NCBI RefSeq assembly: GCF_010093445.1
Contig: NZ_PDWW01000001.1
Coordinates: 62,001-126,000 of the forward strand
Reading direction: 5' to 3'
From: Pseudoxanthomonas japonensis
Lineage (GTDB): Bacteria > Pseudomonadota > Gammaproteobacteria > Xanthomonadales > Xanthomonadaceae
Length of the DNA stretch: 64,000 bases
The notes beneath the pieces are model-generated. The model saw only the letters and a program-made list of their open reading frames with translations, made no database searches and was not told the origin of the DNA. Of the stretch, positions 1 to 64,000 are shown in pieces. Position 1 is the first letter of the stretch. Every line of letters starts with the position of its first letter. Both the position numbers and the translations under genes were made by a program.

Positions 1-1
1 C

Positions 2-1084
2 CTGGCCGCACCGGGCGCGACGGTGGTGGAGGCCAACGGCCGTCCGCTGACGCCGGCGTTCTTCGGCGGCATCACCGAGATCGGGCTGGAGGAGGTGTCG
101 GGCGAGTCGTCCACCGTCGACGCCTCGGTGACGCTGCAGGACCAGCCGATGCGCCCGGAATTCGACGTGACGCTGGCCTACAACCCGGCCTCGGTGGTGA
201 TCCCGGTGACGCGCGTGGAAGGCATCGGCTTCACCCTGCTGGCCGCCTCGACCGGGGGTTCCTTCATCGCTGGCCAGGGCGGCGTGATGCGGCTGGACGG
301 CAGCGCCGATCCGGTCGGTCCGCGTGCGCTGTTCGTGCGCCTGGGCAGCGGCGGCGCGGAGCTGGCCGGCAAATCGCGTGCAGCGCAGTGGATGCTGCTG
401 GACCAGATGGTGGCCGAGGCGCGTGGCCGCGTGCCGGCGGATTCGCCGCACGCACTACTGACGCCGGCCGGACGCGCGACGCTCGCACGCTATCTCGCCG
501 GCAACGGCCGCATCGTGGTTCAGGTGAACCGTGCCGCCGACATCCGCCAGCTGCTGCGCTGGGCCCAGCGCGAGAACGTGCGCATCGCCATCGCCGGCGG
601 TGCCGAAGGCTGGAAGCTGGCGCCGCAGCTGGCGCAGGCGAAGGTACCGGTGTTCGTGGATGCGCTGGCGGACCTGCCGGCGGACTTCGACCAGATCGGC
701 GCCACGCTGGAGAACGCCGCACGGCTGGACGCCGCCGGTGTGAGCGTCAGCTTCTCGCAGGCCGGCGACGCCTCGCACAACGCACGCAAGATCCGCCAGC
801 TGGCGGGCAATGCGGTGGCCAACGGCCTGCCGTGGGAAGACGGCCTGGCCGGACTGACCCGCGTGCCGGCGGAGACATTTGGCGTGGGCGACCGCGTGGG
901 CACCATCGCACCGGGCAAGCTGGCCGACCTGGTGCTGTGGACCGCCGATCCGCTCGACGTGTCGAGCACCGCGGAGCAGGTGTGGCTGGGCGGGCGCGCG
1001 ATGCCGATGCGTTCGCGCCAGACGGAACTGCGCGACCGCTACCTGCAACCAGCCGGTCCGCTGCCGCGCGCGTATTCGAAATAG
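2..1084 (+). CDS. Amidohydrolase family protein, C-terminal part (cut by window start)
   Basis: The reading frame is open from the first bases of the window to a TAG at 1082-1084, so this is the C-terminal 360 residues of a larger protein. The first visible residues (APGATVVEANGRPLTPAFFGG) resemble the stretch that follows the first beta-strand in imidazolonepropionase-like amidohydrolases. The end (GVGDRVGTIAPGKLADLVLWTADPLD) is the classic metal-dependent hydrolase C-terminus in which the composite beta-sandwich re-forms. The His-x-His metal site would lie upstream or is degenerate, because no HxH is visible in this part. Many Xanthomonadaceae carry such proteins as secreted putative peptidases or amidases. 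The substrate cannot be read from sequence. A GTG near 23 is only an internal codon. Confidence 0.8.
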   Translation: MAAPGATVVEANGRPLTPAFFGGITEIGLEEVSGESSTVDASVTLQDQPMRPEFDVTLAYNPASVVIPVTRVEGIGFTLLAASTGGSFIAGQGGVMRLDGSADPVGPRALFVRLGSGGAELAGKSRAAQWMLLDQMVAEARGRVPADSPHALLTPAGRATLARYLAGNGRIVVQVNRAADIRQLLRWAQRENVRIAIAGGAEGWKLAPQLAQAKVPVFVDALADLPADFDQIGATLENAARLDAAGVSVSFSQAGDASHNARKIRQLAGNAVANGLPWEDGLAGLTRVPAETFGVGDRVGTIAPGKLADLVLWTADPLDVSSTAEQVWLGGRAMPMRSRQTELRDRYLQPAGPLPRAYSK

Positions 1085-1097
1085 GCGCCTGGCGGCA

Positions 1098-2777
1098 TCA
1101 GTTCACGGAGGCGCCTGCGGGCGCCTTCGTGCTGTCGGCGCCATGGCAGGGCGCGTCTTCGGCGACGATGCGGTCGCCACCGGCCCGTTTGGCAACGTAC
1201 ATGGCCTGGTCGGCGCGGGCGATCAGCGTGGACACGGTGTCGCCATGGCGCGCCTGTGCGGCGCCGACGCTGGCGGTGACCTCGACGGCCACGCCGTCGA
1301 CCACCGCGCAATCGTGGCGGATGCGCGCGCCGACTTCCTCGCCGATGCGCATGGCGGCATGCAGTTCCACCCCGGACAGCACCAGCACGAATTCCTCGCC
1401 CCCCAGCCGGCCGAGCTGGTCGCCGTACTGGAACTGCTGGCTGATCACGCGCGTCACCGCACGCAGGCAGGCATCGCCCGTGGCGTGCCCATGGCGGTCG
1501 TTGACCTGCTTGAAGTGGTCGAGGTCGATGAAGAGCAGCGACACCGGAATGCCTTCGCGCTGACGCTCGATCAATGCCCAGTCGAGACGATGCTCGATGG
1601 CGCCGCGGTTGAGCACACCGGTCAGCGCGTCGCGCTCGGCATGCGCCTTGGCGCTGTCGCGCTCGCGGCGGAAGGTCAGCATGCGGTGCGCCAGGCCCAG
1701 GCCCAGTGCCACCGCCGTGAAGGCCAGCCACCACGGAATGCCGTATTCCAGCCACGGCCCTGCCCTTTCGCCATCGCTGAAGCGCAGCGCGCGGATCATG
1801 GTGAAGACGAGCAGCGGCAACCACGACAGCAGCACGATGCTGGCGTGGCGTTCGCCGCGCCACCACGCCACCAGCAGCGTCGCCAGCGTCACCACGTTGG
1901 TCAGCAGGAACAGGCCGTTGGCCACGCTGGGGAACCAGCTGTCGTCGGCCGGCCAGGGCGAGACCAGCAGCACCAGCGTCAGCAGGCAGCCGTACACCCC
2001 GACCAGCCGCATCAGCCAGGCCAGCCGCGGCGCAGCGCGGCGCAGGTTGGCGTAGTCCTGCCACAGGTACACCAGCAGGACGGTGGCGAGGGTGCCGATG
2101 GCCCAGATGCCCTGGGCGCCGAAGTGGCGCAGCAGCGACAGGCCCGGCCACGCGTAGGCCTCGCCGTAGGAGCACAGCACGTACAGCAGTTGCAGCAACA
2201 TGGCGGCGGCATAGAGCAGGTAGACGCGCTCGCGCAGCACCAGCCAGAACAGCAGCACCGCCAGCGCCACGCCCAGCGTCATGCCCACCGCCGGCAGCAA
2301 CAGGCGTACGTGCCAGAGGTCGGCGGCGGCGTAATCGGCGCGGGCCTCGATCGCCACCTGCATCGGATAGCGGGCGCCTTCCACCGTCACCTCGACGGGA
2401 CCATCGCGCGACAGCGGGAATACCAGCGCGCGCCGGCTGAACTGGGGGTCCAGCGTGGGCTGGAACAGATCCTGCGTGCGGGGCATGGCGTCGCCGGGTG
2501 CGCGCACCGTCACGCGGGCGTTGTAGGGGTGATAGACCACGAGCAGCGGGTCGGCGATGCCGGCACGCGGGTACACCCGCCACTGCCCGTTGCCGATCAC
2601 GCGCGCGGACGCGCCGCCGCCTTCGAAGCGACGTTCCGAGAAAAGTCCGGCGCGCTGCCCGGCCTGCTGTTCCAGCGCCGAGGGCTGGAGACGGTCGATC
2701 CGCGCGATGTTCTCCCCCCGCGCAGGCCCCGCCGGCAGCAGGGCCAGCAGCAGGAGCCACCCCCATCGCTGCGTCAT
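1098..2777 (-). CDS. Membrane-bound diguanylate cyclase (7TM-DISM-type sensor + GGDEF)
   Basis: This 559-residue protein has a signal peptide (MTQRWGWLLLLALLPAGPARG), a periplasmic beta-rich region of the 7TMR-DISM extracellular type, about seven hydrophobic helices in the middle, and a C-terminal GGDEF domain (from RDALTGVLNRGA to the end). The catalytic signature is GRLGGEEF, so c-di-GMP synthesis from two GTP is expected. The allosteric I-site RxxD is incomplete: the Asp six residues before GGEEF is present, but the Arg position is Gln (QYGD), so product inhibition is probably weak. I chose the ATG at 2777 because it starts the signal peptide and follows an AAGGGG ribosome site; an upstream ATG at 2834 adds 19 residues with no export character. 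It diverges from degV across two CRP/Clp-like sites. Confidence 0.88.
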   Translation of the reverse strand: MTQRWGWLLLLALLPAGPARGENIARIDRLQPSALEQQAGQRAGLFSERRFEGGGASARVIGNGQWRVYPRAGIADPLLVVYHPYNARVTVRAPGDAMPRTQDLFQPTLDPQFSRRALVFPLSRDGPVEVTVEGARYPMQVAIEARADYAAADLWHVRLLLPAVGMTLGVALAVLLFWLVLRERVYLLYAAAMLLQLLYVLCSYGEAYAWPGLSLLRHFGAQGIWAIGTLATVLLVYLWQDYANLRRAAPRLAWLMRLVGVYGCLLTLVLLVSPWPADDSWFPSVANGLFLLTNVVTLATLLVAWWRGERHASIVLLSWLPLLVFTMIRALRFSDGERAGPWLEYGIPWWLAFTAVALGLGLAHRMLTFRRERDSAKAHAERDALTGVLNRGAIEHRLDWALIERQREGIPVSLLFIDLDHFKQVNDRHGHATGDACLRAVTRVISQQFQYGDQLGRLGGEEFVLVLSGVELHAAMRIGEEVGARIRHDCAVVDGVAVEVTASVGAAQARHGDTVSTLIARADQAMYVAKRAGGDRIVAEDAPCHGADSTKAPAGASVN

Positions 2778-2847
2778 GTTGCCCCTTGCTTGAGGGGTGA
2801 AGTGTCGGGCCGGCCCCGGGGCAGGACAAGCCATCGACGGCCATATA

Positions 2848-2863
2848 TGTGACTCATGTCACG
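2848..2863. promoter_or_regulatory. Predicted CRP/Clp-type operator I
   Basis: The bases TGTGA-N6-TCACG form a near-perfect CRP-family palindrome (consensus TGTGA-N6-TCACA). Its centre lies about 78 bp before the diguanylate cyclase start and about 187 bp before degV. In Xanthomonadaceae the CRP homologue Clp uses this motif and is released from DNA by c-di-GMP (established knowledge). Binding here is inferred from the motif alone. Confidence 0.5.
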
Positions 2864-2936
2864 CTAATTTTGGACGCTCACCCCACCAGGAACCGGACGC
2901 AGACCGCGCTTTGGCCGCACGCGGCTCGCCCGGAAA

Positions 2937-2952
2937 AGTGACACAACTCACA
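2937..2952. promoter_or_regulatory. Predicted CRP/Clp-type operator II
   Basis: AGTGA-N6-TCACA matches the CRP-family palindrome at all but the first base. It lies in the same divergent spacer as operator I, 89 bp away centre to centre, and about 97 bp before degV. A second inverted repeat (GACGA-CTTG-TCGTC, 2969-2982) follows it. No convincing -35/-10 pair could be assigned. Confidence 0.5.
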
Positions 2953-3041
2953 CTTCACGCGTTTACGCGACGACTTGTCGTCTGTTGTCCGCTAGTTTTG
3001 CGGAGATAAGTACAAATGCGACGAATGCCGGGAGGGGCTAG

Positions 3042-3989
3042 ATGCGCATTGGGATAGTCGTCGATTCGGCGTGCGACCTGCCGCTGGAGTACCTGGAACA
3101 ACACAACATCGTGATCCTGCCGATCACGGTGCGCATCGGCGAAGCCGTGCTCGCGGACCATCGCGACGAGCAGGCGACGCTGAGCTTCCTGCACGCGCAC
3201 GTGGCCGAGCGCGGCCACGAGGCGGAAACCACGCCGTTCACCGTCAACCAGATCCGCGACCTGTTCCTGGGCCGCCTGGTGATCGACTACGACCACGTCT
3301 TCTGCATGACGATCACCAAGACGCGCTCGCCGATCCACGAGAACGCGATGCAGGCCAGCTTCGCCATCCTCAACGATTACAAGCCGGTGCGTCAGGCCGC
3401 GGGCCACAACTCGCCGTTCGCGCTGCGCGTGATCGACACGCAGAACCTCTTCGCCGCGCAGGGCATCACCGCGGTGGAGGCGGTGCGCATGCGCGACGCC
3501 GGCGCCAGCGTGCAGCAGATCCGCGTGCGCCTGGAGGAACTGGCCAACAACACGCACGGCTACATGATCCCGCGCGACCTGTATTACCTGCGCAACCGCG
3601 CGCGCACCAAGGGCGACCGCAGCGTCGGCCTGCTCAGCGCCGCGCTGGGCAGCGCGCTTGACATCAAGCCGGTGCTGTACGGCCACGCCGGCAACACCGA
3701 GCCCGTCGCCAAGATCAAGGGCTTCGAGAACGCGGTGGAACAGATGTTCAAGTTCGCCGGCAACCGGGTGATGGCCGGCCTGATGACGCCGACCCTGTGC
3801 CTGAGCTACGGCGGCGAACTGTCGGAACTGCGCGCCCTGCCCGGCTACCAGCGCCTGCGCGACATCTGCGACAACAACAAGGTCGAGGTGTTCGAAAGCG
3901 TGATGAGCCTGACCGGCATGGTCAATGTCGGCAAGGGCGCCGTGGTCGCCGCCTTCGCCGCGCCGCCGGCGCCCTTCAAGGTGGCATAA
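3042..3989 (+). CDS. DegV family (fatty-acid-binding fold) protein
   Basis: The 315-residue product starts MRIGIVVDSACDLPLEYLEQHNIVILPITV, the standard DegV opening (VDSacDLP, then PL-x-V). It continues with the first-domain stretch on a short-chain scaffold and a second domain containing SYGGELSELRALPGY. DegV proteins bind a fatty acyl chain; in Firmicutes they act as FakB subunits feeding a fatty-acid kinase. No FakA partner is visible in the window, so its role here is unknown. A strong ribosome site, GGGAGGGG, ends 5 bases before the ATG. Length is typical for the family. The promoter region is shared with the diguanylate cyclase. Confidence 0.85.
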   Translation: MRIGIVVDSACDLPLEYLEQHNIVILPITVRIGEAVLADHRDEQATLSFLHAHVAERGHEAETTPFTVNQIRDLFLGRLVIDYDHVFCMTITKTRSPIHENAMQASFAILNDYKPVRQAAGHNSPFALRVIDTQNLFAAQGITAVEAVRMRDAGASVQQIRVRLEELANNTHGYMIPRDLYYLRNRARTKGDRSVGLLSAALGSALDIKPVLYGHAGNTEPVAKIKGFENAVEQMFKFAGNRVMAGLMTPTLCLSYGGELSELRALPGYQRLRDICDNNKVEVFESVMSLTGMVNVGKGAVVAAFAAPPAPFKVA

Positions 3990-4045
3990 CGGCGGGCTAA
4001 CGCGTCTTGCACGACGCTATGCCCCACGTTTCCACCGGGGGTGCC

Positions 4046-4390
4046 ATGGCCGTCCGTTACTACATCAGCCTGCCGGATCCCGGCCGCGCGCGCGGCGGCG
4101 ATCCGGCTTTCAGTTTCGATGCGCATGGCGCGGAGGAATTCGCCGCCCAGTTGCAACAGGCGTTGCGCACCCGCCACCTGTTCGACCGCTGGCGTGCGCG
4201 GCAGGAAGAACCCGATGAAGTCGATCCCGGCCTCGGCGTGGTGGACGAAGGCGCCACGGTCCGTGGCCAGCAGGACGACCTGAGCATCCTGCTGGTGGCG
4301 ACCTCGTCGATACCGGGCCACGTGCTCAAGCATCGCCTGCGCCTGCTGGCGGGAAGTGCATGGGAACTGCGCGATGTCTCGGCCGCGTGA
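4046..4390 (+). CDS. Small uncharacterised protein
   Basis: A 114-residue protein that I do not recognise. It opens MAVRYYISLPDPGRARGGDPAF, has a helical middle rich in Gln, Arg and Ala, and ends with a predicted beta segment (DLSILLVATSSIPGH). There is no signal peptide or membrane helix, so it is probably cytoplasmic. I prefer the ATG at 4046, behind a GGGGG run about five bases upstream, over an ATG at 4007 in the same frame that would add 13 residues and begin 17 bases after the degV stop. It is followed closely by the PP-loop gene on the same strand, so a shared transcript is likely. Confidence 0.55.
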   Translation: MAVRYYISLPDPGRARGGDPAFSFDAHGAEEFAAQLQQALRTRHLFDRWRARQEEPDEVDPGLGVVDEGATVRGQQDDLSILLVATSSIPGHVLKHRLRLLAGSAWELRDVSAA

Positions 4391-4423
4391 TCCGCGGCAT
4401 CGGCACGGCATCGCGACGGCCTG

Positions 4424-5113
4424 ATGACGGAACGCCTTCCCGTCCTGCTCGCCTGGAGCGGCGGCAAGGATGCCGCATGGACGCTGCACACCCTGCGCCG
4501 GCGCGATGACGTCCAGGTGGTCGGCCTGCTGACCACGATCACCCGCGAGTACGATCGCGTGTCCATGCAGGGAATACGCCGCACGGTGCTGCACGCCCAG
4601 GCGCAGGCGACCGGCCTGCCCCTGATCGAGGCGACGATTCCCGCAAACTGCATCAACGACGACTACGAGCGGGCGATGGCGGCCGCGCTGGCGGACGCCG
4701 CCCGCCGCTGGCCGACGCTGCGCACGGTCGCGTTCGGCGACCTGTTCCTGGACGACATCCGCGCCTACCGGGTGCGGAACCTGGCGAAGATCGGCTGGGA
4801 CGTGATGACGCCGCTGTTCGGTGCGGATACCGGCGTACTGGCGCGGGAGATGATCGCTGGCGGGCTTCGTGCCCGGCTGTGCTGCGTGGATACGCAGCAA
4901 CTCGACATCGCGTTCGGCGGCCGCGCCTTCGACGAGACGCTGTTGCGCGATCTGCCCGCGGAGGTCGATCCCTGCGGCGAGAACGGCGAGTTCCACACCT
5001 GCGTCTCGGCCGGCCCGATGTTCGACGCGCCGCTTGCGCTGCTACAGGGCGACACCGGACTGCGCGATGGGCGCTTCGCGTTCACCGACTTCGAGCTTGC
5101 GGATGCCTCGTAG
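4424..5113 (+). CDS. PP-loop ATPase of the DUF71/diphthine-ammonia-ligase type
   Basis: This 229-residue protein carries the PP-loop SGGKD near residue 13 (LAWSGGKDAAWTLH), which binds the ATP pyrophosphate, and the C-terminal family signature DPCGENGEFHT. This is the adenine-nucleotide alpha-hydrolase fold seen in Dph6 (diphthamide synthesis, eukaryotes and archaea). Bacteria lack diphthamide, so the bacterial members must act on another substrate; some neighbour B12 transport genes, none of which are seen here. The stop codon TAG (5111-5113) coincides with the first three bases of the tandem repeat that follows, so the 3' end may have been reshaped by the repeat. Confidence 0.82.
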   Translation: MTERLPVLLAWSGGKDAAWTLHTLRRRDDVQVVGLLTTITREYDRVSMQGIRRTVLHAQAQATGLPLIEATIPANCINDDYERAMAAALADAARRWPTLRTVAFGDLFLDDIRAYRVRNLAKIGWDVMTPLFGADTGVLAREMIAGGLRARLCCVDTQQLDIAFGGRAFDETLLRDLPAEVDPCGENGEFHTCVSAGPMFDAPLALLQGDTGLRDGRFAFTDFELADAS

Positions 5114-5490
5114 GGTGGGCCTCGGCCCACCATCGCCATCCCGCACACACCGACGGCCAGGACGGCGGGCTTGAGCCTGCCCTACGCGCTCCAATGCCTT
5201 CGCGTGATGCGCGATGTACGCCACCCGCTTTTCCGTAGGGTGGGCCTTGGCCCACCATCGCCATCCCGCATACACCGACGACCAGGACGGCGGGCTTGAG
5301 CCCGCCCTACGCGCTCGAATGCCTTCGCGTGATGCGCGATGTCCTCGCCACCCGCTTCCGTAGGGTGGGCCTCGGCCCACCATCGCCATCCCGCATACAC
5401 CGACGACCATGACGGCGGGTTTGCCCCCCTACGTGGTCAATGCTTTCGCGTGGTGCGCGATGTGTTCACCGATGAAGCTGGCGATGAAGT
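5111..5490. repeat. Three-copy 125-bp tandem repeat with paired hairpins and fghA-tail copies
   Basis: Units begin with TAGGGTGGGC at 5111, 5236 and 5361, an exact 125-base spacing. Each unit has a 71-74 bp core bounded by TAGGG and CCCTA (5111-5184, 5236-5309, 5361-5431). The core contains two hairpins, GGTGGGCC/GGCCCACC and GGCGGGCT/AGCCCGCC, like a REP doublet. Cores 1 and 2 are followed by about 50 bases, of which the first 30 or so match the end of fghA. After core 3 the same stretch is the real fghA coding end. Both flanking genes take their TAG stop from a core end (5111-5113 for the upstream gene, 5429-5431 on the minus strand for fghA). The region between the two genes (5114-5428) contains nothing else. 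Confidence 0.9.
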
Positions 5491-6265
5491 AGTAGCTGTG
5501 GTCGTAGCCGGGCTGCAGGCGCAGCGTCAGCGGATGGCCTGCAGCGTCGGCTGCAGCCTGCAACAGCGTCGGCTTCAGCTGCGTTTGCAGGAACTCGTCC
5601 GCATCGCCCTGGTCGACCAGCAACGGCAACCGTTCGGAGGCATTACGGATCAGTTCGACGGCGTCGTACTGCTTCCAGGCTTCGCGATCGTCGCCGAGAT
5701 AGGCGCCGAATGCTTTCTCGCCCCACGGCACCTGCGATGGCGCCACGATCGGCGAAAACGCCGAGACGCTGCGGTAGCGACCGGGATTCTTCAGCGCGAT
5801 CGTCAGCGCGCCGTGCCCGCCCATCGAGTGTCCGCTGATGCCTCGCGCATCGGTCACGGGGAAATTCGCTTCGATCAGCGCCGGCAGTTCGTCGACGAGG
5901 TAGTCGTACATGCGGTAGTGCGCCGCCCACGGTGCCTGCGTGGCGTTGACATAGAAGCCAGCCCCCTTGCCCAGGTCGTAGCCGTCGGCATCGGCGACAT
6001 CATCGCCGCGCGGACTGGTATCCGGGGCGACCAGGATCACGCCGTGCTCGGCGGCGTAGCGCTGCGCGCCGGCCTTGGTGATGAAGTTCTGTTCCGTGCA
6101 GGTCAGGCCGGAGAGCCAGTACAGCACCGGCAGCTTCTGCGTTGCAGCTTGCGGCGGCAGATAGACGGCGAACCGCATGGTGCAGCCGAGGCTGCTGGAT
6201 GCGTGTTCGTGGACGTCCTGCCAGCCGCCATGCATGGCGCGGTGTTCGATGCGTTGTAGTGTCAT
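5429..6265 (-). CDS. fghA: S-formylglutathione hydrolase
   Basis: This 278-residue esterase-D family enzyme hydrolyses S-formylglutathione to formate and glutathione, the last step of glutathione-dependent formaldehyde detoxification. The catalytic triad can be read by comparison with human esterase D: Ser147 in GHSMGG, Asp223 in DQGDADEFL and His256 in GYDHSYYF. The family C-terminal HHAK is also present ([11 protein letters not shown]). I chose the ATG at 6265 because it begins the conserved [16 protein letters not shown]; the frame runs further upstream only through repeat DNA. It lies downstream of adhC, separated by 178 bp of hairpin repeats. Its last 30 or so bases are copied in the tandem repeat beyond its stop. 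Confidence 0.96.
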
Positions 6266-6281
6266 GGTGATTCCCGTGTTC

Positions 6282-6431
6282 CCTTCTCCCGCCGAGAAGG
6301 TGGCGCGAAGCGCCGGATGAGGGTTCGGCGAAATAGGGAGGGCTACTCGATGCGAAACGCTGCAGGAAGCGCGGCGTCCGACCATCGGGATGTCGCCGCA
6401 CCCTCACCCCAACCCATCTCCCGGGGGGAGA
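6282..6431. repeat. Inverted pair of short hairpin repeats between adhC and fghA
   Basis: The left element has a 7-bp stem CCTTCTC/GAGAAGG (6282-6300), a 5-bp stem GGCGC/GCGCC (6302-6314) and ends GGATGAGGG. The right element starts ACCCTCACCCC and ends with the stem TCTCCC/GGGAGA (6417-6431). The outer features are complementary in orientation, so the two look like inverted copies of one intergenic repeat. They fill most of the 178-bp spacer inside the frm gene set and could attenuate or stabilise the mRNA. Confidence 0.65.
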
Positions 6432-6443
6432 GGGGCTCGAGCG

Positions 6444-7857
<1,414 letters not shown>

Positions 7858-7872
7858 GCCGTCGGGACCAGG

Positions 7873-7891
7873 ATAGTGGGGGGCAGTATAT
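7873..7891. promoter_or_regulatory. Predicted FrmR operator
   Basis: Read on the minus strand this is ATATACTG-CCCCCC-ACTAT. A/T-rich arms flank a six-C core, the architecture known for FrmR, RcnR and CsoR operators. It lies 16-34 bp before the frmR start codon, where a repressor would block its own promoter. Binding is inferred. Confidence 0.6.
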
Positions 7892-8023
7892 TGGCGTTGC
7901 ACCGCCGAAGCAAAATCGGGGCATCGCATCGGCCATCGTCGACGGTGCCCGCCCGTGCACTCGCGCCGCAACGCAGAGCTCTCATGATGGGTCCTGCACC
8001 CGTCAGGAGGCGGAGTCGCGCGC

Positions 8024-8959
8024 GTGGCGCACCCGTGGCTTGGCCGCGCGGATGAGACACTGACGCCCGTGAGCAGACGCCCGCCCAGCATCGACGGACT
8101 CGCCGCCAGCACCTTGCAGCTCCCGCCGGGGGCATGGACGACGGTGCTGGACTGTCTGTGCGCGCGGTTTCCCGCCGTGCCCCGCGCGCAATGGATCGAG
8201 CGGATGGCGCGCGGGCGCGTGCTGGACGACGCCGGCACACCGGTGGCGCCGGATACCGGATACCGCGTCGGCGTCGAGATCCATTACTACCGCGAAGTGG
8301 CACAGGAGCCGACGATCCCGTTCGACGAGGGCGTCGTGCATGCCGACGCCCATGTGCTGGTGGCCGACAAGCCCCACTTCCTTCCGGTAACGCCCGCCGG
8401 CCCCCACGTCCATGAAACCCTGCTGGCACGCCTGATCCGTCGTACCGGCAACCCCGCGTTGACGCCGCTGCACCGCATCGATCGCGATACGGCGGGGCTC
8501 GTACTGTTCTCGACCAATCCGGACAGCCGCGCACGCTACCAGGCACTGTTCCGTGAGCGGAGGATCGAAAAGTCGTACGAGGCGATCGCGCCGCCGTTGC
8601 CGGACCTTGCGTTTCCGTACACGCATGCCAGCCGCGTGGTCGCTGGCGAACCGTTTTTCCGGATGCAGGAAATGCCCGGACCGGCGAACAGCGAGACACG
8701 GATCGATGTCATCGCGCGCCAAGAGGGACGCTGGCACTACGCGCTCACGCCGGTCACTGGACGGAAACACCAACTGCGCGTGCACATGGCCGCGCTGGGT
8801 GCACCGATCGCCAACGACCCGATCTATCCAGCAGCGCGGCACCGCGCCGCAGGCGACTACTCGGCCCCGCTCCAACTGCTCGCCAGGACGCTCAGGTTCA
8901 TCGACCCCCTCGACGGCACCGAGCGAAACTTCTCGAGCGACTTCCATCTGCGGACGTAG
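8024..8959 (+). CDS. RluA-family pseudouridine synthase
   Basis: A 311-residue protein that isomerises uridine to pseudouridine in rRNA or tRNA. The catalytic motif is HRIDRDTAGL, with the nucleophile Asp153. Other family elements are DKPHFLPVTP (motif I), GRKHQLRVHMAALGAPIANDPIY (motif III) and a short N-terminal segment in place of a full S4 domain. The GTG at 8024 has a GGAG site eight bases upstream (AGGAGG also nearby); a GTG at 8069 is the alternative. The target nucleotide cannot be told from sequence. The gene converges on the TonB receptor with a shared hairpin between. Confidence 0.86.
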   Translation: MAHPWLGRADETLTPVSRRPPSIDGLAASTLQLPPGAWTTVLDCLCARFPAVPRAQWIERMARGRVLDDAGTPVAPDTGYRVGVEIHYYREVAQEPTIPFDEGVVHADAHVLVADKPHFLPVTPAGPHVHETLLARLIRRTGNPALTPLHRIDRDTAGLVLFSTNPDSRARYQALFRERRIEKSYEAIAPPLPDLAFPYTHASRVVAGEPFFRMQEMPGPANSETRIDVIARQEGRWHYALTPVTGRKHQLRVHMAALGAPIANDPIYPAARHRAAGDYSAPLQLLARTLRFIDPLDGTERNFSSDFHLRT

Positions 8960-9010
8960 AGGGTGTGGCACTCGACCCCTTTGCCTGCAACAGCGGACGA
9001 TCCAGACGAG

Positions 9011-9034
9011 GAAGGGCCCCTTCCGGGGCCCTTC
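9011..9034. terminator. Bidirectional hairpin between convergent genes
   Basis: A perfect 10-bp stem GAAGGGCCCC/GGGGCCCTTC with a TTCC loop lies between the pseudouridine synthase stop (8959) and the TonB receptor stop (9056). There is no U-tract on either strand, so termination strength is uncertain. Confidence 0.6.
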
Positions 9035-9055
9035 CGATAGCAGCCTCGATGAGGA

Positions 9056-11932
9056 TCAGAACCGGTAGCTCAGGCCCAGGTTCACGCCGCGACCATACCG
9101 GTAGTAGCCCTGCGACAGCAGCGGATTGCCGTTGATGCTGTAGGTCTGTGCTTCGTCCAGCAGGTTCCGGCCTTCCAGCGACAGGCTGAAGCGGTCGTTG
9201 AAGCGGTACGACACATGCGCGGTCAGCCAGGTGATCGCATCGGCCTGTTCGTTGTAGCCCTCGCCCAGCACGTTGATGGCGGTGACGAAGCCATCGGTGC
9301 GGTCGGCGGTGGCGCCCAGCGACCACGGACCCTTCTCGTACATCAGCCCCAGCGAATAGACCGACGGGGCGATGCCTTCCAGCGGACGCTCCTGGTCGCC
9401 GACGAAGCTCTTCGACCAGTTGCGCGTGTACTGCGCACGGAAGCCGAAGCCGTTCTCCCAGAAGTGCTGCAGCCCGGCCTCGATGCCGCGGACCTTGGCG
9501 TAGTCGCCGTTGATCGGGCGCATCACGTTGAACAGGGTCGGACCGGTGGTGATCGGATTACCGTCGGCGTCGACGATGGGGCCGACGCCGATGTCCTGGC
9601 CCGGCTCCCAGCTGGTGGTCAGCTGGTTCTCGATGCGCTTGTAGAACACGGCCACGTTGAAGATCGAGTTCTCGCTGAAGTACCACTCCAGCGACACGTC
9701 GCCCTGCTTGGCTTCGTACGGCTTCAGGTCGACGTTGCCGCCATAGATCTGGGTGAACTCGCCCCACGACACGCTCGCGGTGGTGTTGGTCGGTGCCAGC
9801 TTGTCGACCGGCGGGCGCGCCATCGTCTTGGCCGCGCCGAGGCGCAGCTGCAGGTCGTCGGTGAAGCGCCAGGTGAAGTTGCCGGCCGGCAGCACGTAGC
9901 TGTAGTCGCCGTCCTGGCGGATCGCCGTGGGTTCGGCGTAGTTGGCGGTGTAGTTGAACGCGCCGTTCTCGGTGATGCTGAGGATCGGCGCATCCCAGGC
10001 TTCCGCGGTGGTCCGCGTCTTGACGAAGCGCACGCCGACGTCGGCGCTCCAGCGCTCACCGGAGAAGTCCGCCTGCACGTAGGCGGCCTTGGTGTCCTCG
10101 CTGACGCGGTAGCTTTCCAGCGGATTCCACTGCGGCGCCGCATTGGCGAAATCGTAGGTGCCGCCGCCGGGGCGCGCGTTGCCGTTGTAGGCCGCCAGCT
10201 GGTTGAGGTAGTTCGGCACGTCGAAGGCGAGGAACGTGCGCGGGAAGTCCGCATTCACGCCGCGCATGAAGTTCGGCAGCGTGAACGAGTGCGACAGCAC
10301 GTTGCCGCCCAGCGCGCCGACGTTGATCGCGTTGTCGCCGGAGTAGTAGTCGGCGCCGCCGTTGAGCGTGTTGTTGATCAGGTCGCGGGTCTTCTTGCGA
10401 TCCGTGGCGGTGACGCCGAAATGCAGGTCGTCCATCGCGAACCGGCCGACGTACCACTTGCCGCCGAGAGTGCCACCGGTGATCTCGTCGACGATGTTGT
10501 CGCCGCGCAGTTCCATGTAGTGGGTGTTGAAGTCCGAACCGCCGAACTGCCCGTTGGCCAGGCCGTTCGCCAGCTGGCGGCCGTCGTCGAAGAGGGCGGT
10601 GACGTTGGGCACGGCGCCGCCGCTCAGTTCGATGCGGGCGACGTTGGGCTGGTTCATGCGCAGGACCACGTAGGTGTCCTGGCCACCGGAGTAGCGCTTC
10701 GAGGTCGAGCGATAGACGTCGCCGGTCAGGGTCAGGTCGTCGCTGACCTTCCACTCGGCGTTGGCGCCGTAAAGATCGGTGTCGACCACCCGGTGCTCGG
10801 TCATGTTGAGCAGTTCCGGGTTCAGGCGCATTTCCGGATCGGGGTTGTCCATCGTGAAGCCAGTGACGATGCCGTTCTGGATCGTCATGTCGGACCAGCG
10901 GCCCGGCGCGAACAGCGGGTAGTACGACTGCTGGTAGCCGACCTGCGGCGAGTCCAGGCGCGTCTTCAGTCCGTCCAGCGTCAGCTTGAAGCTGTTGCTG
11001 GGGCGCCATTCGATCTTCGCCGACAGCGCGCGGCGCTTCTTCTCTTCCAGGATGGAGCCGACGCGGAACTGGCCGGGCGCGATGAGGCCGTACTCGTCCT
11101 CATCCAGCTCGCCGTTGCCGTTGGGGTCGATGGCGCCGCCCCAGGTGTTGCCCCACAGCCAGCTTTCGTCGTTCGGGTCCGCGTTGCGGCTCCAGCCGCC
11201 GTCGTTGCCGGCGATGTCGGTGCGGTCCTTGCGCTTGCCGTACACCACGCCGAGCAGCACGCCCAGCGTGTTGTCGGCGAACAGGTTGCTGTAGGTCGCG
11301 GAGAACTTGTGCCCGTCGAGTTCGGACATCTGGTTGCGGTCGCCCTCAAGGCGGATCACGCCCTGCTGCCCGTCCTGGTCGAACGGACTGGCCGAACGCA
11401 GGTTGATCAGGCCGCCGATCGCGCCCTCGGACAAGGAGGCCTGCGCGCCCTTGACGACGTCGGCGCCGCTGATCACGTCGGCCGGCAGCACGTCGTACGC
11501 GAAGTCGCGGCCCGCGCCGTCGGTGGCGAGGATGCGGCCATTGAAGGTCGTGAGCGTGTACTCCGGGCCCAGGCCGCGGACGCTGACCTTCTGGCCCTCG
11601 CCGCCGGCGGTGCGCGAGATGGACACGCCGGTGATATGGCTCAGCGAATCGGCGACGTTGTCGTCGGGGAACTTGCCCAGTTCCAGCGCGCTGATCGAAT
11701 CCTGGACCGTGCCGGACTCGCGCTTCAGTTCGATGGCACGCGCCATGCTGCCGCGCACGCCGGTGACGACCACGGTATCCAGGGTCGCGGGATCGCCCTG
11801 GCTCTCCTGCCCCGCCGGCGCCGGGTCCGCGCTCGCGGCCTCCGCCTGCTGGGCCAACGCGCCGACCGGCACGCTCAGAGCCAGGGCCACACTACAAAAG
11901 AGCAAGTTCCGGTGCAGCCGCGCGGTCTTCAT
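9056..11932 (-). CDS. TonB-dependent outer-membrane receptor, probable galactoside/GalNAc uptake
   Basis: A 958-residue outer-membrane receptor with a signal peptide (LLFCSVALALSVPVGALAQQ), a TonB box and plug (DTVVVTGVRGSMARAIELKR, then a VRGLGPEYTLTTFNGR loop), a 22-strand-type barrel and a C-terminal aromatic residue (GLSYRF). It has no N-terminal STN signalling domain. It belongs to the large carbohydrate receptor class with ADSLSHITGVSISRTAGGEGQKVSVRG. It diverges from an AgaR-like regulator, shares its CGAAA repeat spacer, and is next to alpha-galactosidase and aga genes, so its ligand is probably an alpha-galactoside or GalNAc-containing glycan (inference). A GAGGAGAG ribosome site precedes the ATG. 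Confidence 0.9.
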   Translation of the reverse strand: MKTARLHRNLLFCSVALALSVPVGALAQQAEAASADPAPAGQESQGDPATLDTVVVTGVRGSMARAIELKRESGTVQDSISALELGKFPDDNVADSLSHITGVSISRTAGGEGQKVSVRGLGPEYTLTTFNGRILATDGAGRDFAYDVLPADVISGADVVKGAQASLSEGAIGGLINLRSASPFDQDGQQGVIRLEGDRNQMSELDGHKFSATYSNLFADNTLGVLLGVVYGKRKDRTDIAGNDGGWSRNADPNDESWLWGNTWGGAIDPNGNGELDEDEYGLIAPGQFRVGSILEEKKRRALSAKIEWRPSNSFKLTLDGLKTRLDSPQVGYQQSYYPLFAPGRWSDMTIQNGIVTGFTMDNPDPEMRLNPELLNMTEHRVVDTDLYGANAEWKVSDDLTLTGDVYRSTSKRYSGGQDTYVVLRMNQPNVARIELSGGAVPNVTALFDDGRQLANGLANGQFGGSDFNTHYMELRGDNIVDEITGGTLGGKWYVGRFAMDDLHFGVTATDRKKTRDLINNTLNGGADYYSGDNAINVGALGGNVLSHSFTLPNFMRGVNADFPRTFLAFDVPNYLNQLAAYNGNARPGGGTYDFANAAPQWNPLESYRVSEDTKAAYVQADFSGERWSADVGVRFVKTRTTAEAWDAPILSITENGAFNYTANYAEPTAIRQDGDYSYVLPAGNFTWRFTDDLQLRLGAAKTMARPPVDKLAPTNTTASVSWGEFTQIYGGNVDLKPYEAKQGDVSLEWYFSENSIFNVAVFYKRIENQLTTSWEPGQDIGVGPIVDADGNPITTGPTLFNVMRPINGDYAKVRGIEAGLQHFWENGFGFRAQYTRNWSKSFVGDQERPLEGIAPSVYSLGLMYEKGPWSLGATADRTDGFVTAINVLGEGYNEQADAITWLTAHVSYRFNDRFSLSLEGRNLLDEAQTYSINGNPLLSQGYYRYGRGVNLGLSYRF

Positions 11933-11971
11933 GGGTCTCTCCTCAGAAGGTGGCAGTTATGTTACGCAACC

Positions 11972-12030
11972 AAACGAAACCGAGCCTATAACATGTTTCG
12001 TTTTGTATCAATAGCGAAATGTAACGAAAT
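11972..12030. promoter_or_regulatory. Predicted AgaR-type operator array
   Basis: The spacer between the TonB receptor and the DeoR-family gene holds AAACGAAAC (11972-11980), its inverted partner GTTTCGTTTTG (11995-12005) and two further CGAAAT copies spaced 10 bp apart (12015-12020, 12025-12030). DeoR-family AgaR proteins bind TTTC/CGAAA-type repeats. The same CGAAAC unit recurs before the alpha-galactosidase, which supports common regulation. An AAGGAGGT ribosome site (12052-12059) follows for the regulator. Confidence 0.55.
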
Positions 12031-12062
12031 AATCCATACTGATCGCGCTACAAGGAGGTCCC

Positions 12063-12851
12063 ATGTCCGTCACCCGTGATACCAGCCAACGCCGCCTGCA
12101 GATCAGCGAGCTCGTGCGCCAGCACGGCAGCGTCCAGGTGGCCACGCTCGCCCGCCGGTTCGGGGTGAGCATGCAGACCGTGCGCAAGGACCTGCGCTAC
12201 CTGGCCGAGCGCGGCGTGATGGCCCGGGCCTACGGCGGCGCGATCGACAGCAGCGTGGTCGGCACCGGCACGACGCCCAGCAGCGAGCCCCACTACGAAG
12301 CCAAGCGCACCTCCCATCTGGACGAGAAGCGTCGCATCGGCCAGCGTGCCGCCGCCCTGGTGAAGGCCGGCGACACCATCGCCATCGACTCCGGCACCAC
12401 CGCCATCCAGTTGGCGGAGTCGCTGCCGAACATCGACGTGACCGTGGTCACCAACGACTTCGGCGTGCTCGGCGCGCTGGCGCCCAAGAACAACATCAAC
12501 ATCGTCATGCTGGGCGGCGAACTGCGCCGCAAGAACATGGCCTTCTACGGCGGCCTGACCGTCGAGGCGCTGGACGCGCTGCACGTGGACATGCTGTTCC
12601 TCGGCGTGGACGGCCTGGACCTGGAGCGCGGCATCACCACGCACTACGAACCGGAAGCCATGCTCAACCGCAAGATGGTGGAAGCGGCGCGCGTGGTGGT
12701 TGCGATCACCGACAGTTCCAAGTTCGGCAAGATCTGCCTGCACCGCATCGTGCCGGTCGGCGACCTCGACGTGCTGATCACCGACCGCGGCGCGCCGAAC
12801 GACATCGTCCTGGCGGCCGAACAGCTCGGCCTCGATCTCATCCTCGCCTAG
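12063..12851 (+). CDS. agaR: DeoR-family transcriptional repressor (AgaR-like)
   Basis: A 262-residue regulator with an N-terminal winged helix-turn-helix (ISELVRQHGSVQVATLARRFGVSMQTVRKDLRYLAERG) and a C-terminal sugar-phosphate-sensing domain with the DeoR signature (IAIDSGTTAIQLAESL, TVVTNDFGVLGAL, VMLGGELRRKNMAF). Family members respond to phosphorylated sugars. The genes around it (agaS, kbaZ, alpha-galactosidase) point to an amino-sugar or galactosamine phosphate. The ATG is fixed by a perfect AAGGAGGT site four bases upstream. Its stop overlaps by four bases, tail to tail, with the amidohydrolase on the other strand. The name agaR is assigned from context. Confidence 0.85.
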   Translation: MSVTRDTSQRRLQISELVRQHGSVQVATLARRFGVSMQTVRKDLRYLAERGVMARAYGGAIDSSVVGTGTTPSSEPHYEAKRTSHLDEKRRIGQRAAALVKAGDTIAIDSGTTAIQLAESLPNIDVTVVTNDFGVLGALAPKNNINIVMLGGELRRKNMAFYGGLTVEALDALHVDMLFLGVDGLDLERGITTHYEPEAMLNRKMVEAARVVVAITDSSKFGKICLHRIVPVGDLDVLITDRGAPNDIVLAAEQLGLDLILA

Positions 12852-13942
12852 TCGCGCGCGGCGGTGCCGAACACGCGCACCGCATTGCGGTAGTACACCT
12901 TGTCGATGACCTCGCGCGGCAGCGCCAGCCCGGGCACGTCGGCATCGAGCGTGTCCACGCGCTGGCTTTCCCCCGTCGCCAGATAGCGCCAGTCCGCGGT
13001 CCAGACGTCATGTGCGGAACGGCGGAACTCGGCCGGATCGCTGTCGGGATTGACGGTCAGGTCGGTGCCGTACAGCAGGCGATCCTGGTAACGGATGAAG
13101 AACGCGCGCACCTTCCCGCGGTCCCGCAGCGACTGGTACTGCACCTGGCTCATGCGCGCCGCCAGATCGACACTCGCGTCTGGAAACCGGTCGAGGAACG
13201 CCCCCAGCCGATCGACGTCGTACTCCAGGCTGCCCATGTGCGCGCCGACGAAGCGCAGGCCCGGATGCGCCGCGACGAAGCGGTCGCGGGTGGCGATCTG
13301 GTCGTCGTAGCTGGGCTGATCCGGATGCAGGTACATGTGGTACTGCGGATGGTTGCGGAAGTACTCGCGGTCGTTGTCCGTGGTCATCTGCTCCAGCGGC
13401 AGCCAGCAGTTGTGCGGCTCGCCCTGGTGGCCGATCAGCACCAGGTCCAGCGCGCGCACCTGTTCCGCGACCGGCGACAACCCGGGATGGTCGAGCATGA
13501 TCAGGCGGCCGTCGGCGTCCTTCTCGATCATGCCGACGTTCTTCCAGATCTTCACCGCGCGCGCACCCTCGGATTTCGCCTGGGCCAGGCCGGCGTTGAC
13601 GCGGTCTGCCCAGCCGGGCTGCCCGAAGCCGTCCATCGAGAACGTCGCCGCCCAGTGCAGCCGCGCGGGATCGGCCTTGGCCAGTGCCGTCGCCGCCGCA
13701 TGCTGGTCGGCGATGCTGGGGAAATCGGGGTAGTCGACGTTGATCGACATCAGTTCGAACCCGTCCTGGCGCGCCTGCTCGAGGAAAGCCGGGTCGTCGA
13801 CATTCGCGTGCACATGCGCGTCGAACTTGGGAACGCGTGCGAAATCGTCCATGCCGTAGGGAACCGAAGCCGCCTGTACCGGGCCGCTTGCGGACCCGCC
13901 CAGCACGACCGCCAGGACCACCCCCTGCCACGCCTTGCGCAT
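12848..13942 (-). CDS. Exported amidohydrolase (Amidohydro_2 type)
   Basis: A 364-residue protein with a signal peptide (MRKAWQGVVLAVVLGGSASGPVQA), so it acts in the periplasm or outside. It has the first metal motif DAHVH, then IWKNVG (where a carbamylated or metal-binding Lys is often found), GHQGEPH, GAHMGSLEYD, and the metal Asp in LLYGTDLTV. The pattern suits the PF04909 amidohydrolase group, whose members include decarboxylases and C-C hydrolases as well as lactonases. It is not similar to NagA. It is inside the galactoside/GalNAc locus and is divergent from the GH36 gene across CGAAAC repeats, so a role on a product of that pathway is likely. The reaction is unknown. Confidence 0.75.
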   Translation of the reverse strand: MRKAWQGVVLAVVLGGSASGPVQAASVPYGMDDFARVPKFDAHVHANVDDPAFLEQARQDGFELMSINVDYPDFPSIADQHAAATALAKADPARLHWAATFSMDGFGQPGWADRVNAGLAQAKSEGARAVKIWKNVGMIEKDADGRLIMLDHPGLSPVAEQVRALDLVLIGHQGEPHNCWLPLEQMTTDNDREYFRNHPQYHMYLHPDQPSYDDQIATRDRFVAAHPGLRFVGAHMGSLEYDVDRLGAFLDRFPDASVDLAARMSQVQYQSLRDRGKVRAFFIRYQDRLLYGTDLTVNPDSDPAEFRRSAHDVWTADWRYLATGESQRVDTLDADVPGLALPREVIDKVYYRNAVRVFGTAARD

Positions 13943-13954
13943 ACGCCACCTGTG

Positions 13955-13982
13955 ATGTAACGAAACCTAAAACGAAACATAT
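13955..13982. promoter_or_regulatory. Predicted AgaR-type operator, second site
   Basis: Two direct CGAAAC repeats, 13961-13966 and 13973-13978 (12 bp apart), lie in the spacer between the amidohydrolase and the alpha-galactosidase. They repeat the units in front of the regulator at 11972-12030. An adjoining inverted repeat, GCAAC/GTTGC, follows at about 13984-13999. Confidence 0.55.
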
Positions 13983-14044
13983 CGCAACAAAAGTGTTGCA
14001 TCAACCGTCCGGCCTCGCGCACAATCGGTCGCACCTCAACCGGA

Positions 14045-16138
14045 ATGCCGCCCATGCCACCCATTGGTCGCCGCACCGTCTTGAAGCTTGCCGTCGGCAG
14101 CGCCGCCCTGGCCGCCCTGCCCTGGACGCCGGGCCGTGCCCTGGCCGCCGGCAGCGCCGCCATGACGGCCCAGGATGCCCTGCTGTCGCTGACGTTCGAC
14201 CGCGCACTGCGCACGCGTGTCGCCTACAAGGGCAAGACGCTGACCCCGTTCGAGGCCAGTGAAGTGTTGCTGCTGAAGGACGGCAGCGCCATCGATACCT
14301 ATGCGTTCAGTGGCGAGGAGCGCCAGCCGGTGAGCGACGCGCGCCATGGCGCCGGCCTGCGCCACGTCTTCACCGGCGTGTCGAAGCAGGGCATCGAGAA
14401 ACAGGTCGCCGTGACCTTCTTCGAACAGTCCCCGGGCCTGGCCCTGATGCAGGTGCGCTACCGCAACACCGGCACGCAACCGGTCGACGTGGCCGGCTGG
14501 CGGTCGGCGGCGCATGAACTGGCGAATGCGCCGGGCGGCTTCTGGAGCTTCTCCGGCACCACGCACGAAGACCGCCGCGACTGGGTGCAGCCGCTGGGCG
14601 ACAACTTCGACCAGCGCAACACGCTGGGCATGGACGCGTCGGACTACGGCGGCGGCACGCCGGTCGCCAATGTCTGGCGGCGCGACGTCGGCCTGGCCGT
14701 CGGCCATGTCGAGCCGGTGCCGCGCGCGCTCGACCTGCCCGTGCGCAAGACCGGCAAGGGCGCGCGCATCGCCGTGGAAGGCGTGCAGGCCATCACCCTC
14801 GCGCCCGGCCAGGCGCTGGCCACCGAACGCACGTTCCTGTGCGCGCACACCGGCGATCACTTCGCCCCGCTCGCCCTCTACCGCGACTTCATGAAGGCCG
14901 AAGGCATCGCCGCGCCGCAGGCGCCGGCGTCCGCCTTCGAGCCCACCTGGTGCGCGTGGGGCTACGAGCGCGACTTCACCGTCGCGCAGATCCTGGCCAC
15001 GCTGCCGAAGGTGCGCGAGGTCGGCTTCCAGTGGGCCGTGCTCGACGACGGCTGGCAGACCAACGAAGGCGACTGGCAGATCGACCGGAAGAAGTTTCCG
15101 CGCGGCGATGCCGACATGCGCGACTTCGTGAAGGCCGTGCGCGCCCAGGGCCTGCGCCCGCGCCTGTGGCTGGCGCCGCTGGCCGCCGATCCCGGCAGCG
15201 AGATCCTCTACAAGCACAGCGACATGCTGCTGCTGGACGAATACGGCTCCTTCCAGAAGGTCAGCTGGTGGAACGCGCTGACCCAGTGCCCCGCCTACCA
15301 GCCGACCATCGACTACTACGTGGCGCTGGTGAAGAAGGCCATCGGCGACTGGGGCTTCGAGGGCATCAAGCTGGACGGCCAGCACCTCAACGCGGTCGCG
15401 CCCTGCTACAACCCCGCCCACAAGCACGCCAGTCCGACCGACTCCTGCGAGAAGCTGCCCGACTTCTGGAACGCGATCTACAAGGCCGCGCACGATGCCA
15501 ATCCGGATGCGGTGGTCGAACTTTGCCCGTGCGGTACCGCGTTCGCCTTCCACAACCTGCCGGCGACGGACCAGTTCCCGTCGTCGGATCCGCTGTCGTC
15601 GTGGCAGGTGCGCAGCAAGGGCAAGAGCGTCAAGGCGCTGATGGGCCGCGGCAGCAGCTATGCCGGCGACCATGTGGAACTGGCCGACGGCCGCGACGAT
15701 TTCGCCTCCAGCGTCGGCATCGGCGCGGTGATCTCGTCCAAGTTCACCTGGCCGCGCGATACCGAGAACCCGACCGCACCCCTGCCGGAAGGCGGCTACG
15801 TGCTGACGCCGGAGAAGGAAGTGCTGTGGAAGAAGTGGGTCGCGCTGTACCGCGACCACATGCTGCCGCTGGGCGACTACCGCGGCGAGCTGTACGACAT
15901 CGGCTTCGACGCGCCCGAGACGCACGCCATCGCCAAGGACGGGGCGATGTACTACGCCTTCTATGCGAAGGACTGGAACGGCACGCTGGAACTGCGCGGA
16001 CTCGGTGAAGGCCGCTACCGCGTGCGCGACCTGTTCAACGGCACCGACCTCGGCAGCGTCGATGCGAAGGCGAACACGCTGCGCGCCGGCTTCACCCGCT
16101 TCCTGCTGCTGCAGGCCACGCCGGAGGCGGCCGCATGA
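14045..16138 (+). CDS. Tat-exported alpha-galactosidase / alpha-N-acetylgalactosaminidase (GH36 type)
   Basis: A 697-residue clan-D glycosidase. The N-terminus carries a twin-arginine signal (IGRRTVLKLAVGSAALAALP), so it should fold in the cytoplasm and be exported. After an N-terminal beta-sandwich, the barrel shows VLDDGWQTNEGDWQ, RLWLAPL, the nucleophile stretch GIKLDGQHLN (Asp in KLD) and a later SDPLSSWQVRSKGK region where the acid/base Asp of GH36 is found. A small beta domain ends the protein. It releases terminal alpha-linked galactose or GalNAc. The linked aga genes favour GalNAc, but this is inference. It begins an operon: its stop overlaps the permease start as ATGA. An ATG at 14054 is an alternative start. 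Confidence 0.82.
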   Translation: MPPMPPIGRRTVLKLAVGSAALAALPWTPGRALAAGSAAMTAQDALLSLTFDRALRTRVAYKGKTLTPFEASEVLLLKDGSAIDTYAFSGEERQPVSDARHGAGLRHVFTGVSKQGIEKQVAVTFFEQSPGLALMQVRYRNTGTQPVDVAGWRSAAHELANAPGGFWSFSGTTHEDRRDWVQPLGDNFDQRNTLGMDASDYGGGTPVANVWRRDVGLAVGHVEPVPRALDLPVRKTGKGARIAVEGVQAITLAPGQALATERTFLCAHTGDHFAPLALYRDFMKAEGIAAPQAPASAFEPTWCAWGYERDFTVAQILATLPKVREVGFQWAVLDDGWQTNEGDWQIDRKKFPRGDADMRDFVKAVRAQGLRPRLWLAPLAADPGSEILYKHSDMLLLDEYGSFQKVSWWNALTQCPAYQPTIDYYVALVKKAIGDWGFEGIKLDGQHLNAVAPCYNPAHKHASPTDSCEKLPDFWNAIYKAAHDANPDAVVELCPCGTAFAFHNLPATDQFPSSDPLSSWQVRSKGKSVKALMGRGSSYAGDHVELADGRDDFASSVGIGAVISSKFTWPRDTENPTAPLPEGGYVLTPEKEVLWKKWVALYRDHMLPLGDYRGELYDIGFDAPETHAIAKDGAMYYAFYAKDWNGTLELRGLGEGRYRVRDLFNGTDLGSVDAKANTLRAGFTRFLLLQATPEAAA

Positions 16139-17040
16139 GCGCCGTCGTCGCGGCGCCGCGCCGCCGCTGGCTGGCCTATGCCCTGACCACGGTCGCGCTG
16201 TGGGGCGTGTGGGGCGCACTGGCGGGCCTGTCGGCGCAGCGCGGCTTTCCCGACACGCTGGTGTACTGCGTATGGGCGCTGACGATGGTGCCGCCTGCGT
16301 TGTTCATCCTGTGGCGCACCGGCTGGCAGCTCGACCGCTCGCCGCGCGCCATTGCCTATGGCCTGGCGATCGGCCTGCTCGGCGCGGGCGGGCAGATGCT
16401 GCTGTTCAAGGCGCTGACCATCGGGCCGGCGTATTTCATCTTCCCGATCATCTCGCTGTCGCCGGTCATCACCATCGTGCTGTCGTTCGCGCTGCTGCGC
16501 GAGCGCACCGGCTGGATGGGCGCGCTGGGCATCGTGCTGGCGCTGGTCGCGCTGCCGCTGCTCGACCTGTCGTTCGGCGGCGGCACCCAGGGGCTGGGCT
16601 GGTTCGCGCTGGCGCTGATCATCATGGCGGCGTGGGGCATCCAGGCCTACTTCATGAAGCTGGCCAACCACACGGTCAGCGCCGAAAGCATCTTCTTCTA
16701 CATGATGGTCGGCGCGTTGCTGCTGGCGCCGGTGGCGTGGGCGATGACCGACTGGCGCCAGCCGATCAACACCGGCCTGGACGGTCCGTGGATGACCGCG
16801 GCGATCCAGGTGCTGAACGCGGTCGGCGCGCTGATGCTGGTGTATGCCTTCCGCTACGGCAAGGCGATCGTCGTCGCGCCGCTGACCAATGCCGGCGCAC
16901 CGCTGGTGACCGCGGTGCTGTCGCTGGTGTTCGCCAGCGTGGTGCCCGGGCCGCTGAAGATGGTCGGCCTGGTGCTGGCCCTGATCGCCTCGCTGCTGCT
17001 GGTACTGGAACCCGAACGCCCCGCCCCGCACGACGCCTGA
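16135..17040 (+). CDS. EamA/DMT-family inner-membrane permease
   Basis: A 301-residue protein with about ten hydrophobic helices in two repeats, typical of the drug/metabolite transporter EamA family (for example GVWGALAGLSAQRGFPDTLVYCVWAL and GMKM-type second-half segments around YFIFPIISLSPVITIVLSFALLRER). It overlaps the glycosidase stop by ATGA and precedes kbaZ by 13 bp. It is therefore the best candidate for importing the monosaccharide freed by the glycosidase. EamA members more often export metabolites, so the direction of transport is an assumption from context. No MFS or PTS permease is seen in this locus. Confidence 0.85.
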   Translation: MSAVVAAPRRRWLAYALTTVALWGVWGALAGLSAQRGFPDTLVYCVWALTMVPPALFILWRTGWQLDRSPRAIAYGLAIGLLGAGGQMLLFKALTIGPAYFIFPIISLSPVITIVLSFALLRERTGWMGALGIVLALVALPLLDLSFGGGTQGLGWFALALIIMAAWGIQAYFMKLANHTVSAESIFFYMMVGALLLAPVAWAMTDWRQPINTGLDGPWMTAAIQVLNAVGALMLVYAFRYGKAIVVAPLTNAGAPLVTAVLSLVFASVVPGPLKMVGLVLALIASLLLVLEPERPAPHDA

Positions 17041-17053
17041 CCGGAACGACCGC

Positions 17054-18343
17054 ATGCACGCCCTGCTCGACCTCATCGCGCGCCACAAGCAAGGCCACGC
17101 CGTTGGCGTGACCTCGGTGTGCTCCGCACACCCGATCGTCATCGAGGCGACGTTGCGCCATGCGGCGGAGAACGCATCGCCGCTGGTGCTGTTCGAAGCG
17201 ACCTGCAACCAGGTCAACCAGGACGGCGGTTATACCGGGATGACGCCGGCGGATTTCGTCGCGTTCGTGCACGGCATCGCCGGACAGGTCGGCTTCGATA
17301 CCGCGCGCATCGCCCTCGGCGGCGACCACCTGGGTCCGAATCCGTGGACATCGCTGGACGCCGATGCCGCGATGGACAAGGCCGAGGTGATGGTGGCGAC
17401 GTACGTCGCAGCCGGTTTCCGCAAGATCCACCTCGATTGCTCGATGGCCTGCGAAGGCGATCCCGTGCCGCTGCCGGAAAGCGAGATCGTCCGCCGCGCG
17501 GTACGCCTGTGCCGTGCCGCCGAAGTCGCCTATGCGAGCGCGGGCGGCGAAGCGCCGGTATACGTGATCGGTACCGAGGTGCCGGTGCCCGGCGGAGCCA
17601 CCGAGGCGATCGAAGGACTGGAAACCACGACGCCGGCCGCCGCTCGCGCGACCATCGACGCACATCGCGAAGCCTTCCATGCCGCCGGCCTCGAGCGTGC
17701 ATGGGAACGCGTCATCGCCTCCGTCGTGCAGCCGGGTGTCGAGTTCGATCACCATGAGGTCATCGACTACGTGCCGGCGAAGGCGAAGGCGCTGAGCGAG
17801 GCCATCGTGCCGCTGCCGGGCATGGTCTACGAAGCACATTCCACCGACTACCAGACCCGCGAGGCATTGCAGGCGCTGGTACGCGACCACTTCGCCATCC
17901 TCAAGGTCGGTCCCGGCCTGACCTTCGCGCTGCGCGAAGCGCTGTGGGCACTCGATGCCATCGAACGCGACTGGATCGCGCCGGGCAAGCGCGCCAACCT
18001 GCGCGACGTTGCGTTGCAACGCATGCGCGAGCAGCCGAAGCACTGGCAGCGGTACTACCACGCGGATGGCGACGCGTTGACGGTCGATCTGCAGTACAGC
18101 CTCAGCGACCGCATCCGCTACTACTGGCCCGACCCGGTGATCGAAGACGCGCGTGCGCGCCTGTTCGGCAACCTGCGCGACCAACCGCCGCCGCTGCCGC
18201 TGGTCAGCCAACACCTCCCCCATGCATTGCATGCCCTCCGCCACGGCCGCGCGACGCTCGATCCGCAGTCATTGGCGATGGCGCACATCAGTGCCGTCCT
18301 GGACGACTACCATCATGCCTGCCATCCCCATGAACACCCCTGA
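17054..18343 (+). CDS. kbaZ: D-tagatose-bisphosphate aldolase class II, KbaZ/GatZ/AgaZ-type subunit
   Basis: A 429-residue protein with the KbaZ/GatZ opening (GVTSVCSAHPIVIEATLRHA, LFEATCNQVNQDGGYTGMTP) and the TIM-barrel stretches LGGDHLGPNPW, KIHLDCSMACEGD, YVIGTEVPVPGG, VQPGVEFDH and KVGPGLTFALREALWAL. In enterobacteria this subunit stabilises the catalytic KbaY/GatY, which cleaves tagatose-1,6-bisphosphate to DHAP and glyceraldehyde-3-phosphate. No KbaY partner is visible. In Shewanella-type GalNAc pathways the AgaZ protein is assigned as the aldolase itself, which may apply here. It overlaps the agaS start by 14 bp. Confidence 0.92.
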   Translation: MHALLDLIARHKQGHAVGVTSVCSAHPIVIEATLRHAAENASPLVLFEATCNQVNQDGGYTGMTPADFVAFVHGIAGQVGFDTARIALGGDHLGPNPWTSLDADAAMDKAEVMVATYVAAGFRKIHLDCSMACEGDPVPLPESEIVRRAVRLCRAAEVAYASAGGEAPVYVIGTEVPVPGGATEAIEGLETTTPAAARATIDAHREAFHAAGLERAWERVIASVVQPGVEFDHHEVIDYVPAKAKALSEAIVPLPGMVYEAHSTDYQTREALQALVRDHFAILKVGPGLTFALREALWALDAIERDWIAPGKRANLRDVALQRMREQPKHWQRYYHADGDALTVDLQYSLSDRIRYYWPDPVIEDARARLFGNLRDQPPPLPLVSQHLPHALHALRHGRATLDPQSLAMAHISAVLDDYHHACHPHEHP

Positions 18344-19487
18344 CCACCTCGGCGTTCCCGAATCCGACCTGCTCGCCGGCGGCGCGCTGTGGACCGCGCG
18401 CGAGATCGAGCAGCAGCCTGCGATGCTGGAACGCACGCACGCGCTGCTCGCCGGCCTGCAGGCGCAGATCGACGCGTTCGCCGGTCCCGTCGCGCAGGAT
18501 CCGCGTGCGCGGGTGATCCTGACCGGCGCCGGCACGTCGGCCTACATCGGCCAGTGCCTGGCGCCGCTGCTCGACCGCCACCTGCCGGCACGCGTCGACG
18601 CGGTGCCGACCACCGACATCGTCAGCGCTCCGCACCTCTACCTCGATCCGGCGCAGCCGCTGCTGCTGGTGTCGTTCGGCCGCTCGGGCAACAGTCCCGA
18701 GAGCCTGGCGACCGTCGCGCTGGTCGAGTCCATCGTCCGCGACGTGCGCCACCTCGTGGTCACCTGCAATCCCGAAGGCGCGCTCGGTCGTGCCCCCGCA
18801 CGCCAGCTGCTGACCCTGCAGCTGCCCGAAGAAACGCACGACGCCAGCTTCGCCATGACCTCCAGCTTCAGCTGCATGATGTACGCCACGCTCGCCGCGC
18901 TCGTCGGTACGACGCAGCTGGCGCCGCGCATCCAGCCGATCAGTCGCGCGACCGCGCAGGTCATCGACCGTGCCTGTCCGACCACGCAGGCGCTGGCGCT
19001 CGCCGGCTACGAGCGGGTCGTCTATCTCGGCAGCGGGGTGATGCAGGGCCTGGCGCGCGAAGCGGCACTCAAGCTGGGTGAGCTCAGCAACGGCGCCATC
19101 GCGACCTGCTACGACTCGCCCCTCGGCTTCCGCCACGGCCCCAAGACGTTCCTGCAGGCACGCACGCTGGTTGTCGTCTTCGTCTCCAACGATCCGCTGA
19201 CGCGCCAGTACGACCACGACCTGATCGATGAACTGCGCGGCGACCGCGTCGCCGGCCGCGTCATCGAGGTCAGCGCGCAGCCGCGCGCCGACGCTGCGGC
19301 CGACACCATGGCCGTGCCGCTGCTCGCCGATGCCGCGGACGTCGACCTGCTGTGGCCCTACGTGGCCGTCGCCCAGATGTTCGCCTTCCACGTATCGCGT
19401 GCGCTCGGACTGTCTCCCGACAATCCGAACAAGCAGGGCACGGTAAACCGTGTCGTGCAGGGCGTCCGCCTGCATTCCGTGCCATGA
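18330..19487 (+). CDS. agaS: SIS-domain D-galactosamine-6-phosphate deaminase/isomerase
   Basis: A 385-residue protein with two SIS domains (ARVILTGAGTSAYIGQCLAPLL and YERVVYLGSGVMQGLAREAALKLGEL). The sugar-phosphate-binding Ser stretch LLLVSFGRSGNSPES and the family GFRHGPKTFL motif are present. AgaS converts galactosamine-6-phosphate to tagatose-6-phosphate and ammonia. I chose the ATG at 18330 (MNTPDHLG...GALWTAREI) because AgaS proteins begin in this way; an ATG at 18315 would add five residues. The start is inside kbaZ and the stop overlaps the kinase start (ATGA), so translation is coupled through the operon. Confidence 0.9.
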   Translation: MNTPDHLGVPESDLLAGGALWTAREIEQQPAMLERTHALLAGLQAQIDAFAGPVAQDPRARVILTGAGTSAYIGQCLAPLLDRHLPARVDAVPTTDIVSAPHLYLDPAQPLLLVSFGRSGNSPESLATVALVESIVRDVRHLVVTCNPEGALGRAPARQLLTLQLPEETHDASFAMTSSFSCMMYATLAALVGTTQLAPRIQPISRATAQVIDRACPTTQALALAGYERVVYLGSGVMQGLAREAALKLGELSNGAIATCYDSPLGFRHGPKTFLQARTLVVVFVSNDPLTRQYDHDLIDELRGDRVAGRVIEVSAQPRADAAADTMAVPLLADAADVDLLWPYVAVAQMFAFHVSRALGLSPDNPNKQGTVNRVVQGVRLHSVP

Positions 19488-20437
19488 CACGAGGCCTCTA
19501 CCTCGGCGTCGACGGCGGCGGCACCAAGACGCGGTTCGCGTTGATGGACGACGACGGCGTGCTGGTGGGCGAAGCGCAGACCGGCACGACGTACCACCCG
19601 GAAGTCGGCCTGGACGGCGTCGGCAGGATCCTGGCCGACGGCATCGCCACCGTGCTGGCGCAGGCCGGCGAGCAGGACACGCACGCCATCGCGTACGCCT
19701 TCTTCGGGCTGCCCGCACACGGCGAGGATACGCAGGCCACCGCGCGCCTGGATGCGATCCCGGCGCAGGTGCTCGGCCACGACCGCTACCGCTGCGACAA
19801 CGACATGGTGTGCGGCTGGGCCGGGTCGCTGGCCTGCGGCGACGGCATCAACATCGTCGCCGGCACCGGCTCGATCGGCTACGGCCAGCGGCAGGGCGTG
19901 GATGCGCGCGGCGGCGGCTGGGGCGAAGCCTTCTCGGATGAAGGCTCCGCCTACTGGATCGCGGTGCAGGGCCTCAACGCCTATTCCAGGATGAGCGACG
20001 GACGCCTGCCGAAAGGCCCGCTGCATGCGCTGGTCAACGAACGCCTCGCGCTGGCCACCGACCTGGACCTGTGCGCGCGCATCTACGGCCCCGGCGTCGG
20101 CTCGCGCGCCGACATCGCGCAGCTGTCCCGCATCGTGGCCGAGGCGGCCCGGCAGGGCGACGCCGCCGCCGCCACGATCTACACCCGTGCCGGCGACGAG
20201 CTTGCCGGCATCGTCGTCGCCATCCGCGACCGCCTCGCCTTCGACGACGACGAAACCGTCGCCGTGTCGTACTCCGGTGGCGCCTTCAGTGCCGGCGATC
20301 TGCTGATGCAGCCCTTCACCGCCGCGCTGCACGCCGCGTCGTCGCAGTTCGAACTGCGCACGCCGCTGCACGAGCCCCACTACGGCGCCGCCCTCTACGC
20401 CCGCCTGCTCGCGCACCGGCACGCCGCAGCAGCCTGA
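19484..20437 (+). CDS. BadF/BadG-type ATPase, probable N-acetylhexosamine (GalNAc) kinase
   Basis: A 317-residue ASKHA-fold kinase. It opens with the phosphate-1 loop YLGVDGGGTKTRFALMD and has the second acidic segment CDNDMVCGWAGSLACGDGINIVAGTGSIGYG and the GGGWGEAFSDEGSAYWIA stretch that bacterial and animal N-acetylglucosamine kinases of this family share. Its position after kbaZ and agaS suggests that it phosphorylates GalNAc at C6 to start the pathway. GlcNAc or another hexosamine is possible. The start ATG overlaps the agaS stop. It is the last gene of the operon; a hairpin follows 33 bp on. Confidence 0.82.
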   Translation: MTRGLYLGVDGGGTKTRFALMDDDGVLVGEAQTGTTYHPEVGLDGVGRILADGIATVLAQAGEQDTHAIAYAFFGLPAHGEDTQATARLDAIPAQVLGHDRYRCDNDMVCGWAGSLACGDGINIVAGTGSIGYGQRQGVDARGGGWGEAFSDEGSAYWIAVQGLNAYSRMSDGRLPKGPLHALVNERLALATDLDLCARIYGPGVGSRADIAQLSRIVAEAARQGDAAAATIYTRAGDELAGIVVAIRDRLAFDDDETVAVSYSGGAFSAGDLLMQPFTAALHAASSQFELRTPLHEPHYGAALYARLLAHRHAAAA

Positions 20438-20469
20438 CGGCCGCCGCCACCCATCGCCACCAACGCCTC

Positions 20470-20496
20470 GCCCCGCCATCGCCGTGATGGCAGGGC
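20470..20496 (+). terminator. Hairpin after the aga-type operon
   Basis: GCCC-c-GCCATC pairs with GATGGC-a-GGGC around a five-base loop, with one internal C/A mismatch. It lies 33 bp past the kinase stop. There is no U-tract, so termination is only suggested. The rest of 20497-20691 holds no gene I can support. Confidence 0.4.
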
Positions 20497-20691
20497 GGCG
20501 ATGCCTGCGCGCGCGGCCGGCATGCGCTGACTTGGGCCCCGGCGACGCACGCAGGACCACGTCGCCTCCGTTCGTCCGACGCCTCCCGATGGGGTGGCTG
20601 GACGCGGCCGCCCCCGCCTGTCCGGCGCGTGTCCGCTGGGGATGCGTTTCTTCGCATACCACCCCATCGCCCACACCAAGAGCCGCACGCC

Positions 20692-21945
20692 ATGCGCCGC
20701 ACACCACTGACACTCGCCCTCGCCACCGCACTGGTCGTCGCGCTGCCCGCAAGCAGCGCTCCCCCGGCCGGTCCGGAAACGCAGGTGTGGATCGACGTCG
20801 CCACCCATTCGATGGCCGGCATGCCCGACATGGGCATGCTTGGCGGGCTGGCCGGGAAGATGATGGGCGGCGGGAAAGGTCCCCAGGGCTATCCGCAGTC
20901 GCGCAACATTCCCGCCACCCAGGGGCACGTCCTCGATATCGCGATGCACAACCGCCTCAAGCCGGGCGTGCCCGCGGAACAGGCGGTGCCGGCCGGGCTC
21001 GGCGTCGGCAAATCCCTGTCGTTGCTGCCGCCTCCGCCCGGCAAGGAGGTAGAGGAACGCAAAGAGCACGAGATGCACGACATCGAAGTGACCATCCGCC
21101 AGTACTGGGGCTGCGGCGCCACCGTGCGGCCCGGCCAGCCGAAGGTGATGACGCTGAAGGTCAGGAACGGCCAGTTCCAGCAGGACGGCTCCATCGCGCC
21201 CGGGCTGTTCGTTCCCGACCGGGACATCGACGTCAATCCCAGCTATGCGCTGTGGCCCAACCTGAAGAACAACAAGCGCGTCGGCGAACGCTCGTCGATG
21301 GTCGGCCAGCACCGCATCACCGGTGATGGCGTACCGGCCTCGCTGCAGTTCGAGCTGGGGCAGAACGCGGACTTCCTGCCGAAGATCGCACTGCAGACGC
21401 GTGGCGAACTGACCGACAGCATCGGGCTGAGCTGGCAACCGGTGGATCGCGCGAAAGCCTACTTCCTCAATGCGATCGCGATGCAGGACGAACGCAACTT
21501 CACCGTATGGAGCAGCGCCGAAGTGCCCGGGGCCGGCCATGAACTGGTGAACTACCTGACCGGCTCGTACATCGACAAGTGGCTGAAGCAGAAAGTGCTG
21601 CTGCCGCCTGGCACGACGACCTGCGCGATTCCGCAGGGCATCTTCAAGACCACCGCCAAGGGCGGTGAGCAGGGCGGCTTCGCCTCGCTCAACATGATCG
21701 CCTACGGCCCCGAGACCAACCTCACCTGGCCGCCGAAGCCCGCGGACCCGAAGCAGCCGTGGGATCCGGAATGGAACGTGCGCGTGCGCACCAAGGCCAC
21801 CACGGTGGCGATGCTGGGCATGGACTTCGGCGACATGGGCGGCATGCCTGCCGACGAGGGCGATGGCGACGGCAAGCGGGACCCGGAGAAGAAGGAAGAA
21901 GGCGGCGCGAAGAAACTGCTGCGCGGCCTGATGCGGAACTTCTGA
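20692..21945 (+). CDS. Exported protein of unknown function
   Basis: A 417-residue protein with a signal peptide (MRRTPLTLALATALVVALPASS, cleavage near SSA-PP). After the signal comes a Met/Gly-rich stretch (MAGMPDMGMLGGLAGKMMGGG). The body contains YWGCGATVRPGQPKV, a region of short beta segments including TDSIGLSWQPVDRAKAYFLNAIAMQ (resembling a fibronectin-like strand pattern), and a second acidic Met/Gly-rich tail (MLGMDFGDMGGMPADEGDGDG) before a basic end. I recognise no enzyme motif. Two more exported proteins follow on the same strand within 55 bp gaps, suggesting one operon. The ATG at 20692 is chosen because it starts the signal peptide. Confidence 0.75.
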   Translation: MRRTPLTLALATALVVALPASSAPPAGPETQVWIDVATHSMAGMPDMGMLGGLAGKMMGGGKGPQGYPQSRNIPATQGHVLDIAMHNRLKPGVPAEQAVPAGLGVGKSLSLLPPPPGKEVEERKEHEMHDIEVTIRQYWGCGATVRPGQPKVMTLKVRNGQFQQDGSIAPGLFVPDRDIDVNPSYALWPNLKNNKRVGERSSMVGQHRITGDGVPASLQFELGQNADFLPKIALQTRGELTDSIGLSWQPVDRAKAYFLNAIAMQDERNFTVWSSAEVPGAGHELVNYLTGSYIDKWLKQKVLLPPGTTTCAIPQGIFKTTAKGGEQGGFASLNMIAYGPETNLTWPPKPADPKQPWDPEWNVRVRTKATTVAMLGMDFGDMGGMPADEGDGDGKRDPEKKEEGGAKKLLRGLMRNF

Positions 21946-21998
21946 CCCCCGTCGCGGGCAAGCCGCGTGCCTGCCCGCACTGCCATGGATGACGCCCG

Positions 21999-22847
21999 AT
22001 GAAACCCGTCTCGCTGCTGTTGTTCGTGCTCGCCGCGCTCTGGTACACGCCAAGCGCGCGTGCCGCCGATCCCTGTCCGCAGCTGCGCACGCAACTGGCG
22101 TCGACCGACATCGCCACGCGCATCGCGGCGGTCGCCTGCCAGGAAAACCACGCCTGGTTCCGCCCCTTCATCGATGCCGACGGCCGTGCCGGCGGACAGG
22201 CGGTGTACGAGGCCGAGAACGATGCGCTGGCCGACGGTGCGCCGGCGTGGCGCAAGGTAGCCGCGTACTGGAATGGAAGTGGACTCGGCAGCGGCTGCGG
22301 CAATGCGGGCGCGGCCTGCCGCAGCTTCGTGGTCGACATGCCGTGGTCGGCCGCGTTCGTGTCGTGGGTGATGCGGCAGGCGCGCGTGCCGGGCTTCAGT
22401 GCCTCGTCCCGCCATGTGGACTACGTGCGTGCGGCACGCCGTGCGTCGCCAACGGCGCCTTACCGGTTGGTAGCACCGGATGAGGCGACGCCTGCGGCCG
22501 GCGACCTGCTCTGCTACGTGAGGGCGCAGTCGCGGACGCTCGGGTATCCGGGCCTGCTCGACATCCTCGATGCCGGCGACGGTCTGCCGATGCATTGCGA
22601 CATCGTGGTCGCCACGCAGGACGGCATCGCGTGGCTGGTCGGCGGCAACGTGCAGCAGACCGTCGCACTGCGAATGCTGCGGCTGGATGAGACGGGCCGC
22701 TTTGCCGACCTGCCCACGCGCAGCGGCGGCGATGCACCGTGCAGTCCCGATGTGCCCGCGCACTGCAACCTCAACCGGCAGGACTGGGCGGCGCTGCTGA
22801 AGCTCACCGCCGACGTGCCGGCGTCACTGCTGGCCGCACGGCCCTGA
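21999..22847 (+). CDS. Exported DUF2272-like protein
   Basis: A 282-residue protein with a signal peptide (MKPVSLLLFVLAALWYTPSARAA). The core fits the DUF2272 pattern: PWSAAFVSWVMRQARVPGFSASSRHVDYVRAA, then PAAGDLLCYVRA, MHCDIVVATQDGIAWLVGGNVQQTVALRML. The order Cys/Ser-Ala-Phe...His...GDL...HCDIV...GGN recalls NlpC/CHAP-type papain-fold domains in which a conserved His and polar residues line a cleft, but the nucleophile Cys is not evident at PWSAAF. It is likely periplasmic and may act on peptidoglycan or a peptide; this is inference. It is 53 bp after one unknown exported protein and 46 bp before another. Confidence 0.72.
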   Translation: MKPVSLLLFVLAALWYTPSARAADPCPQLRTQLASTDIATRIAAVACQENHAWFRPFIDADGRAGGQAVYEAENDALADGAPAWRKVAAYWNGSGLGSGCGNAGAACRSFVVDMPWSAAFVSWVMRQARVPGFSASSRHVDYVRAARRASPTAPYRLVAPDEATPAAGDLLCYVRAQSRTLGYPGLLDILDAGDGLPMHCDIVVATQDGIAWLVGGNVQQTVALRMLRLDETGRFADLPTRSGGDAPCSPDVPAHCNLNRQDWAALLKLTADVPASLLAARP

Positions 22848-22893
22848 TCGCAGTGGACGGCCGCTGCACACCGACTTCACCGGAGAATCGCAC

Positions 22894-24564
22894 TTGACGC
22901 ATTCGAAGCCCGTTCGCTGGTCAGCATTTCCCGCGCTTGCCGGGCTGCTCCTGTCGCTCGCGTCATGCACGCAAGGCGACGGAGGCCAGGCGACGACAGC
23001 GCCCGTCGAGAGCAGAACGCCGACGAAGGCGCAGCTCGACAAGTTCATGGCCGAAGGGCCAGAACCTTCGTTGCAGGCGTTGCGTCCGCTCGACTATTGG
23101 CTGCACTACCGGCTGATGCAGGCTACCGGCGTCGAAGAGGCGCTGGGCGGCGAGGCGCAGGCGGTAGCCGCGCTCAAGGCGCTGGCCGAGGACTACGAAC
23201 GCCAGGCCCGCGGCACGCAGGCCCAAGTCCCGAAAATGATCCCCGCCGCTTTCACTGGCGAGGGCATGTCCAGTGGCTTCCTGGGCCTGGGCATGGGCAC
23301 CTTCGGCGGGTTCATGACGGGTGGACTGTTGTCCGGCATGGTCGCCGGTGCCTCCGACGACAAACTGGCCGAACTGGCGAAGGAAGGACCCATCCAGTTG
23401 GGCGGCAAGGAAGGTGGTGCGCAGGTCACCATCGGGTCGGACGGCAGCATCAGCCAGGAGTACACCTACGACGGCAAGATCGACGACGGCCTGACAGGCA
23501 AGATCAAGATGAAGATGAAGATGGATGCTTGCCCGGACGCGCAGGGCAAGATCACCGTGGTGTCGGACATCGACTCGTCTGTGCGCGTCACCGGCAAGGA
23601 GGGCACCGGTGGGTACGTGCACTCGCGCTTCGTTTACGAACGCTGGCTGGACGACGACGCACAGCTGATACAGGGTCCCGATGGATCGTCTTCGCGCATG
23701 GACCTGAAGATGGGCGGTTATGAGAACTACGCGTCGCAGCACGTCGACATCAGCGCCGGCTGGTCGCGCGGTGGTCGCGAGACCTTCGAGAACCGGGGGG
23801 AACAGGGTTTCAGCATCTTCCGGCCCGACGAAGTGCGGCGCACGCAGCAACTGATGCAGGGCGCGCAGCTGATCCAGACCCTGTTCGCCGAGATGTTGCT
23901 GCGCGGCTCAGGCAAGCAGGCGCCCTGGGAAAGTGGCCGGTGCGTAGAGCTGAAACCCACCAGCACCCCCGCCAAGCGCAAAGGCGCCAAGCCCTCGACC
24001 CACTACGAGGTGGAGGCCGCGCCGCGCGCGAAGTCCGACGGCGCACCGGCGGGCGGCACCGTGACGGCCACGCTGAGCGGTGGCGCCAGCCTGCAGCCGT
24101 CCGGCGGCAAGGTGCCGGCCGATGCGAAATACGCGTACGCAGGTCCCGACAAGAAGAACGAGGAGGCCACCATCAAGTTCGAGGCCCGAAGCAAGCGAGG
24201 CGTGGGCCGCGCCACGCTGGAATTCGATACCAAACGACCGCAGGCCTACACCGCGGCGGGCGGACTCGATGCCTTCCATGGCACCGGCACGATCTGCAAC
24301 CTCGCCGAGACCTTCACCATCAGCGGCGGCGGCAACACGGTGACGTTCACGCCCCAGAACGATCAGGCCGGTTCGTACAGCTACCAGGGCAACATGGGCG
24401 GCATCGGCGTGTACGGCAGCGGCACCTATTCCGTGTCGGCCGACGAGAAGGGCGGCACGATGACCGGCTCCGGCAATGGCTGCGTGAAAACGCCGATGGG
24501 CACGCGCTGCAACAACGGCACCGAACGGTACACGCTGACGCCCATCGCGCCCTGTGCGGAATAG
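22894..24564 (+). CDS. Putative lipoprotein of unknown function with Gly-rich segment
   Basis: A 556-residue protein beginning at a TTG codon with a GGAGA site eight bases upstream. The signal ends in a lipobox (LLLSLASC), so it is probably lipidated. A helical N-terminal part is followed by a Gly/Met-rich hydrophobic segment (MSSGFLGLGMGTFGGFMTGGLLSGMVAG) and a long beta-rich region. It ends with a Gly- and Cys-containing domain (GTICNLAETFTISGGG, GNGCVKTPMGTRCNNG, APCAE) that may form disulfides. I do not recognise the family. It completes a run of three exported unknown genes and converges on the kinase gene 20 bp away. Confidence 0.72.
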   Translation: MTHSKPVRWSAFPALAGLLLSLASCTQGDGGQATTAPVESRTPTKAQLDKFMAEGPEPSLQALRPLDYWLHYRLMQATGVEEALGGEAQAVAALKALAEDYERQARGTQAQVPKMIPAAFTGEGMSSGFLGLGMGTFGGFMTGGLLSGMVAGASDDKLAELAKEGPIQLGGKEGGAQVTIGSDGSISQEYTYDGKIDDGLTGKIKMKMKMDACPDAQGKITVVSDIDSSVRVTGKEGTGGYVHSRFVYERWLDDDAQLIQGPDGSSSRMDLKMGGYENYASQHVDISAGWSRGGRETFENRGEQGFSIFRPDEVRRTQQLMQGAQLIQTLFAEMLLRGSGKQAPWESGRCVELKPTSTPAKRKGAKPSTHYEVEAAPRAKSDGAPAGGTVTATLSGGASLQPSGGKVPADAKYAYAGPDKKNEEATIKFEARSKRGVGRATLEFDTKRPQAYTAAGGLDAFHGTGTICNLAETFTISGGGNTVTFTPQNDQAGSYSYQGNMGGIGVYGSGTYSVSADEKGGTMTGSGNGCVKTPMGTRCNNGTERYTLTPIAPCAE

Positions 24565-24583
24565 CGGAAGGCCCTGCGGTGCG

Positions 24584-27466
24584 TCAGCCTTGCAGGCGCG
24601 ACGCCAGCGCTTCCGCGTCGACGCGGTTCCGCTCGGCGGGCAGCAACGCCTCGCGCATCACCGGCAATGCTTCGTCCAGTAGCCGACGTGCCTCCTTCCG
24701 GTCTCTGCGTGCGGCCGCATCGCCGGCCAGCGTCGCGCGCGCGATCGCCACATCGACATCGCTGGCGCTAGCCTGCAGCCGCCGGAGCGCCTCGCGCTGG
24801 TGCCGCTCGGCGGTGGCGGGATCGCCGCGCAGACGGTCGAGCGTGGCTTCGATGGCGAAGAAGTAACCGAACTGCTCGTGGTTGTCGGCAACGCCGCGCT
24901 GCGTCATGCGCGTGCGCAGTTCGGCCAGCAACGGCGCCGCGCGCGCGGCATCACGCGTGCGCAGATGCAGGTTCAGCTGGTCGCCCAGCACCTGCGCGTA
25001 CTCGTCGGAGTCCTCGCCATCCAGGCGCGCTGCGCGCGCGCGCAGATCCTCCAGCCGCGTCGCCGCCTCCTCGAAGCGGCCGTTCGCCACCAGCGCGCGC
25101 GCATGCACCCGTTCGATCGTGCGGCGGAACGTGTCCTCGGGCGACACCGCCGCCTCGTCCAGCCGCGCGACGCCTTGCGTGGAGCGCGCCAGCGCCGTCG
25201 CGTAGTCGCCATACATCAGGTTGATGGCGGTGAGGTTGGCGAGTGCCATGGCCAGATTGCGCGGACCCTCGCCCTGCTGGCTGGACAGGGCGTAGCTCCT
25301 GTCGGCGGCGTCGCGCGACTCACGGTAACGCCCCTGCCCCAGCAGCGCATCGGCCAGTGTCTGGTACAGCACCGTCGCACTGGTGCCGCCGTAACCGCCG
25401 GTCTTCTCCGCATCCGCGATCGCCTGCCGGACCACGCGCTCGGCCTCGGCCGCATTCCCTTCCAGCAACAGCCCGGACACCAGGCTGCGGACCAGCGTGC
25501 GCCGCACCGGCGAATCGACCGCGATGCCATGCGCGTCCGCGTACGCCAGACCTTCGCGACTGACCGACAACAGGCGTCGCCGGTCGTTCTGGAAGTTGGC
25601 CGCCGTGCTGATGTCGGAGTAGATGTCCAGCACCACGTCCACGGGTGGCGACGGCAGCCGCTTGGCGAAGGCGAGCGAGGATTCGGCCCGCTTCCTGCAC
25701 CACTCCAAGCCGTACTTCTCCACATGGCCCAGCGTCAGGTGCGCCATGGCGCGCAGTTGCTGTTCGGGATCATCCGGGGCGAAACGCTGGCGCAGGGCCA
25801 CGGCCTGTTCGGCCGCCGCCAGCGATTCGGCATTGCGCTCCAGATCGCCCAACTCGTCGGAGTAGGCCACCAGGTCGTCCGCCAACGCCAGTGCTTCCTC
25901 GCGCGTCTGCGGCGTCACGCCTTTCAGACCCGCCGCGAACAGCTTCACCGCCTGCTGGTCATCGCCGATCGAACGGTACAGCCGCCCGAGCATGCGCTGT
26001 ACCGGCTGCCGCACCTGCGGCTCGAGGCTGCGTCCGTCGAGCTTGGCGCGCGCCTGGTCGAGCAACTGGCGCACGCTGACTTCGGTGCTCATCGCCTGTT
26101 CGGGCGCTGCCGCCGCCAGCGTGTCGGCGAGGAAGGTCAGCGTAGCGCGCGCAGTCTCCGACTCACGCTCGGCGATGCGCGCCTGTGCGCGTGCTTCATG
26201 CGCCTGCCACAGCGCCACGCCGGTGCCGGCGAACAGTGCGACCACGACGATGCCGGCAGCGGTGGCGATTCCCCGGTTGCGGCGCAGCCACAGCCGCGCA
26301 CGATCGGTACGCGACAACGGCACCGCACTGATCGGACGGTCATCGAGCCATGCGCGCAGGTCGTTCGCCAGCACATCCGCGGAGGCATAGCGTGCTTCGG
26401 GATCGCGACGCAGGCAGGCTTGCACGACCTGCGCGAGGCTGCCACGCAGTGCGCGCGCCAGGGATGCGGGGCTGTGCCCGCCACGATGTGCGGCCTGCTC
26501 GTCGCTGGCCTGCGACGCCGCCCGTGTCAGCGGTTCGGGATCGCGGTCGAGCTGCTGCAGCTGGTGCGCCACCGGGGTTTCCCGCGTCACCCCGAACGGA
26601 TGCGCGCCCGACAGTAGCCGGTGCAGCACGACGCCCAGCTGCCACAGGTCGGTGGCGGTGGTGATCGGTGCATCGAGCAGTTGTTCCGGCGAGGCGTATT
26701 CGAACGTCAGTGCGCGATCGACGGTCACAGCGCGCGTGGTGTCGGCGAGTTCCTTGGCGATGCCGAAGTCGAGCAGCTTCACCCGGCCCTCGGCATCGAC
26801 CAGCAGGTTGGACGGCTTGAGGTCGCGATGCACCACCAGGTTGCGATGCGCGTGGCGCACGGCATCGACCACCTGCAGGAACAGCACGATGCGCTGGCGC
26901 AGGCCGAGTTGCCGCTCGTCGCACCAGCGGTCGATGGGCTGGCCATCCACCAGCTCCATGACGAACCAGGGGTCGCCTTCGCTGCTGATGCCGCCGTCCA
27001 GCAGGGTGGCGATGTTCGGGTGGCGCAACCGCGCCAGGATCTGCCGTTCGCGCAGGAAGCGCTCGCGCGCCGCCTGCGAATCGGTACCGGCACGGATCAG
27101 CTTCAACGCGGCGTGCTGCGTGTACGCCCCGTCGTCGCGGTCCACGCGGTACACCGCGCCCATGCCGCCGTGGCCGAGAATGCCGGTGATGCGCCACGGC
27201 CCGATGCTGCGGCCGACCAGCGCATCGCGCGCCACGTCGCCGTACTCGTCGCGGAAGGCCCGGCCCCACGCCAGCGCATCGCCGGCGAACGGCTCCGTGC
27301 AACTGGCGTCCGCCACCAGCAAGGCATCGACGGCACTGCGCAACCCGGGATCGTCGCGGCAGGCCTGCTCCAGCCAGGCCTCGCGCTCGGCGGGCGCGAT
27401 CTCGACGGCCTCGCGGAACAGGGCCAGGGCCTGCCGCCTGCGTTCGAGATCGCCTTGGTCGCTCAC
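24584..27466 (-). CDS. Membrane Ser/Thr protein kinase with C-terminal TPR-like repeats
   Basis: A 960-residue Hanks-type kinase. The kinase domain spans about residues 90-380: glycine loop GHGGMGAVYRV (98-108), Lys122 in ALKLI, HRDLKPSN with Asp215, DFG Asp233, and ASPEQL. A single transmembrane helix follows at about 398-420. The remaining 540 residues are helical repeats rich in Ala, Leu and Arg, consistent with TPRs and probably periplasmic. The GTG start overlaps the stop of the sigma-factor gene (GTGA), so the two are translationally coupled. This pairing matches the ECF43-type sigma/kinase arrangement, in which the kinase activates the sigma factor (known for Xanthomonas EcfK-PknS); the link here is inferred. 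Confidence 0.9.
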   Translation of the reverse strand: MSDQGDLERRRQALALFREAVEIAPAEREAWLEQACRDDPGLRSAVDALLVADASCTEPFAGDALAWGRAFRDEYGDVARDALVGRSIGPWRITGILGHGGMGAVYRVDRDDGAYTQHAALKLIRAGTDSQAARERFLRERQILARLRHPNIATLLDGGISSEGDPWFVMELVDGQPIDRWCDERQLGLRQRIVLFLQVVDAVRHAHRNLVVHRDLKPSNLLVDAEGRVKLLDFGIAKELADTTRAVTVDRALTFEYASPEQLLDAPITTATDLWQLGVVLHRLLSGAHPFGVTRETPVAHQLQQLDRDPEPLTRAASQASDEQAAHRGGHSPASLARALRGSLAQVVQACLRRDPEARYASADVLANDLRAWLDDRPISAVPLSRTDRARLWLRRNRGIATAAGIVVVALFAGTGVALWQAHEARAQARIAERESETARATLTFLADTLAAAAPEQAMSTEVSVRQLLDQARAKLDGRSLEPQVRQPVQRMLGRLYRSIGDDQQAVKLFAAGLKGVTPQTREEALALADDLVAYSDELGDLERNAESLAAAEQAVALRQRFAPDDPEQQLRAMAHLTLGHVEKYGLEWCRKRAESSLAFAKRLPSPPVDVVLDIYSDISTAANFQNDRRRLLSVSREGLAYADAHGIAVDSPVRRTLVRSLVSGLLLEGNAAEAERVVRQAIADAEKTGGYGGTSATVLYQTLADALLGQGRYRESRDAADRSYALSSQQGEGPRNLAMALANLTAINLMYGDYATALARSTQGVARLDEAAVSPEDTFRRTIERVHARALVANGRFEEAATRLEDLRARAARLDGEDSDEYAQVLGDQLNLHLRTRDAARAAPLLAELRTRMTQRGVADNHEQFGYFFAIEATLDRLRGDPATAERHQREALRRLQASASDVDVAIARATLAGDAAARRDRKEARRLLDEALPVMREALLPAERNRVDAEALASRLQG

Positions 27467-28014
27467 TTGCCCAGTTCCGCCAACAGGAAGGCACGCGCCG
27501 TGCGCCAGTCGCGGCGCACGGTGCGCTCGCTGACACCCAGCATCTGCGCGATCTCCGTTTCCTCGTAGCCGCCGAAGTAGCGCAGCTCGACGATCTGCGC
27601 CGCGCGTGCGTCGGCCTGCTGCAGCGCGTCGAGCAGTTCGTCCAGCGCCAGCACTTCGACCACCGCACGCTCGTCGCCACCGAGCCGCGCCGTGAGCGTC
27701 AGGGCGTCCACGCCACCGCCGCGTTTCTGCGCCTGGGCGATGCGCGCATGGTCCACCAGCACCTGGCGCATCGCGCGCGCCGACATCGCCAGCAGGTGCG
27801 CGCGGTCGTTGGCGGCCAGACGCTCGCCGGTCGCCATCTTCAGATAGGTCTCGTGCACCAGCACGGTGGTGTCGAGGTTGTCGCGGTGCCGGCGCAGCTG
27901 CAGGTGCGCGGCCCGCTTCAGTTCGTCGTACAGGCTGGCGAACACGGCATCGGCGGCGCGGACATCGCCTTCGCGCGCGCGCTTGAGCAGTTGGGTGACA
28001 GGAACCTGATCCAT
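27463..28014 (-). CDS. ECF sigma factor, kinase-linked type
   Basis: A 183-residue sigma-70 family protein with sigma region 2 (FASLYDELKRAAHLQLRRH...VLVHETYLKM) and region 4 (RAAQIVELRYFGGYEETEIAQMLGVSERTVRRDWRTARAFLLAEL). No anti-sigma factor is adjacent; instead a Ser/Thr kinase gene overlaps its stop. Regulation by phosphorylation is the expected mode for this ECF type. The ATG at 28014 gives the usual MDQVPVTQLLKRAREGD start; the frame extends only ten codons further. It is transcribed away from nothing recognisable; the 166 bp to the gshA stop contain no obvious regulatory motif. Confidence 0.9.
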   Translation of the reverse strand: MDQVPVTQLLKRAREGDVRAADAVFASLYDELKRAAHLQLRRHRDNLDTTVLVHETYLKMATGERLAANDRAHLLAMSARAMRQVLVDHARIAQAQKRGGGVDALTLTARLGGDERAVVEVLALDELLDALQQADARAAQIVELRYFGGYEETEIAQMLGVSERTVRRDWRTARAFLLAELGK

Positions 28015-28180
28015 GCGTCGCTCGCCGGCTACGCCACGCGCCACGACGGCGCTCCGCGCCGTCTCCCCCTGTTACCGGAAGGCAGGTCGCCCTGTGATCC
28101 GGTCCATCGATGACATCAACGCAAAGACCCCGACCGCGAGGACAGGCACGCCCGGCCCGTCTCCGCGCACCGGCCGGGTG

Positions 28181-29545
28181 CTAGTACGCGAACTCGCGGA
28201 ACACGCGGTCGATGTCGCCGTTCCATTCGCCGTGGAACAGCGCGAGCTTGCGCTCGGCCGGCGTCTCGTTCGCCTCGACGATCTCGACCAGCGCATCGAG
28301 GAAACCGCTCTCGTCCACGCCCTTGCTGTTCAGGCGAGCACGACGCTGCAGGCCGCCGATGGCGATCTTCACCGCCTCACGCGCCAGGTCGCGGACCGTG
28401 CCGCCGCGGAACGGCAGCTTCAGCGCGTGCTTCGGCACGCCGTCGCGCAACGCGTGGCGTTCTTCCAGCGAGAAGTCCTTGACCAGGTCCCACGCCGCGT
28501 CGAGTGCAGCATCGTCGTACAGCAGTCCCACCCAGAACGCGGGCAGCGCGCACAGGCGGTTCCACGGGCCACCGTCGGCGCCGCGCATTTCCAGGAACTT
28601 CTTCATCCGCACTTCGGGGAAGGCCGTGGTCAGGTGGTCGGACCAGTCGCGCAGTGTCGGCAACGCACCCGGAAGCACGTCCAGCCTGCCCTGCATGAAG
28701 TCGCGGAACGACTTGCCGCTGGCGTCGTGGTAGATGCCGTCGCGGTAGGAGAAATACATCGGCACGTCGAGGATGTAGTCGACGTAGCGCTCGTAGCCGA
28801 ACCCGTCCTCGAACACGAAATCGAGCATGCCGGTGCGGTCGCCGTCGGTATCGGTCCAGATGTGCGACCGGTAGCTCTGGTAACCGTTCGGTTCGCCCTC
28901 GGTGAACGGCGAGTCGGCGAACAGCGCGGTCGCGATCGGCTGCAGCGCCAGCGACACGCGGAACTTCTTCACCATGTCCGCTTCGGTGGCGTAGTCCAGG
29001 TTGACCTGTACCGTGCAGGTGCGCGTCATCATGTCCAGGCCGAGCTGGCCGACCTTGGGCATGTACGACTTCATGATCTGGTAGCGGCCCTTGGGCATCC
29101 ACGGCATCTCGTCGCGGCGCCACTTGGGCTGGAAGCCCATGCCGAGGAAGCCGAGCCGCAGTTCGTCGGCGACCTGCTTCACTTCCTTCAGGTGCGTGCC
29201 GACCTCGACGCAGGTCTGGTGGATGGTCTCCACCGCCGCGCCGGAGAGTTCCAGCTGGCCGGCCGGCTCCAGCGTGACCGAGGCGCCATCCCTGGTCAGC
29301 GCGATGACGCGGCCCTTCTCTTCGACCGGATCCCATCCGAAACGCGTCAGTCCCTTCAGCAGCGCCTCGATGCCGCGGTCGCCGTCGAAGGTCGGCGGGC
29401 GCAGGTCGTCGAGGCGGAAGCCGAACTTCTCGTGCTCGGTACCGATGCGCCAGTCCTGCACCGGCTTCTCGCCGGAAGCGATGTAGTCGACCAGTTGGGT
29501 GCGGTCGGTGATCAGCGTGTCGGCGACGTGGCTGGGGCTGGACAA
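28181..29545 (-). CDS. gshA: Glutamate-cysteine ligase, plant/proteobacterial type
   Basis: A 454-residue ATP-dependent enzyme that makes gamma-glutamylcysteine, the first step of glutathione synthesis. It contains [12 protein letters not shown], the substrate region [89 protein letters not shown] and the [25 protein letters not shown] segment. The start is most likely a TTG at 29545 (reading [27 protein letters not shown]), since no ATG occurs near the conserved N-terminus; ribosome-site support is weak. Its product is the cofactor needed by adhC/fghA at 5-8 kb. Confidence 0.93.
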
Positions 29546-29720
29546 GGGCGGGACTCGCGAGGGGAAGGCGCGCCGGTACGGCGTCGCGGCAAGGGCGGCA
29601 CTATAGCGTGACCACCCGCACGCGTTCAGCGCCATCGCGACGCTGCAGCATCCCATCCGTGGTGCCGATCCGGGCCCGCCGCCTCGACGCACGCCGCATC
29701 GCCGGCGTAGGCTGCACGGC

Positions 29721-30437
29721 ATGCCCCGCCATCCGCGCGATCCCCTGCAGCGCCACCGCGAACGCCATCGCACCGACCGCGTGGGCTGGCTGCGCGCGGC
29801 CGTGCTGGGTGCCAACGACGGCATCGTGTCGATTTCCGGCCTGGTGGTGGGCGTTGCTGCCGCCGGCGCGACGCCGTCGACCATCCTGATGACCGGCGTG
29901 GCCGGGCTGGTCGCGGGCGCCATGTCGATGGCGGCGGGCGAATACGTCTCCGTGCAATCGCAGGCCGATGCCGAAGCCGCCGACGTGGCGGTGGAAACGC
30001 GCGAACTGCGCGAGATGCCGGAAGGGGAACTGGCCGAGCTCACCCAGATCTACGTCAAGCGCGGGCTCGACCCTGCACTGGCTCGCCAGGTCGCCGAACA
30101 ACTCACCGCGCACGATGCGCTCGAGGCGCACATGCGCGACGAGTTGGGCATCACCGACGCATTGCGGGCGCGCCCGGTGCAGGCGGCACTCGCTTCCGCC
30201 GCCGCCTTCACGGTCGGCGCGCTGCTGCCCATCGCCACCACCCTGCTGGCGCCGCCGGACCGCGTGGCGCTGGTCACCACGGTCGCGACCCTGGTCGGCC
30301 TGCTGGCTTCCGGCGGACTGGCGGCCCAAGTCGGCGGCGCACCGGTGCTGCGCGGCGCGTGGCGGGTCGGCTTCTGGGGCGCGATGGCGATGGCGGCGGC
30401 GGCGCTGGTCGGCCGCCTGTTCCATGTCAGTGTCTGA
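29721..30437 (+). CDS. VIT1/CCC1-family metal transporter
   Basis: A 238-residue membrane protein. It has the family motif [47 protein letters not shown], a charged cytosolic metal-binding-type segment rich in Glu and His ([31 protein letters not shown]), and three C-terminal helices (five in total). VIT/CCC1 proteins move iron(II) and manganese(II). In bacteria the direction is usually efflux to the periplasm, which would counter metal excess. The gene diverges from gshA over 175 bp. The ATG at 29721 is supported by family alignment at [13 protein letters not shown]; its first twenty residues are basic and variable. Confidence 0.9.
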
Positions 30438-30445
30438 GCGTCGGC

Positions 30446-31048
30446 TCAGGAAAGTTCCAGCCAGTCGCCCACGATCAGGCGGGCTTCGTCCACGCCCTGC
30501 TTCGACTCGGCCGAGAAGGTCTGCACGCTGACGGTGTCGCCGAAGGACGAGAACAGGTCCTTCTTCACCGCCTGAAGCGCCTGCGCCTGCTGGCCGCGGC
30601 CCAGCTTGTCGGCCTTGGTCAGCAATGCATGGGCGGGCAGGCCGCGCTGGACCGCATACCCCAGCATCTGGCGGTCGTAGTCCTTCAGCGGGTGGCGGAT
30701 GTCCATCACCACTACCAGCCCCTTGAGCGCCTCGCGGGTGCGGAAGTAGCGGTCGATGAAGGCCTGCCAGTGCGCCTGCAGGTCCTGCGGCACCTTGGCA
30801 TAGCCGTAGCCCGGCAGGTCGACCAGGTAGCGCTCGGGCTGGACCTGGAAGAACACCAGCTGCTGGGTGCGACCGGGCGTCTTGGAGACCCGCGCCAGGC
30901 GGTTGTGGTTCACCAGGGCATTGAGGGCGCTGGACTTGCCGGCATTGGAGCGGCCGGCGAAGGCCACCTCGTTCCCGCCATCCTCCGGCAACTGGCGCGG
31001 GGTGTGGGCGGAGAGCAGGTAGCTGGCGGAATTCAGGGGGTTCGACAT
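30446..31048 (-). CDS. engB: Ribosome biogenesis GTP-binding protein EngB (YihA/YsxC)
   Basis: A 200-residue TRAFAC GTPase involved in large ribosomal subunit assembly and usually essential. It has the G1 motif AGRSNAGKSS (from residue 31), a switch I region with SKTPGRTQQL, G3 DLPGYGYAKV, G4 TKADKL and a G5-like SAESKQG. The length is normal. The ATG at 31048 begins MSNPLNSASYLLSAHTP. It faces the cytochrome c4 gene across 129 bp, an order common in Xanthomonadaceae, and its stop is 8 bp from the VIT gene stop (convergent). Confidence 0.96.
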   Translation of the reverse strand: MSNPLNSASYLLSAHTPRQLPEDGGNEVAFAGRSNAGKSSALNALVNHNRLARVSKTPGRTQQLVFFQVQPERYLVDLPGYGYAKVPQDLQAHWQAFIDRYFRTREALKGLVVVMDIRHPLKDYDRQMLGYAVQRGLPAHALLTKADKLGRGQQAQALQAVKKDLFSSFGDTVSVQTFSAESKQGVDEARLIVGDWLELS

Positions 31049-31177
31049 GCCGCTAGGATCGCACGGGCGGGGCCGCCTGCCATGCTGAATTGACCGCAAC
31101 GGGCCGCCGCGACGATAATTCGGCGGTTTCGCGGTCCCTGCGGGTGCCGCCTCAATCAAGGGTTTCGGAGCTTTAGC

Positions 31178-31960
31178 ATGCGCCACGCTCGCGTTATGGG
31201 ACTTGCCGGATTGGCCGTACTGGCCGTGGGCGCAGTCGCTTTTGCACAGACCACGGTCGTTCCCGTGCCGGACAACGCGCCGGTCGAGACCGCGCCGCTG
31301 GAGATCAACCTGGCCAAGACCACCTGGGGCGACGCCAAGGCTGGACAGACCAAGGCGGCCGCCTGCGCGGCCTGCCATGGCGCCGACGGCAACCCGAGCG
31401 ATCCGCAGTACCCGCGCATCGCCGGCCAGAGCGAGCGCTATGTCGCCCAGCAACTGGCGCTGTTCGCCTCGGGCGAGCGCAACACCGGCATGGCGGCCGT
31501 GATGGCCCCGTTCGCCCAGACCCTCAGCGCGCAGGACATGCGCGACGTGGGCGCCTACTTCGCCACCCAGAAGTCGGGGGCCGGCCTGGCCGACGACAGC
31601 GTCATCGCCGATGGCACGTACAAGGACATGAAGTTCTACGAAGTCGGCCAGCAGCTGTACCGCAACGGCGACGCCAAGCGCGGCGTGCCGGCCTGCATGG
31701 CGTGCCACGGCCCGACCGGCGCCGGCAACCCGGGCCCGGCCTACCCGCACATCGGCGGCCAGATGCAGGACTACACCGTGCGCCGCCTGACCGAATACAA
31801 GGCCGGCACCACCACGCTGAAGGATGCTGCCCACTTCAACATCATGGCGCAGGTCGCCGGTCCGCTGACCGAGCAGGAAATCCAGGCGCTCGCCAGCTAC
31901 CTGCAGGGCCTGCACGCCCGCGCCGACGATCTCGCGGCGGGCAAGGCCGGCGGCAAGTAA
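31178..31960 (+). CDS. Dihaem cytochrome c4
   Basis: A 260-residue periplasmic electron carrier. A signal peptide (VMGLAGLAVLAVGAVAFAQ) is followed by two similar cytochrome c domains with haem sites CAACH (63-67) and CMACH (173-177). The axial methionines are probably in the MAAVMAPFAQTL and HFNIMAQVAGPL segments. Cytochrome c4 links the bc1 complex to terminal oxidases such as cbb3. A GGAG site precedes the ATG. A strong rho-independent terminator follows at 32013-32044, separating it from the dsbA genes. Confidence 0.95.
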   Translation: MRHARVMGLAGLAVLAVGAVAFAQTTVVPVPDNAPVETAPLEINLAKTTWGDAKAGQTKAAACAACHGADGNPSDPQYPRIAGQSERYVAQQLALFASGERNTGMAAVMAPFAQTLSAQDMRDVGAYFATQKSGAGLADDSVIADGTYKDMKFYEVGQQLYRNGDAKRGVPACMACHGPTGAGNPGPAYPHIGGQMQDYTVRRLTEYKAGTTTLKDAAHFNIMAQVAGPLTEQEIQALASYLQGLHARADDLAAGKAGGK

Positions 31961-32012
31961 TTCCGGACCTCCGTCGCCCCGCGCGACCGGAGGTTCAAGC
32001 TCCTGTTCATCG

Positions 32013-32044
32013 CGCCGGCCCCACCATGGCCGGCGTTTCTTTTT
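32013..32044 (+). terminator. Rho-independent terminator after cytochrome c4
   Basis: CGCCGGCC (32013-32020) pairs with GGCCGGCG (32028-32035) around a seven-base loop, and the stem is followed directly by TTTCTTTTT. It lies 52 bp past the cytochrome stop and just before the dsbA ribosome site. Confidence 0.88.
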
Positions 32045-32091
32045 CCGCGAATGCCCGGTCGGCGGGCCCACCATACAGAGGAAGAGTCCCG

Positions 32092-32742
32092 ATGGCGTCG
32101 CGCCTGCTGCCCGTGCTGATCACCCTGCTGGCCCTGCTGCCGGCCGCCACCCTCGCCGCACCGCCGTCTCCCGCCCCACTGGTCGAAGGCCAGGATTACG
32201 ACGTGATCCCGGACGGCAAGCCCTTCGCCCCGGCGAAGGGGAAGATCGAGGTGGTCGAGGTGTTCGGCTACACGTGCATCCACTGCGCGCATCTGGAGCC
32301 CACGCTGGCCGCGTGGAAGAAGACCCTGCCGCGCGACGTGCAGCTGACGCCGGTTCCCGCCGCGTTCGGTGGCTACTGGATCCCCTATGCGCGCGCGTTC
32401 TACGCCGCGAAGCAGCTGGGCGTGCAGGAGCGCACCCACCAGGCGGTGTTCGACGCCCTGCACAAGGCCGGCTCCCTGCCCATCCAGAATGCAACGGCTG
32501 ACGAGATCGCCGGCTTCTACGCCAGCCAGGGCGTGGACCGGGCGAAGTTCATGGCCGCGCTGCGCGGTCCCGAGGTCGATGCCCAACTCGCCAAGGCGCG
32601 CGACTGGGTGACGGCGGCCGGTGTGGAAGGCACGCCGACGATCATCGTCAACGGCAAGTACCGCGTGATCGGCGGCAGCAACTACAGCGACAGGCTGAAG
32701 ATCGCCGACCGCCTGATCGCCCGCGAGCGCACCCGCAAGTGA
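32092..32742 (+). CDS. dsbA: Thiol:disulfide interchange protein DsbA
   Basis: A 216-residue periplasmic oxidase that makes disulfide bonds in exported proteins. A signal peptide ends near LAA. The thioredoxin-like domain has the redox site C62-I-H-C65 (VFGYTCIHCAHLEP) and the cis-proline loop EGTPTIIVNGKYRV. CIHC differs from the E. coli CPHC, but is common in Xanthomonadaceae. The ATG at 32092 follows a GAGGAAGAG site. A second DsbA-like lipoprotein is encoded 97 bp downstream and shares the VVEVFGY and TPTIIVNGKYR stretches, so the pair is a tandem duplication. Confidence 0.92.
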   Translation: MASRLLPVLITLLALLPAATLAAPPSPAPLVEGQDYDVIPDGKPFAPAKGKIEVVEVFGYTCIHCAHLEPTLAAWKKTLPRDVQLTPVPAAFGGYWIPYARAFYAAKQLGVQERTHQAVFDALHKAGSLPIQNATADEIAGFYASQGVDRAKFMAALRGPEVDAQLAKARDWVTAAGVEGTPTIIVNGKYRVIGGSNYSDRLKIADRLIARERTRK

Positions 32743-32839
32743 CGATTCCGTCATGGCGACCGCGACGGGCGCCATGCAGAATGCGATGTCCGCCGGTACC
32801 GCCGCCCCCCCTTTCCCCTGATCCTCCGGAGTTCGCGCG

Positions 32840-33664
32840 ATGAAGTCCCGCCACGTCCTGATGCTGTCCCTGTTGCTGCCGCTGCTGGCGGCCTGCGGCC
32901 CGAAGCCCTCCACCGACACCACCCCGACCCAGGAAGCCCCGGCTGCGCCGGCGACCGACGCCAGCGCCACGCCCGCCCCCGAGGCCGCCACCGCGCCCGC
33001 CGACACCGCCACGGCCGCGCCGGGCGAAAGCGGCGAGGCCAGCGCCGCGCCGAACAGCAATCCGGTCCTGCCGCCGCAGGGCCCGGCGCCGGTCGCAGGC
33101 ACGGACTACGTCGTGATTCCCAACGGCCAGCCATTCGCGCCGCTCAACGGCCAGGTCGAGGTCGTCGAGGTGTTCGGCTACGTCTGCCCGGCCTGCGCCC
33201 GCTTCGCGCCGGAAGTCTCGTCGTGGAAGAAGAAGCAGCCCGCCGACGTGCGCGTGACCTACGTGCCGGTGGTGTTCGGCCCCGTCTGGGCGCCCTACGC
33301 CAAGGCGTTCTACGCGGCCCAGGCCAAGGGCCTGAACGACCGCAGTCATGACGCCGTATTCAGCGCCATCCACCTGCAGCGCGCGCTGCCGGGCGAAGGC
33401 CAGCCGCCGACCGATCCCGCGACCATCGCGCAGTGGTATGCCAAGCAGTACGGCGTGGATGCGAAGGAATTCGTGTCGCTGATGAACGGCTTCAGCACCA
33501 ACGCGCAGATCGCGCGCGGCATGCAGTTCGCCAAGAACAGCGGCGTGGAAGCTACGCCGACGATCATCGTCAACGGCAAGTACCGCATCACCGGCGGCCA
33601 GACCTACGCCGACGTGCTGCGCATCGCCGATCACCTGGTCGCGATGGAACGCGCGCAGCGCTGA
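32840..33664 (+). CDS. DsbA-family thioredoxin-like lipoprotein
   Basis: A 274-residue protein with a lipoprotein signal (LLLPLLAAC, lipidated Cys19), a flexible linker of about 60 residues rich in Ala, Pro and Thr, and a DsbA-fold domain. The redox site is C116-P-A-C119 and the cis-proline loop is EATPTIIVNGKYRI. A membrane-tethered disulfide oxidoreductase is expected. It is a paralogue of the adjacent dsbA, differing by its anchor, linker and active-site dipeptide, which suggests a different redox potential or partner set. The ribosome site CGGAG lies about ten bases upstream. Confidence 0.9.
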   Translation: MKSRHVLMLSLLLPLLAACGPKPSTDTTPTQEAPAAPATDASATPAPEAATAPADTATAAPGESGEASAAPNSNPVLPPQGPAPVAGTDYVVIPNGQPFAPLNGQVEVVEVFGYVCPACARFAPEVSSWKKKQPADVRVTYVPVVFGPVWAPYAKAFYAAQAKGLNDRSHDAVFSAIHLQRALPGEGQPPTDPATIAQWYAKQYGVDAKEFVSLMNGFSTNAQIARGMQFAKNSGVEATPTIIVNGKYRITGGQTYADVLRIADHLVAMERAQR

Positions 33665-33687
33665 GCCCCGCGGAAGCCCCCACTTCC

Positions 33688-34464
33688 ATGACCGAATCCG
33701 CGCCCGCAGCCGCACGACGGCTGCGCCTGCTCAGCGCCAACATCCAGGCCGGCTCCAGCACCCGCCGCTACAGCGACTACGTGACCCGCAGCTGGTCGCA
33801 TGCGCTGCCGGCGGGCAACAAGCGCGGCAGCCTGGATGCGATCGCGCAACTGGCCGGCGAGCACGACATCGTCGGCCTGCAGGAGGCCGATCCCGGCAGC
33901 CTGCGCTCGGGCTTCACCAACCAGACGCACTACCTGGCCGAGCGCGCGGGGTTCGACTACTGGACGCATCAGCCCAACCGCAATGTCGCGCGCGTGGCAG
34001 GCAGCGCGAACGGATTGCTGAGCAAGCTGGAACCGGTGGAAGTGAGCGACCACAGCCTGCCCGGCCGCATCGGTGGCCGCGGCGTGCTGGTGGCGCGTTT
34101 CGGCGAAGGCGACGAAGGCCTGACCGTCGCCGTCGCCCATCTCTCGCTCGGCGCCAACTCGCGCCGCTCGCAACTGGCCTTTATCGGCGAACTGCTGTCG
34201 GACCATCCGCACGCCGTGCTGATGGGCGACTTCAACTGCGTCCCCGACACGCCGGAAATGGAACTGCTCTACAAGCGCACGCGCCTGCGTCCGCCGGCGT
34301 TCTGCGTGCCCACGTTCCCGAGCTGGCGCCCACAGCGCGCGATCGACCACATCCTGCTCAGCGAAGGCCTGCGCGGCGACAACGCCCGCGCCATGCCTGC
34401 CGCCAACTCGGATCACTTGGCGCTGGCGATGGACATCGACGTGCCGCACAGCGCATTGCGCTGA
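33688..34464 (+). CDS. Endonuclease/exonuclease/phosphatase (EEP) family protein
   Basis: A 258-residue DNase I-like hydrolase. The EEP motifs are present: LLSANIQAG (Asn in motif 1), DIVGLQEAD (metal Glu), VAVAHLSLG, VLMGDFNCVPDT (Asp and Asn) and RAIDHILLS plus NSDHLALAMDI (Asp-His pair near the end). Such folds cleave phosphodiesters in nucleic acids or phospholipid headgroups, and the substrate cannot be assigned. There is no signal peptide, so it is probably cytoplasmic. It follows the DsbA-like lipoprotein by 23 bp on the same strand and may be co-transcribed with it. Confidence 0.86.
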   Translation: MTESAPAAARRLRLLSANIQAGSSTRRYSDYVTRSWSHALPAGNKRGSLDAIAQLAGEHDIVGLQEADPGSLRSGFTNQTHYLAERAGFDYWTHQPNRNVARVAGSANGLLSKLEPVEVSDHSLPGRIGGRGVLVARFGEGDEGLTVAVAHLSLGANSRRSQLAFIGELLSDHPHAVLMGDFNCVPDTPEMELLYKRTRLRPPAFCVPTFPSWRPQRAIDHILLSEGLRGDNARAMPAANSDHLALAMDIDVPHSALR

Positions 34465-34474
34465 ACGTCGGGGT

Positions 34475-35824
34475 TCACGGCGTGGCCGTGACGCGCTGGC
34501 GGAAGGCCGTAGCGTCCATCGGCCGGCCGAACAGGTAGCCCTGGAACAACCGGCACCCCTGCTCGCACAGCAGTGCGAACTGCTCGTCCTGTTCGATGCC
34601 TTCGGCGATCACGTCGATACCGAGATCGCGCCCCATCTGCAGCAGGTTGCGGGTGATCGACGCGGCATGCGCGTCGCGCACGATTCCGCGGGTGAACGCG
34701 CGATCGATCTTCATCTCGGCGAACGGCAGGTCACGCAGGTACGACAGCGAGGCGTAGCCCGCACCGAAATCGTCGAGCGACAACCGAACGCCCATCGCGT
34801 GCAGCGCCCGCATCTTGCCGACCGCGTCGTCCATGTCGTGCACCAGGACGCTTTCGGTCAGCTCCAGCGTCAGCAGTCCGGCATCGATACCGCTGCGCGT
34901 CACCGCATCGTCCACCTGCTGCACGAAATCGGGTTGCCGCAGCTGCAGCGCGCTGATGTTCACGGACAGCCGCATGCGCTGCAGCGCGGGCTCCCGCCGC
35001 CATTCCGCCAACTGGCGGCAAGCATCCTGCAGCACCCACTGGCCGAGCGGCAGGATGAAGCCGGTGTCCTCCGCCGCCTGCATGAAATCGGCGGGGCGGA
35101 CCAGCCCGCGTTGTGCATCATGCCAACGCAGCAAGGCCTCCGCCCCGATGATGCGGCCACCTGCATCGACCTGCGGCTGATAGAGCAGCCGGAAGCGGCG
35201 TTGCGACAGCGCATCGCGCAGCGCGCGGTGCAGCGCGCGGTGTTCGGCGACGTCGGTTTCGGCCAGCCGCAGCACGATCAGGAGGCTGGCTGCCGCCGTG
35301 GCCAGGTTGATCCAGATGCCGATGCGCCGCACGTCTTCGGTGATCGCGAAGCGGTCCGGCGTCCCGACCGGCGCAGCGGCGAAGAACACGAACACGCCCA
35401 CCAGCACCGTGACCACGCCATAGCGCAGCCACGGCCGCTCGTCACGGAACACGTGGTGCGCACAGACGGCGAGCACCAGCAGGAAGACATGGACCGTCCT
35501 GGGGACCGCCGCGGTCGAGACATCCAGGAATGCCGAGAAGAAGCACAGCAGGGCGAACAGGCCGGTGAATGCCAACCACGATGCCGCGCGTATGCGGCGG
35601 AGGCGCGCCATCACGATGACCACCCCGCCCAGCAAGGCCAGCGCCATCTCCACCGCCGCCACGACCCACGCGCCGCGCGATGCGAAGAACACGCCCCAGC
35701 CGAAGCCCAGCGACACCATGATCACTCCCGTCGCCAGCAGCAGGTGCAGGGCACGCCGCTGGCGACGGCGCGCCATCATGCCGGACCAACCCATGCCATC
35801 CGCCTTGTCGACCGGCGCGTCCAT
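34475..35824 (-). CDS. Membrane-anchored c-di-GMP phosphodiesterase (EAL domain)
   Basis: A 449-residue protein with five or six hydrophobic helices in residues 25-190 and a C-terminal EAL domain. The key residues are present: E229-A-L-L in GAEALLRWH, NISALQLRQ, LELTES, DDFGAGYASLSYL (351-363), KIDRAF and VIAEGIE, so hydrolysis of c-di-GMP to pGpG is expected. No GGDEF, PAS or HAMP domain is seen; the membrane part is the likely sensor. With the cyclase at 1.1 kb this makes two c-di-GMP enzymes in the window. The ATG at 35824 follows a GGGAGGGA site about ten bases upstream. Confidence 0.92.
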   Translation of the reverse strand: MDAPVDKADGMGWSGMMARRRQRRALHLLLATGVIMVSLGFGWGVFFASRGAWVVAAVEMALALLGGVVIVMARLRRIRAASWLAFTGLFALLCFFSAFLDVSTAAVPRTVHVFLLVLAVCAHHVFRDERPWLRYGVVTVLVGVFVFFAAAPVGTPDRFAITEDVRRIGIWINLATAAASLLIVLRLAETDVAEHRALHRALRDALSQRRFRLLYQPQVDAGGRIIGAEALLRWHDAQRGLVRPADFMQAAEDTGFILPLGQWVLQDACRQLAEWRREPALQRMRLSVNISALQLRQPDFVQQVDDAVTRSGIDAGLLTLELTESVLVHDMDDAVGKMRALHAMGVRLSLDDFGAGYASLSYLRDLPFAEMKIDRAFTRGIVRDAHAASITRNLLQMGRDLGIDVIAEGIEQDEQFALLCEQGCRLFQGYLFGRPMDATAFRQRVTATP

Positions 35825-35958
35825 TCGATGAGAGTCCCTCCCGCCTGCCCGCATCGTACTCCCGTGGCGGACGGGAAGCGCTGCACCCTGTCCTCCGTTG
35901 GAAAGCGTCAGCAAGACGCCACCAACGGAAACAGGCTGGCGTCCGTCGCGCGTCGCGC

Positions 35959-36768
35959 TCAGCCGCTGGCGATGATGGCGATGCCCATGACGATCATGAA
36001 GATGGCGAACACGCGCTTCAACGCTTGGCCACCGATGCGGTGCGCCAGCTTCGTCCCATAGGGCGCGGCGAGTACCGAGGCGATCGCGACACCGATGGCG
36101 GCCGGCAGGTAGATGTAACCGATCGCGTGCGATGGCAACGCGCCCGTCGGTGCGTGCAACGCATAGCCGAATGCACTGGCGAGGCCGATGGCGACACCGC
36201 AGGCGCTGGAGGTACCCACGGCACGCACCGGCTGGACGCCCCGCGCGACCAGCAGCGGCACGGTCATGCTGCCGCCCCCGATACCGACGACCGCGGACAC
36301 CGCCCCGATCACCGAGCCCGCCAGACTCATCACCGGTCCACGCGGCGCGGGCACGCCGCGCCCTTCCGGATGTGCGTTGCCGCCGAATGCCATCTGCGCG
36401 CCGGCGATGAAGCAGTAGCCCGCCACGATCCAGCGCAACACGTCGTCATCCAGATACACCGCCAGTCCGCTGCCCAGCCAGCCACCCAGCAGCAGGCCCG
36501 GCACCATCCAGGCGACCGTCGGCCACAGCACACTGCCGCGGCGATGATGCGAATACGCGGACGATGTGGCCGTCAGCACGATGCTCGCCAGCGAACTCGC
36601 GAGTGCGGCATGCATCGCGGCCTCTTTCGGAATGCCATGCAACGGCAGGATCCACGCCAGCGCGGCCACCAGCACCAGGCCACCGCCGATACCCAGCAAG
36701 CCCGCGAGAATGCCGGCCAGTACACCCAGTACCGGGAAAATCCACACACCTTCCACGCACCACCTCAT
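35959..36768 (-). CDS. TauE/SafE-family sulfite exporter-like permease
   Basis: A 269-residue inner-membrane protein with about eight helices in two repeats. The family motifs occur twice as GLLGIGGGLVLV and AVVGIGGGSMTVPLL, and a small-molecule-anion route is implied. TauE/SafE members export sulfite, sulfoacetate or other organosulfur anions; the substrate here is unknown because no sulfur genes are adjacent. The ATG at 36768 gives MRWCVEGVWIFPVLGVLAGILAG; longer frames upstream overlap the divergent slt promoter. The gap to slt is 51 bp. Confidence 0.88.
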   Translation of the reverse strand: MRWCVEGVWIFPVLGVLAGILAGLLGIGGGLVLVAALAWILPLHGIPKEAAMHAALASSLASIVLTATSSAYSHHRRGSVLWPTVAWMVPGLLLGGWLGSGLAVYLDDDVLRWIVAGYCFIAGAQMAFGGNAHPEGRGVPAPRGPVMSLAGSVIGAVSAVVGIGGGSMTVPLLVARGVQPVRAVGTSSACGVAIGLASAFGYALHAPTGALPSHAIGYIYLPAAIGVAIASVLAAPYGTKLAHRIGGQALKRVFAIFMIVMGIAIIASG

Positions 36769-36807
36769 GATCACGGCCTGTCTACGGGTCGGTTCAGGCG
36801 GCTTGGG

Positions 36808-36813
36808 TATAGT
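36808..36813 (+). promoter_or_regulatory. Possible -10 element of slt (leaderless transcript)
   Basis: TATAGT lies six bases before the slt ATG at 36820, and no Shine-Dalgarno sequence precedes the ATG. This spacing would put the transcription start at or next to the start codon. No good -35 match is seen, so the call is tentative. Confidence 0.35.
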
Positions 36814-36819
36814 CCCCGC

Positions 36820-38796
36820 ATGATCCGTCTCTCGCCTTTTATCGTACTCGTTGCCTTCGCGGGCCTGTGTGCCGCACCGGTCCTGCACGCGCAGTCGCTA
36901 GAGGCGCAACGCCCGGCGATACGCGATGCACTCGCCGCCGCAGAGGCGGGTCGTTTCAACGCGGCAACCTTGTCCTCTCTCTCCAGCCATCCGCTGTACG
37001 GATGGGTCGAACTGGCGGCGCTGCGCCGCGACCCCGATGCGATATCGACCGCGCAGGCGCAGGCGTTGCTCGCGCGCTACGACGGCCAGGCCGTCGCCGC
37101 GCAGCTTCGCAATGTATGGCTGGCCGCACTGGCGCGCCGCCAGGACTGGCCCACCTTCCTCGCTGCCTGGAAGCCGACCGACAGTATCGCCCTGCAGTGT
37201 GCGCACCTGCAGGCGCGCCAGGCCACCGGGCGCACCGATGCCGCGTGGACCGAGCAGGCGCAGGCGCTCTGGCGCAAGGGCGCCAAGTCGCTGCCCGATG
37301 GCTGCGATCCCGTGTTCAACGTACTGGCCAGCCAGGGCGGACTTGCGCCGGCCTTGAGGTGGGAACGCATCGAGGCCGCCGCCGCCGAGCGCCAGACCGG
37401 CGTGATGCGCAGTGCCGCGCGTGGCCTGCCGTCCGACGAAGCCACGCTCGCCAATGATTACGCGGCCTTCATAGATGCGGTCCATCCGCGCGCGCTGAAC
37501 TGGCCGAAGACCGACCGCAGTCGCCGGATGGCCGCCTACGGCCTGGCGAAGCTCGCGCAGAGCGATCCCGACACCGCGGAACGCCTGCTGCCGCAGTACG
37601 CCGATGCGCTGGGCATGGGCGAAAGCGAGCGCGGCCAGGTGCTCTACCAGATCGCGCTGTGGACGGTCGCATCGTACGGACCGGATTCCGCGCGCCGGCT
37701 CGGCAACGTCCCGGAATCCGCCTACGACGAGCGCCTGCACGAGTGGCGCGTGCGCGAGGCGCTGTCGCGGGGCGACTGGCCGGCCGCACTCGCCGCGTTG
37801 CGCAAGATGCCGCCGGCGCAGCGCAACGACTCCCGCTGGCGCTACTTCGAAGCGCGCATGAGCGAGAAGACCGGCGATCGCGCCAACGCGCAGCGCCTGT
37901 TCCGCGAGACCGCGTCCAGCCCCACCTTCCATGGCTTCCTCGCGGCCGACCGCCTGGAACAGCCGTACGCGCTGTGCGCCTGGATCCCCAACGATCCCGC
38001 CACGGCCAAGCAGGCCATCGCGCGCGATCCCGCCATCGTGCGCGCGATGGAGTTGTGGCAGCTGGAACGTCCCGGCTGGGCGACTGCGGAGTGGAACGAC
38101 GCGCTGTCGCGCTTCGACGATACCCAACGCCGCATCGCCGTCGAGGTCGCGCAGGACAACGGCTGGTTCGACCGCGCGGTGTTCTCGCTGGGCAGCGTGC
38201 GCGGCGAGAGCCGGCCCGACGAACAGCGCCTGTACCAGCTGCGCTTCCCGCTGCACCACGGCGACACCATCAAGCGCGAAGCGGCGAAGCACGACATCGA
38301 TCCGGCCTGGGTTGCGGCCGAGATCCGCGCCGAAAGCATCTTCAACCCGAAGGCGCGCTCCGGCGCCAACGCCATGGGCCTGATGCAGGTGCTGCCGTCC
38401 ACCGGCGCCGGCGTCGCCAAGCGGTGGAGCATCCCGTATGCCGGCGCGGCGAGCCTCTACGATTCCGACACCAACATCGCCATCGGCACCGCCTACCTGC
38501 GCGAGATGGAAGACAAATACGGCGTGCCCTATGTCGCCATCGCCGCCTACAACGCAGGGCCGGCACCGACGGCACGCTGGCAGTCGCAGCGCCCCGGCGT
38601 CGATCCCGACATCTGGATCGAGACGATCAGCTACAAGGAGACACGCGAGTACGTCGCGCGCGTGCTGGCCTTCAGCGTGATCTACGACTGGCGCCTCAAC
38701 GGCACCGCGCTGCCGGTGAGCGACCGCCTGATGGGCCGCGTGCAGGCGAAGCGCAAGGCTTTCACCTGCCCGACGGCGCAGATGCCGAAGAGCTGA
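36820..38796 (+). CDS. slt: Soluble lytic murein transglycosylase
   Basis: A 658-residue periplasmic enzyme that cleaves glycan strands of peptidoglycan to 1,6-anhydro-muropeptides. It has a signal peptide ([26 protein letters not shown]) and a long superhelical (U- and L-domain) region rich in short helices. The C-terminal lysozyme-like domain has the catalytic Glu in [31 protein letters not shown], the [12 protein letters not shown] segment and [14 protein letters not shown]. Size and domain order match Slt70-type proteins. The start is set by the signal peptide; the frame upstream lies in the divergent permease promoter. Confidence 0.93.
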
Positions 38797-38812
38797 GGCC
38801 GATAGCGCCTGC

Positions 38813-38878
38813 TGTGGGAGCGACGTAAGTCGCGAATCAGGTCTGCTTTGCGCCATCGCGACTCACGTCGCTCCCACA
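38813..38878. repeat. REP-like inverted repeat between slt and cca
   Basis: A 23-base arm starting TGTGGGAGCGACG (38813-38835) is repeated in inverse order at 38856-38878 with a single mismatch, separated by 20 bases. This GTGGGAGCGAC family is a common intergenic REP in Pseudomonas and Xanthomonadaceae. It may also end or stabilise the slt transcript. Confidence 0.85.
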
Positions 38879-38926
38879 CCAACCCCCACGCAGACAGTGG
38901 GCACACCCATCCGGCATCATGCCGCC

Positions 38927-40156
38927 ATGCAAACCTATCTCGTCGGTGGCGCGGTACGCGACCGGTTGCTGGGCCTGGAGCCCGGCGACCGCGACTGGGT
39001 CGTGGTCGGCGCGACGCAGGCGCAGATGGAGGCGCAGGGCTTCAAGGCGGTCGGCCGCGACTTCCCGGTCTTCCTGCATCCGGACACCGCCGAGGAGTAC
39101 GCCCTCGCGCGCACCGAGCGCAAGAGTGGCCGGGGTTATCGCGGCTTCGTCGTCGATGCCGATCCCTCGGTGACGCTGGAGGAAGACCTGCAGCGGCGCG
39201 ACTTCACCCTCAATGCGATCGCGCAGGACAAGGACGGCACCCTGGTCGATCCTTACGGCGGCGCACGCGACATCGAGGCGCGCGTGCTCCGCCACGTGGG
39301 CGACGCCTTCGTCGAGGATCCGTTGCGCGTGCTGCGTGCGGCCCGCTTCATGGCGCGCTTCGCATCGCTCGGGTTCACCGTTGCGCCGGAGACGATGGCG
39401 TTGATGCGGGACATGGTCGCCGGCGGCGAACTGGACACGTTGGTGCCCGAGCGCGTCTGGCAGGAACTGCGCCGCGCACTGGCCTCGGCGACGCCTTCGG
39501 CCTTCCTCGCCACGCTGCGCGCCTGCGGTGCGCTGGCCGTGGTGCTGCCCGAAGTCGACGCGCTGTACGGCGTGCCGCAGCGTACGGAGTACCACCCGGA
39601 AGTGGACACCGGCATCCACCAGCAGATGGTCAGCGACATGGCGGCACGGCTCGCGCCCGGCGACGCGCGCATCGGCTTCGCCGCGCTGGTGCACGATCTC
39701 GGCAAGGCGTTGACACCGGCCAACGTCCTGCCGAAGCACATCGGCCACGAACATGCCGGCGTGAAGCCGGTGATCGCGCTGTGCGAACGGCTCAAGGTGC
39801 CGGTCGACCACCGCGAGCTGGCGGTGATGGCCTGCCGCGAACACCTCAACGTGCACCGCCTGGCCGAACTGCGCGATGCGACCGTGGTCGAGCTGCTCAC
39901 GCGCTGCGATGCGTTCCGGCGGCCGGAACGCATCCCGTGGCTGGCCACGGTCTGCGAGGCCGACAAGCGGGGCCGCGGCGGCAGCGAGAACGCGGACTAT
40001 CCGCAGGGCCGCGCGCTGGTGCGCCTGCACGAGGCGGCCTGCCGTGTCGGCGCACGCGACGTGGTGCGCGAGGGCATGACGGGGCCGGAGATCGGCGCCG
40101 CCGTGCAAGCCGCACGGGTGGCGGCGGTACATCGCGCCCGTCAGACCGGCGGTTGA
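38927..40156 (+). CDS. cca: Multifunctional CCA tRNA nucleotidyltransferase
   Basis: A 409-residue enzyme that adds or repairs the 3' CCA of tRNAs. The class II head motif is [13 protein letters not shown], with the catalytic DxD as D21-R-D23. The nucleotide-template motif is [10 protein letters not shown], and further on come [16 protein letters not shown]-type residues. A C-terminal HD domain is present ([23 protein letters not shown]), as in E. coli, where it gives 2',3'-cyclic phosphodiesterase and phosphatase activity. I chose the ATG at 38927 so that the protein starts MQTYLVGG, as in the family. Confidence 0.96.
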
Positions 40157-40238
40157 TCCGCGCGCGCCATCGTCATCCCGCACGGGGTATCGTCGCGTTC
40201 GCGGCGTCGGGGCCGCTCACCGCACCAAGGGGATCGAC

Positions 40239-40901
40239 ATGGAACGCACGCGCACCCTGCTGTATGCCTGCCTGGCCGGCGCCGGACTCTGGGGCTTCGA
40301 TGCCCGGGCCGACGACACCATCACCTGCGAAAGCCGCAACGACCGTTACCAGAGTTGCGCCATCGCCACCGCCGGCTACGTCACGCTGGACCGACAGCTG
40401 TCGGGCACGGCCTGCACGCAGGGCCGCACCTGGGACTACGACCGCCGCGAGATCTGGGTGGACGACGGCTGCCGCGCCACGTTCCGCGTGCACACCGATT
40501 CATCGGGACACCACGGCAGCGACCACGATGCCAAGGTCGCCGCCGGCGTGCTGATCGGCGCCGCCATCCTCGGCGCCCTGGCGCACAACGCCGACAAGAA
40601 GGACGACAAGTACGACGACGACCGCTACCAGGGGCCGCGGCACACCTCGTATGTACCGTCGTGGATGATCGGGACGTTCGAGGGGTACAACCCGGTCTAC
40701 GACCGCGACGTTACCCTGACCATCGGAGCGGATGGGCGCGCCAGCGCACGCACGCGCGACCAGACCGTGGATGGCTGGATCAACGAGGGTCGCCTCAACG
40801 TGGGCAGCACGTCGTTCGACATCGACCGGTCACGCGAGGGCCTGGTGACCACGCAGCTCGGCGACCGCCACAACGAGGTGCGCTACCGCCGGGTGCGCTG
40901 A
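40239..40901 (+). CDS. Exported DUF3011-like protein
   Basis: A 220-residue protein with a signal peptide (LLYACLAGAGLWGFDARA). Residues 27-80 match the DUF3011 pattern (ITCESRNDRYQSCAIA...RQLSGTACTQGRTWDYDRREIWVDDGCRATF), with four cysteines that probably form disulfides. A short hydrophobic Gly/Ala stretch (KVAAGVLIGAAILGALAH) is followed by a charged Asp/Lys tract (DKKDDKYDDDRY) and a beta-rich C-terminal domain. The function is unknown. It lies 82 bp after cca and converges on the lysozyme-inhibitor lipoprotein. Confidence 0.8.
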   Translation: MERTRTLLYACLAGAGLWGFDARADDTITCESRNDRYQSCAIATAGYVTLDRQLSGTACTQGRTWDYDRREIWVDDGCRATFRVHTDSSGHHGSDHDAKVAAGVLIGAAILGALAHNADKKDDKYDDDRYQGPRHTSYVPSWMIGTFEGYNPVYDRDVTLTIGADGRASARTRDQTVDGWINEGRLNVGSTSFDIDRSREGLVTTQLGDRHNEVRYRRVR

Positions 40902-40956
40902 CAGCGATGCGCGGCGCAGGCGCGCCCGCCATCGCGGCGGCGCGCATGCTGGCGCA

Positions 40957-41613
40957 TCACTTGACCGGCGTGCAGCTCAGCTTGTTGCCGAAGAAGTCGA
41001 CGCTGGCCTCGCCCTGGTGCTCCCAGTACTCGACGCCGACACGTCCGTACTTGGCGCCGCTGGCCGCCGGCTGCGGGAACACGATGGCCTGGTCGTTGCC
41101 CAGCATCATCACCGCGGCCTGCGGATCGATGTCGTTGTAGTACGTCATGGTGAACGGCTCGCGGTTGTTGCTGCAGCGGAACGCCACCGGCTTCGGCACG
41201 GCCGCACCGGACGCGGCGATGGCCAGTTCGACCAGGCGCGTGCGGTAGGCGTCCAGCACGCACAGGCGCAGGTCCTGCTGCTTCCAGCACTCGTCGCGCC
41301 CCTTGGCCCAGCCGCGCTGCACGGCGGGATCGGCGTCCTTCGCCTCGGCGTACCTCGCGGCCAGCTGGCGATCCAGCGCGGCGAGTTCGGCATCGCGGCA
41401 GACCAGCTTCTCCGCCTCGCTCGCCGCCCTGGCGCAATCGAACGAGGGTGGGACCACGGCGGCGGTCGTGGCGGCGTCGGCCTGCCCGGCGGGAACCGCG
41501 GTCGCCGCGGCACCGGTATCCGCCGGCCCGGGCACGGTGGCTGCGGGCGCGACGGCCTCGGGCTTGCATCCGGCAAGCAGCAGCAATGCGATGCAGGACA
41601 GGAGTGCTTTCAT
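40957..41613 (-). CDS. Lipoprotein with LprI-like and MliC-like lysozyme-inhibitor domains
   Basis: A 218-residue protein with a lipobox signal (IALLLLAGC, start ATG 41613) and a linker rich in Ala, Pro and Thr. Two domains follow. The first (about residues 55-135) has the LprI pattern FDCARAASEAEKLVCRDAELAALDRQLAARYAEA and DECWKQQDLRLCVLDAY with four cysteines. The second (about 145-218) has the MliC/PliC pattern VAFRCSNN...FTMTYYND...ASGAKYGRVGVEYWEHQGEASVDFFGNKLSC. Both domain families inhibit c-type lysozyme or are named for doing so. It is next to an envelope-modification two-component system, which suggests a shared role in defence against host or competitor lysins (inference). Confidence 0.78.
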   Translation of the reverse strand: MKALLSCIALLLLAGCKPEAVAPAATVPGPADTGAAATAVPAGQADAATTAAVVPPSFDCARAASEAEKLVCRDAELAALDRQLAARYAEAKDADPAVQRGWAKGRDECWKQQDLRLCVLDAYRTRLVELAIAASGAAVPKPVAFRCSNNREPFTMTYYNDIDPQAAVMMLGNDQAIVFPQPAASGAKYGRVGVEYWEHQGEASVDFFGNKLSCTPVK

Positions 41614-41671
41614 CGACAGGCTCCGGCGAGGGCGGATGCGCATGCTAGCGCCAGGCGCGTGACGGCGGCCT

Positions 41672-42931
41672 TCAGCGCGACAGCCGCAGGCGGCTGATCG
41701 TGCCGCGCCCGGGCGCCGACTGGATCGACAGCGTCCAGCCGAGGTGTTCGCACAGGCGTGCCAGCAGGTCCAGGCCGATGCCTCCACCCTCGCGGCCACC
41801 GCCGCGCGCCATCTGCGCGTAGAGGCGGCTGATGTCCTCGGGCGTCATGCCGTGGCCGGGATCCTGCACGGTGACCGTGGCGTCGCCGTCCAGGCCCACA
41901 TGGATTTCGCCGCTGTCGCTGTTCTCGATGGCATTGCGAAGCAGGTTGCCGATCGCCGCCTGCACGATGTGCAACGGTGCCGCCACGCTGCATGGCGCCA
42001 GGTCGTCGATGACGACCGACAGGTCCTTGCCCTCCATCAGGTGGCGATGGTCGTCGATGATGTCGGGCAGCAGTTCATGTAGCGGCACCACCTCGTTGCT
42101 TCGCGACAAGCGTGCCGGATCCTTGGCCAGCGTCAGCAGCAGCGCGATCAGCCGCTCGACGTCGCGCGCGGTCCGGTGGATGCGCAGCACCTGCTGGCGC
42201 GCCGACCCCGGCAGGTCGTCGCGCCCCAGCGCGAGCTCGCTGGCGCCGGCGATGATGGCGATGGGCGTGCGCAGTTCGTGGCTGGCGGTATCGATGAAGA
42301 TGCGCTCGCGCTCGACGAAGGCATCATGGCGGCGCAGATAGTCGTTCAGCGCATTGGTGATGACGTGCAGCTCCGAGCTGGCATCGTGTTCCACGGCCAC
42401 GCGCCGGCCGGCGCGGTCGGGGGACAGTGTGCCGATGTCGCGGGCCAGGTCGGACAGCGGGCGCAGCGCATTGCGCACGCCGCGGGCAACCAGCACGCCG
42501 ACGATGATCAGGACGACGAACGCGAGCCCCAGCGATCCGAGCAGCAGCGCGTCCTCGATGGTCTCGATGCCGGTGATGTCGCGTACGACGAAGTAGTCCA
42601 CGCCCCGCACGCGCTGCACCAGCACGACGTTCTCGCGCCCGCCGAACCAGAAATCGTCGTGCACCCCCTGGGGCAGCATCGACAATGCGGGCGGGGGCGG
42701 ACGGCCCGGGGCGCTGTAGATCTGCAGCGTGCCGGTGTCCCGCCACACATGCTGCGGGTCCTCCGCCTGCCGCTGCAGATGGTGCGCGATCTCCCGCTGC
42801 AGCAGCGACTTCCACACCCTGTCCTCGAGGAAATCATCCGCGAAGACCAGCAGGATGACGGCGGCCAGCAGGACGGCGTAGCCGCCGAGCAGGCGCCGGA
42901 TCTGCGTGTGCAGACTGCGGGGGGGCTTCAC
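41672..42931 (-). CDS. Sensor histidine kinase of an envelope-type two-component system
   Basis: A 419-residue inner-membrane kinase with two transmembrane helices (about 15-31 and 129-150) around a periplasmic sensor of about 95 residues. A HAMP-like linker follows, then a HisKA domain with His218 in DTASHELRTPIA. The ATP-binding domain has NLLRNAIENS, VQDPGHGM and GGGIGLDLLARLCEHLGW. The start is a GTG that overlaps the response-regulator stop (GTGA). With that regulator it is divergent from lipid A-modifying genes, so a PmrB-like role is plausible but unproven. Confidence 0.9.
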   Translation of the reverse strand: MKPPRSLHTQIRRLLGGYAVLLAAVILLVFADDFLEDRVWKSLLQREIAHHLQRQAEDPQHVWRDTGTLQIYSAPGRPPPPALSMLPQGVHDDFWFGGRENVVLVQRVRGVDYFVVRDITGIETIEDALLLGSLGLAFVVLIIVGVLVARGVRNALRPLSDLARDIGTLSPDRAGRRVAVEHDASSELHVITNALNDYLRRHDAFVERERIFIDTASHELRTPIAIIAGASELALGRDDLPGSARQQVLRIHRTARDVERLIALLLTLAKDPARLSRSNEVVPLHELLPDIIDDHRHLMEGKDLSVVIDDLAPCSVAAPLHIVQAAIGNLLRNAIENSDSGEIHVGLDGDATVTVQDPGHGMTPEDISRLYAQMARGGGREGGGIGLDLLARLCEHLGWTLSIQSAPGRGTISRLRLSR

Positions 42932-43620
42932 GCGCCCCCCGCGTCGTGGGGAAGTGCGAGACGGTAGCCCGTCCTTGGCAATGTCTGGATCAGCTTGACC
43001 GGGAACGGCCCATCCACGCTGCGCCTCAGCTCGTAGATGTGGGAGCGAAGCATGTCGCCGTCCGGCGGATCGTCGCCCCACAGCGCGTGTTCCAGTTGCT
43101 GGCGGGTGACCGCCGCCGGACTGGCCTGCATCAGCGTTTCCAGCAGCTTGCGGCAGGCCGGATACAGGTGCAGCGGCTGCCCCGCGCGGGTGACCTCCAG
43201 GGTGCCCAGGTCCAGTTTCAGATCGTGGACTTCCAGCACCTTGCGCCGCTGGCGTCCGTGCATGCGCGCCATCAGGGCTTCGAGCCGCACCTCCAGTTCG
43301 GGCAAGGCGAACGGCTTGGTCAGGTAGTCGTCGGCGCCTGCCCGGAAACCGGCGATCTTGTCCGGCAGTTCATCGCGTGCGGTCAGCATGATGACCGGCA
43401 GGCTGGAGTCGTGCTCCTCGCGCAGCCGCCGCAGGACCTCCGGGCCCTCCAGCCGCGGCAGCATCCAGTCGAGCACCAGCGCGTCGTAGGCCTGCGTGGT
43501 GGCCAGGTGCAGCCCGGTGACGCCGTCCGGGGCCGCGTCCAGCGTGTGGCCGCGCGCCTCGAAGTAGTCGAACAGGTTCGCCACCAGGTTCCGGTTGTCT
43601 TCGATCACCAGCAGCCGCAT
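42928..43620 (-). CDS. OmpR/PhoB-family response regulator
   Basis: A 230-residue regulator with a receiver domain (phospho-acceptor Asp51 in ALVLDWMLP, Lys102 in LTKPF, acidic Asp7-8 region IEDN) and a C-terminal winged-helix domain (LYPACRKLLETLM, RQQLEHALWGDDPPDGDMLRSHIYELRRSVDG, LPRTGYRLA). It overlaps the histidine kinase by four bases and is divergent, across 135 bp, from the ArnT-like gene. A direct-repeat box for the regulator could not be identified by eye in that spacer. Confidence 0.93.
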   Translation of the reverse strand: MRLLVIEDNRNLVANLFDYFEARGHTLDAAPDGVTGLHLATTQAYDALVLDWMLPRLEGPEVLRRLREEHDSSLPVIMLTARDELPDKIAGFRAGADDYLTKPFALPELEVRLEALMARMHGRQRRKVLEVHDLKLDLGTLEVTRAGQPLHLYPACRKLLETLMQASPAAVTRQQLEHALWGDDPPDGDMLRSHIYELRRSVDGPFPVKLIQTLPRTGYRLALPHDAGGA

Positions 43621-43755
43621 CGGCAGGACCCGCGCGAGGAAAGAGGACCGGCAGCATGGCAGGCCGGACGTCGAAGCGACGTCGGAGTTCCGACGAATCT
43701 CTTACGCGCCATGATCCACCATCGCGCACCGACTTGCCGGACAACCGCCCCCCCC

Positions 43756-45462
43756 ATGCGATCGATGCACCTCCGACTTGCGCCGCGCTGGCAGACCCCC
43801 TTGCTGGCCGCGCTCATGGTGTGGGCGTTGCTGGCCGGGCTGGGCCTGCGCGAACCGATGCCCGCCGACGAGCCACGCTTCGTGCTCGCCGCGCGGACCA
43901 TGGTGGAGACGGGGCAATGGTTGTTCCCCCACCGCGGCACAGAGCTGTACGCCGAGAAACCGCCGACGTTCATGTGGCTGCAGGCGGCCAGCTACGGGAT
44001 GGTGCGCAGCTGGCAGGTGGCGTTCCTGCTGCCGTCGCTGCTCGCCGCGCTGCTGACGCTGTGGTTGTCCGGCGATCTTGTGCGCCGCCTGTGGGGACGT
44101 CGCGCCGTACCGTACGCCGTGTTCGGCCTGTTCGTCTGCCTGCAGTTCGCGCTGCAGGCCAAGCGCGCGCAGATCGACATGGTGCTGGTGGGCATGACCA
44201 CGCTGTCGCTGTGGGCGCTGCTGCGCTACCTGCTGGAGAAGCCGAGCCCGTGGCTGCTCGCGCTGGGCACGTTCGCGGCCGGGCTGGGCACGGTGACGAA
44301 GGGCGTGGGCTTCCTGCCGCTGCTGGTGTTCCTGCCGTGGCTGTGGGTGCGATGGAAGTCGCCGCAGACGCTGCCCGCGCATCGCGGTGCCCATGCCCTG
44401 GCCGGCGTGGCGGGTTTCCTGCTGGGCGCGGGTGTCTGGCTGGTGCCGATGCTGTCGGTCGCGCTGACCTCTGCCGATCCCGCGCTGCATGCCTACGCGC
44501 GCGAGATGCTGTTCAAGCAGACCGGTACGCGCTACGCCAACGCATGGCACCACGTGAAGCCGGCCTGGTACTACCTGCAGACGATGCTGACGCTGTGGCT
44601 GCCGGGCGTGCTGCTGGCGCCCTGGTTGCTGCCGGCCTGGTGGCGACGCCTGCGCCGCGTCGATCCGCGGTACGCACTGCTGCTGGGCTGGGCGCTGCTG
44701 GTGCTGGTGTTCTTCAGCGCCAGTCCGGGCAAGCGCGAGGTCTACATCTTCCCGATGCTGCCGGCGCTGGCCGTGGCGGCGTCGCCACTGCTGCCGGGTC
44801 TGCTGCGGCGACGCGGCGTGCGTGCGGTGCTGTGGACCTACCTGTCGGCCCTGGTGCTCGTCACGGGGGCGCTCGGAGCCTGGCTGCTGCTGGCTCCGCC
44901 CGAACGCGTGCAGGCACTGCTCGATGGCCGGGGCATGGACATGGCCACCGCGGCGCGGATGGGACGCTGGCTGCTGGGCTTCGCCATCACGGCACTGGTC
45001 GCGATGGTGTCCGCGCGACGGCACGTCGCCGCTGCCCTGGTCGCGGTCACCGCCGCGCTGTGGACCGCGTACGGCATGGGCTTCATTCCTGCGATCAGTC
45101 CGGACAGTTCAGCCAGGGCGCTCATGCAGCGCGTGGGCGAGCGCATCGGTCCCGATGCCGAACTCGCGATGCTCGGCTGGCGCGAACAGCACCTGCTGCA
45201 GGCCGACCGGCCGGTCACCGACTTCGGCTTCAAGCAGCCCTGGGTGGACCAGTGGCAGCACGCGCACGCCTGGTTGCTGGAAGCGCCGGGCAAGCGCTGG
45301 CTGTTCCTGCGCAAGGAGGCCATCGGGCCCTGCCTGGATCCCGCCAAGGTCATCGACATCGGCGCGTCCAACCGGCGCGACTGGATCCTTGCGCCGGGCG
45401 GCGCATGGATCGAGGGATGCGACGTGCCAGCGGACTGGTCGGCGGACGTCAGCGAAGACTGA
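43756..45462 (+). CDS. ArnT-like membrane glycosyltransferase (GT39/GT83 type)
   Basis: A 568-residue protein with about 11-12 helices. The first periplasmic loop has EPMPADEPRFVLAARTMVETGQW, resembling the acidic D-E-x-R motif essential in ArnT, followed by RGTELYAEKPPTFMWLQA. Such enzymes move a sugar from undecaprenyl phosphate to lipid A in the periplasm. E. coli ArnT adds L-Ara4N, but the window has no arnA, arnB or arnD, so another sugar is likely. It precedes PAP2, eptA, GT2 and LAB_N genes on the same strand. ATG 43756 and 43765 are both possible starts. Confidence 0.85.
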   Translation: MRSMHLRLAPRWQTPLLAALMVWALLAGLGLREPMPADEPRFVLAARTMVETGQWLFPHRGTELYAEKPPTFMWLQAASYGMVRSWQVAFLLPSLLAALLTLWLSGDLVRRLWGRRAVPYAVFGLFVCLQFALQAKRAQIDMVLVGMTTLSLWALLRYLLEKPSPWLLALGTFAAGLGTVTKGVGFLPLLVFLPWLWVRWKSPQTLPAHRGAHALAGVAGFLLGAGVWLVPMLSVALTSADPALHAYAREMLFKQTGTRYANAWHHVKPAWYYLQTMLTLWLPGVLLAPWLLPAWWRRLRRVDPRYALLLGWALLVLVFFSASPGKREVYIFPMLPALAVAASPLLPGLLRRRGVRAVLWTYLSALVLVTGALGAWLLLAPPERVQALLDGRGMDMATAARMGRWLLGFAITALVAMVSARRHVAAALVAVTAALWTAYGMGFIPAISPDSSARALMQRVGERIGPDAELAMLGWREQHLLQADRPVTDFGFKQPWVDQWQHAHAWLLEAPGKRWLFLRKEAIGPCLDPAKVIDIGASNRRDWILAPGGAWIEGCDVPADWSADVSED

Positions 45463-45578
45463 ACGCCGAACAACATCGCACGGCACCCCGCGGCGTTTAA
45501 CGCAGCTCCGACAGCGGTCCGACTGCGCTACGACATCGCGGTGACCAGCATGCGCGCACTCCCCTCCGTGCGAACCGC

Positions 45579-46304
45579 ATGTCCGCTTCTCCGACCTCGT
45601 TGACTGTCGTGCCCGAGCAGCGCCTCCCGGGCCTGCTGCCGGTTTCGGTGATCCTGCTGGTGGCCGCGTGGCTGGCGGCGCAATCGCTCGACCATGCCTG
45701 GGCGTCGTGGCTCTTCCACCAGCAGGGCGACGCATGGTCGCTGAAGAACAGCGTCGTGCTGGAGACGCTGCTGCACCGCGGTGGCCGCCTGCTCAGCCAG
45801 CTCGCCTGGGCGGGCGTGCTGGCGGCAACGCTGTGGCATTGGCGCACGCCCTCCGCGCAACGCTGGACCCGCCCTGCCGCGCGGCTGCTGGTGGCGGTGC
45901 TCGCCTCGACCGCGGTGGTGGCATGGCTGAAGGCCACCACGCACATGGATTGTCCGTGGGACCTGGCCGGTTTCGGCGGAGACCGCCCGTTCGTCGCGCT
46001 GTTCGAGCATCGGCCCGCAGGACTCGGCGCGCCCGGCTGCTTCCCTGCCGCGCATGCCGCGGGTGGCTACGCCTGGGTGGCGTTGTACTTCTTCTTCCTG
46101 GCCGTCGCGCCGTGCTGGCGCCATGTCGGCTTGGCGGCCGGGCTGCTGGCCGGTCTCGTGTTCGGGCTGGCCCAGCAGCTGCGTGGCGCGCATTTCCTGT
46201 CGCACGACATCGCCAGCCTGGCGGTGTGCTGGGCGGTGGCCTGCAGCGTGGACCGCCTCGCCGCCTGGCGCAGGCCGGGCGTCGACACGGAGGCGCACGC
46301 ATGA
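45579..46304 (+). CDS. PAP2-family membrane phosphatase
   Basis: A 241-residue protein with six hydrophobic helices. The three PAP2 motifs are seen in order: LKATTHMDCPWD (motif 1, KxxxxxxxP variant), CFPAAHAAGGYA (motif 2, where PSGH is replaced by PAAH) and RGAHFLSHDIAS (motif 3 with the His-Asp pair). Members act on undecaprenyl pyrophosphate or on lipid A phosphates (LpxE, LpxF, LpxT). Translational overlap with eptA (ATGA) favours lipid A as substrate, where dephosphorylation would accompany phosphoethanolamine addition. Motif 2 has Ala for the usual Ser. Confidence 0.87.
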   Translation: MSASPTSLTVVPEQRLPGLLPVSVILLVAAWLAAQSLDHAWASWLFHQQGDAWSLKNSVVLETLLHRGGRLLSQLAWAGVLAATLWHWRTPSAQRWTRPAARLLVAVLASTAVVAWLKATTHMDCPWDLAGFGGDRPFVALFEHRPAGLGAPGCFPAAHAAGGYAWVALYFFFLAVAPCWRHVGLAAGLLAGLVFGLAQQLRGAHFLSHDIASLAVCWAVACSVDRLAAWRRPGVDTEAHA

Positions 46305-47977
46305 GCGCGTCGGTCCTCGGCCATCCCGCGCTTCCCTCGCGCTGGCAGCGCCTGCTTGCGCTGGTGCGGACGCGCCCGCGGGTGTCGCAAGAGGCGCTGA
46401 TCCTGTTCGCCTGCCTGTACTTCAGCCTGTTCGCCAATGCGGTGTTCTGGCAGTCCGCCGCACCGCACCCCTGGCAGCAGTGGCGCTGGACGCTCTCGCT
46501 GTTCCTGCTGGTCACGGCCGTGCACGGCATCTGGCTGTCGCTGCTGGTGTGGCGCCGCACCGCCCGCGTGGTGCTGTCGGCGCTGGTGGTGGTGGCGGCA
46601 ATGGCGGGCCACTACATGGCGGCGTATGGCATCTACATCGACGCCGACATGATCCGCAACGTGCTGCATACGGACTGGCGCGAAGCCAGCGATCTGGTGG
46701 GCGGCGACATCCTGATGCCCTTGCTGGTGGCGCTGCCGGCGCTGCCGGCGCTGCTGGTGATCTGGCGCGTGCGCCTGCGCGATCGCCGGTGGACGCGCGC
46801 GCTCGGCATGCGCGCCGCCTTCCTCGCCGGCATGGTGGTGACCGGCGTGCTGGGCGTCCTGCCCTCCACCCAGCAGCTGACCGCCTTCCTGCGCAACCAG
46901 CGCGAAGTGCGCTACCTTGTCACGCCGGCCAACGTGCTGGTGTCGCTGGCCAAGGTGGTCAGCGAAGAACCTCCGGGGCACAAGCGCGTCCTGCAACCGA
47001 TCGGCGAGGATGCCGTGCAGTCGCCCGCCGCCACCATGCGCCGCCCGCGCCTGCTGGTGCTGGTGGTGGGCGAGACCGCGCGCGCCGCCAACTGGGGGCT
47101 CAACGGCTACGCACGCCAGACCACGCCGGAACTGGCGAAGCGCGACGTCCTCAACTTCCCGCACGTCACCGCCTGCGGCAGCAGCACCGAAGTCTCGCTG
47201 CCCTGCATGTTCTCGCCCTGGGGCCGCGAACATTACGACGAGAAGGAGATCCGCAGCCACCAATCGCTGTTGCACGTGCTGCAACGTGCCGGCGTGGCCA
47301 CGCTGTGGCGCGACAATCAGTCCGGCTGCAAGGGCGTATGCGACGGCCTGCCCGTGGAAGACCTGCATGCGCGCACCGATGCCGCACTGTGCAACGGCAA
47401 GCGCTGCTACGACGGCATCCTGGTGTCGGGACTGGCCGATGCCGCGCGCGGGCAGAAGCGCGACCAGGTCATCGTGCTGCACATGCTGGGCAACCATGGG
47501 CCCACGTACTCCGAACGGTATCCCGCCGCGTTCGGCGTCTATTCGCCGGTCTGCGCGACCTCGGACCTGGAGCGCTGCTCGCGCGCGCAGATCGCCAACG
47601 CCTACGACAACGCCCTGCGCTATACCGACCACGTGCTGGCGTCGGCCATCGACCAGTTGAAGGGCCTCGAGGACTACGACACCGCCCTGCTGTATGTCTC
47701 GGACCATGGCGAGTCGCTGGGCGAGAAAGGCCTGTACCTGCACGGGATGCCATACGCGATCGCCCCGCGCGAGCAGCTCGAGGTGCCGATGGTGGCCTGG
47801 TTTTCCCAGGGCTGGCGCGCCTCGACCGCGCTGGATGCCGCCTGCCTGCGCCGGCAGGCGGCCGGCGCGCGCAGCCACGACGGCCTGTTCCACACCGTCC
47901 TGGGCCTGACGGACGTGAAGACGGCCCTCTACCGGCCGGACCACGACATTTTCCTGACCTGCCGGGGAGGAGCATGA
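46301..47977 (+). CDS. eptA: Lipid A phosphoethanolamine transferase EptA
   Basis: A 558-residue enzyme that transfers phosphoethanolamine from phosphatidylethanolamine to lipid A phosphates, lowering charge and polymyxin binding. Four or five transmembrane helices (residues 30-190) precede a periplasmic alkaline-phosphatase-fold domain. Metal Glu258 lies in VVGETARAANWGL, the nucleophile Thr296 in ACGSSTEVSLPCMFSP, and DHGESLGEKGLYLHG supplies the distal metal Asp/His. Domain layout matches EptA and MCR proteins, though here it sits in a chromosomal cluster. The start overlaps the phosphatase stop. Confidence 0.94.
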   Translation: MSASVLGHPALPSRWQRLLALVRTRPRVSQEALILFACLYFSLFANAVFWQSAAPHPWQQWRWTLSLFLLVTAVHGIWLSLLVWRRTARVVLSALVVVAAMAGHYMAAYGIYIDADMIRNVLHTDWREASDLVGGDILMPLLVALPALPALLVIWRVRLRDRRWTRALGMRAAFLAGMVVTGVLGVLPSTQQLTAFLRNQREVRYLVTPANVLVSLAKVVSEEPPGHKRVLQPIGEDAVQSPAATMRRPRLLVLVVGETARAANWGLNGYARQTTPELAKRDVLNFPHVTACGSSTEVSLPCMFSPWGREHYDEKEIRSHQSLLHVLQRAGVATLWRDNQSGCKGVCDGLPVEDLHARTDAALCNGKRCYDGILVSGLADAARGQKRDQVIVLHMLGNHGPTYSERYPAAFGVYSPVCATSDLERCSRAQIANAYDNALRYTDHVLASAIDQLKGLEDYDTALLYVSDHGESLGEKGLYLHGMPYAIAPREQLEVPMVAWFSQGWRASTALDAACLRRQAAGARSHDGLFHTVLGLTDVKTALYRPDHDIFLTCRGGA

Positions 47978-48002
47978 CGCCACCCAACCCGAGCCTGCCG
48001 CC

Positions 48003-48737
48003 ATGACGAGCCTCTCCATCGTCATCCCCGTCTTCAACGAACTCGAGAACATCGGGCCACTGGTCCACGAAACGGTGTCCCACCTGCGCGGTCGGGTGGC
48101 CTTCGACATCGTCTGCGTGGACGACCATTCCGACGACGGCACACGCGACGTCCTCACCACCCTGAAGGCGGAGGTGCCCGAGCTGCGCGTGCTGCTGCAC
48201 CAGCAGCGCAGCGGCCAGAGCGCGGCCATCCGCACCGGCGTGAAGCACGCGCTGTCGCCGTGGATCGCCACCCTCGATGGCGACGGGCAGAACGACCCCG
48301 CCGACATCCTCAAGCTGCTCGCCGCCCGGGCCAACGCAAACCCGCAGGTGCGCCTGTTCGCCGGCTGGCGCGTGGACCGGAAGGATTCGGCGAGCAAGCG
48401 CTGGGCCTCGCGCTGGGCCAACCGCATCCGCCAGCGCCTGCTGCGCGACGACACGCCCGACACGGGCTGCGGGATCAAGCTGTTCGAGCGCGCCGCCTTC
48501 CTCGACCTGCCCTACTTCGACCACATGCATCGCTACCTGCCGGCCCTGATGCAGCGCGCCGGCTGGCAGACGGTCAGCGTGCCGGTCTCGCACCGCCCGC
48601 GCGGCACCGGCCAGTCCAAGTACACCAACCTCGGCCGTGCGCTGGTCGGCATCCGCGACCTGATCGGCGTGTCGTGGCTGATCCAGCGCAGCCACGTGAC
48701 CCCCATCAGCGAGCTCAACCTGGGGCGCAAGCCATGA
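48003..48737 (+). CDS. ArnC-like glycosyltransferase family 2 protein
   Basis: A 244-residue GT-A enzyme. It opens MTSLSIVIPVFNELENIGPLV, then has VCVDDHSDDGTRDV (nucleotide-binding Asp pair), ATLDGDGQNDP (catalytic DxD), and GIKLFERAAFLDLPYFDHMHRYLPAL. It belongs with dolichol-phosphate mannose synthase and ArnC types that charge undecaprenyl phosphate with a sugar from a nucleotide donor. It lacks the two C-terminal transmembrane helices of ArnC; the LAB_N gene downstream, overlapping by ATGA, could supply the membrane component. The donor sugar is unknown. Confidence 0.88.
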   Translation: MTSLSIVIPVFNELENIGPLVHETVSHLRGRVAFDIVCVDDHSDDGTRDVLTTLKAEVPELRVLLHQQRSGQSAAIRTGVKHALSPWIATLDGDGQNDPADILKLLAARANANPQVRLFAGWRVDRKDSASKRWASRWANRIRQRLLRDDTPDTGCGIKLFERAAFLDLPYFDHMHRYLPALMQRAGWQTVSVPVSHRPRGTGQSKYTNLGRALVGIRDLIGVSWLIQRSHVTPISELNLGRKP

Positions 48738-49090
48738 GCGCGATGGACCAGGAACTGGTATGGCTGGCCTGGACCGGCCTGCACATGACGCCGTGGAAAC
48801 TGATCGGCCTGACCGGCGCGGCGCTGTTCGGCGCGCGCTGGCTGGTGCAGTTCGTCGCCTCGCGTCGCGCACGCCGGCCGGTGATCCCGCGCCTGTTCTG
48901 GTACATGAGCCTGGCGGGCAGCCTGATGGCGCTCAGCTACTTCATCTTCTCGTCGAAACAGGATGCCGTGGGCGTGGTGCAGAACCTGCTGCCGGCGTTC
49001 ACCGCCGCCTACAGCCTGTACCTGGACATCCGCCACCGCCGCGAACAGGCCGCCACCGGCGCGGATGCGCGGGCGCATCCGGTGCGCTGA
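48734..49090 (+). CDS. LAB_N (lipid A biosynthesis N-terminal) domain membrane protein
   Basis: A 118-residue protein with three transmembrane helices that matches the small LAB_N domain: WKLIGLTGAALFGARWLVQFVASRRARRPVIPRLFWYMSLAGSLMALSYFIFSSKQDAVGVVQNLLPAFTAAYSLYLDIRH. This domain is also fused to some LpxB enzymes and often occurs beside GT2 and GT39 genes. It probably helps membrane docking or transfer of undecaprenyl-linked sugar. It is the last gene of the lipid A cluster, coupled to GT2 by ATGA overlap. Confidence 0.85.
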   Translation: MSAMDQELVWLAWTGLHMTPWKLIGLTGAALFGARWLVQFVASRRARRPVIPRLFWYMSLAGSLMALSYFIFSSKQDAVGVVQNLLPAFTAAYSLYLDIRHRREQAATGADARAHPVR

Positions 49091-50338
49091 TCAGCTCCGG
49101 TTCGGCGTGAGCTTCAACAGGCGTCCACCGCTGCCGTCTTCCAGCAGCCACAACGCACCATCCGGCCCCTGTTCGACCTCGCGGATGCGCTTGCCCATCG
49201 CGTAGCGCCGGGACTCGCGCGCCTGCGTGCCGTCGAACTCGATCTCGACCAGTGCCTGCGATGCCAGGCCACCGATGAACCCCTTGCCACGGAACCACGG
49301 AAACAGGTTGCCGGAATAGATCACGAAGCCGGCCGGCGCGATCACGGGCGTCCACCAGGCTTCCGGCGCGTTGAAGTCGGGACGCGTGGAGTGGCGCGGA
49401 ATCGGTGTGCCGTCGTAGTTGTCGCCGTTCGATACCACCGGCCACCCGTAATTGGTGCCGCGCTCGATCAGGTTCAGCTCGTCGCCGCCCTTGGGTCCCA
49501 TCTCGTGGACCCATAGGCGCCCGGCATTGTCGAACGCGATTCCCAGCATGTTGCGGTGCCCGAGCGTCCAGACCTGCGCGGCGATGCCGCCCTGCGCGGC
49601 GAACGGATTGTCGGGTGGCACGCTGCCATCGTCGTTGAGCCGGATCAGCTTGCCGAGCGAAGACTGCAGGTCCTGCGCGGGCGTCGACGCCTGCCGGTCG
49701 CTGGAGGTGATCCACAGCTTGCCGTCCGCCCCGAACGCGAGACGGTGCCCGTAGTGTGCTTCACCACTCACCTTGGGCAGCTGCCGCCAGATCACCTGCA
49801 GGTTCGACAGGCTGCCGCCGTTGCCGCTGGCGTCGAGTTGCAGCGTCGCACGCGCCACCGCCGCGCCACGGGTGCCGCCACTGCCGGCTTCCGCGTAACT
49901 GAGATAGACCAGCCGGTTGTCTGCGAAACGGGGATGCAGCAGCACGTCGCCAAACCCGCCCTGGCCGCCGTACGCGACGGCCGGCACGCCGACGACCTCG
50001 CCGACCTGTCCCGTGGCGACGTTGGCCAGCCGCAGCTTGCCGGACTTCTCCGTCACCAGCAGGCGTCCGTCGGGCAGGAACGTCATCGCCCAGGGCTCGT
50101 TGAAGGTCGCGGCCGGCGTACTGGTGAACGGTGGGTCGGGCACCAGGCGGGCTCGCGACAATCCGGCCATCACGCGCCCGGTCTCCGGCGTCGCCGGTGG
50201 CGGCAACGCGACGACCGACGGCGGCACCACCGATGCGGTTCGGGACGCCACGACCGCCGTCACGCCCTCTTCGTTCACGGTCGCCCGCTGGCAGGAGGAC
50301 AGGCACAGGCAGCAGGCGAGCAGCAGCGGCATCTTCAT
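49091..50338 (-). CDS. PQQ-dependent soluble aldose sugar dehydrogenase-like lipoprotein
   Basis: A 415-residue protein with a short lipobox signal ([12 protein letters not shown]), so it is probably attached to the outer membrane. The rest is a six-bladed beta-propeller with the glucose/sorbosone dehydrogenase signature: [58 protein letters not shown] (catalytic His in the GH segment), [36 protein letters not shown]. It oxidises aldoses to lactones with PQQ and calcium. PQQ synthesis genes are not in the window. It ends 67 bp from nagX in the same direction. Confidence 0.87.
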
Positions 50339-50414
50339 GCGGGCGGCATCCGGCGGTGGGCTGCCTGTCGTTTTAACCCGGCCCGGGGCAGGAAAGCGTG
50401 ACGATGGCGGCGCT

Positions 50415-51485
50415 TCAGACCTTCACGTACCAGCCGCGACGGTCCATCGCCCGGACCACCAGCCACCACACGCCGACAAAGGCGAGTGCGAATGCCAGCG
50501 AAGGCACGTAGGCGCCGAAGCGCGGCGTCATCCAGTCGGCGAAGCCGTACCGGTACAGCGGCCCCATCCAACCCAGGGCGAGCACGACGTACGTCATCAC
50601 CGCCGCACCCACATAGGCGGCGATGGCATTGACGCCGAAGCGTCGACCGACGGCCGGCCAGCCAAGGCGATCCACCACCGCATGCGCGAGCAGCAGGGCG
50701 AGCATCGCGCAGCCGGCCGCGAACAGCGCGTACGACGACGTCCACAGCGCCTTGTTCAACGGAAACAGCGGCGACCATGCCAAGCCCAGCACGACCACGG
50801 CAACACCCGTACCACCGATCGTGCGAAGCGCACCGGCGCGCAACGCGCTGCCCGCCCGCACGCCGAGCAGCGCGGTGGCGACGGCGGGCAACGTGCTCAG
50901 CAGTCCTTCCGGATCCTGTCCGCGCATCGCGGCGGCGTCCCACTGGTACAGCCACGGGCCGAACAGCGCGGTGTCCACGCGCGCCGCCAGGTTCGTGTAC
51001 GGGTCGTAGCCCCAGGGCGCCATCAGCGCCCAGTAACCCAGCAGCAATGCCACGATCAGCGCCCACTGCGTGCGCGGCTTCAGGTACAGCGCGAGCAGAC
51101 CGGCAACGGCGAAGCACAGCCCGATCCGCTGCAGCACGCCCCACGGCCGGAACGAGGGACGGTCCAGCAGCAAGTACGCCAGCAGGTGCAGCGCCAAGCC
51201 GAGCGCGACGATCTTCGCGGCGCGCCACAGCACCGCGCGCACCAGCGCCGGCCTGGCCACGCCCGCTTCCGCGCGGGGCACCACGCCGAGGGCGATCGAC
51301 ACGCCGACGATGAAGAGGAAGAAGGGAAACACCAGGTCGGTCGGGGTGACGCCATGCCACTCGGCATGCAGCAACGGCGCGTACACATGCGACCAGTCGC
51401 CCGGCGTGTTGACCAGCAGCATCGCCGCGACTGTCAGGCCGCGCAGGGCATCGACGGACGCGAAACGGACCGGTGCGGCGCTCAT
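50415..51485 (-). CDS. nagX: NagX-type heparan-alpha-glucosaminide N-acetyltransferase-like membrane protein
   Basis: A 356-residue inner-membrane protein with ten or more helices. It opens with the family box [39 protein letters not shown], followed by [22 protein letters not shown]. The bacterial family resembles lysosomal HGSNAT, which acetylates terminal glucosamine. In Xanthomonas-type nag clusters it is named NagX and is thought to act on amino sugars, though its exact reaction has not been settled. It starts ten bases after the nagA stop and is the last gene of the nag operon. Confidence 0.88.
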
Positions 51486-51495
51486 GCGACGCAAG

Positions 51496-52641
51496 TCATT
51501 CGCCGCCGATCCAGGTGCCGACCACCTGCAGGTCCGCATCCAACGCGACCAGGTCGGCGCGCCAGCCCGGCGCGATGCGTCCGTGGGTAGCGCCCAGTCC
51601 CAGGAAATCGGCCGGATACGTCGACGCCATGCGCGCCGCCTCGTCCAGCGGCAGGCCCAGCAGGCGCACCGAGTTGCGCACGGCACCCGCCATGTCCAGG
51701 GCCGATCCCGCGAGCGAGCCCGCGGCATTGCGTACCACGCCATCGACGGCGGTGATGGTCTCGCCATAGAGATCGAACGCGGGATCGTCCGAGCCCACCA
51801 TCGGCATCGCGTCGGTCACCAGGAAGACCTTGCCGCGCGGCTTGGCGGCGAGCGCCACGCGCAGGCTGGCCGGATGCACGTGCACGCCATCGACGATCAC
51901 GCCGCACCAGCTGCCTTCGTCCTCGAGCGCGGCACCGACCGCGCCCGGCTCCCGCCCCAGCAACGGCGACATCGCGTTGTACAGGTGGGTGAAGCCGGAC
52001 ACGCCGGCGTCGATGCCGGCACGGATCTGCTCGTACGTCGCGGCGGTATGACCCGCCACCACGATCGCGCCGCGATCCACCATCGCCCGGATGGTATCGG
52101 CTGGCACCTGCTCAGGTGCCAGCGTCAGCAGCGTCACGCCGTTGTCGAGCGAGGTCGCCATCGCCACTTCACCGTCATCCGGCACACGGAACTTCGTGGC
52201 GTTGTGCGTTCCCTTGCGTGCGGGCGCGATGTACGGACCTTCCAGGTGGATGCCGAGCACGCCCGGCACCTTCGCTTCGATGGCGGCGCGCGTGGCCTCC
52301 ACCGCGCGCGCCATCACCTCGGCATCGTCGCTGATCAGCGTCGGCAGCAGGCCGGTGGTGCCGAAGCGGCGATGCGCTTCCGCGATAGTGCGGATCGCGT
52401 CGACCGTCGTGGCGTTGTTGAACAGCACGCCACCGCCGCCATTGACCTGCGCGTCGATGAAGCCGGGCACGAGCGCTGCGCCTTGCAGGTCGCGGCGGAC
52501 GGCATCGGCAGGCAACGCTTCGACAGCGACCAGGTCGACGATCAGCCCGTTCTGCATCAGCACGGCAAGCCCTTCGACGAACCCGTCGGGCGTCAGCACG
52601 CGGGCATTGCAGAGCGCGGTGGCGGGACGCAGTGCGTTCAT
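51496..52641 (-). CDS. nagA: N-acetylglucosamine-6-phosphate deacetylase
   Basis: A 381-residue amidohydrolase that removes the acetyl group of GlcNAc-6-phosphate. It has the NagA features PGFIDAQVNGGGGVLFN, GIHLEGPYIAP (metal Glu), VVAGHTAATYEQ (His), THLYNAMSPLLGREPG and LVTDAMPMVGS with the catalytic Asp. The C-terminus GRIAPGWRADLVALD is normal. The ATG overlaps the nagB-II stop (ATGA). It could also serve the GalNAc-type locus at 9-20 kb, which has no deacetylase of its own. Confidence 0.96.
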   Translation of the reverse strand: MNALRPATALCNARVLTPDGFVEGLAVLMQNGLIVDLVAVEALPADAVRRDLQGAALVPGFIDAQVNGGGGVLFNNATTVDAIRTIAEAHRRFGTTGLLPTLISDDAEVMARAVEATRAAIEAKVPGVLGIHLEGPYIAPARKGTHNATKFRVPDDGEVAMATSLDNGVTLLTLAPEQVPADTIRAMVDRGAIVVAGHTAATYEQIRAGIDAGVSGFTHLYNAMSPLLGREPGAVGAALEDEGSWCGVIVDGVHVHPASLRVALAAKPRGKVFLVTDAMPMVGSDDPAFDLYGETITAVDGVVRNAAGSLAGSALDMAGAVRNSVRLLGLPLDEAARMASTYPADFLGLGATHGRIAPGWRADLVALDADLQVVGTWIGGE

Positions 52642-53672
52642 ACCGTTTCGGTGACCTTGTTGAGGTGCGGCGGCACGTCTGGATTGTGGCCGCGGCGCAG
52701 CGCCAGCGCATTGATCGCGCGGTAGAAACTCTGGATGGTCAGCAACGGAGCGCACGCGGGATGCGGCGCAGCGACCAGCGGCAGATCGCCCTGCCGCGAA
52801 GCCACCCACACCTGCGCACCGCGACCGCGGAACTCCTGTGCCAGCGCCAGCGTGCCGGCCTCGGTCTCGTCCGGCTGCGCGAAGCACAGCACCGGGAAGC
52901 CGGGGCCGACCAGCGCCATCGGCCCGTGTTTCACTTCGGCGGAACTGTAGGCCTCGGCATGCAGGCCGCAGGTTTCCTTGAATTTCAGCGCCGCTTCCTG
53001 CGCGGCGGCCAGGCCCAGGCCACGGCCGAGCACGAACAGGTTGTGCGCACCCACCAGTCCTTCCGTGAGCGGCGACCAGTCGGCCTGCCAGGCACGCTGC
53101 AGCGCGTCGGGCAGGGCGAGCGTGGCGTCGTGCAGCGGGGCCTCGTCCTTCCAGTACGCCGCCAGCTGCAGGATCGCGGCCAGCGAACCGAGATAGCTCT
53201 TGGTGGCGGCGACACTGCGCTCCGGTCCGGCATGCATCGGCAGCACGGTGTCGGCCAGCTGCGCGAGCGGCGAATCGGCCACGTTGACGATGGCGACGAC
53301 GCGCGCACCGGCCTCCTTCGCCGCCGTCGCGTTGCGCAGCAGGTCGGGACTCTTGCCCGACTGCGAGATCACCACATAGAGCGCGCCATCCAGCCGCTGC
53401 CTGGCCTCGTAGACCGAACCGACCGACGGCGAGGCGGATGCCGTCACCACGCCCAACTGCGTCTCGAGCAGGTACTTCGCATACGTGGCGGCATGGTCGG
53501 AACTGCCGCGCGCACACGTGACCACGAAGGGCGGCGGATTGCGGCGGAGATCGGCGGCCAGCGCCTTCACCGTGTCGGCGTTGCGTGCGTACTGGTCGGC
53601 GATGATGGCCGAGGCCTGCGCGGCCTCCTGGTGCATCAGCGTATCGGCGGGAGCGGGAAGCGAGGTCGTCAT
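52638..53672 (-). CDS. nagB: SIS-domain glucosamine-6-phosphate deaminase (NagB-II)
   Basis: A 344-residue cytoplasmic protein with two SIS domains (FVVTCARGSSDHAATYAKYLLE and HNLFVLGRGLGLAAAQEAALKFKETCG), phosphosugar Ser segments VISQSGKSPD and ATKSYLGSLAA, and the C-terminal substrate loop SSAEVKHGPMALV. It replaces the unrelated classical NagB, converting glucosamine-6-phosphate to fructose-6-phosphate and ammonia. It lacks the glutaminase domain of GlmS, which fits a catabolic role. Both ends overlap neighbours by ATGA (nagR before, nagA after). Confidence 0.93.
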   Translation of the reverse strand: MTTSLPAPADTLMHQEAAQASAIIADQYARNADTVKALAADLRRNPPPFVVTCARGSSDHAATYAKYLLETQLGVVTASASPSVGSVYEARQRLDGALYVVISQSGKSPDLLRNATAAKEAGARVVAIVNVADSPLAQLADTVLPMHAGPERSVAATKSYLGSLAAILQLAAYWKDEAPLHDATLALPDALQRAWQADWSPLTEGLVGAHNLFVLGRGLGLAAAQEAALKFKETCGLHAEAYSSAEVKHGPMALVGPGFPVLCFAQPDETEAGTLALAQEFRGRGAQVWVASRQGDLPLVAAPHPACAPLLTIQSFYRAINALALRRGHNPDVPPHLNKVTETV

Positions 53673-54751
53673 GTCGAAGGCGGTTCAGGTCGTTCCGCGC
53701 GTGGGCGGACCGGAGCGGTGGAACCGCGCACGACCAGTTGCGGCACGAAGCCCTGGTTGTGCACGGGCGTGGGGTTGTCGTCGTAGGCGTCGGTGCGCAG
53801 CCCGGCGATCAGCAGGCGCGCGGCCTGCTTGGCGATGTCCTGCGTCGCCTGCTTGGCGGTGGTGAGCGGCGGCCACGACTGCTTGGAGAATGGACTGTCC
53901 TCGAAGCCGGCGATGGACAGGTCGTAGGGCACGTTCATGCCGGCCGACTTGGCGGCGGCCAACACGCCGGCGGCGATTTCATCGTTCGACCCGAAGATCG
54001 CCGTCGGCGGCTCGCGCAACGCCAGCAGGCGGCGCGCACCGCGGAAGCCGTCGTCGAAGGTGTAGTCGCCGGGCACCACGAGGTGCTTGTCGAGCGTGAT
54101 GCCGTAGTCCTTCAGCGCCTTCTCGTAGCCGGCATAGCGTTCGGTGCTCGACCGGTGCGCCAGGCCGCCCCACAGGAAGCCGATGCGCTGGTGGCCGAGC
54201 TGGATCAGGTGCTCGGTGATCTCGTAGGCGGCGTCGCGGTCGTCGACGTAGACGCAGGGCAGGCCATCGGCGGGATCTTCAGTGGCCGCGATGATGCGCA
54301 CCAGCTTCACGCCGCGTGCGGCGAGCGCGGTGACGAGGTCGGCGCGCTCGGACATCGGCGCGGTCAGCACGAGCCCCGCCAGGCGCGAACGCTGCACGAA
54401 CTCGACCAGTTCCTCCGCCAGCAAAGGCGAGGTGGAATCGACCGGATGGATCTGCAGGCCGAAGCCGGTTTCCTTGCACGCCGCCAGCACGCCGTTCTGC
54501 ACGCCGATGATGTGGTACGGATTGGGGTTGTCGTACACCAGCCCGATCACGAACGGCGTGCCGCTGCGCAGGTTGCGCGCGGACTGGTCTGGTTCGTAGT
54601 CCAGTTCGGCGATGGCGTGCAGCACGCGCGTGCGGGTGCCCTGCAGCACCGACGGCTCGTTGTTGATGACCCGGGACACGGTCTTCAACGAGACCTTCGC
54701 GCGTTCGGCGACGTCCTTGATGGTGGGTCGGCGCATGGGCGTTTCCGTCAT
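53669..54751 (-). CDS. nagR: LacI-family repressor of the GlcNAc regulon (NagR)
   Basis: A 360-residue regulator with an N-terminal LacI helix-turn-helix (TIKDVAERAKVSLKTVSRVINNEPSV) and a periplasmic-binding-protein-like sensor domain (GLVYDNPNPYHIIGVQNG, FGSNDEIAAGVL, SIAGFEDSPFS). It is encoded inside the nag operon and should bind the two ACAACGTTGT palindromes near nagP and the kinase gene. The inducer is likely GlcNAc or GlcNAc-6-phosphate. The start MTETPMRRPTIKD overlaps the nagP stop. Confidence 0.92.
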   Translation of the reverse strand: MTETPMRRPTIKDVAERAKVSLKTVSRVINNEPSVLQGTRTRVLHAIAELDYEPDQSARNLRSGTPFVIGLVYDNPNPYHIIGVQNGVLAACKETGFGLQIHPVDSTSPLLAEELVEFVQRSRLAGLVLTAPMSERADLVTALAARGVKLVRIIAATEDPADGLPCVYVDDRDAAYEITEHLIQLGHQRIGFLWGGLAHRSSTERYAGYEKALKDYGITLDKHLVVPGDYTFDDGFRGARRLLALREPPTAIFGSNDEIAAGVLAAAKSAGMNVPYDLSIAGFEDSPFSKQSWPPLTTAKQATQDIAKQAARLLIAGLRTDAYDDNPTPVHNQGFVPQLVVRGSTAPVRPRAERPEPPST

Positions 54752-56067
54752 GGAGGCGAGTCCGCCATGATGCCGCGTTCCGGCACGGCCGTCGCCGCCC
54801 GACGCGCGATCCCCACCCGGTACCCGGCCAGGGCGTAGTACAGGATGTACAGGTAGGCCGGAATGGCCAGTGCGGCGAACACCGCCTGGAAGTCGTAGTG
54901 CTGCTTCAGCACCGCGAACGCCTGCGGCAGGATGGCGCCACCGGCGATGCCCATGATCAGCAGGGCCGAGCCGGTTTCTGTGTGCCGCCCGAGTCCTTTG
55001 ATCGCCAGCGGAAAGATCGCCGGCCACATCATGGCGTTGGCGAAGCCGAGCGCCGCGACGAAGCCGACCGACACATAGCCGTGGGTCAGCAGTGCGCCCA
55101 ATGCGAACAGCACGCCCAGCGTGGCGGAGATGGCGAGATAGCGCTCCTGCGAGACGAAGCGCGGGATCGCCACCAGGCCTGCCAGATAGCCCAGCAGCAT
55201 CGCCGTCAGCGTGAACGAGGTGAAGAACTTGGTCTGGTCCAGCGACAGGCCGAAACCCTTGCCGTAGGCGCCGATGGCGTCGCCCGCCAACACCTCCACG
55301 CCGACGTAGAGGAACAGGCACAGCACGCCCAGCCACAGGTGCGGGAAGCGCGACAGGCCGCGTTCGCCTTCGGCCGCATCGGCTACCGGCGCTGCGTTCG
55401 CCTCCGATGGCTTCACGTCCGGCAGCGGCGAGAACAGGATGCCGATCGCGACCACCACCAGGATGCCCGCCATCACCAGGTAGGGCAGGTGGATCTTCGC
55501 CGCGAACGCATCCAGCAACACCGCCTTGCCGGCGGCATCCGCAGCCTCGACCTGCGCGGCCAGGTTGCCCACGCCGTGCAGCACCAGCGTGCCGAGCACG
55601 AGCGGCGCGAGGATCCCGGCGACCTTGTTGCAGATCCCCATCAGCGCGATGCGCTGCGCGGCGCTCTCGATGGGGCCGAGGATGCTGACGTAGGGGTTCA
55701 CCGCGGTCTGCAGCAGCGCCAGGCCGCCGCCGATGACGAACAGGCCGGACAGCGCGCCCGGGTACCAGCGCTGCGTCGAGAACTCGCCGAACATCGCCGC
55801 ACCGACCGCCATGACGAACAGGCTGGCCGCCAGGCCCTTCTTCATGCCCGTGCGCTTGAGCAGCGCCGCCGCCGGCAACGCCAGGAAGAAGTACGACAGG
55901 TAGAACACCATCAGCACGAGGAAGGCGTTCACCTCGTCCAGATCGAAGGCGAGCTGCACGAACGTGATCAGCGGCCCGTTGATCCAGGTGAAGAAGCCGA
56001 TGATGAAGAACAGCACGCCGACGATGGCGAGCGAGCGGAACGGGCTGGAGCCGGTGACGGTGGTCAT
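54748..56067 (-). CDS. nagP: NagP-type GlcNAc permease (MFS, FucP-like)
   Basis: A 439-residue inner-membrane transporter with 12 helices, of the fucose/glucose/galactose permease branch of the MFS. Features are FFIIGFFTWINGPLITFVQLAFDLDEVNAFLVLMVFYLSYFFLALPAAALL, KKGLAASLFVMAVGA and GNAMMWPAIFPLAIKGLG-like FANAMMWPAIFPLAIKGLGRHTETGSALLIMGIAGGAILPQ. The branch carries sugar-H+ symporters. Its location at the head of nagR-nagB-nagA makes GlcNAc the likely substrate. A NagR-type palindrome lies about 52 bp before its ATG. Confidence 0.93.
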   Translation of the reverse strand: MTTVTGSSPFRSLAIVGVLFFIIGFFTWINGPLITFVQLAFDLDEVNAFLVLMVFYLSYFFLALPAAALLKRTGMKKGLAASLFVMAVGAAMFGEFSTQRWYPGALSGLFVIGGGLALLQTAVNPYVSILGPIESAAQRIALMGICNKVAGILAPLVLGTLVLHGVGNLAAQVEAADAAGKAVLLDAFAAKIHLPYLVMAGILVVVAIGILFSPLPDVKPSEANAAPVADAAEGERGLSRFPHLWLGVLCLFLYVGVEVLAGDAIGAYGKGFGLSLDQTKFFTSFTLTAMLLGYLAGLVAIPRFVSQERYLAISATLGVLFALGALLTHGYVSVGFVAALGFANAMMWPAIFPLAIKGLGRHTETGSALLIMGIAGGAILPQAFAVLKQHYDFQAVFAALAIPAYLYILYYALAGYRVGIARRAATAVPERGIMADSPP

Positions 56068-56115
56068 GAGATCCCCTTGGACTGGCGATGCTTGGCGCCA
56101 GAGCGTCGGGCATCG

Positions 56116-56131
56116 GGAACAACGTTGTCAA
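56116..56131. promoter_or_regulatory. Predicted NagR operator before nagP
   Basis: The palindromic core ACAACGTTGT (56119-56128), followed by CAAA on its right side, matches the LacI-type site upstream of the glucokinase-like gene. It is about 52 bp before the nagP start, so it is well placed to overlap the nag promoter. Confidence 0.7.
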
Positions 56132-56362
56132 AGCCAATCAGTGAAACCGGGTATTGCCGCCGCCCTTGCCACGCTGGAACCACCCCATCGACGGCAACAG
56201 CCTCGTGCATTGCAGCATCAAGTCTCGCAGGACTTGCCCGGATTCCCCCTTCCAATTCAATAATTAACGCTATATGTGAGTGCAATGGCTCGCTGAATAC
56301 GGAGATTGTTTCCGTTTCACGACACCCACATGCCGGCGGAACGCCTATTTCATGACAGAGCC

Positions 56363-56378
56363 TTGACAACGTTGTCAA
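56363..56378. promoter_or_regulatory. Predicted NagR operator before the kinase gene
   Basis: TTGACAACGTTGTCAA is a perfect 16-base palindrome sharing the ACAACGTTGT core of the site at 56119-56128. Central CG with dyad arms is the LacI-family operator form. The first six bases read TTGACA, so the operator may double as a -35 element, but no -10 with normal spacing was found. It is 66-81 bp before the chosen GTG start of the kinase gene. Confidence 0.75.
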
Positions 56379-56443
56379 ACACTTTCCACACTCCGGCCAT
56401 ATCGGGATGCCTGCGTCCCGGCCGCGAACATGTGGGGAGACGT

Positions 56444-57478
56444 GTGGTCGCCATAGCCAATCCAATGCCGACGGATGCCATCAGCGGGGCGCACGACGCC
56501 TTCATCGCGGCGGATGTCGGCGGCACCCACGTCCGGATCGGCCTGGTCCGCGGCAGCCGCGATCCGGGCCAACCGGTCAGCGTGCTGGAGTACCGCAAGT
56601 ACGCCTGCGCCGACCACGCCGGCCTGGGCGAAATCGTCGCCGACTTCCTTGCCTCCCTGGGCACGACCCGGATGGCGCGCGCGGTGATCGCCAGCGCCGG
56701 TTATGCGCTTGAAGACGGCACCGTCATCACCAACAACCTGCCCTGGCGGCTGTCGCCGGCCGAACTGCGCACGCAGCTGGGGTTCGACGACGTCCGCCTG
56801 GTCAACGATTTCGAAGCCGTGGCGCACGCCGCCGCGCAGATGGATGCCAGCGAGGTACTGCAGCTGACCGGACCGGCCATCGCGCCGAAGCACGGTCCCA
56901 CGCTGATCCTCGGCCCAGGCACCGGTCTCGGCGCCGCCGTCTGGATCCCCACCGGCAAGCGCGCCGTCGTACTGGCCACCGAAGCCGGCCAGGCCGCACT
57001 CACCGCCGGCAACGCGCTGGAAATGGCGCTGCTCGCCGAGATGCTGAAGACGCGCACGCACGTGCCGGTCGAACAGGCGCTGTCCGGCCCCGGCCTGATG
57101 AACCTCTACACCGCGCTGTGCGCCGTGCGCGGCGTGGCGCCGTCGCCCTACACCCACCCGGGCCAGATCACCGCCGCCGCGCAGTCGGGCGACGACGCGC
57201 TGGCCCGCGAAAGCCTGGAGGTGTTCTGCGGCCTGCTCGGCAGCGTGGTCGGCGACATGGCGCTGCTCTACGGCGTGCAGGGCGGCGTGTACCTCGCCGG
57301 CGGCATCCTGCCGAAGATCCGCGATGTCCTGATCGGCAGCAGCTTCGTGCCTCGGTTCCTCAACAAGGGATCGATGCGCGAAGCGCTGGAACGCATTCCC
57401 GTGAAGCTGGTGGAGCACGGGCAACTGGGGGTGATCGGCGCGGCACGGTGGTACCTGGAACACCAGCAGGGCGAGTGA
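56444..57478 (+). CDS. glk: Glucokinase (Glk-type hexokinase), probably for GlcNAc/glucose
   Basis: A 344-residue ATP-dependent hexose kinase of the bacterial Glk family: AADVGGTHVRIGLV (phosphate loop), ASAGYALEDGTVITNNLPW, LVNDFEAVAHA (catalytic Asp), LGPGTGLGAAVW, and GGILPKIRDVL near the end. In Xanthomonas-type nag regulons a kinase of this group phosphorylates GlcNAc; glucose is also possible. A GTG at 56444 has a GGGGAG site five bases upstream, so I prefer it; ATG 56465 is the alternative. Longer frames would run through the operator at 56363. It diverges from nagP over 376 bp; apart from the operators and an AT-rich patch (56255-56275), nothing else is seen in that spacer. Confidence 0.9.
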   Translation: MVAIANPMPTDAISGAHDAFIAADVGGTHVRIGLVRGSRDPGQPVSVLEYRKYACADHAGLGEIVADFLASLGTTRMARAVIASAGYALEDGTVITNNLPWRLSPAELRTQLGFDDVRLVNDFEAVAHAAAQMDASEVLQLTGPAIAPKHGPTLILGPGTGLGAAVWIPTGKRAVVLATEAGQAALTAGNALEMALLAEMLKTRTHVPVEQALSGPGLMNLYTALCAVRGVAPSPYTHPGQITAAAQSGDDALARESLEVFCGLLGSVVGDMALLYGVQGGVYLAGGILPKIRDVLIGSSFVPRFLNKGSMREALERIPVKLVEHGQLGVIGAARWYLEHQQGE

Positions 57479-57617
57479 CAACACGCGCCGGTACAGGCGC
57501 ATGCGGTAGCGGCGACGTCAGGGCTGGCGCGCCGACGATGGAACAACGCGACACCAGGCACGGCGGAACAGCGCGAGCGATGGCTGCCGACACTCAAGCA
57601 GATCGGAGAGAGACACC

Positions 57618-60344
57618 ATGAAGTACCGCAGATCCATCCTTTCGGCCACCATCGTGACGTGCCTCGCCATGGCCGTGCACGCGCAGGCACAGGAAGCCGC
57701 GACGGCCCCCGACGCGACCGACCTCGATACCGTGGTCGTCACCGGTATCCGCGGCAGTATCGAGAAGGCGCTCGACGCCAAGCGCGACGCCGCCACCCAC
57801 GTCGAAGTCGTCACCGCCGAAGACGTCGGCAAGCTGCCGGCCAAGAACGTGGCCGACACACTGCGCCAGTTGCCGGGCGTCAACATCGCCTCCTCCAGCG
57901 CCAGCGAAGGCGGCTTCGACGAAGCCGACCGCGTCAGCCTGCGCGGCACCAACCCCAGCCTCACCCAGACGCTGGTCAACGGCCACACCATCGGCACCGG
58001 CGACTGGTTCGTGCTCAGCCAGGTCGGCAACGTCGGCCGCAGCGTGAGCTACTCGCTGTACCCGTCCGAGATCGTCGACCGCGTCGTCGTCCACAAGACC
58101 TCCGAAGCGAAGCTGGTCGAAGGCGGCACCGCCGGCTCGGTCAACATCATCACCCGCCGTCCGCTGCAGTTCGCCGAGCCGCTCACGATCCAGGGTTCGA
58201 TCGGCGCCGTGCACTCCGACCTGCCGGGCGATACCAAGCCGCAGCTCGATGCGCTGCTCAACTGGCGCAACGAAGAACGTACCGCGGGTTTCATGGTGCA
58301 GGTGTTCAATGAAGAGCGCAGCCTGCGCCGCGATGGCCAGGAAGTGGTGGGCGGCTACGGTGCGATCCCCAGGTTCGAGGCGGACGGCGTCACCCCGACG
58401 CCAGTGTCCATAAGCAACCCCGAACTGGTGGGCGCCCTGTATCCCAACCTGATCGGTGCCGCCTTCTTCGAACAAGTGCGCAAGCGCAAGGGCGGTGTGG
58501 CCAATATCGAGGCCAAGGTCACCGACAACCTGACCCTGAACGTCAACGCTTTCTACTCGAAGCTGGAGGCCGACAACTACAACCGCAACTACATGATGTG
58601 GGCCAGCCAGTTCGTCAGGCTGGCACCCAGCAGTTACACGCTCCAGAACGGTGTAGTGACCAATGCGGTCTATGCTCCTGTGACCGGCGGCAGCAGCGTC
58701 ACCCCCTACGGCGTGTACGACATGATCTCGCGCCCGGGTGCGGAGTCGACGTCGAAGTACATCGCACTCGATGCGGAGTGGAACGCCAGCGACGCGCTGA
58801 AGTTCGTCTTCCAGCTCGGCTCCACCAAGGGCAACGGCAGCAGTCCTACCCAGGACGTGCTGGAAACCGGCATCGCCGGCAATGCCGGCGCGAGCTGGAG
58901 CATGAACGGCGTCAGCAATCCCATCGACTGGTCGCTGGGCGGCACCAATACCGCGGCGAACCACCTGCCGCAGAGCGGCTGGATCTTCGGCGCCCAGGGC
59001 ATCGACGTGCTGGACAAGGAAGACTGGGCCTCGGCCGACGGCCAGTTCTTCTTCGACGGCGACACGCTGTCGTCGCTGGATTTCGGCTATCGCTACGCCA
59101 CGCACGAGCGCAGCAACGACTTCTCGCTCGCCCAGGGCCCGAACTGGGCAAGCAACTGGCAGGACATCACCGCCTATCCGGGCGCGGGCGGTGCGTATCC
59201 GGGCGACTTCGGCGTGGGCGGCAACGTGCCGTCAGGCATCTGGTACTACACGCCCGCCCAACTGGCAGAGATCAATGCCCGCTTCGCCAACCGCAACAAC
59301 CCGGAGCGCTTCTATTTCTCCGACGTTTACGGCGTGAACGAGGACATCAATGCCGTCTATGCCCAGCTGAACTTCCGTGGTGACCGCTGGAGTGGCAACG
59401 CCGGCCTGCGCTACGTGCGTACGCAGACGGACGTGCACTACAACCAAGGACTTCTGCCCAACTCCGGCATTCCTGGCGCAGTTGTGGGCTCGGCCTTCGG
59501 CGATTACCTGCCGGTCGTGGTCAACAACGACTACAACGAGTTGCTGCCCAGCGTGAACTTCAAGTTCGAACTGACCGACAATCTGGTGGCGCGCGTGTCG
59601 GGCAGCAAGACCATGACCCGTCCGGATTTCTCGGCGCTGGCTGGCTCGCTGACGCTGAACGACCTGACACACGAAGGCAGCGGCGGCAATCCGAACCTTG
59701 ACCCGCTGGTCTCCACCAACTTCGATGCCTCGCTGGAGTGGTACTTCGCTCCTCGCGCCCTGCTGTCCGCCAGCGTGTTCTCGATGGACATGGATGGCTA
59801 TGTCGACTTCGACAACGTCGTCGTCCAGTACAAGGACCAGCAGGCCAGCCAGGCCGCGGGCACCGACGTGTACAGCGACTACCTGGTGTCGATCCCGGTC
59901 AACTCGAACGGCAAGGCCCGTGGTCTGGAGCTGACCTACGAGCAGCCGATCGGCGAGAATTTCGGCATCAACGCCAACTACACCTACGTGGATGGCGAGG
60001 CGGACGGCGGCAAGCCGCTCAACGGCACCTCCGAGAACACCTACAACTTCTCCGCGTGGTACGAGAACGCGCGCTTCAATGCCCGCGTCAATTACAGCTA
60101 TCGCAGTTCGTTCTATGCCGGCGTCAGCCGTACCGACAACTTCTACCAGGACGACTTCGCCACGGTATCGGCATCGCTGGGCTTCAAGGCGACCGACTGG
60201 CTGACGATCAGCCTGGATGGCCTGAACCTCAACGATCCCAAGCTGAAGTACTACACCGAGAACGATGCGGTTCCCGGTTACCTGCCGCACGCCTTCTATA
60301 CCAATGGCCGTCAGTACTACCTGAACTTCCGCTTCAAGTTCTGA
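57618..60344 (+). CDS. TonB-dependent receptor (chito-oligosaccharide type)
   Basis: A 908-residue outer-membrane receptor. Its signal peptide is MKYRRSILSATIVTCLAMAVHAQAQ, then the TonB box/plug DTVVVTGIRGSIEKALDAKRDAATHVEVVTAEDVGKLPAKNVADTLRQLPGVNIAS. Near the end of the plug are VSLRGTNPSLTQTLVNGHTI and EGGTAGSVNIITRRPL. The C-terminus (YYLNFRFKF) ends in Phe for barrel assembly. It follows the NagR-controlled kinase by 139 bp, and a closely related receptor follows it, so import of GlcNAc oligomers is the likely task. A GGAGAGAG ribosome site precedes the ATG. Confidence 0.92.
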   Translation: MKYRRSILSATIVTCLAMAVHAQAQEAATAPDATDLDTVVVTGIRGSIEKALDAKRDAATHVEVVTAEDVGKLPAKNVADTLRQLPGVNIASSSASEGGFDEADRVSLRGTNPSLTQTLVNGHTIGTGDWFVLSQVGNVGRSVSYSLYPSEIVDRVVVHKTSEAKLVEGGTAGSVNIITRRPLQFAEPLTIQGSIGAVHSDLPGDTKPQLDALLNWRNEERTAGFMVQVFNEERSLRRDGQEVVGGYGAIPRFEADGVTPTPVSISNPELVGALYPNLIGAAFFEQVRKRKGGVANIEAKVTDNLTLNVNAFYSKLEADNYNRNYMMWASQFVRLAPSSYTLQNGVVTNAVYAPVTGGSSVTPYGVYDMISRPGAESTSKYIALDAEWNASDALKFVFQLGSTKGNGSSPTQDVLETGIAGNAGASWSMNGVSNPIDWSLGGTNTAANHLPQSGWIFGAQGIDVLDKEDWASADGQFFFDGDTLSSLDFGYRYATHERSNDFSLAQGPNWASNWQDITAYPGAGGAYPGDFGVGGNVPSGIWYYTPAQLAEINARFANRNNPERFYFSDVYGVNEDINAVYAQLNFRGDRWSGNAGLRYVRTQTDVHYNQGLLPNSGIPGAVVGSAFGDYLPVVVNNDYNELLPSVNFKFELTDNLVARVSGSKTMTRPDFSALAGSLTLNDLTHEGSGGNPNLDPLVSTNFDASLEWYFAPRALLSASVFSMDMDGYVDFDNVVVQYKDQQASQAAGTDVYSDYLVSIPVNSNGKARGLELTYEQPIGENFGINANYTYVDGEADGGKPLNGTSENTYNFSAWYENARFNARVNYSYRSSFYAGVSRTDNFYQDDFATVSASLGFKATDWLTISLDGLNLNDPKLKYYTENDAVPGYLPHAFYTNGRQYYLNFRFKF

Positions 60345-60355
60345 TCCACGCACCA

Positions 60356-60383
60356 CCACCGGCAGGCGCAGGCCTGCCGGTGG
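60356..60383. terminator. Hairpin between tandem TonB receptors
   Basis: A perfect 12-bp stem, CCACCGGCAGGC/GCCTGCCGGTGG, with a four-base loop lies 12 bp after the first receptor stop. There is no U-tract, so it may work as a partial terminator or mRNA stabiliser. Confidence 0.6.
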
Positions 60384-60568
60384 CGTTCCAACGCGACACG
60401 CACGGCGCACCGCCGTGATACCGGCGCCCCCGCGCCGGCATGGGAGAAAGACCAGGGGAGCGCCGGGACAGGCGCATCACGGGCAGGGCGTGGGGACGCC
60501 ACCCGGTACATCGCAGGCGGCCGCAGGACCGGGCCGCATATTCTTCGAGCAATGATGGGAGAGACATC

Positions 60569-63358
60569 ATGAAGCATCGCAAGACCGTTCTATCCGCGGC
60601 CATCGTCACGTGTCTGGGCTTCGCCGTTCACGCGCAGGCGCAGGAAGCGGTCGCACCTGCTGCACCGAACACCGCGGACGCATCCGAACTCGACCGCGTG
60701 GTCGTTGTGGGCATCCGCGGAAGCCTCAAGCAGGCGATCGACACCAAGCGCGATGCCGACTCCATCATCGACGTGGTCACCGCCGAGGACGTGGGCAAGT
60801 TCCCCGCGACCAACGTGGCGGAAGCCATCACCATCATTCCCGGCGTCACCATCGACAAGGCGTTCGGACAGGGCGAGAAGGTCAGCATCCTGGGCACCGA
60901 TCCCGCCCTGAACCGCACGCTGCTCAACGGGCAGACGATGGCGTCGGCGGACTGGTTCATCAGCGACCAGCCGGGGCGCACGTTCAACTACTCGCTCCTC
61001 GCGCCGCAGCTCGTCAACAAGGTGGAGGTCTACAAGTCGCCGGAAGCGCACATCGACGAAGGTTCCGTCGGCGGCACGGTGATCATCAGCACGCGCAAGC
61101 CGCTTGACCTGGAGAAAACCACGATCTCCGGGCAGATCGGCTATCTCTACAACGACCGCATCGAGGACGGCGACCCACAGGCATCGGTACTGTTCGGCTG
61201 GAAGAACCAAGCCGAAAACTTCGGCTTGATCCTGACGGCGCAAAGTTCGGAAGAAGGCATCCGTCGCGACGGCATCGAGTCGTATGGCACCGTCACGGCG
61301 CTCGACTACCGTGACGGCCTTGGCGGCGGCGGCTCGGTCAACAACCGCCCGATGGACTGGGGCATCGGCGCGCCCAAGCCACAGATCTGCGTTGACGCCT
61401 GCGAAGACACCCTGCAGAACAATCTCACTGCAGTCGGCCCGAACTCGTTGAGCGCCCACTACTTCGAGCAGACCCGCAAGCGCGATACGGTCTCTCTGGC
61501 ATTGCAGTTCAAGCCGACCGACAAGCTGGATATCGAGTTCAACGCGCTTGACGTGTCCGCCGACTACGACAACATGAGCCACTCCATGTTCGCCTTCATG
61601 GGCAACGCGTGGAATGGCCTGATGAACCTCACCGACGTGACGGTGGATGGCGGCGTCATCACCCGCGGCACGTTCGACAACGCGCTGGTGGTCTACGACC
61701 TGATCAATCGCCAGGCGACGGTGGATACCGACTCGTACGACCTGAAAGCTACCTGGAACGACGAACGCTGGTTCGCGTCCGCGCATGTCGGCCGCTCCAA
61801 GGCCACGGGTGGCACGGGGCGCCAAGTATATGGCGAATTCCTCAACTGGTCGGACTATACCTACGACATCAGCGGCAACCCGACCCTGACCTTCAGCGGA
61901 TCCAATCCCTTCACCGATCCCTCCGCGTTCCAGATCGACGGCGGCTGGGCGGGCGCATCGGGCAGTCCGGAGAACAGTGACTGGAACACAGGCTGGGGCG
62001 GCAACATCGTCTTCAAGCCCACCTGGGACGAAGAGAAGTACGCGCAGGTTGATTTCGGTGTCCGCTTCGACTCGCCGATCTACCAGGTCCGGTTTGGCGC
62101 CAAGCGCCGGGAGCATGAGACGGGCCAGCGCATGGGCGGCGTCTCGCTGGCGACCGTCGCAGGCTATGGCAATGCCTTGGCATCGGAGTTCGATCCGCGG
62201 CCGCTCCCCAGCAACTACCTGAGCGGGTTCCACAACACGGGCGACCTGGCCAACCGTTTCACCATCGACGGCTGGGCGCTGGCCGATTACATCCTGAGCG
62301 GCGACTGGCTCGCACCGTGGCAGACGATGCCGGAGCCAGGCACGTTCAACGATCCCTCATTCGTCTCCAACACCTGGACCGTCACCGAGGACGTCAACGC
62401 TGCCTACGCGCAAGCGGACTACAGCTGGAACGGCCTGCGCGGCAACTTCGGTGTGCGCTTCGTGCAGACCGAGTCCAACAGCCTTGGCTGGCAGTGCACC
62501 ACCGGCACCGTTTGCGCCGCCGACGGCTACGAGCAGATCAGCGTCCGCAAGAAGTACAACAACGTCCTGCCCAATCTGAATGTCGCCTATGACCTCGCCA
62601 ATGACGTGGTATTGCGCGCATCGGCGGCAAAGGTCATCGCGCGGCCGAACTACGGCGACATGTCCAATTACCTGTGGCTGGGTCCGCAGACGCTCACCGG
62701 CGGCGGCGGCAATCCGGACTTGGACCCCTACGAATCGAACAATTACGACTTCTCGGCCGAGTGGTACTTCAACGAGAACTCGATCCTGGCGGGTACTGTG
62801 TTCTACAAGGATGTGTCCAACTACATCCTTTCCACGACCGGACTGGAAACCCACTTCAACCAGTCAACCGGCTCCGACTCCCAGTTCGTCATCTCGCGTC
62901 CGCGCAATGCGGGCAGTGCGAGTATCAAGGGCTTCTCCGCTGCCTTCCAGCAGACTTTCGACAATGGCCTGGGCGTCCTTGCCAACTACACGTACGCCGA
63001 TGCCGAGGCCGACAACGGGGACCAGTTGCCGTTCAGCTCCAAGAGCCAGGTCAACATCAGTCCGTTCTTCGAAGGCGATCGCTGGACCGCCCGCGTGACC
63101 TATTCATGGCGTTCGAAGTACTACACGCAGGTCGACCGCGGCAACTACCTGGTCACCGACGACTACGACTCGCTGGACGCGAGCCTGTCGTTCAAGATCA
63201 ACGACCGTCTTAGCCTGAGCCTGGATGGCATGAACCTGCTCGACACCGAGTACTACACCTACGCCGAAGTACCGGGCATCGCCAACACCGAGAAGCTGGT
63301 GCGTGGCAGCTACCGCACCGGCCGCCGCTACATGGCCTCGCTGCGCTTCCAGTTCTGA
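60569..63358 (+). CDS. TonB-dependent receptor, second tandem copy
   Basis: A 929-residue paralogue of the receptor just upstream. The signal peptide (MKHRKTVLSAAIVTCLGFAVHAQAQ) differs from its neighbour by a few residues. The plug (RVVVVGIRGSLKQAIDTKRDADSIIDVVTAEDVGKFPATNVAEAITIIPGVTI) is also similar, but the loops diverge, with VSILGTDPALNRTLLNGQTMAS and EGSVGGTVIISTRKPL. The C-terminus MASLRFQF ends in Phe. A GGGAGAGACATC leader before the ATG resembles the one of the first receptor. Different ligand length or type is likely. A strong terminator follows at 63392-63424. Confidence 0.92.
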   Translation: MKHRKTVLSAAIVTCLGFAVHAQAQEAVAPAAPNTADASELDRVVVVGIRGSLKQAIDTKRDADSIIDVVTAEDVGKFPATNVAEAITIIPGVTIDKAFGQGEKVSILGTDPALNRTLLNGQTMASADWFISDQPGRTFNYSLLAPQLVNKVEVYKSPEAHIDEGSVGGTVIISTRKPLDLEKTTISGQIGYLYNDRIEDGDPQASVLFGWKNQAENFGLILTAQSSEEGIRRDGIESYGTVTALDYRDGLGGGGSVNNRPMDWGIGAPKPQICVDACEDTLQNNLTAVGPNSLSAHYFEQTRKRDTVSLALQFKPTDKLDIEFNALDVSADYDNMSHSMFAFMGNAWNGLMNLTDVTVDGGVITRGTFDNALVVYDLINRQATVDTDSYDLKATWNDERWFASAHVGRSKATGGTGRQVYGEFLNWSDYTYDISGNPTLTFSGSNPFTDPSAFQIDGGWAGASGSPENSDWNTGWGGNIVFKPTWDEEKYAQVDFGVRFDSPIYQVRFGAKRREHETGQRMGGVSLATVAGYGNALASEFDPRPLPSNYLSGFHNTGDLANRFTIDGWALADYILSGDWLAPWQTMPEPGTFNDPSFVSNTWTVTEDVNAAYAQADYSWNGLRGNFGVRFVQTESNSLGWQCTTGTVCAADGYEQISVRKKYNNVLPNLNVAYDLANDVVLRASAAKVIARPNYGDMSNYLWLGPQTLTGGGGNPDLDPYESNNYDFSAEWYFNENSILAGTVFYKDVSNYILSTTGLETHFNQSTGSDSQFVISRPRNAGSASIKGFSAAFQQTFDNGLGVLANYTYADAEADNGDQLPFSSKSQVNISPFFEGDRWTARVTYSWRSKYYTQVDRGNYLVTDDYDSLDASLSFKINDRLSLSLDGMNLLDTEYYTYAEVPGIANTEKLVRGSYRTGRRYMASLRFQF

Positions 63359-63391
63359 TCTCTCCACCGATGTAGTTCTTTGCTTCCCTCA

Positions 63392-63424
63392 CGGGCCTGG
63401 ACTTGTCCGGGCCCGCTTTTTTTT
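63392..63424 (+). terminator. Rho-independent terminator after the second TonB receptor
   Basis: CGGGCCTGGAC pairs with GTCCGGGCCCG (one G-U pair, two-base loop) and is followed by eight T residues. It ends the receptor transcript just before the hexosaminidase gene. Confidence 0.9.
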
Positions 63425-63458
63425 GGGCATGCTGTGCCCATCGCTACCGAGGACACCG

Positions 63459-64000
63459 ATGAAACGACCCATCGCCCATCGCGCCCTGGCCGGACTGGCC
63501 TTCGCCCTGCTCGCCCTGGCCGGCTGCAAGGACAGGACCGGTGAGGCCGCCGCCGCGGCCTCCACGCCCATCACGCCGTCGTTGATTCCGGCGCCCGTCG
63601 ACCTGCAGACGTCCGCGGGCACCTTCGCCATCGATGGCGACACGCGCCTGTTCGCCGAGGGCGACGCGGCGACGCGCGTTGCGCAACAGTTTTCCGCCTA
63701 CCTGCAGTCGGCGGGCGCGCCTGCGCTGAAGACGACTCGGGAAGACGGCAAGGGCCTGATCCGCTTCGTGCTTGAAGCGGCGGGCGCGGAAGGAACCGGT
63801 CCCGAGGCGTACACGCTGGACGTCACACCGGACGGCATCACGGTGAAGGCGCACGACGAACGCGGCCTGTTCTACGGTGCGGTGACGCTGTGGCAGCTGG
63901 TCACGCAAGGCGACAAGGGCCGCGTGACGTTGCCCGCGCTGCATATCGAGGACGCACCGCGTTTCACGTGGCGCGGCTTCATGCTGGACCCGGCGCGCCA
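63459..64000 (+). CDS. GH20 beta-N-acetylhexosaminidase, N-terminal part (cut by window end)
   Basis: The frame is open from ATG 63459 (GAGGA site five bases upstream) to the window end, giving the first 180 residues. The N-terminus is a lipoprotein signal (LAFALLALAGC, lipidated Cys23). It is followed by the GH20b-type domain (SLIPAPVDLQTSAGTFAID, ...YTLDVTPDGITVKAHDERGLFYGAVTLWQL), and the beginning of the catalytic barrel appears (IEDAPRFTWRGFMLDPAR). The catalytic Asp-Glu pair lies outside the window. The enzyme should release GlcNAc from chito-oligomers at the cell surface or in the periplasm, feeding the nag genes before it. Confidence 0.92.
   Translation, partial: MKRPIAHRALAGLAFALLALAGCKDRTGEAAAAASTPITPSLIPAPVDLQTSAGTFAIDGDTRLFAEGDAATRVAQQFSAYLQSAGAPALKTTREDGKGLIRFVLEAAGAEGTGPEAYTLDVTPDGITVKAHDERGLFYGAVTLWQLVTQGDKGRVTLPALHIEDAPRFTWRGFMLDPAR

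Follow-up and report, generated by a model that had tools for sequence, protein, structure and literature searches.

Architecture of the fghA-dph intergenic array

The window analysed in this study is a 64,000 nt stretch of the Pseudoxanthomonas japonensis genome. Within it, the slot between two convergent genes, a dph-like gene on the plus strand and fghA on the minus strand, is filled by 125 bp units arranged head to tail. Tandem Repeats Finder assigns to positions 5109-5463 a period of 125, 2.9 copies and 90% matches. The features of this locus are listed below, wherein G018 is a related genome that carries one dimer at the same site.

4424..5113, plus strand: dph-like ORF (ORF and sequence; Pfam Diphthami_syn_2, PF01902, E=7e-19); TAG stop from the GTAG foot of dimer A
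5110..5185, no strand: REP dimer A (GTAGGGTGGGCCTCGGCCCACC ... GGCGGGCTTGAGCCTGCCCTAC); 66/76 aligned positions common to the G018 single dimer
5186..5222, minus strand: fghA tail copy 1, between dimers A and B (core search, alignment, register test)
5223..5234, no strand: 12 bases clearly like neither flank (by-eye comparison)
5235..5310, no strand: REP dimer B; 68/76 positions common to the G018 dimer
5311..5349, minus strand: fghA tail copy 2, between dimers B and C, EDIAHHAKA readable (core search, alignment, register test)
5350..5359, no strand: 10 bases clearly like neither flank (by-eye comparison)
5360..5432, no strand: REP dimer C, adjoining fghA, with its fghA-side REP degenerate and shortened; 60/73 positions common to the G018 dimer
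5429..6265, minus strand: fghA, S-formylglutathione hydrolase, source of the tail copies (Esterase, PF00756, E=6e-71); TAG stop at 5429-5431 in the foot of dimer C

Each unit contains two different inverted GTAG palindromes, GTAGGGTGGGCC..GGCCCACC on the plus strand and GTAGGGCGGGCT..AGCCCGCC on the minus strand, that together constitute a REP dimer. Specifically, both GTAGGGTGGGCCTCGGCCCACC and GTAGGGCGGGCTCAAGCCCGCC carry a 5′ GTAG beside a palindrome with an 8 bp stem, which identifies them as GTAG-type REPs; the REPs are paired in inverted orientation, and the dimer recurs with its flank as a direct repeat. A preliminary description of this DNA had proposed a single REP-like palindromic core per unit and an array extending over 5111-5490. 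The REP-like character of the core and the number of three units hold, but the core is a dimer of different inverted REPs (GTAGGGTGGGCC.. and GTAGGGCGGGCT..), and the three tandem GTAG-type dimers occupy 5110-5432, beyond which lies fghA.

The dimers are not equally preserved. The GTAGGGCGGGCT..AGCCCGCC palindrome is degenerate in unit C and has one mismatch in unit A, such that the degenerate REPs are the fghA-side member of dimer C and one member of dimer A. Compared with G018, the fghA-adjoining dimer C is the most degenerate (60/73, against 66/76 for A and 68/76 for B). The outermost GTAG feet supply the TAG stop codons of dph and fghA alike, as had been proposed for the ends of the core. 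Similar genes on plasmids are annotated as fghA or S-formylglutathione hydrolase, and among the matches listed the plasmid search returned only fghA genes, at 75% identity. On the other side of fghA, at 6279-6437, we noticed by eye an apparent dispersed intergenic repeat of another kind (CCCTTCTCCC..GGGGAGAGGG..GATGAGGG type), which other REP arrays also seem to carry in their linkers (L124 11662-11997 and L125 2092-2724).

Linkers copied from the fghA 3′ end

The two stretches that separate the dimers resemble the end of fghA. A search of the window with a 26-base tail core, allowing up to 3 mismatches, located it at 5192, 5317 and 5438, the last being fghA itself, with 0-1 mismatches; none was found in 100 shuffles. 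A 24-base core with at most 3 mismatches has three matches in the window's own genome (G000; 4,075,313 bases, 4.08 Mb), all at this array, and 0 in the reversed control of that genome. In addition, both tail copies outscore all 5000 random REP-free stretches when the 46 bases that precede the following GTAG foot are compared in register. When REPs were left in a pool of real stretches, 2 of 3000 scored at or above the tail, and with REPs masked and position left free the count was 0 of 5000. The core searches and the register test thus identify the inter-REP segments as derived from the 3′ end of the adjacent gene, and the shuffles, the genome search and the random stretches rule out chance resemblance. 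These results bear out the earlier proposal of a tandem 125 bp array that incorporates fghA-end sequence. They also refine it: the proposed peptide IAHHAKA is readable, as EDIAHHAKA, in copy 2, but the EDIAHHAKAFERV reading falls out of the fghA frame towards its end because the tail copies have a one-base insertion.

Because the tail-like stretch is present in both linkers of the array, it might belong to the repeat element itself, with fghA resembling it by chance or recombination. When the whole 125-base unit was compared with the G000 genome, 36 places matched, of which only the three units at this locus cover the tail; one other match, 80% identical, extends to position 97 of 125. Since the tail core is confined to this locus while other REP copies lie elsewhere, the tail is not part of the repeat, as the preliminary description had maintained. 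Moreover, orthologous sites with a single dimer are without a tail copy, and a similar protein end is encoded by fghA orthologues that are without a window-type dimer. We therefore regard an element-borne tail as practically out of the question. An artefact of assembly is very improbable as well: the draft genome is split into 74 contigs, but the array is internal to a contig of 398 kb, and its three units are distinguishable by indels and by differences at several positions.

The fghA stop codon in related species

The fghA gene was found in all 38 genomes of the genus, and the region downstream was read in 30 loci, including that of the window. The window-type dimer abuts the fghA stop in seven of these (G000, G018, G028, G013, G032, G011 and G008). 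In every one of the seven the stop codon sits within the foot, as TAG in six and TAA in one; the foot in G008 reads CTAG. Over all 30 loci the fghA stops are TGA in 18, TAG in 9 and TAA in 3, and in 24 of them fghA is followed, at a distance of up to 1500 bases, by dph in the opposite orientation. A different GTAG family (GTAGGAGC..) occupies the fghA-dph slot in 5 of the 30 (G004, G005, G009, G029 and G037), and neither family is present at the stop or in the slot in the remaining 18, one of which (G019) has a window-type foot farther downstream. The GTAGGAGC.. feet (loci L021, L020, L022, L023 and L024, respectively) are unrelated to those of the window, as if the site had been re-used. Among 80 named loci, a list from which G000 and its closest neighbours are absent, none showed the window-type foot pattern at the fghA stop.

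Searching related genomes for the same site, as the preliminary description had recommended, revealed a single dimer in G018, G028, G032, G011 and G008 and two units in G013. The G018 site has one dimer with a spacer similar to that of the window, an identical 21-base junction with dph, and no fghA tail copy. In G028 one dimer is followed by a further REP-like module, which is a one-unit form of the module in G013. The latter species has two copies of a closely similar module with a diverged copy of its own fghA tail in between. At this locus (L135 3045-3300) the REP dimer that abuts the fghA stop is coupled to a palindrome of a third family (GTAGCGTGCGCC..), and the two have been duplicated together.

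Comparison of the fghA tail with the downstream region in 110 loci gave only one, that of G000, clearly above its own shuffles. The G013 tail was marginal (a score of 32, the best of its 200 shuffles reaching 30), and 107 loci did not exceed their own shuffles. The one other locus, L018, was slightly above (29 versus 27), and we regard its match, approximately 870 bases downstream, as chance. Against a pool of real stretches still holding REPs, 20 of 3000 scored at or above the G013 tail; with REPs masked, the counts were 11 of 5000 with position free and 0 of 5000 at the register fixed by the next GTAG foot. We take the G013 copy as real because its register fits and because the REP module repeats together with the tail. 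Given that the G013 unit differs from that of the window, this species probably underwent an independent duplication and tail capture at the same stop. A DNA tree of fghA (30 rows) left G000, G013 and G018 unresolved, and hence no two of them are called sisters.

Probable growth of the array from a single dimer

The single dimer of G018, with its similar spacer and identical dph junction, indicates that the array most likely started out with one dimer at the end of fghA. The base record of the tails was obtained by hand count on an alignment with G018, G028 and G013 as reference. At four positions the window copies keep older bases (GGC, GAG, AAG and GCG, versus GGT, GAA, AAA and ACG in fghA), the older GAG being kept in one tail copy only; of these four substitutions in fghA, three are synonymous. 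Since the copies keep bases that fghA has lost, they are relics of an earlier fghA end. Conversely, fghA keeps older states at about three positions that the copies have lost. The directional record that had been proposed thus holds in part: the copies preserve four older bases but fghA preserves about three others, and the order of the two duplications is not apparent from it.

The fghA-dph feature is a three-unit REPIN/BIME array, and we consider it likely that it grew from a single dimer by tandem duplication of a segment comprising fghA tail and dimer, probably through slippage or exchange. Initially, a lone GTAG dimer would have sat at the fghA stop and provided that codon through its foot. 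The segment would then have been duplicated in tandem in this lineage, and subsequently duplicated again, with number and order as we reconstruct them. The repeating unit includes the last 35-40 bases or so of fghA, and slipped-strand replication or unequal exchange near REP hairpins could copy any flanking sequence enclosed by the break points. With the complete gene retained beside the gene-proximal unit, fghA would stay whole after each duplication, and the event would presumably be harmless. Later changes in unit number could use the 125 bp repeats themselves, whereas the tail copies would drift as non-coding relics. The initial proposal that an element landed at the stop and was followed by two duplications agrees with the single-dimer orthologous sites; its first step finds no counterpart in a clean empty site among the loci read, and its count of two could also be one duplication followed by repeated exchange.

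Gene ends in other REP arrays

The window-type REP, at up to 2 mismatches, has 80 matches dispersed in the G000 genome, against 2 in the reversed control. Using the REP places found at this threshold in G000, G013, G018 and G028, we listed 147 arrays, 30 of which have at least two REPs in one direction, and compared their linkers with their flanks. The scores from 1740 cross-array comparisons had a 99th percentile of 30 and a maximum of 111, the latter because other dispersed repeats are common to the arrays. Eleven of the 30 same-direction arrays scored at least 30, and copied gene 3′ ends were recognized in seven of the 30 tandem REP arrays from these four species. The captured ends are the following.

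G000 and G013: fghA (register test)
L252 1680-1800 (G028:C9): Y1_Tnp transposase gene, 121 bases spanning the stop (alignment, Pfam)
L251 (G028): carboxylesterase gene, approximately 120 bases (alignment, Pfam)
L264 (G028): gene for a DUF3817 protein, 62 bases (alignment, Pfam)
L237 (G028): gene for a DUF885 protein (alignment, Pfam)
L271 (G028): gene for a protein with a sub-threshold DUF7847 match and no Pfam family above cut-off (alignment)

The window array and that of G013 (L135) owed their survey scores to the dimer spacer or module; the fghA tails of both were examined separately in the register test. Array L247, with a score of exactly 30, is borderline and was left out of the seven. 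In the register test the numbers at or above per 5000 were 1 for L271, 5 for L247, and 4 and 127 for L237, in a null pool that contained the loci themselves, such that some of these counts are probably self-matches. We also left out L255, whose score came from the spacer; its tail is convincing by eye and gave 278 and 400 of 5000 in the register test. The scores of L124 at 11773 and of L125 reflect by eye another dispersed repeat, and L157, also among the 30, is without a linker to compare.

All seven captured parts are gene 3′ ends, and REPs mostly lie downstream of coding regions anyway (PMC3733652, in the part cited here). Within the surveyed stretches, the TAG of a REP foot accounts for the TAG stop in 49 of 105 cases (mechanical ORF ends, at least 100 codons, composition filter). 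For example, two tandem dimers at L136 1064-1349 (G000:C11:264500-266500) lie between genes that by eye are thioesterase-like and nicotinamidase-like, and both genes receive TAG stops from REP feet; no tail copy was detected there (scores 16 and 17).

A family-wide search of 395 genomes for tandem feet gave 8 genomes at one spacing and 5 at the other. We examined 22 of the 45 resulting loci plus 2 from another search. A central array is present in 22 of these 24, several of which overlap one another, and many have flank repeated in the linkers. With the ORF filter applied, only L292 among the examined loci has an ORF over the repeated flank; the flank there corresponds to the 5′ portion of a mechanically listed ORF and resembles a further palindromic repeat. 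L274 is a possible candidate, in that a 93-codon frame without a Pfam match enters its repeated flank. To judge from the survey, capture of gene ends is probably no rarity among the tandem REP arrays of the four species.

Slippage or a REP transposase

Two routes to such units deserve consideration, and we prefer slippage or unequal exchange near REP ends over amplification driven by a transposase. In L251, an octamer (CGCCCTAC) is seen by eye twice, once where the copied part begins within the gene and once at the outer edge of the last dimer, and TGCC follows it in both places. A short direct repeat of this type would be anticipated if slippage or unequal exchange had made the units. The junction of the fghA-dph array itself showed no clear short repeat shared in this way, and the 10-12 bases at the outer end of each linker match neither flank clearly.

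The alternative is that a RAYT/TnpA_REP enzyme makes the units, nicking single-stranded DNA 5′ or 3′ of a REP, whereupon rolling-circle or strand-transfer synthesis would lay down modules of flank plus dimer. This route is possible in principle because the genome encodes a candidate cognate REP transposase. The candidate is a Y1_Tnp ORF of 185 aa on contig C20 of G000, which barely passes the Pfam threshold (PF01797, 23.2 bits versus a cut-off of 23) and has tandem dimers of the window REP type on both sides (G000:C20:41000-54500; L124 1524-3000). Units of these GTAGGGCGGGCT-type dimer arrays are mostly of about 150 bp. The same genome has a second Y1_Tnp match (G000:C7:17000-21000; L193 1680-2330), flanked by a different GTAG palindrome (GTAGGAGCGACGTAAGTCGC), and thus seems to hold two RAYT/REP pairs.

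TnpA_REP is described as cleaving between C and T beside REPs, with some sites distant (PMC8266576, in the portion cited), and the gene-internal start of the L251 copy can by eye also be read as such a site. The published account of BIMEs likewise proposes the enzyme and places rayt gene ends between REPs (Nunvar et al., in the sections of PMC2817692 relied on here). However, the captured fghA tail is without a REP on its gene side to bound the module, the L264 copy by eye holds some 17 bases past the REP foot and has its C-T step on the strand opposite to the REP, and the C-T reading is based on very few junctions. We judge enzyme-made units to be rather unlikely, and slippage or exchange remains the preferred route. 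Also unlikely, in our estimate, is the broader generalization that REP arrays in the genus regularly copy gene 3′ ends, perhaps via a REP transposase cutting between C and T, leaving many dated fossils of C termini, with fghA copied independently in two species.

Possible function of the array

The array could plausibly act as a terminator, an RNA-end stabilizer or a translational brake on fghA. That it has been kept for such an action on RNA, be it as a bidirectional terminator, a 3′-end stabilizer or a brake on fghA translation, would be compatible with growth by tandem duplication, and we hold it as a tentative possibility. On either strand, folding of the array is stronger than in any of 100 shuffles (z -3.9 and -4.1), a property for which the palindromes by themselves account. 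Translation in E. coli can be reduced by REPs that lie less than 16 nt from a stop codon (PMC12306157, in the part of that report drawn on here). The window-type dimer abuts the fghA stop in 7 of the 30 loci and a different GTAG family is in the slot in 5, but 18 of the 30 are without either family there.

Relation to known repeats and significance

Mycobacterial MIRUs are tandem intergenic units that overlap the stop codons of neighbouring genes, as in the fghA-dph array; unlike that array, they are not known to be REP-based. Closer parallels exist among REPs. The SMAG elements of Stenotrophomonas maltophilia are GTAG-tagged REP monomers and dimers that recur in tandem along with adjacent DNA; at one locus the units measure 103 bp, a 72 bp dimer plus 31 bp of flank, and unit number varies between strains (Roscetto et al. 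2008, PMC2613905). Tandem GTAG dimers with flank are thus common to SMAG and the fghA-dph array, whereas the part of that report cited here does not state a gene end as flank. REPIN tandem units comprise a flank f1, the REPIN and a second, shorter flank (f2), and successive units are separated by a few bases that are not repeated (Bertels and Rainey 2011, PMC3116915); those clusters are built of Pseudomonas REPs, and the cited portion does not mention gene ends as a source of flank.

GTAG REP families form clusters in tandem with flanking DNA and supply TAG stops to flanking ORFs (Di Nocera et al. 2013, PMC3733652, in the excerpt considered). The fghA-dph array shares with them the GTAG foot, the tandem flanking DNA and the TAG stops, a likeness of features and not an assignment to a numbered family. 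Four rayt gene ends captured between REPs in BIMEs are described in the relevant part of Nunvar et al. 2010 (PMC2817692). The likeness lies in a gene 3′ end joining the inter-REP segment; the difference is that those cases capture the transposase gene itself, whereas the array described here captures the end of a metabolic gene, fghA. The transposase tail captured at L252 in G028 is of the kind reported there. Because tandem REPs with flank, TAG stops and the capture of rayt ends have been published, we regard the array as a well-resolved instance of a known phenomenon. No description of captured ends of genes other than rayt was found in the literature searched, to the extent that the sources cited cover the subject, and among the matches listed for gene tails in tandem repeats generally there was nothing relevant.

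For genome annotation the array calls for caution, in that spurious ORFs arise from tail copies. For the biology of REPs, the fghA-dph locus is a polarised case of array growth, with a single-dimer relative, a multi-unit derived state and a known source gene, and a second case exists at fghA in the related species G013. The junctions of captured gene ends offer material with which slippage and transposase models may be told apart.
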